From the NCBI GenBank assembly GCA_000444245.1, contig ATSW01112770.1:1-20634 (forward strand): a stretch of 20,634 nt of DNA, written 5' to 3'. The stretch comes from Botryllus schlosseri. Lineage: Eukaryota; Chordata; Ascidiacea; Stolidobranchia; Styelidae. The notes under the pieces were generated by a model that was not told the origin of the DNA, did no database searches, and saw only the letters and a program-made list of their open reading frames with translations. Below, piece by piece: positions 1-20,634 of this stretch (the stretch's first letter is position 1; every line of letters starts with the position of its first letter). The position numbers were made by a program, and so were the translations under genes.

Positions 1-681
1 GTGAAAACTTATACTTGAGCACTACGAAATGTACAAGTACTTTATCTTTACACGACGTTTTTTGTAAAATGAATACTAATTTTATTGAAAAAATAAAAAA
101 GAGCGAAAAATTACATTTTATCCCGGAGCGCAACAAGAAAAATCGTATGAATTTGTAAACTACTTATTCATGACATAATAATAATTTCGCGTAGGCTATG
201 CATACAAATGAGGAAAGTTACATCAACGCGTGTTAACTATCGAGTTATCGAATGATTTTTTTCCTCACATCAAAACACCTAGAATGTGTAACTACATTAA
301 AAAAACGTATCTAAATGAGCTCCAGGGCATTGTGATTATGCAGCATACCAAATTTCATCACACATTGCATGATGGAACAACTTTAAAACTAACGCAGTTC
401 TATAGCAACTTTTGCCTAAATCTGTCACTTTTTACGTGGAGGGAGTACATAGCGAAGTACTTGTACATTTTGGAGCACTCAATTATAGGTTTGGTCTGCT
501 TGCGCTATACTTAATGAATCATTCCTGTGTCATAAATACTTGAGTTGTTGGTGCGTGTAGACAAAAACCTACTTGAGAGCATAAATTTTATTTTTCGATA
601 AAATTAGTATTCATCTTACAAAAACGTCGTGAAAAGGTAAAGTACTTGTACATTTCGGAGTACTCAAGTATAGGTTTTGTC
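1..681. repeat. Foldback (long inverted repeat) element, possibly cut at the left edge
   Basis: About 100 bp at 1-103 matches the reverse complement of 584-681, including the shared stretch ACTTGAG..CGAAATGTACAAGTACTTT and AATACTAATTTTAT. A third, shorter copy of the end motif lies at about 456-497 in the same orientation as the right arm, and an inverted stub lies at about 560-582, so the structure is nested. The interior is AT-rich and shows no convincing coding sequence; a 94-codon open frame at 230-514 has no recognisable domain. No target-site duplication can be judged because the left arm begins at the window edge. The family is not recognised; a foldback or MITE-type DNA element is the likely class. 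Confidence 0.7.
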
Positions 682-943
682 ATCTTATTATATGCTCAGT
701 ATATTATATGTCAAGAATTGTGGAGCATTTATGTGGGTCTCCAGGGTGCTCTTCATTGAGTGTCCGTGTTGAGCGATAAGTTTAATTCGCAAAATTAGTG
801 TGTTCAAATCAGGCCTGTCGCCAACATAGTGATGTCGCATAAGCCCTAAATACACATAATAGAATATCAAGGAAAAGTATCATCTAACGTATAATGAATG
901 TTATTTATTTCTCGGAAGCAAGTTATTATCAAAACATAGTGGT

Positions 944-1119
944 CAAAATTATCGCAGAGCAATGCCGATTTTGCGTGAATTCCGTTATGCGTCCGACTAT
1001 GTCACTAGGGATTTTGTAGTTAGTTAGGAAATTAGGAGTCCTATCTTCCCAATCGGTATGGAACAACATCAAAATCATCACAAAGCAATATCGAATTTTG
1101 CCTGCATTCTGTTATGCGT
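944..1119. repeat. Diverged direct repeat pair, about 126-bp spacing
   Basis: About 49 bp at 944-992 and about 50 bp at 1070-1119 align with roughly 80% identity. Shared words include CAAAAT.ATC, AGCAAT and TTATGCGT. This looks like an old tandem duplication inside the larger direct-repeat-bounded segment. Confidence 0.5.
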
Positions 1120-1934
1120 TTTACTACGGTAGTATGCGCATCTGCATACAGGTGTCCAGACGTGGACTTTCTACTATATTCGCTCCGAACATTATAGCAG
1201 CACCCGACGCAGCTTACATTATTACGTTATAAGACGCCGGCGGCGTTTCACTGTCGGTTTAATCACCCTTATTCTAGTGACATGAAAAGGACTGAATCGT
1301 ATGAAATGTGGTCACTACAAGAATCGGGCGAAAGCGCTGTTTCACGCCGTCTTGCATCGGTCACGATTAGTTTTACTTTTCAACTAACTTGTTGTCTGTC
1401 GTTATATTCATTAGACTCGCTTTCATGCGGCTAATTTGTCCTTATCATTATAACGTCGGTGATCGCGTACCTGCGGCGAAGGTGTTCGTTTAATTATAAC
1501 AACGAGAACCGGACCCCTGCGGCTAGCCGTTGGCATTTTAGTGCTGAGGTAAATACCCTTATATTCGACATGCAAACATTATACAGGTAGCGGTTATACT
1601 GCGAGCTGATGAATTCGTCATATATTCGCCCAGCGTAGTTGTTCCTAAACCCGACCTTCCGCTCGTATCGTATATACTACAAGCCAGTGATCGCTACATC
1701 AAACAAAACGGTCTGATCGAACGCAAGAACTCGGATTGCAGTGTCGGACGGCAGCAAAGCGGTGTACCTCGAAACATCAACCGATCTGGAGGATTTCAGC
1801 TAGTGAATCGACGCAATAACGATCAACGATATCATTGATATGCTCTTTTTACGAAATAAAATGAACTCGTACACTATACAATGCTATTTCAAGGAGACTG
1901 AGTAAAGTGTTAGAAGATATGAAAAGCGCTGAAT
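1120..1934. other. Stretch with no recognised gene
   Basis: No protein-like frame, splice-bounded exon or RNA gene was recognised on either strand. The composition is moderately CpG-containing with several GCCG/CGGC words, unlike the AT-rich flanks. Confidence 0.4.
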
Positions 1935-2044
1935 TCTAACGTATATTGAATGATATTTATTTCTCGGAAGCAAGTTATTCAATACATATTGCTAAATACA
2001 CATGGAAAATCGGTATTGAAATTCACAAAACATTAGAATATCTA

Positions 2045-2153
2045 GGCGTGGCAATGGGCGTCATATAGGCGTGGTGATTAGGGTTGGGCATGAAAAGGGG
2101 CGTGGCAATTAGGATGATGTGGCAATGTAGGCGTGGCAATTAAGGCGACGTGG
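2045..2153 (+). repeat. Imperfect minisatellite, GGCGTGGCAATTA unit
   Basis: About five degenerate copies of a unit near GGCGTGGCAATTA/G occur in roughly 110 bp, for example starting at 2045, 2068, 2099 and 2129, with a further weaker copy near 2115. Spacing is irregular, which suggests an old array. Confidence 0.6.
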
Positions 2154-2204
2154 CCTTCTGTGATTGGTGCGTACCAAACGATACCAACTATACTACTGGT
2201 ATCA

Positions 2205-2299
2205 CGATAATTGAGCTACATTTGAACTAAAACTTCGGGAGGTCCACGGGGTCCGTGACTGTCCCAAAGATGTCCGCGAAGACAAAAAGGTTNANAANT
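2205..2299. mobile_element. Orphan 3' end of a hAT element (same family as 14533-15563)
   Basis: From ATTTGAACTA through GGGGTCCGTGAC to AAAAAGGTT and a final TG, this stretch matches the right end of the hAT element at 14533-15563, which ends in AAAAAGGTGGAGAACCACTG. Undetermined bases blur the terminus here. No matching left end was found upstream, so the copy is truncated or too diverged to recognise. Confidence 0.65.
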
Positions 2300-2318
2300 G
2301 ACTGATCATAGACTAAAG

Positions 2319-2765
2319 CAGAGGTCTCAAACACGCGGCCCGCGACAGCATTTTGGAATTTCAAGTATTTGACAATATCCAGTGTCACATATCTTTTTTT
2401 AGATATAAGAACTTGAAGTTCACCCTAGAACTACTATAAAAACACTGAAATCTCAACAGACTACACTATCACATCACTTTTAAAAGCGACCACGCGGTAT
2501 AAGATCAGCTATTACGTCACATTTCTAGTTCATGATGATAAAACATGACCCGTTGATGATTCGTGACTGAATAGTACGTGAAGCGTGAATAGTACAATAG
2601 TAAATTACATTCNCGATGTTTNTGGAATGCCTGTCTTCAAGCTCCCGTCAANTAAGGCCTACTTGGAAATTNTGCGTTGAATATCCCTATTATTGGTGGT
2701 GCGGCCCGCGNCGTCNTCAAAACTAAGAAATTGGCCCACGAGCACATTTGAGTTTGAGACCTCTG
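2319..2765. mobile_element. hAT-type MITE, 447 bp, with 8-bp target duplication
   Basis: The element begins CAGAGGTCTCAAAC and ends GTTTGAGACCTCTG, a 14-bp perfect terminal inverted repeat. Subterminal GCGGCCCGCG occurs near both ends. It is flanked by GACTAAAG at 2311-2318 and nACTAAAG at 2766-2773, an 8-bp target duplication typical of the hAT superfamily. It has no coding capacity, so it was presumably moved in trans by a related transposase. Several bases are undetermined in this copy. Confidence 0.88.
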
Positions 2766-2789
2766 NACTAAAGCATCCAAACGGTTTCA

Positions 2790-2927
2790 TACGATATTAG
2801 CTTTTTCCATTTTGAAAACTTATGTGAAATGTTTTGCAACAAAACATGGTTAAAATATGTCGTGTTCGTCAAATCATTTGGCGTGCCATGAAAAATCATC
2901 TCGCGTGCTGGGGGTTGCCGACCCCTG
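2790..2927. mobile_element. Orphan terminal fragment of another hAT family
   Basis: The stretch ends GGGGGTTGCCGACCCCTG at 2927, the reverse complement of a CAGGGGTCGGCAAC hAT terminus like the one at 19410. The sequence inside the terminus differs from that element, so it is a separate family. No partner terminus is visible upstream. The left boundary is approximate. Confidence 0.6.
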
Positions 2928-3630
2928 GGTTACACTATGGCCATTACAAGGCTATGGCTATATACGGCCGGTCTCTCTGGCTCGGTTCATTGTCACGCTT
3001 AGGGCTGATCATTTAGAAAAGCAGTTATGGATTCATAATCTTGTTCGGGAAACTAGAAATATTCGCATGCTCAGTAGTCAGTTAGACATTTGCTACTGGC
3101 GGACACAGCGACCCGTAACAGATTACCTTACGTTACACGTTGTGTGTTTTCCTGAGACTTGTAACAAACAACGAACGCACAACTGTGACATCACAAGTAG
3201 CGTCTGGTTAGGTAAGTAAATAGTGAACTACACATGGAATAGATTTCAATTTATACGCAATTAGATGGAGAGGAAAGGGACTGTATGTGTTGATAAATGT
3301 TTCTGGATGAAATAAAACGACATACATTAAGCAGTTTACCTTGATCAGTAAGTATTGTTGGGGACATATGTGAGGCGGATGAATATCACTGATTTCGAAA
3401 TCGTCAGCGCGCCGTCTGAACTCGAAGCGCGCTAAGTTACTGCAAAACTGATTTTACGCGAAAGTCTATGTTGGACGGCGTTGGTTTTGAAGGTGATTAA
3501 TCATGAGATATCTGACGAAATTTGGTACGGCACTCCGTAATGGTGTTAGTTAATACTGTTCCGAGTTTCATGATTGGTACTCAATCAAAAAAGTAGAAAT
3601 TCGTTATTAAAGTCTAGTATGTAATAGGGA
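2928..3630. other. Intergenic stretch, no gene recognised
   Basis: A 120-codon open frame begins inside the preceding hAT fragment and runs to 3219, but it shows no domain and is probably chance. Nothing else was recognised up to the LTR element's target duplication. Confidence 0.4.
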
Positions 3631-3635
3631 GTAGG

Positions 3636-4062
3636 TGTTCCGACGCGGCACTGAAATCAATGAGTGGCGCTTTATCAGGTGTCGGGATCCTGTCTGCTAC
3701 ACACTAAATCTGGCAATCTTGGTACTAAGCAAGCGTTGCGTATCTCAAATCTCTTCTGTTTCAAATACAAGCAGTCCAAAACATACAATACGGAATAGCT
3801 TGTTCAGAATATAGATACGTTAAATGGCGAGATTCGCAAGATTGCTTGCTCGTCCGATAGAAGTCGAAATAGAGAAAGAAATAACAGCAACAGAGCAATA
3901 TAAAGGTAAACGAGAACGGACGGCGCAACAATTAAATTAACCAATCATCAACCAAAACAGAACAATTAAGACTTGTCGAAGAAAATAACGGAATGCAGTT
4001 GAATTAAACTGACTCACTAAAACATCCACACTGATTAACTAAAAACATGACTCGTCAAAACA
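3636..4062 (-). repeat. 3' LTR of the Bel/Pao element, with adjacent polypurine tract
   Basis: The near-identical second LTR. Immediately before it in element orientation lies AAGTGGGGGAG (plus-strand 4063-4073), a purine-rich stretch abutting TGTT, which is the polypurine-tract arrangement usual in Bel/Pao elements. Confidence 0.92.
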
Positions 4063-4089
4063 CTCCCCCACTTGACCGACTATGATCGG

Positions 4090-6033
4090 TCAACAGATTC
4101 TTCCATCAGCAAATCTCTCCAGCCTGTCGTTCAACGAAATCCATGGATCAGGTTTCAACGAAACGTCCATTGACGCGGCTGTTTTAACTTCACCTTTGTG
4201 GTGGATTCGTCCCAACGCAGTAGGCAATAATGTGTCTGTATCGAAATCCCGAAACGCGGGAGTGGAAACGTCAACAGTTGATACCATACACTTCGCGTCA
4301 ATCAATGGTCCCGCAGAAACGTGTAACAATTTGTGGTGGGGTTTCCCACAGCCAGTAACGGAACAACGCTCCTTACATTGATGAAAATGCTTCGGGTGGT
4401 CTTTGTGTCCTTTCGGGGATAAGCATCTAAAACACACTTTACCAGGCTTCATAACCAAGTCAGCCAATCGCTGGGCGGGATTTAATTTCAGAAATTTAAA
4501 ACAATCTTTCAATAAATGAGGTTTTGAGCAGTAGGTGCATGATAGCTGGACGGATTGAATCACGAGAGACTGGGCAGAAAATGCATTGTCAGGTTTATCG
4601 GTACCAACACTAACCAGCTCATCTTTATGTGGGGGCTTTTCACGTACGTCAACAGGGCAACGCCCATTCTGCGACTTACGCAACGATTCCATCGTCGCCA
4701 ACTCGGTTCTTAGAAACTCAAACAGGAGATCAGAATCAGGAATCTTATCGGCTTCGATCAAGGGGCTAGTTTTTCTGATCCAACGCTCATGCAACGTACC
4801 AGGCAACTGGGACTCTAGTACCTGTGTAAAGAGTTGGTCCCAAGAGACGTCATACTGCGATAAAATGGCCCTTTTAGCAGTAGCGGCATCGAGAAGTTGT
4901 CTGACTTTGTCGATCTTAAATTCAACTTTCTCACCCTGTAGTAAGTCTTCGATGTGATTTCTCACGATCGCTTGCTTCTTTCCGTACCTTTTAAGAACGG
5001 CCTCTACCGCAGGCTCATAATTCACTGCCGCCGAGGGGAAACCATTGAGAAGGCCGGATGACGAACCTTTAAGAGCTGCCTTTAAATACGAGATTTTGTT
5101 AAACGGACTGACCTTTGGATTTTTGTGAACCAATGGCTCGAACGACTCCCAAAATGCCAGAAAAGTCAAAATATCGCCATTGAATGTAGACGGCACTATT
5201 CCACTCGGGAGGGATCCAGCAGCTTTTTCCGCTTCTTCGGCAGCTTTCAGCAATGAAGACTTGGATTTGGCTAGAGTAATGTGTACAAAATAAATTTCTT
5301 TTGATCTTCTCATGCCATCAATGATTTCGGTCTTGAAATCACCATCGTCAAGCTGGTCGACTTTTGAATCCACGAATGCCTTGAGATCGGTCATTGATAT
5401 TTCTACCGACCGTATGAAGACCTCAATTTCTTCGACGAAGGTGGAATGTGCATGTTTCTTCTCCTGAGCTTGCAAAGACTCTAAGAGGTCAGCATTCATG
5501 CGCCTGAACTTCTTTATAACAACCTCGTGTAGACATGAATGTTCACTTCTTGCCGATGAATGGTTATCGGACTGCTGGCGAATTTCTTCTAATTTATCGG
5601 ACTGCTGGCGAATTTCTTCTAATTGCAGTCTGAATCGTCTTTCGGATTCTTCACGGTCTTGGGCGTGTTTCTGCTTGATCTCCTCGAGCTGCAGCTGAAA
5701 CTTACGGTCAGAAGCTTCCCGATCTAATTGCTGCTGCTGCCGATGGAGATCTAGCTGATGCTTCATCATCTGAAAAAGCATAACCAGTTCAGATGATGTA
5801 CTCTCGGTGGTGCTCAATGGAGAGGGCTTCGGTTCTTTCTTTTGTGAAGGTTTGTCGGAATCTCGGATTTTCCCTAATCGGTCCGTCAATACAGCTTCGC
5901 TCCCACTTGTAGCTTCGCCAAGTTCTTGTAATTCGGGTCGTAAATCGTCGACCGTCATCTTAGCTAATGGCTTCCAAGTCGGTGCCAAGGTTGGAGACTT
6001 GGGGGATTCCGATGGAGACTTCACAAACGACAT
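4090..6033 (-). CDS. Gag-like protein of the Bel/Pao element
   Basis: A 647-codon open frame on the minus strand, starting ATG at 6033. In order it has a short SAP-like helical segment (about residues 28-56), a long charged Gln/Glu/Arg-rich coiled coil (about 75-175) containing a near-perfect repeat of an EIRQQSDKL-type unit, a central domain of the Bel/Pao gag kind (the family annotated as DUF1759, recognised by a FNGD...F..FW..F motif near residue 285 and following helices), and a C-terminal Cys/His region with CxxCxKPHLLKDC and a further CFRC...GHKDH...C cluster. Bel/Pao gag proteins form the particle that packages the element's RNA. The frame is the only coding sequence in the element. 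The frames on the opposite strand are shadows. Confidence 0.9.
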   Translation of the reverse strand: MSFVKSPSESPKSPTLAPTWKPLAKMTVDDLRPELQELGEATSGSEAVLTDRLGKIRDSDKPSQKKEPKPSPLSTTESTSSELVMLFQMMKHQLDLHRQQQQLDREASDRKFQLQLEEIKQKHAQDREESERRFRLQLEEIRQQSDKLEEIRQQSDNHSSARSEHSCLHEVVIKKFRRMNADLLESLQAQEKKHAHSTFVEEIEVFIRSVEISMTDLKAFVDSKVDQLDDGDFKTEIIDGMRRSKEIYFVHITLAKSKSSLLKAAEEAEKAAGSLPSGIVPSTFNGDILTFLAFWESFEPLVHKNPKVSPFNKISYLKAALKGSSSGLLNGFPSAAVNYEPAVEAVLKRYGKKQAIVRNHIEDLLQGEKVEFKIDKVRQLLDAATAKRAILSQYDVSWDQLFTQVLESQLPGTLHERWIRKTSPLIEADKIPDSDLLFEFLRTELATMESLRKSQNGRCPVDVREKPPHKDELVSVGTDKPDNAFSAQSLVIQSVQLSCTYCSKPHLLKDCFKFLKLNPAQRLADLVMKPGKVCFRCLSPKGHKDHPKHFHQCKERCSVTGCGKPHHKLLHVSAGPLIDAKCMVSTVDVSTPAFRDFDTDTLLPTALGRIHHKGEVKTAASMDVSLKPDPWISLNDRLERFADGRIC

Positions 6034-6197
6034 CGTTCAATTGAATATAACAACTATGTAAATGTAGCAGATTTAGTGCCAAACAGAGTCGATCGATCTT
6101 CGTAGCGCAGCAGAGTCTTGAATATAGAGTAATACCATGCGGCGCCTGAATCGAAGAGCGTCTCGAAGATATCGGCTTTAATAGGCTTCTTGCGAAT

Positions 6198-6624
6198 TGT
6201 TCCGACGCGGCACTGAAATCAATGAGTGGCGCTTTATCAGGTGTCGGGATCCTGTCTGCTACACACTAAATCTGGCAATCTTGGTACTAAGCAAGCGTTG
6301 CGTATCTCAAATCTCTTCTGTTTCAAATACAAGCAGTCCAAAACATACAATACGGAATAGCTTGTTCAGAATATAGATACGTTAAATGGCGAGATTCGCA
6401 AGATTGCTTGCTCGTCCGATAGAAGTCGAAATAGAGAAAGAAATAACAGCAACAGAGCAATATAAAGGTAAACGAGAACGGACGGCGCAACAATTAAATT
6501 AACCAATCATCAACCAAAACAGAACAATTAAGACTTGTCGAAGAAAATAACGGAATGCAGTTGAATTAAACTGACTCACTAAAACATCCAAACTGATTAA
6601 CTAAAAACATGACTCGTCAAAACA
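6198..6624 (-). repeat. 5' LTR of the Bel/Pao element
   Basis: This 427-bp copy is upstream of the gag frame in element orientation. It matches 3636-4062 with about one difference. The minus-strand ends are TG..CA. The 164-bp leader between it and the gag start showed no primer-binding site that I could match to a tRNA. Confidence 0.92.
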
Positions 6625-6629
6625 GTAGG

Positions 6630-7395
6630 GACGCGCTGAGCTTGCATCTAGCATACGGGTGTTGAAGCTCGTGAGTGTGCAGTTGTGCAATGTGCACGCG
6701 TGCATTAACCGATTCGAGGCTCGAATCCCTCGTCATTTTCCGGGGCTGGATTTCCGAGGCTGTGATCCCCTTTGGTCGATCTCAAGCAAAGTTGGCGTTG
6801 TCACCACTCCACCGATAACTGTTGAAGCTTCGATTTCGAAATGTTCAAAGTACCAACAAAAACTGTTCGATTTTAATCCATAAAATCATATCCCATATTT
6901 GAAAATTTTGATGCAAAAAGCATCAACACAAATTTAGTTTGTGAAATCAGAATCGCTGCACAGTGCACACAGCACGCCGCACAGTCACAATGATCAAAAA
7001 TATGTTACATTTATTATAACCGCTTGCTACATCCCTACTTGTCCTTACCTCTGCATTTAGGAGGGAAAGCTGAGAATTCACCTGGGGCCAGACATGTCGC
7101 TGAATCCATCCCAACAAGATGGAACCCGTTACTACATTGATAACAAACAACGTCACCGAGACGGTACTGCTTTTAACCGTAGTTGTTTCGCCTTTTGCGG
7201 ACACACCTGGATACTTGCAGATGATTCCAATACTTTACTCGTCACCTGGTCTACTGTAAGAGGGTCTTAAAACAGAATGGACGGAATAGAATATATTAGA
7301 CTAAGGCTATTGACGTCCAAATGAGAACGTATTGGATTGATCACTAAAGATCTTCTCGCAGATTTTGCGTATACATGTTCTGGAAAGTATTTACG
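6630..7395. other. Intergenic stretch with a weak pol III-like B-box and a doubtful open frame
   Basis: GGCTCGAATCC at 6718-6728 resembles a tRNA B-box and sits in a CGAGG/CCTCG hairpin, with only a weak A-box-like TAGC about 69 bp upstream. A tRNA or SINE relic is possible but no full cloverleaf was found. On the minus strand a frame at about 6947-7230 encodes a hydrophobic run (residues such as VSVTLFVINVV) and contains a good donor, GTAAGG, near 7053. No family was recognised, so no exon is claimed. Confidence 0.3.
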
Positions 7396-7403
7396 GTTTA
7401 CTG

Positions 7404-8375
7404 TAGGGACGGTGTGAACGTGAGGTTCACGTTCGCTTTCTGTGTGTGAACCTCATAAATTTAGAGGTTCGCGTTCACAATCGNACCTTGGTAGGTTCTG
7501 CACTGTGAACCTTTTTCATATANTACAATTTNNANNTCATTATAACATNTTTGGTTNAAATNTTTTGCATTTCAACTGCGGGCCACTNTATGCATGGCGC
7601 TGGCAGCATAAAACAAATTNCCANTAATCGAGCATGCACCTTGACAATCTACTCGCTTTGTTACAAAAGTTTGCTCGAAATATCCAGCTTTCCGTTTGTG
7701 AACATTTAGTGACTCTCCGCTGTGAGGTTGACCCACAATCAAACAACAGCAATAACAAAATACGCTGATATAGGTACAGTCGGCGAACGATACTTATTCA
7801 ACCAATCGACGAAATTGATATCGTTGTCTGATGTAGAAATCTAGCCAGTGTACGGGGTCCATCTCGATTTCATGTGTTTATTGTATCATAAAAAACAAAT
7901 TGATGCGATCGAGGTGTTGGCTACTGCTGTATAACTTGTTAATGGGTTAATATCGATACTCGGTAGCAAGTATATTAGAAACCCGTTTTACACTCTGCTC
8001 AATATCTACGTAGCAACACTCACACGCCAAATACATTGTACGGTCTGGCCTAGACCGTTAAGGCGTATGCATATTCCCTTAGCACGTCCTCGTCGAAATT
8101 GTTGGCAAAGCGACTGAACATCTTGATTTTACGATATTATTATATCATTTGACTGCCCCAGTTGATACATTTGGCGATCGGCGTTTAAAAAGTCAGTATG
8201 TACTTCAGAATTGTGGTATTGTGTGGCCCGAGTCGTCGCTAGTTATCGTGTACATTAATTTATCACTTTACTGAAATGTAGGGTTACAATTAGAAATATG
8301 ACGTCACGTGACGTCATGAGGCTCACGTTTGCGTTCACACGAGCCTGAACCTTTCAGAGGTTCACACCATCCCTA
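7404..8375. mobile_element. hAT-type non-autonomous element, 972 bp, perfect 8-bp target duplication
   Basis: It begins TAGGGACGGTGTGAAC and ends GTTCACACCATCCCTA, giving 15 of 16 inverted positions. GTTTACTG flanks it on both sides (7396-7403 and 8376-8383), an 8-bp duplication as in hAT elements. The first 80 bp hold several alternating GTTCAC/GTGAAC words that can fold, and similar words recur near the right end. Some bases are undetermined. No transposase-like sequence is visible. Confidence 0.88.
8298..8317. repeat. 20-bp perfect palindrome made of two CRE-like sites
   Basis: ATGACGTCACGTGACGTCAT reads the same on both strands and contains two copies of TGACGTCA, the full palindromic CREB/ATF recognition sequence, overlapping a central CACGTG E-box. 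It lies about 58 bp inside the right end of the 7404-8375 element. Whether any factor or the transposase uses it is not known from the sequence. Confidence 0.85.
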
Positions 8376-8383
8376 GTTTACTG

Positions 8384-8813
8384 TACCCAAGTTCGTGAGA
8401 CTCACCAATATAATACATACGCAAACTATTATGAAAATTCTACAACATATCCGGTATCATATAGTTTAATCTGTAACTCCGCAATGGCATACAATTTTAT
8501 ATAGAATATATTACACTGTAGTATAACAAGACAAAAGTGTAAATGACATAATTGTATTTGGCACCCCGTGACGTCAAAGATTCACACATACGTGCAGTAA
8601 GTACTCCTAATTAGGCAAAATTGAGCCCCTTTTCAAAACAAACACATCTATTAAATGTGTCAGTATTGTAATATCGGATTTTCCCAGAAACAAGCGAAAA
8701 AATATTATACCAATGGCGCCCAGCACATGACCAATTAAACAAGCATGTCGGTATCTTTGAGTTGTAGCGTTGTGATGTTACGACACAAAAACTCATGTCA
8801 AGAATGGAATATC
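8384..8813. other. AT-rich intergenic stretch, nothing recognised
   Basis: No exon-like segment, RNA gene or repeat end was identified between the two flanking hAT elements. Confidence 0.4.
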
Positions 8814-8821
8814 CGATGTAC

Positions 8822-9812
8822 CAGTGTTTCCTAACCTTGTCGTCAGCGCCCCCCAACGTACGTTTGGATTTTGAAGATGGCGGAAGCGCTCAAGGGCGAT
8901 ATGGGGGGGGGAGGCACTGGGCTCAGGGGCGGTATGGGGGCGCTAAAGAAAAGTGGCGTCGCAGTAGAGGACATAGTATAACAACAGTTCTATCTATCCC
9001 TGAGTTCTCATTGCGAATTAATATTCGACAAAATCTGTCAATTATCGAAAATGTTCGTCGCGCTCCTCGCGAAATATATGCCGGCCATGTTTGCAACATA
9101 TATTTTTCAATGTATGCAGTGGTTTATTCTAATTCATGTAAAATGAATTTCGCGTACTTTTAGATCGCCAATTCCCCGATAAAATACTACCATTACACTT
9201 CACACTACCTCGGATTATTTTCCGCAAAATGTTTCGAACTAGGTATTTTATCCCGCAGCGAACAGCGTGTCGAAATCGAAGAAAGAGGCTCTGTACCACT
9301 TTTAATAGTAAGAGCCCTTGTGAGAGCCCTTTGTACATCAAATATGCTTTGAAGCTTTTTGGTTAAACTGAATAACTAAATATATTTGTATTTGAGAGCT
9401 ACAAATTAAATCTTCAGAATATGTCTTCATCGTATCATAAAGGATGATACTGTTTAGTGTTGTGACCAGCAACCTTAGTACGTGAACGTTATATAATATG
9501 GGTTGATTTGTTTGGAATACAATCATNTNAAAGTTAATCGACCAGATGGTATGAGCCCCACCCGGTGGTTGTTATGGCAACCTCGATTTGATCCCGAATA
9601 TATAGCACATTCAATTATCATAGCGTTAATTATTCGAGTGGTCCTCGGGCGCGATTCAAGCTATTTTCAATAGCGAAGTCCCAACCCGAAAAGACCGACC
9701 AGACTTCGAACTCTTACCCCTTGTTTTTACTACCGTCCACAAAATATGGGGGCGTCAGACCCAGGCAATTTTCGAAAGGGGGCGCTGCGGCAAAAAAGGT
9801 TAAGAACCACTG
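8822..9812. mobile_element. Old hAT-type non-autonomous element, 991 bp
   Basis: The left end CAGTGTTTCCTAACCTT and the reverse complement of the right end (CAGTGGTTCTTAACCTT) differ at two of 17 positions. Flanks CGATGTAC (8814-8821) and CTATATAC (9813-9820) agree at six of eight positions, consistent with a decayed 8-bp target duplication. Subterminal GGGGGCGCT/GCGCCCCC words occur near both ends. Short frames inside have no recognisable protein. A related fragment lies inverted at about 14415-14475. Confidence 0.75.
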
Positions 9813-9820
9813 CTATATAC

Positions 9821-10700
9821 CGCGAACTGGCAAATTTATGTGCGCAGTGTTGCTGTGATAACGAAAAACAGTATATCACAATCGATAACTAATAAAGCCA
9901 CTCAGCGTCAATATAGCGGTGGGGTGTAGCTTACATGGAAATCAATGGCTGATATGATACAAAGATTGCTTTAAATTGGGAATACTCTTATACCCATGGC
10001 AACATGCCATACACAGGCAAGAGTTGAGAAGGGCATTTATACCCAGGTTCAGGATGATGACCAAAATATAAGAACTCCCTATTGAATGAATTTTATGATC
10101 ATTAATAGCTGGAAATAGCAAAGTATTGGATATATTTGGAGATAATATTTAACATCTCAAGCTTTAGATACGCCACTAAATTTTCACGTTACCATTAAAG
10201 CGCAGTAAACGCGCCGATAAACTAAATTCAAATGAACACTATTTCAGTAATGTAAACGATCACTAACAAAAAGCGCACGATTCTTTGAAATTTCTGTCGT
10301 TCTGCTGCCTTTCGCGAACATACAACCAAAACAAACTAGAATTGCATGTATGATTGGAATTAATCTTGTTTTGACGGTTTTAATCCTATTTCTGCTGTAT
10401 ATTCTAATAGGATTTACAACTTGATAAGTTCGTTTCAATGTGTCTGGTACTAATATCCGATGCTCCGCCTCGCGACGTCACACCGTGTCATTATGGCCTA
10501 TCAGAGAAAATTTTTCAAGCAGGGTATTTCCGATCTAGTCGCTTTTTTTATTTCCAATGCTCCACTGTATTTTCCATTCCACATTTCCGAGAAAGTATTT
10601 TCAGAACCCAACGAGAATGTGGGCGCGCAATTAAGAGAAATAAATATGTCTAATGATGTTGGAAGCTGGCAATTTTGCCTTCCTCTCTGTCGCCAGATAT
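9821..10700. other. Intergenic stretch upstream of the CCP/EGF gene
   Basis: No exon or repeat was recognised. The stretch contains the upstream flank of the + strand gene. Overlapping short frames at 10438-10735 on both strands show no domain and are taken as chance. Confidence 0.4.
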
Positions 10701-10703
10701 ACA

Positions 10704-10709
10704 TATAAG
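10704..10709 (+). promoter_or_regulatory. Candidate TATA box of the CCP/EGF gene
   Basis: TATAAG lies 65-70 bp upstream of the start codon at 10774. This spacing would place transcription start near 10735 and give a leader of about 40 nt with no upstream ATG. It is a pattern match only. Confidence 0.4.
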
Positions 10710-10773
10710 AGCATTTGTCACGCATTGAAAGCAATCATATCGGGAAGTTGCATTGGCAGAGTCGGAACCTAGC

Positions 10774-13367
10774 ATGGCGATGCAAAATTTTGGATTTCTG
10801 TGTGGATTTCTCGTTGCTGCGGCGTCAGGTAACATATATGCCCCCAGACAATTTCTAGCATAACCCTGAGCTTAATTAAACTGATCATAAAGCATACCCC
10901 GCGATATTGAGCCATGACTCATTTCTATTGTTGGGGGCGAATCTATAACACGTCAGTTTACGACGATCTCAACCCAGAATTTGAGCCACTGCCGCTGTGT
11001 GCATTGGTTGGGTAGATTGAATGGTTGATAACGACATCGCATTGTCAGTACGCATGCATTATATGCCTTGCAAACATGAAACATTATCAAGTTACAAGAA
11101 ACATATTTCGTTTGAATACGACGAAACGACATTGTATAGCAGAACTAGCAGTCCTACACGCAATCTTTTGCTCCAATAAGGAATACAGCAACGTCACAAC
11201 ACAATAGCACTACGTAACCAGATTCCAAAAGACTGCCCGCAAAAAAGTCAGACATTAGTTAGGTCAACGATAGCCTGATTATGACTTCATATTTTCAGCA
11301 TACTACTCAGCAGATCCAGTGGTACATACAAGGAATCCGCTTATTCATGGACCAGCAAAGCCACTCGGATGCCATCCCCCTTTTTTCAAATACGGCTCGT
11401 ATTCGCCGGCAATTCCTTCCGGTGTCTGTCCTTACGGCACTATTCTTCATTTCCAATGCAAACAAGGATACCGCTTAAATGGGCCAGAGCATGCCAAGTG
11501 CACGGCGTCGGGACATTGGAGCCCTCCGCACATTCCGACCTGCAACAGTAAGCAGCACTTTCGGATGCCGAATGCATGCAAAATACCTATAGCCATGATT
11601 TTGAATGTTCATTTTTATACGCAGAAATCGACAGATGCAAGTTTCAAAATCCGTGTGGGCACAATGCCCACTGCATTGAATCCAGAGGACAGTTGAAGTG
11701 TCTGTGTGAAAAAGGGTACTACCCAAAGGGAAACAAATGTATTAGTAAGAAGCCCATATTATGTATGTGTTCATTGTCAAGGAATTAATCAAAAGGATTG
11801 GTTTTTAGCGAAAGTATGCTCGGTGCCAGTACTGAATGCATATTGCCAGTACAGCCCAAGATTACAACACCAGTGGCTTCCAGGGCAAAAAATAAAATTC
11901 GTCTGCCCGCCCGGTTACGACCTTGAAGGGGCGCAATATGCGGAGTGTTTACACGGTGGTAAATGGGACCAGGCTTCGCCCATTTGTAAAAAGCGTGAGT
12001 ACTCACAGTTTGAGATCTGCAAAATTTATTTTCGTAACCGGGTAGATGTTTTAGGAGTTTACTGCAACGTTCCCAGTCTTCCACATTACTGTAGCTACAC
12101 TCCACATTATCAACGTACATGGGATTATGGGCAGAAGATACAATTTCATTGCCCGAAAGGATTCAAGATGGTAGGAAACGCCTACGCAAGTTGCATGCAC
12201 GGTGGCAAATGGGACTCCTACCCTCCAAAATGCGAAGGACGTGAGTAACATTACCAAGGGACATTTCTTGAAATTCGGGGTGTATTCGAATGTGCTGATA
12301 ACCAACCCCTCTAAGCGGGGTGCCCAACTGTCTCTTAGTGAGTGCCCGTGTTGGAAGCAAATATCCGCAAATAACGATATGATATATTAGTCAGATCAAC
12401 ACCTGGTCTGCCCATGTGCATTGTGAATAGGCTATTATACACTTACATTTCATTTATTGATACACGAAGAAGATATTGAAGCGATACCAGCATTCAAGAC
12501 CTAAATCGTTTTAAATTGTAAGAGAACGGTTCCAATGAGTTACGCTATGAACATAATCAATGACTTTTTGTGACCTGAAAGTGAAATATTCTCTCCATAC
12601 TCTGCCGTTATATTAACAGCGAAATCCATCGACAATGACGAACTGAAGTAAGTGCATTTTTCGACATTATGATCTTACTAATCTAATAATTTGTTTTCGT
12701 CCGTAAAATTGACCTGACCAACATTATGCGTTCGTCAGTTAAAGTGACTAATTTCATAAGTAATTGCGCTGTATCAATCCGATCTCCTCTGTCTTGCAGG
12801 TGTTGTGTGTCACAAACCGACACTAACACCCCACTGTGGTTATCAACCGAGGTATCAAACAACGTGGCATCCCGAACAAAAGGTTAAGTTCTATTGCGCG
12901 TACGGTTATCAGCTAACTGGGCATCCATACGCCAAATGCGGGTACGATGGAAGATGGAGCAATCCTGCCCCAGTATGCAAAAGTAAGCTGTTGGCTTGCA
13001 TATCTGTCACCTTGACGCAGGGCGGATCGTGGAACTGTACCTTGTCAAATTCAGAAATCCAAGTGTATTGCAAAGCACCACCTCTGCCGTATACGTGCCA
13101 CTGTCATCTGTCCACGCATTACAAACAGTACTACACAGTTGGAGAAATGGCGAAATTCTCCTGTCCACATGGTCTGAAGTTGAACGGATTTGCGGTGACG
13201 AAATGCATGTACAACGGACACTGGTCACATCCCACACCTGTTTGCATAAAACGTAAGTCCTTGTATTTTTGTGTCGACTATCCGCAGGACTATTAATATA
13301 TCTGTTTGTTTTTGCTACAGCGACACCGTTCAGGTTTGGATTGGGCTTTCTGACAAAACTAGGATAA
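10774..13367 (+). CDS. Secreted CCP (sushi)/EGF modular protein, complete, eight exons
   Basis: Exons: 10774-10828, 11299-11547, 11625-11744, 11809-11994, 12055-12240, 12800-12982, 13055-13252, 13321-13367. Every junction is GT..AG and phase 1, and the joined frame is open for 407 residues (1224 nt including stop TAA at 13365-13367). Order: signal peptide (1-19, hydrophobic core FGFLCGFLVAAA, likely cleavage after ASA), divergent CCP1 (about 42-100), EGF-like (106-140), CCP2 (about 145-201), CCP3, CCP4, CCP5 (to about 390), then a 15-residue tail rich in Phe/Gly/Leu. Each module sits on its own exon, the classic exon-shuffling pattern. CCP modules usually mediate extracellular protein or carbohydrate binding, as in complement regulators and cell adhesion proteins; the ligand here is unknown. 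There is no transmembrane segment, so secretion is inferred. Five introns are only 60-77 bp; the other two are 470 and 559 bp. The second Met (codon 3) could also serve as start. Confidence 0.88.
11299..11547 (+). other. CCP1 exon with N-terminal spacer
   Basis: Encodes residues 19-101. The first 23 residues are a spacer after the signal peptide. The module then shows GCHPP...FQCKQGYRLNG...AKC...GHWS...PTC, the four canonical CCP cysteines and the invariant Trp. An additional Cys lies in GVCPYG, at a different place from the extra Cys of CCP2-CCP5. It is the most divergent of the five CCP modules. Confidence 0.85.
11625..11744 (+). other. EGF-like domain exon
   Basis: Encodes residues 102-141 on a single 120-nt exon. 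Six cysteines have EGF spacing: DRC, NPC, AHC, LKC, LC and NKC, with the typical GxNAHC and CEKGYYPKG turns. The start IDRC is only partly like a calcium-binding EGF, and the usual Asn/Asp hydroxylation motif is not present, so calcium binding is uncertain. Confidence 0.88.
11809..13252 (+). other. Array of four CCP modules (CCP2-CCP5) with a conserved fifth cysteine
   Basis: Exons 11809-11994, 12055-12240, 12800-12982 and 13055-13252 encode one CCP each. CCP2 and CCP3 exons are both exactly 186 nt and share GQKI.F.CP.G and C.HGGKWD, so they look like a fairly recent tandem duplication; CCP4 is close to them. All four start C-x2-P-x-L-x3-C, placing an extra Cys nine residues after the first canonical one. 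CCP5 has yet another Cys (CHC). Standard CCP modules have only four. Confidence 0.85.
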
Positions 13368-13508
13368 AGATAGAAGATGTACGTCAAAAAATGGAAATTT
13401 TATAACTGTTAATTTCAAATCATAATTGTTGTACTCCAACAATGATTGTCAGTTCGATACAATTTCATTCCATCACGTTTTCTCTACGAAGATAACTCCA
13501 TATCCTAT

Positions 13509-13514
13509 AATAAA
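13509..13514 (+). terminator. Candidate polyadenylation signal of the CCP/EGF gene
   Basis: AATAAA lies about 140 nt after the stop codon, with a T-rich and then TGGTG-containing stretch just downstream. This gives a short 3' untranslated region of about 160 nt. Confidence 0.55.
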
Positions 13515-13603
13515 CAACTTATTATTACAATTTATGGTGCAAATCAGAGATGAGCATGGATCAGGATTGGGATTTGTGAAAACCGGATTTGTGAAATTTT
13601 GAC

Positions 13604-13679
13604 GGATTAGGATAGGATTAGGACTTGAAGATATTTTGCAGGGGATTAGGATTAGGATTGGATAAAGAGAGAGAGAGAT
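13604..13679. repeat. Degenerate GGATTA/TTAGGA hexamer repeat and (GA)n run
   Basis: Repeated GGATTAGGAT words occur at about 13604-13622 and 13642-13660, followed by GAGAGAGAGAGA at about 13667-13678. The hexamer is one base off the animal telomere unit TTAGGG. Its position just past a minus-strand LINE fragment makes it a plausible LINE 3' tail. Confidence 0.65.
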
Positions 13680-14275
13680 AGTCTTCATTTTTCATCCAAC
13701 CAAAATACATAGCATGACGATGATGATGGTGGTACAGAAAATATGCATTTTCAGTATTCGGTATCTGATAGGAATGATCGTGAAGGTGGACTAGTCTGAT
13801 CACACACGCATCTAACAGGTACACTTGTCTCTATACAATCTGGCTGTAAAAATGTTACTTGAAAAAGGAAAAAACAATTAAAAGATGGTCGCAAATGATC
13901 ATATGATCAATGAAGCAATGTCTGGGCGAGATAGGACAACAGTGTTAATATCACAAGAGGTGATTGAGTAGGTCTTTTTTTAATCTAAGGCAATTCACGG
14001 ATATCTTGTGGTAATGCATTCCCGATGATAGGTCCTGAGCAGTCGATAGGTCTCTTAGTTAGGTTGCTATTTGGTGGGGGTAAAGAGATATTTCCCTTCG
14101 ACGAGGATCTCGTGTAATGGGTGTGGTATGTAGCAGGTATGAAAAATTCATCAAACAGAGAAGGCAAACTATTGGAAAAATATTTGAGTATAACTTTTGA
14201 TACTTCGAAGTGATATAGTTCGTTTACTTGTAAAATTCGATGTTTACGGTAGTAAGGCGATAATAGCAACAGCAA
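13680..14275 (-). mobile_element. LINE (non-LTR retrotransposon) 3' fragment
   Basis: The minus-strand frame 14275-13985 encodes about 96 residues with the look of the extreme C-terminus of a LINE ORF2 after the reverse transcriptase: an HTHYTR motif followed by a basic, Pro-containing stretch and GPIIGNALPQDIRELP, which parallels the GPxxWNxLPxxIR ending common in such proteins. The key Trp is replaced here. Sequence from 13984 down to 13680 would be the 3' untranslated region, ending at the GA and hexamer repeats. The element is strongly 5'-truncated, as LINEs usually are. The clade cannot be assigned from this tail alone. Confidence 0.65.
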
Positions 14276-14284
14276 TATGTTTAA

Positions 14285-14397
14285 ACTGAAATAAACTTCA
14301 GCATTTCAACATGTTTTACTAAGCGTTCTTCCGTAATTGCAAATCAGGTCGCGGGCAGCAAAATATGACCTCGCGGACCGCGTGTTGGTGACCCCTG
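14285..14397. mobile_element. hAT terminal fragment
   Basis: The stretch ends CGCGGACCGCGTGTTGGTGACCCCTG split over 14372-14397; its reverse complement starts CAGGGGTCACCAACACGCGG, a typical hAT terminus with a GC-rich subterminal palindrome. It abuts the LINE fragment on its left. No partner end was found. The left boundary is approximate. Confidence 0.6.
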
Positions 14398-14414
14398 CTA
14401 TCACCATGCACGTC

Positions 14415-14475
14415 ATTTTTCATCAGCACCCCCATAGCGCCCCCTGAGCGTCTCCGCCCGCTTTGAAATCCAAAT
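14415..14475. mobile_element. Inverted fragment related to the 8822-9812 hAT element
   Basis: CACCCCCATAGCGCCCCCTG followed by a GAGCGTCTCCGCC-like word and GAAATCCAAA matches the reverse complement of about 8864-8945 with many differences. It is a relic of the same family. Confidence 0.5.
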
Positions 14476-14532
14476 CACCCTTCTGGGTGACGCTGAAGCC
14501 CAGGGAATAACTGGTGTAGGTATAGACTAAGC

Positions 14533-15563
14533 CAGTGGTTCTTAAGCGGGGGTCCGCGAAACCTCAAAATTTGCAAAATGGTTGATGACCTAAATTTTAT
14601 TTTGTTTTGAATTAAGAGAAATCAAGAAGTACTTTTGCGTCATACTGCTAAAACTTCAGCACTCACATAAACAGAATGGCCGTCTGAAATGAAATATTCC
14701 ACTGTGCAAACTCATTTTATTTGCCAAATTGCCAATAGCCTTATGCTAATATATTGCTGTTTAGGGATGTTTGTTTGCAGAGATCCATATTCTCCTCTGA
14801 TATGCATGCCCGCTATTCCAGAGTAACTTAAGACGAGCTGCTGGATAGAAATGACTAGGCTGGGCGTTATTATTGGCCCATGTATGTTGCGATTTGCGAT
14901 CATAGCCGTCGTCGGAAGCGTTGCGCATCATTATTACATTCGCCGCCACCTGTCCTTTTGGAAATGGATTTTCGGCACTTGTTGTTGTTATATTCATAGT
15001 GTTTGTCGACTACTATGGTCATTAACACCAGGCCAATGTTTTTTAATTTCATTCCGTAGCTGCCGCCTTGTAGCATGCCCCGCGCCTAGGCTTTTATAAG
15101 ACACCGCTGACACGAATCGAGGACGAGCTTAGATAAACCTCCAACACTTACGTAGAAATTCTGGAGTCGACCTCGGTCGGACTCGAACCAGCAACCCATT
15201 GGTGTTGCAGCTGTGGAAGATACCACTACGCTATCTCGCCACTGATTGTCGGCGCTCGTTCAAATCAAATTGACGGCGTGCATTTTCAAGATATGACACC
15301 GTATTTCAAGAAATGCAGCGACATAATTCGCTTTGAAATAATAAAAAGTCTTCCCAATTTCTACATATATAGTATGATGTCGTTTTCCAGAAAGGTCATT
15401 TTGCTGTTGTTTATCACTATTCACTAGCCTACATGAACAATTGCACAAGACAGATGACGGTTGCACGACAATGGAGGTAAATTTGAACTACGACTTGGGG
15501 GTCCGCGGGGGTCCGTGACGGTCCAAAGGGGGTCTACGAATACAAAAAGGTGGAGAACCACTG
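14533..15563. mobile_element. hAT-type non-autonomous element, 1031 bp, perfect 8-bp target duplication
   Basis: It begins CAGTGGTTCTTAAGCGGGGG and ends AAAAAGGTGGAGAACCACTG. GACTAAGC flanks it at 14525-14532 and 15564-15571. The inverted match is strong only over the outermost 10 bp, with GGGGGTCCGCG-type words inside both ends. No transposase is visible. It contains a tRNA-like sequence (15164-15246). Another copy of its right end is at 2205-2299. Confidence 0.88.
15164..15246 (-). repeat. tRNA-like (SINE head or tRNA pseudogene) sequence
   Basis: On the minus strand TAGCGTAGTGG (plus 15223-15233) fits a pol III A-box, and GGTTCGAGTCC (plus 15179-15189) is a textbook B-box, 54 bp apart. 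The TTCGAGT T-loop is clear. A well-paired acceptor stem and anticodon arm were not found, so a functional tRNA is unlikely and a tRNA-derived SINE or pseudogene is favoured. It lies within the 14533-15563 hAT element. Confidence 0.65.
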
Positions 15564-15571
15564 GACTAAGC

Positions 15572-15894
15572 ATTACAACCCTCCGCAAATTGCGTCAACA
15601 GTGTCACGCAAAAGATTCGCGCAAACATGGGTGTCTAGAAAGTCGGCATTGGCAACAAGATTCAGCTACATACGCATGGGCCTTGAGTAATATAAAGACA
15701 GGAGTTGAAATTAGATACCATGCACTACTTCGGAATATGGAAGGGAGCGCTCTCAGTTCTAAATTAGGGAGATATGTATTTGATCTATAAGTCTAAACTT
15801 TACACACACTCTTAGCACATACTCGTCCTGGATACCGCGAAATTCGTACTAACAGTAATTAGCGAACGACTTACAAAGCGATCTTCATCGTCAT
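15572..15894. other. Intergenic stretch between the convergent genes
   Basis: A 109-codon + strand frame that starts within the hAT element ends at 15790 and has no recognisable domain. Nothing else was recognised. Confidence 0.4.
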
Positions 15895-15900
15895 TTTATT
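15895..15900 (-). terminator. Candidate polyadenylation signal of the somatomedin-B gene
   Basis: AATAAA on the minus strand lies about 107 nt downstream of the stop codon at 16009-16007. This supports 16007-16206 being the last exon. Confidence 0.55.
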
Positions 15901-16006
15901 AAAATCTGTACACATCGATGACTGGCACTCATAAAAACATTCCGCACTGTCGCAATATCACAAGAGCATCTGCCGTTTATGCGAGATATTGGCGTACGTG
16001 TTATCG

Positions 16007-18718
16007 CTATGTAAAATACGACAAGAGTCCCATGTGTGCTTGGAAAGAGCTCGTGGAGTTGTTACGATGTTTCGGGTGATTCCCACATTGATACCCGTAG
16101 TCATAACAGCATTCCTTCCCGTATCGTGTGGAACAGAGAGTCTCGCACGAACATTCGTTTTCAGTCGTTTTGCTTTCACCGCATCTACCTTTGCAAGAGC
16201 CGCGGCCTAGAAAAGTAAAATATGAATGTCTTATTTCCTAAATGACGCCATTTGCTCGTAATTCTAAATTAGTGAGATGTAATGAGAGACAATGACGTAC
16301 ATCAGTGGTCGGGAACCTATGGCTCGCGAGCCATATATGGCTCTTTTGGGTATAAGATATGGCTCTTTGTGAAATGTTTATTTTTGTACTGAATTGATCA
16401 ATATTGCAGCAACTTGTTAGTAAATTTTCATCACGACCGTAATAAATATTCCCGTGACAGTATAAACATGTCTTTGAGAGGTAAAGAAAAATGCCGTCTT
16501 CAGGTTTAGGGACACAAACTCTTTTCAAAATCCTCAAATTTAAGTTACTGTCGCGCCGGCGACCAATATAACTCGCGAAGTCGACCCCGCTACCCGACTC
16601 GAAATCTTGAATTTCGCGATACGTTGATTGATCAAAGAGAATAGCACCAATATGACAACGCAGTTTTCAAATACACATTGTCTTCCTGATCTACTACGCG
16701 AAATGCACTGCCGTTACAAACGTTACAAACTCGAATTACAAACAACGCCATAGCTATCCACGTTCTTGATTGATATATCTACCGGCGATAAAATAGGCGT
16801 GTGGGCAACTTTATATATGTTTCCTCCGAACATTTTGAGAATTGAGAAGGCGATCAGTATTTAGATTTCAGAATTAGTGCGACAGTCACATTGGGTTAAT
16901 ATCGGTTATAATAAATTCTAAGCTATTTACGATGAATTGCGTTATCAAGGGTGAGGTCTGGACCGTTTGTGCCTCACCTCTCGTTTCGCGCTTCATTTCC
17001 AAACAATTAAATGCAAATTGTGTGAATTTGGGAGAAAAATGTTCAAAATATATTCATTCATGAACATCAATAGAAAATACCAAATTGAAGGTTTCAAAAT
17101 TTTCGCTAATAGCGTAGAGTGGGTAGGCCTATATAGATTGCTGCAGTGACAATGTTTGGCTCCACCTAAGCAAGTGATCATGGGTTCTCGAATTTAAAAG
17201 AAACATCACGACGAACTTACGTTCTCGTAATCAAAGTTTCCCATGCTCACGTAAGGCAACCAGCATGATTAAGATGAGTTTTTACAGAGAATGTGGCGCA
17301 CACAACGACACCCGTGTAGTGCGTTCGAATAAGTGCTACCATGACGTCAGGAATTTTCAATTGTGACGTAACAGCTGATTGACATGTATGGCTATTTGGG
17401 AAGTATAGCGGAAAAAATAAGGCCAATATGGCTCTTCGGACAAAAAAGGTTCCCGACCACTGACGTACATTATTGTCTGTAGGCTCACTCATTAGAATCG
17501 TGCAATTCCGTTTAGTGACCAAAACATCGATAACAGTAATAAACCAGGTATAGAACCAGCTAATTGCGCCTCGGATAGTATTATAGGCAACTTCTCTGAA
17601 GGATTGGAACCTATACGAAATCGGAGTAGCAGCACCATTCCGGTGTGATCAATATAAGATTCAGAACATAGCAGTGTTGGGATCAAGTCACTACCTTCGA
17701 GTCACGAGTCATTTCGAGTCATTGCATATTTTGACTCGAGTCAAGTCAAGTCAATCGATTTTCAAAGGTGACTCGAGTCAAGTCAAGTCACCCGATTTTT
17801 GGAGGTGACTCGAGTCAAGTCGAGTCAAGTCAAGTCAAGTCACGAGTCAAGTCAAAATTCAAGTCAAGTTGTCTTTTCGAGTATGAGGCATGATAACGTC
17901 ATTGCATTTTACTATAGCTGGCTGAAATACAGATTGAATGGTCATTGATTTAGAACCGATGAACGAATATAGAGTTAAATATACACGCAAGAAGGCGCTG
18001 TATCGCTCACATATACGTAGAACTGCTAAACCTCAATTTATAGTTACCAACCAAAAAATGAATAGATGCGAATTGATAAGATGCAATACATTACGCATTT
18101 ACAAATCGATATGATGCAATTCCAGCCTGCGCCAATGGTTGAGGACTGTATAAACTATAGTCGAATTCAGTTTCAATAAAACAAGAGGTTTGGCTAAGGT
18201 AAAAACAGAGAACAGAAATTACTTTACTATAATAGTTTAGGACAACGTAAGCTGTAAGCTTCGATCACTTCGTTTGCGTTCAATTTATTTGTGATAGAAC
18301 AATGGAGGCTCAGTAAAACGCACGATCATTAAATGATTGGTCGCTCTCACGGTTTAAAGGCGTTTCGCGAACAATCCGAGCATATGCAAGATACAATGAT
18401 TTTGATCGACACCGATTACTTGATGACTTGAAATTGACTCGTGAATTTTGCTCCGAGTCACGAGTCAATCCACATTTCTGATACGCCGAGTCAAGTCAAG
18501 TCAAGTCATTTTAGCAAAGTGACTCGAGTCAAGTCATGACTCGAGTCATCCCAACACTGGAACATAGATTGGTCAATTAGTCATCATAGTGTCAAGTAGC
18601 TTACTGCATTTGTCTTCATAGTCGTTGCAACAATCCCCTCGTTCCTGGCACATTTTATCGCATTGACAAGGCAGACCCGCGATTTTCGGAAGTGTACACC
18701 TGTGTTCGCAACCTTGTT
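16007..18718 (-). CDS. Somatomedin-B domain protein, C-terminal two exons (5' part outside window)
   Basis: Exon 18718-18605 (114 nt) is bounded by TTTCAG-like and GTAAGC sites and encodes one somatomedin-B domain: GC..RC......PCQCD..C...GDCCNDY...C, all eight cysteines in place. Exon 16206-16007 follows a TTTTCTAG acceptor, keeps phase 1, and encodes a second one: SCKGRC........ECSC..LC....KECCYDY..QC, then a 25-residue tail with overlapping NNS/NST sequons and stop TAG. Joining them is open and gives a split Ser codon. Somatomedin-B domains are compact disulfide knots in secreted or surface proteins such as vitronectin and ENPP ectoenzymes, where they bind PAI-1, uPAR or partner domains. 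Earlier exons were not found up to the right edge, so the rest of the protein is unknown. The first domain contains RGD, but within the conserved GDCC loop. The intron between them (18604-16207) carries two hAT insertions. Confidence 0.8.
16303..17462. mobile_element. hAT-type non-autonomous element, 1160 bp, in the somatomedin-B gene's last intron
   Basis: The ends CAGTGGTCGGGAACC and GGTTCCCGACCACTG form a perfect 15-bp inverted repeat. ACGTACAT flanks it at 16295-16302 and 17463-17470, a perfect 8-bp target duplication. Near the left end ATGGCTCGCGAGCCAT is a 16-bp palindrome, and ATGGCTCTT recurs near both ends. No protein-coding frame is recognisable. Confidence 0.9.
17672..18559. mobile_element. 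hAT-type MITE with TGACTCGAGTCA subterminal arrays, 888 bp
   Basis: It begins CAGTGTTGGGAT and ends ATCCCAACACTG. GAACATAG flanks it at 17664-17671 and 18560-18567, a perfect 8-bp target duplication. The outer 200 bp on the left and 120 bp on the right are made of repeated GACTCGAGTCAAGTCAAGTC words, including several copies of the 12-bp palindrome TGACTCGAGTCA. The middle is unique AT-rich sequence without a gene. It lies in the last intron of the somatomedin-B gene. Confidence 0.9.
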
Positions 18719-19047
18719 CTGAAATGCAAACACATTATTGGGTGTACACAAATACTCCTCCACGCCTCAAAATTAATGATTATAGCGAATGAAATCCATA
18801 GCATATGGAGTGACATCACATTTTACAGATGGAGATTTTAGATGGAGGAAAAGATCGTTTTCCGCACCATCCATTTACACTTTAATGGGGAATGATTAAT
18901 TGGCCTGTCCCTACCCTACAATGCCTACATATTTACCACTCATCTGGAGTCACTACTAATAATACAAGAGTTGTAGTGTAAATTCAGATTTCTGTTTGAT
19001 GTCAGCAACCCACGGGAATGTATCGGGCAGTGCATGAGTATATGAGC
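18719..19047. other. Intron sequence of the somatomedin-B gene, nothing else recognised
   Basis: This lies immediately upstream (minus strand) of the 18605-18718 exon. No further cysteine-rich exon could be found here. Confidence 0.45.
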
Positions 19048-19409
19048 CAGTGTTGGGATGACTCGAGTCATGACTTGACTCGAGTCAGACTCGAGTCAAC
19101 TTTTTCGTATGACTTGACTTGACTCGAGTCACTTTGCCAAAATGGCTTGACTTGACTTGACTCGGAGATTCAGAAATGTGGATTGACTCGTGACTCGGAG
19201 CAAAATTTACGAGTCAATTTCAAGTCATCAAGTAACGGTGTCGATTAAGTCACCCTATCTTATGTATGTTCGGATTGTTCGCGACACGCCGGTGTCACTT
19301 GTGAGAGCAACCAGTCATTCACTGATTGTACGTTTCACTGATCCTCAGTTGTTACATCACAAATAAATTGAGCGTAGACGAAACGATCACAGCTTACGTT
19401 GTCGTAGTA
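19048..19409. mobile_element. Second copy of the TGACTCGAGTCA hAT MITE, inverted and interrupted
   Basis: It begins CAGTGTTGGGATGACTCGAG and runs parallel to the reverse complement of 18559 down to about 18240, through shared words such as CAGAAATGTGGATTGACTCG, ACAAATAAATTGA and CAGCTTACGTTGTC. The match stops where the CAGGGGTCGG end of another hAT element begins, so the rest of this copy lies beyond that insertion or is lost. Confidence 0.85.
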
Positions 19410-19792
19410 CAGGGGTCGGCAACCTTTTGGTAGTCACGGGCCAAATTTCGAGTGTACAACTTTTTCGCGGGCCGGAATTTTTCTTAATGCTATATTTTAT
19501 GCTCACTTCGGTATATTATCCTACATTGCTGCAATCTCAATCATACCAACAACAAAATACATTTATTTACGGCTCAACAACGCAGAATAAATGTGATAAT
19601 TGACGTAGCTTGCTTTGTGAAAGGTTTTCAACTTCTGGTAACAAGTCAGATGAAACAAGAATCAGACCATATTTTAAATGGGCGTCCGAAATAGTGATCT
19701 TAGCTTGCTGTTCGTGATTTTCATTGTTGATTACTATTGTTTACATGCGTACGTGCTACCAAAAATCGATGCAATTTCTTTTGCATTTTTGG

Positions 19793-20035
19793 TCAAGCTG
19801 GGATAAAGACTAATTTCCAGAACGTACTCTTTGTAAAGTCATGCAGCGATATGCTCTTTGTATGAAATTTGTCATTCAATTCAACTGCATCGCATTTCAA
19901 AACGGCCCATTTGAAATTTTCAGGCAATGGTATTGTCGTCCACATTAAACGGAGTACTGAATAGTCGGAATTTATTTTGTAGAGAAGGAATTTAGGAAAA
20001 GCGGGTGAATATTCAGTAATTAAATTTCGTATCAC
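19793..20035 (-). pseudogene. hAT transposase C-terminal remnant
   Basis: About 80 codons are open here, with a LPENFKWAVLKCDAVELND core resembling the hAT C-terminal region. The first codon shown is GTG, and the frame continues upstream to about 20104 before a stop. The following catalytic-region C-terminal block lies in a different frame at 19737-19567, so a frameshift or lost sequence separates them. It is a DNA transposon relic, not a host gene. Confidence 0.6.
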
Positions 20036-20620
20036 AGCTACAAATGTAGTGTTGGTCCTAGGTTTTCTCTCCTTCAGTATAGAAACCTGAGCATAATTTA
20101 TTTATATTGTTGACATTCCCAGGGTCGCAAATTTGTTTCGAATGTGCCTCAACATCTCATGTATTCAGCTGTTTCCCCCCGAAGCTGCAAATCCAATTTG
20201 TTTAGATGTGACGTTAAATGTACAAAGAAAGCAAGATTACCATTTTCGATTACAAGATTATGAGTCGACGATATTTGTATTTTCGAGGAGAGTTGCTATT
20301 TCATTTCACAGTTCGTACACTCGTGTAGCTGCTCGACTTAATGCGCGAACATAGCAGATATACAGGACATCGCCATATTAATTCTCTGCTTCTAATATTA
20401 TCTGGCGTAAATGTTGGTGATTCAGTTTGTGAGACCAAATCATATAAACAGTTTTCTTCATTGTGGCCAAAACACTATTCAGGTTTGTTGTCTTGGCGCA
20501 CAATGCCTTCTGGTGAATTTAACTATGAATAACTAACCTACGGAGGCTAGTTATCTATAATTAGACAGTGTAAGTTTGAGATTTTGTCATTTCGTCTGAG
20601 ATGTTCCAAGCGTTTTTGGC

Positions 20621-20634
20621 GGAGGGGGGGGGGG
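20621..20634. repeat. Terminal poly-G run
   Basis: The window ends in GGAGG followed by a run of about ten G. This may be a real homopolymer or an assembly edge. Confidence 0.5.

Follow-up and report, generated by a model that had tools for sequence, protein, structure and literature searches.

An extra cysteine at a fixed place in four consecutive CCP modules of a predicted secreted protein from Botryllus schlosseri

CCP modules with additional cysteines

Many matrix proteins, as well as selectins and complement regulators, are built from CCP (Sushi) modules, which are nearly always described as units of four or six cysteines. Selectins are transmembrane proteins with a C-type lectin domain ahead of their EGF and CCP modules. 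Additional cysteines are known in the cluster-D CCPs of selectins, SRPX and SRPX2, which have six cysteines and a third, putative, intramodular disulfide (PMC2151080), and in the Heligmosomoides TGM proteins, in which tandem, divergent CCP-like domains carry 4 or 6 cysteines (PMC10516467). A precedent for a cysteine that acts between chains is haptoglobin, with a CCP-containing alpha chain that is linked to a second one by an odd cysteine (Cys15–Cys15; PMC3637213), while duplication and swapping of the CCP, held by disulfides, give dimers and multimers (PMC12273918).

Here, we describe a predicted gene in contig ATSW01112770.1 of Botryllus schlosseri (assembly GCA_000444245.1), the whole analysed stretch of which, 20,634 nucleotides of the forward strand, is referred to as the window. 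In four consecutive CCP modules of its product, an added cysteine occupies the same position. Other CCPs with extra cysteines are already known. They differ from an array in which successive modules share one odd cysteine at a constant position; a partial search of the literature returned no description of a CCP class with a cysteine nine residues after the first (+9). A lineage that keeps an odd cysteine in this way would show how a stock module is converted into a cross-linker or a covalent polymer, with a modest gain for wider understanding. We regard the array as an uncommon version of a widespread module and no new kind of system.

The described systems differ from this protein in several respects. 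Cluster-D modules have two extra cysteines each, whereas CCP2, CCP3 and CCP4 have one each; CCP5 alone reaches six, and it places them at +9 and +11, compared with Cys71–Cys87 in SRPX2 (PMC2151080), which sets the protein outside cluster D. It is not a selectin either, with no C-type lectin domain, an order of one CCP, EGF and four CCPs, and a short tail that ends the model. Each TGM domain spans about 80 residues, takes up two exons and has an even cysteine count, unlike the CCPs of this gene. Haptoglobin, which has one or two CCPs and the linking Cys15, also carries a serine protease-like domain; the present protein lacks any protease domain.

Gene model and the extra cysteine motif

The window contains a single clear gene, of animal type, on the plus strand at 10774-13367, with 8 exons joined at AG/GT junctions, every intron in phase 1 and a predicted product of 407 residues. 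The predicted order is signal peptide, CCP1, EGF, CCP2, CCP3, CCP4, CCP5 and a 15-residue basic tail, with short linkers of 5-6 residues between the CCPs. Exon 1 (10774..10828) encodes the signal peptide MAMQNFGFLCGFLVAAAS, as judged from the ATG, a hydrophobic N-terminus and a GT donor in phase 1. CCP1 (module 11370-11543) is assigned to exon 2 (11299..11547) from its Pfam Sushi match (1e-10), alignment and splice sites, and exon 3 (11625..11744) encodes the EGF-like module. The remaining CCPs occupy one exon each: CCP2 exon 4 (11809..11994; module 11817-11987; Pfam Sushi 1.7e-8), CCP3 exon 5 (12055..12240; module 12063-12233; 1.9e-8), CCP4 exon 6 (12800..12982; module 12808-12978; 1.5e-8) and CCP5 exon 7 (13055..13252; module 13069-13245; 4.1e-7). 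Exon 8 (13321..13367), entered through an AG acceptor in phase, encodes the basic tail PTPFRFGLGFLTKLG and the stop codon TAA, about 143 nt downstream of which lies AATAAA. Introns 4 (11995-12054, 60 nt) and 6 (12983-13054, 72 nt) are multiples of three and stop-free in frame; their retention would keep the reading frame open, lengthening the linkers and adding one and two cysteines, respectively, a property that may be chance.

All five CCPs match Pfam Sushi (PF00084) above the cut-off in the whole protein, and as isolated modules they score 30.7-42.3 bits against a cut-off of 20.7. The canonical four cysteines, with C1–C3/C2–C4 spacing, and the Trp and Gly hallmarks are intact in each of them. 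The EGF module has the expected spacing of six cysteines and matches PF00008 as an isolated segment (24.4 bits, cut-off 21.5), scoring below threshold in the full protein. Other Pfam content is limited to an HRM match that overlaps the CCPs; searches against NCBIfam and, across the window, for Rfam families and tRNAs were negative. The gene product is predicted to be a small, secreted, basic protein of sushi modules and one EGF. Its mature form contains 32 cysteines, six of which are extra, and no N-glycosylation sequon, and is composed of 8.2% Cys, 8.2% Tyr, 8.7% Lys and 6.4% His, with a pI of 9.2.

The original prediction held that CCP2–CCP5, within 11809-13252, share the pattern C-x2-P-x-L-x3-C, in which an added cysteine follows the first by nine residues. 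This range is identical to the span from the start of exon 4 to the end of exon 7, and we find the pattern in all four modules: CSVPVLNAYC in CCP2 (11817-11846, extra Cys codon at 11844), CNVPSLPHYC in CCP3 (12063-12092, codon at 12090), CHKPTLTPHC in CCP4 (12808-12837, codon at 12835) and CKAPPLPYTC in CCP5 (13069-13098, codon at 13096), all on the plus strand. The extra cysteine is module residue 10, and Pro and Leu occupy residues 4 and 6, respectively. Every copy is confined to one exon, so that the motif is independent of exon joining and exon skipping or misjoining is ruled out as its source. Elsewhere in the window, across six frames, the pattern occurs once, as CSKPHLLKDC in a retroelement gag; a first-order Markov null expects about 0.1 per window, which rules out a chance origin of the four-module motif.

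CCP1–CCP4 carry five cysteines each and CCP5 six. As had been claimed, the extra cysteine of CCP1 sits elsewhere, in the hypervariable loop (module residue 20, codon 11427), and CCP5 has its sixth at residue 12 (codon TGT 13102), forming a C-H-C pair with the +9 cysteine. MAFFT matches the +11 cysteine of CCP5, rather than the +9, to the extra cysteine of the other modules, owing to two more residues ahead of C2 in CCP5. The competing alignments are near-equal (summed BLOSUM62 374 versus 359), and either cysteine may be the homologue.

Pairwise identity among CCP2–CCP5 is 32-53%, and dS between the modules is saturated or not computable. The codons of the extra cysteine vary synonymously (TGC/TGT/TGT/TGC in CCP2/3/4/5), and, CCP hallmarks aside, the positions invariant across these modules are limited to L6, C10 and F28. 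Saturated dS, low identity and differing codons together rule out recent module copying, and they indicate that the extra cysteine has been kept since duplication, maintained by selection within the modules of this gene. Scanning viral contigs with the pattern gave no match, and among 22 matches in prokaryotic genome contigs none was a relative by tblastn.

The fold, the four cysteines and the Trp and Gly hallmarks are common to this protein and factor H, CR1, CR2, CD46 and DAF. Regulators of complement activation are defined by binding to C3b/C4b together with cofactor or decay-accelerating activity. The top PDB sequence matches are CR1, CR2 and factor H, a likeness of module sequence that does not show a role in complement. 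In the alignments examined, canonical CCPs have no fifth cysteine at +9, unlike CCP2–CCP5. Most CCPs have Gly at this position, as part of an N-G step that precedes strand B. In CCP2–CCP4 this Gly is replaced by Cys, and in our alignment the corresponding residue of CCP1 is still Gly.

Fold, geometry and candidate roles of the extra cysteines

The AF2 model of CCP2, built from an alignment of five rows that all derive from the window, has a pLDDT of 95.3 and strands at residues 11-13, 25-29 and 41-44. Its top structural match is a bovine CD46 CCP (Z 9.2, rmsd 1.3 Å over 57 residues), and it is structurally similar to many other CCPs as well, so that membership of PF00084 is borne out by profile score and by the predicted fold. 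As CCP2 is modelled as a normal CCP, the extra thiol would come in addition to the canonical disulfides, and the model puts it immediately before strand B in an otherwise canonical module. CCP5 is modelled at a pLDDT of 83.9, and less surely, with a mean of 71-75, over residues 1-20, the stretch that includes C-H-C.

Where successive CCPs meet in factor H, strand E and the DE loop of the first touch the hypervariable (BD) loop of the second (PMC4068365), which would place the BD loop at the N pole of a module and the start of strand B towards its C pole. In a crude model that treats modules as rods with an assumed length of 35-40 Å, equal positions in adjacent modules are 35-40 Å apart in a straight array and at least 11 Å apart at a 90 degree tilt; bonding distance is reached only if the tilt approaches 120 degrees and the two residues point inward. 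Pairing between modules, proposed earlier for the extra cysteines, gains no support from this geometry, in which equal positions lie about one module length apart. The same is true of the earlier hint that the CCP1 cysteine pairs across modules: located in the N-pole BD loop, at the end far from CCP2 and with the EGF intervening, it appears the least suited to reach CCP2.

What, then, do the extra cysteines bond to? CCP2–CCP4 contain no second odd cysteine within the module, and with one odd cysteine in each of CCP1–CCP4 a partner inside the own module is missing. The single thiol per module and the module-length spacing make bonding between chains the likeliest outcome, and we tentatively propose, with somewhat less than even confidence, that the extra cysteines join protein chains by disulfides. 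Two of the options raised originally, inter-chain disulfides or a distinct CCP subclass, therefore stay plausible and are preferred, whereas the inter-module alternative is left unsupported.

The protein would then be a secreted, basic, non-N-glycosylated rod, CCP1-EGF-CCP2-CCP3-CCP4-CCP5, in which each CCP folds with two canonical disulfides, as the intact cysteine pattern indicates and as AF2 predicts for CCP2. CCP2–CCP5 would add a thiol at the residue preceding strand B, retained since module duplication, and these thiols would bond between chains to form a covalent homodimer or multimer in a haptoglobin-like manner. The odd cysteine of CCP1 and the second extra cysteine of CCP5 might cross-link ends or pair locally. 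Judging from its charge, such a multivalent basic rod could attach to matrix or to polyanionic surfaces; PAPP-A has basic CCPs that bind glycosaminoglycan (PMC9579167). The pI and the richness in Lys, Tyr, His and Cys fit polyanion or matrix binding, as weak evidence.

The even number of mature cysteines speaks against bonding between chains, as by count all of them, the six extra ones included, could pair within one chain. Intrachain bonds between modules, for example CCP2–CCP3 with CCP4–CCP5, or CCP1 with a folded-back CCP5, would lock the array in a bent or compact form. The short linkers could fix such a bend, and strongly tilted CCP pairs are found in factor H, where inter-module tilts reach about 80-120 degrees (PMC4068365). 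Nevertheless, we consider this arrangement unlikely: the rod model demands a tilt of about 120 degrees with both residues inward, and the CCP1 cysteine is at the wrong pole, with the EGF between CCP1 and CCP2. A disulfide between neighbouring modules is possible in this model and less likely than one between chains.

The composition given above, together with the missing sequon, also suits thiols that are left unpaired or capped for chemistry, in a matrix or adhesive protein rich in Cys, Tyr and Lys, whose thiols would react with quinones, matrix proteins or heterologous partners. The whole case for this is compositional, however, and basic charge is common among extracellular CCP proteins, and we regard it as just as unlikely as the intrachain bonds. 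Lower still we place a structural substitution, in which the cysteine takes the former Gly site, wholly or partly buried and without a covalent partner, tolerated and inherited with duplication; Gly at this site in CCP1 and canonical CCPs and a single ancestral change before the CCP2–5 duplication would explain the pattern, but the cysteine was kept in four modules despite saturated dS and varying codons, and secreted proteins usually lose free cysteines.

Bonding between chains could, in a specific form, amount to a disulfide zipper, with two parallel, in-register chains joined by four Cys+9–Cys+9 bonds along CCP2–CCP5 into a covalent double-stranded rod. To this form we give the least credence, and we know of no CCP protein that has a covalent double-stranded rod as its quaternary form.

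Other elements in the window

On the minus strand, 7049-7167 holds a second-half CCP exon, KQYRLGDVVCYQCSNGFHLVGMDSATCLAPGEFSAFPPKCRG, with a Pfam Sushi match (5.9e-9), plausible AG/GT ends and C2–C4 only; a first-half exon was not found nearby. It may be a relic, or else belong to an adjacent CCP gene of the opposite strand whose module is split.

The same strand contains an LTR retroelement at 3636-6590, bounded by identical 393-nt terminal repeats (3636-4028 and 6198-6590) that begin with TG and end with CA. It encodes a 648-aa gag-like ORF (DUF1759, 2e-21) and is a recent, Bel/Pao-like insertion; since this ORF has no pol domain, the element is probably non-autonomous. Finally, a DNA-transposon or MITE-like element is located at 18243-19408; it has CAACGTAAGCTGT/ACAGCTTACGTTG as terminal inverted repeats and contains internal repeats of GACTCGAGTC.
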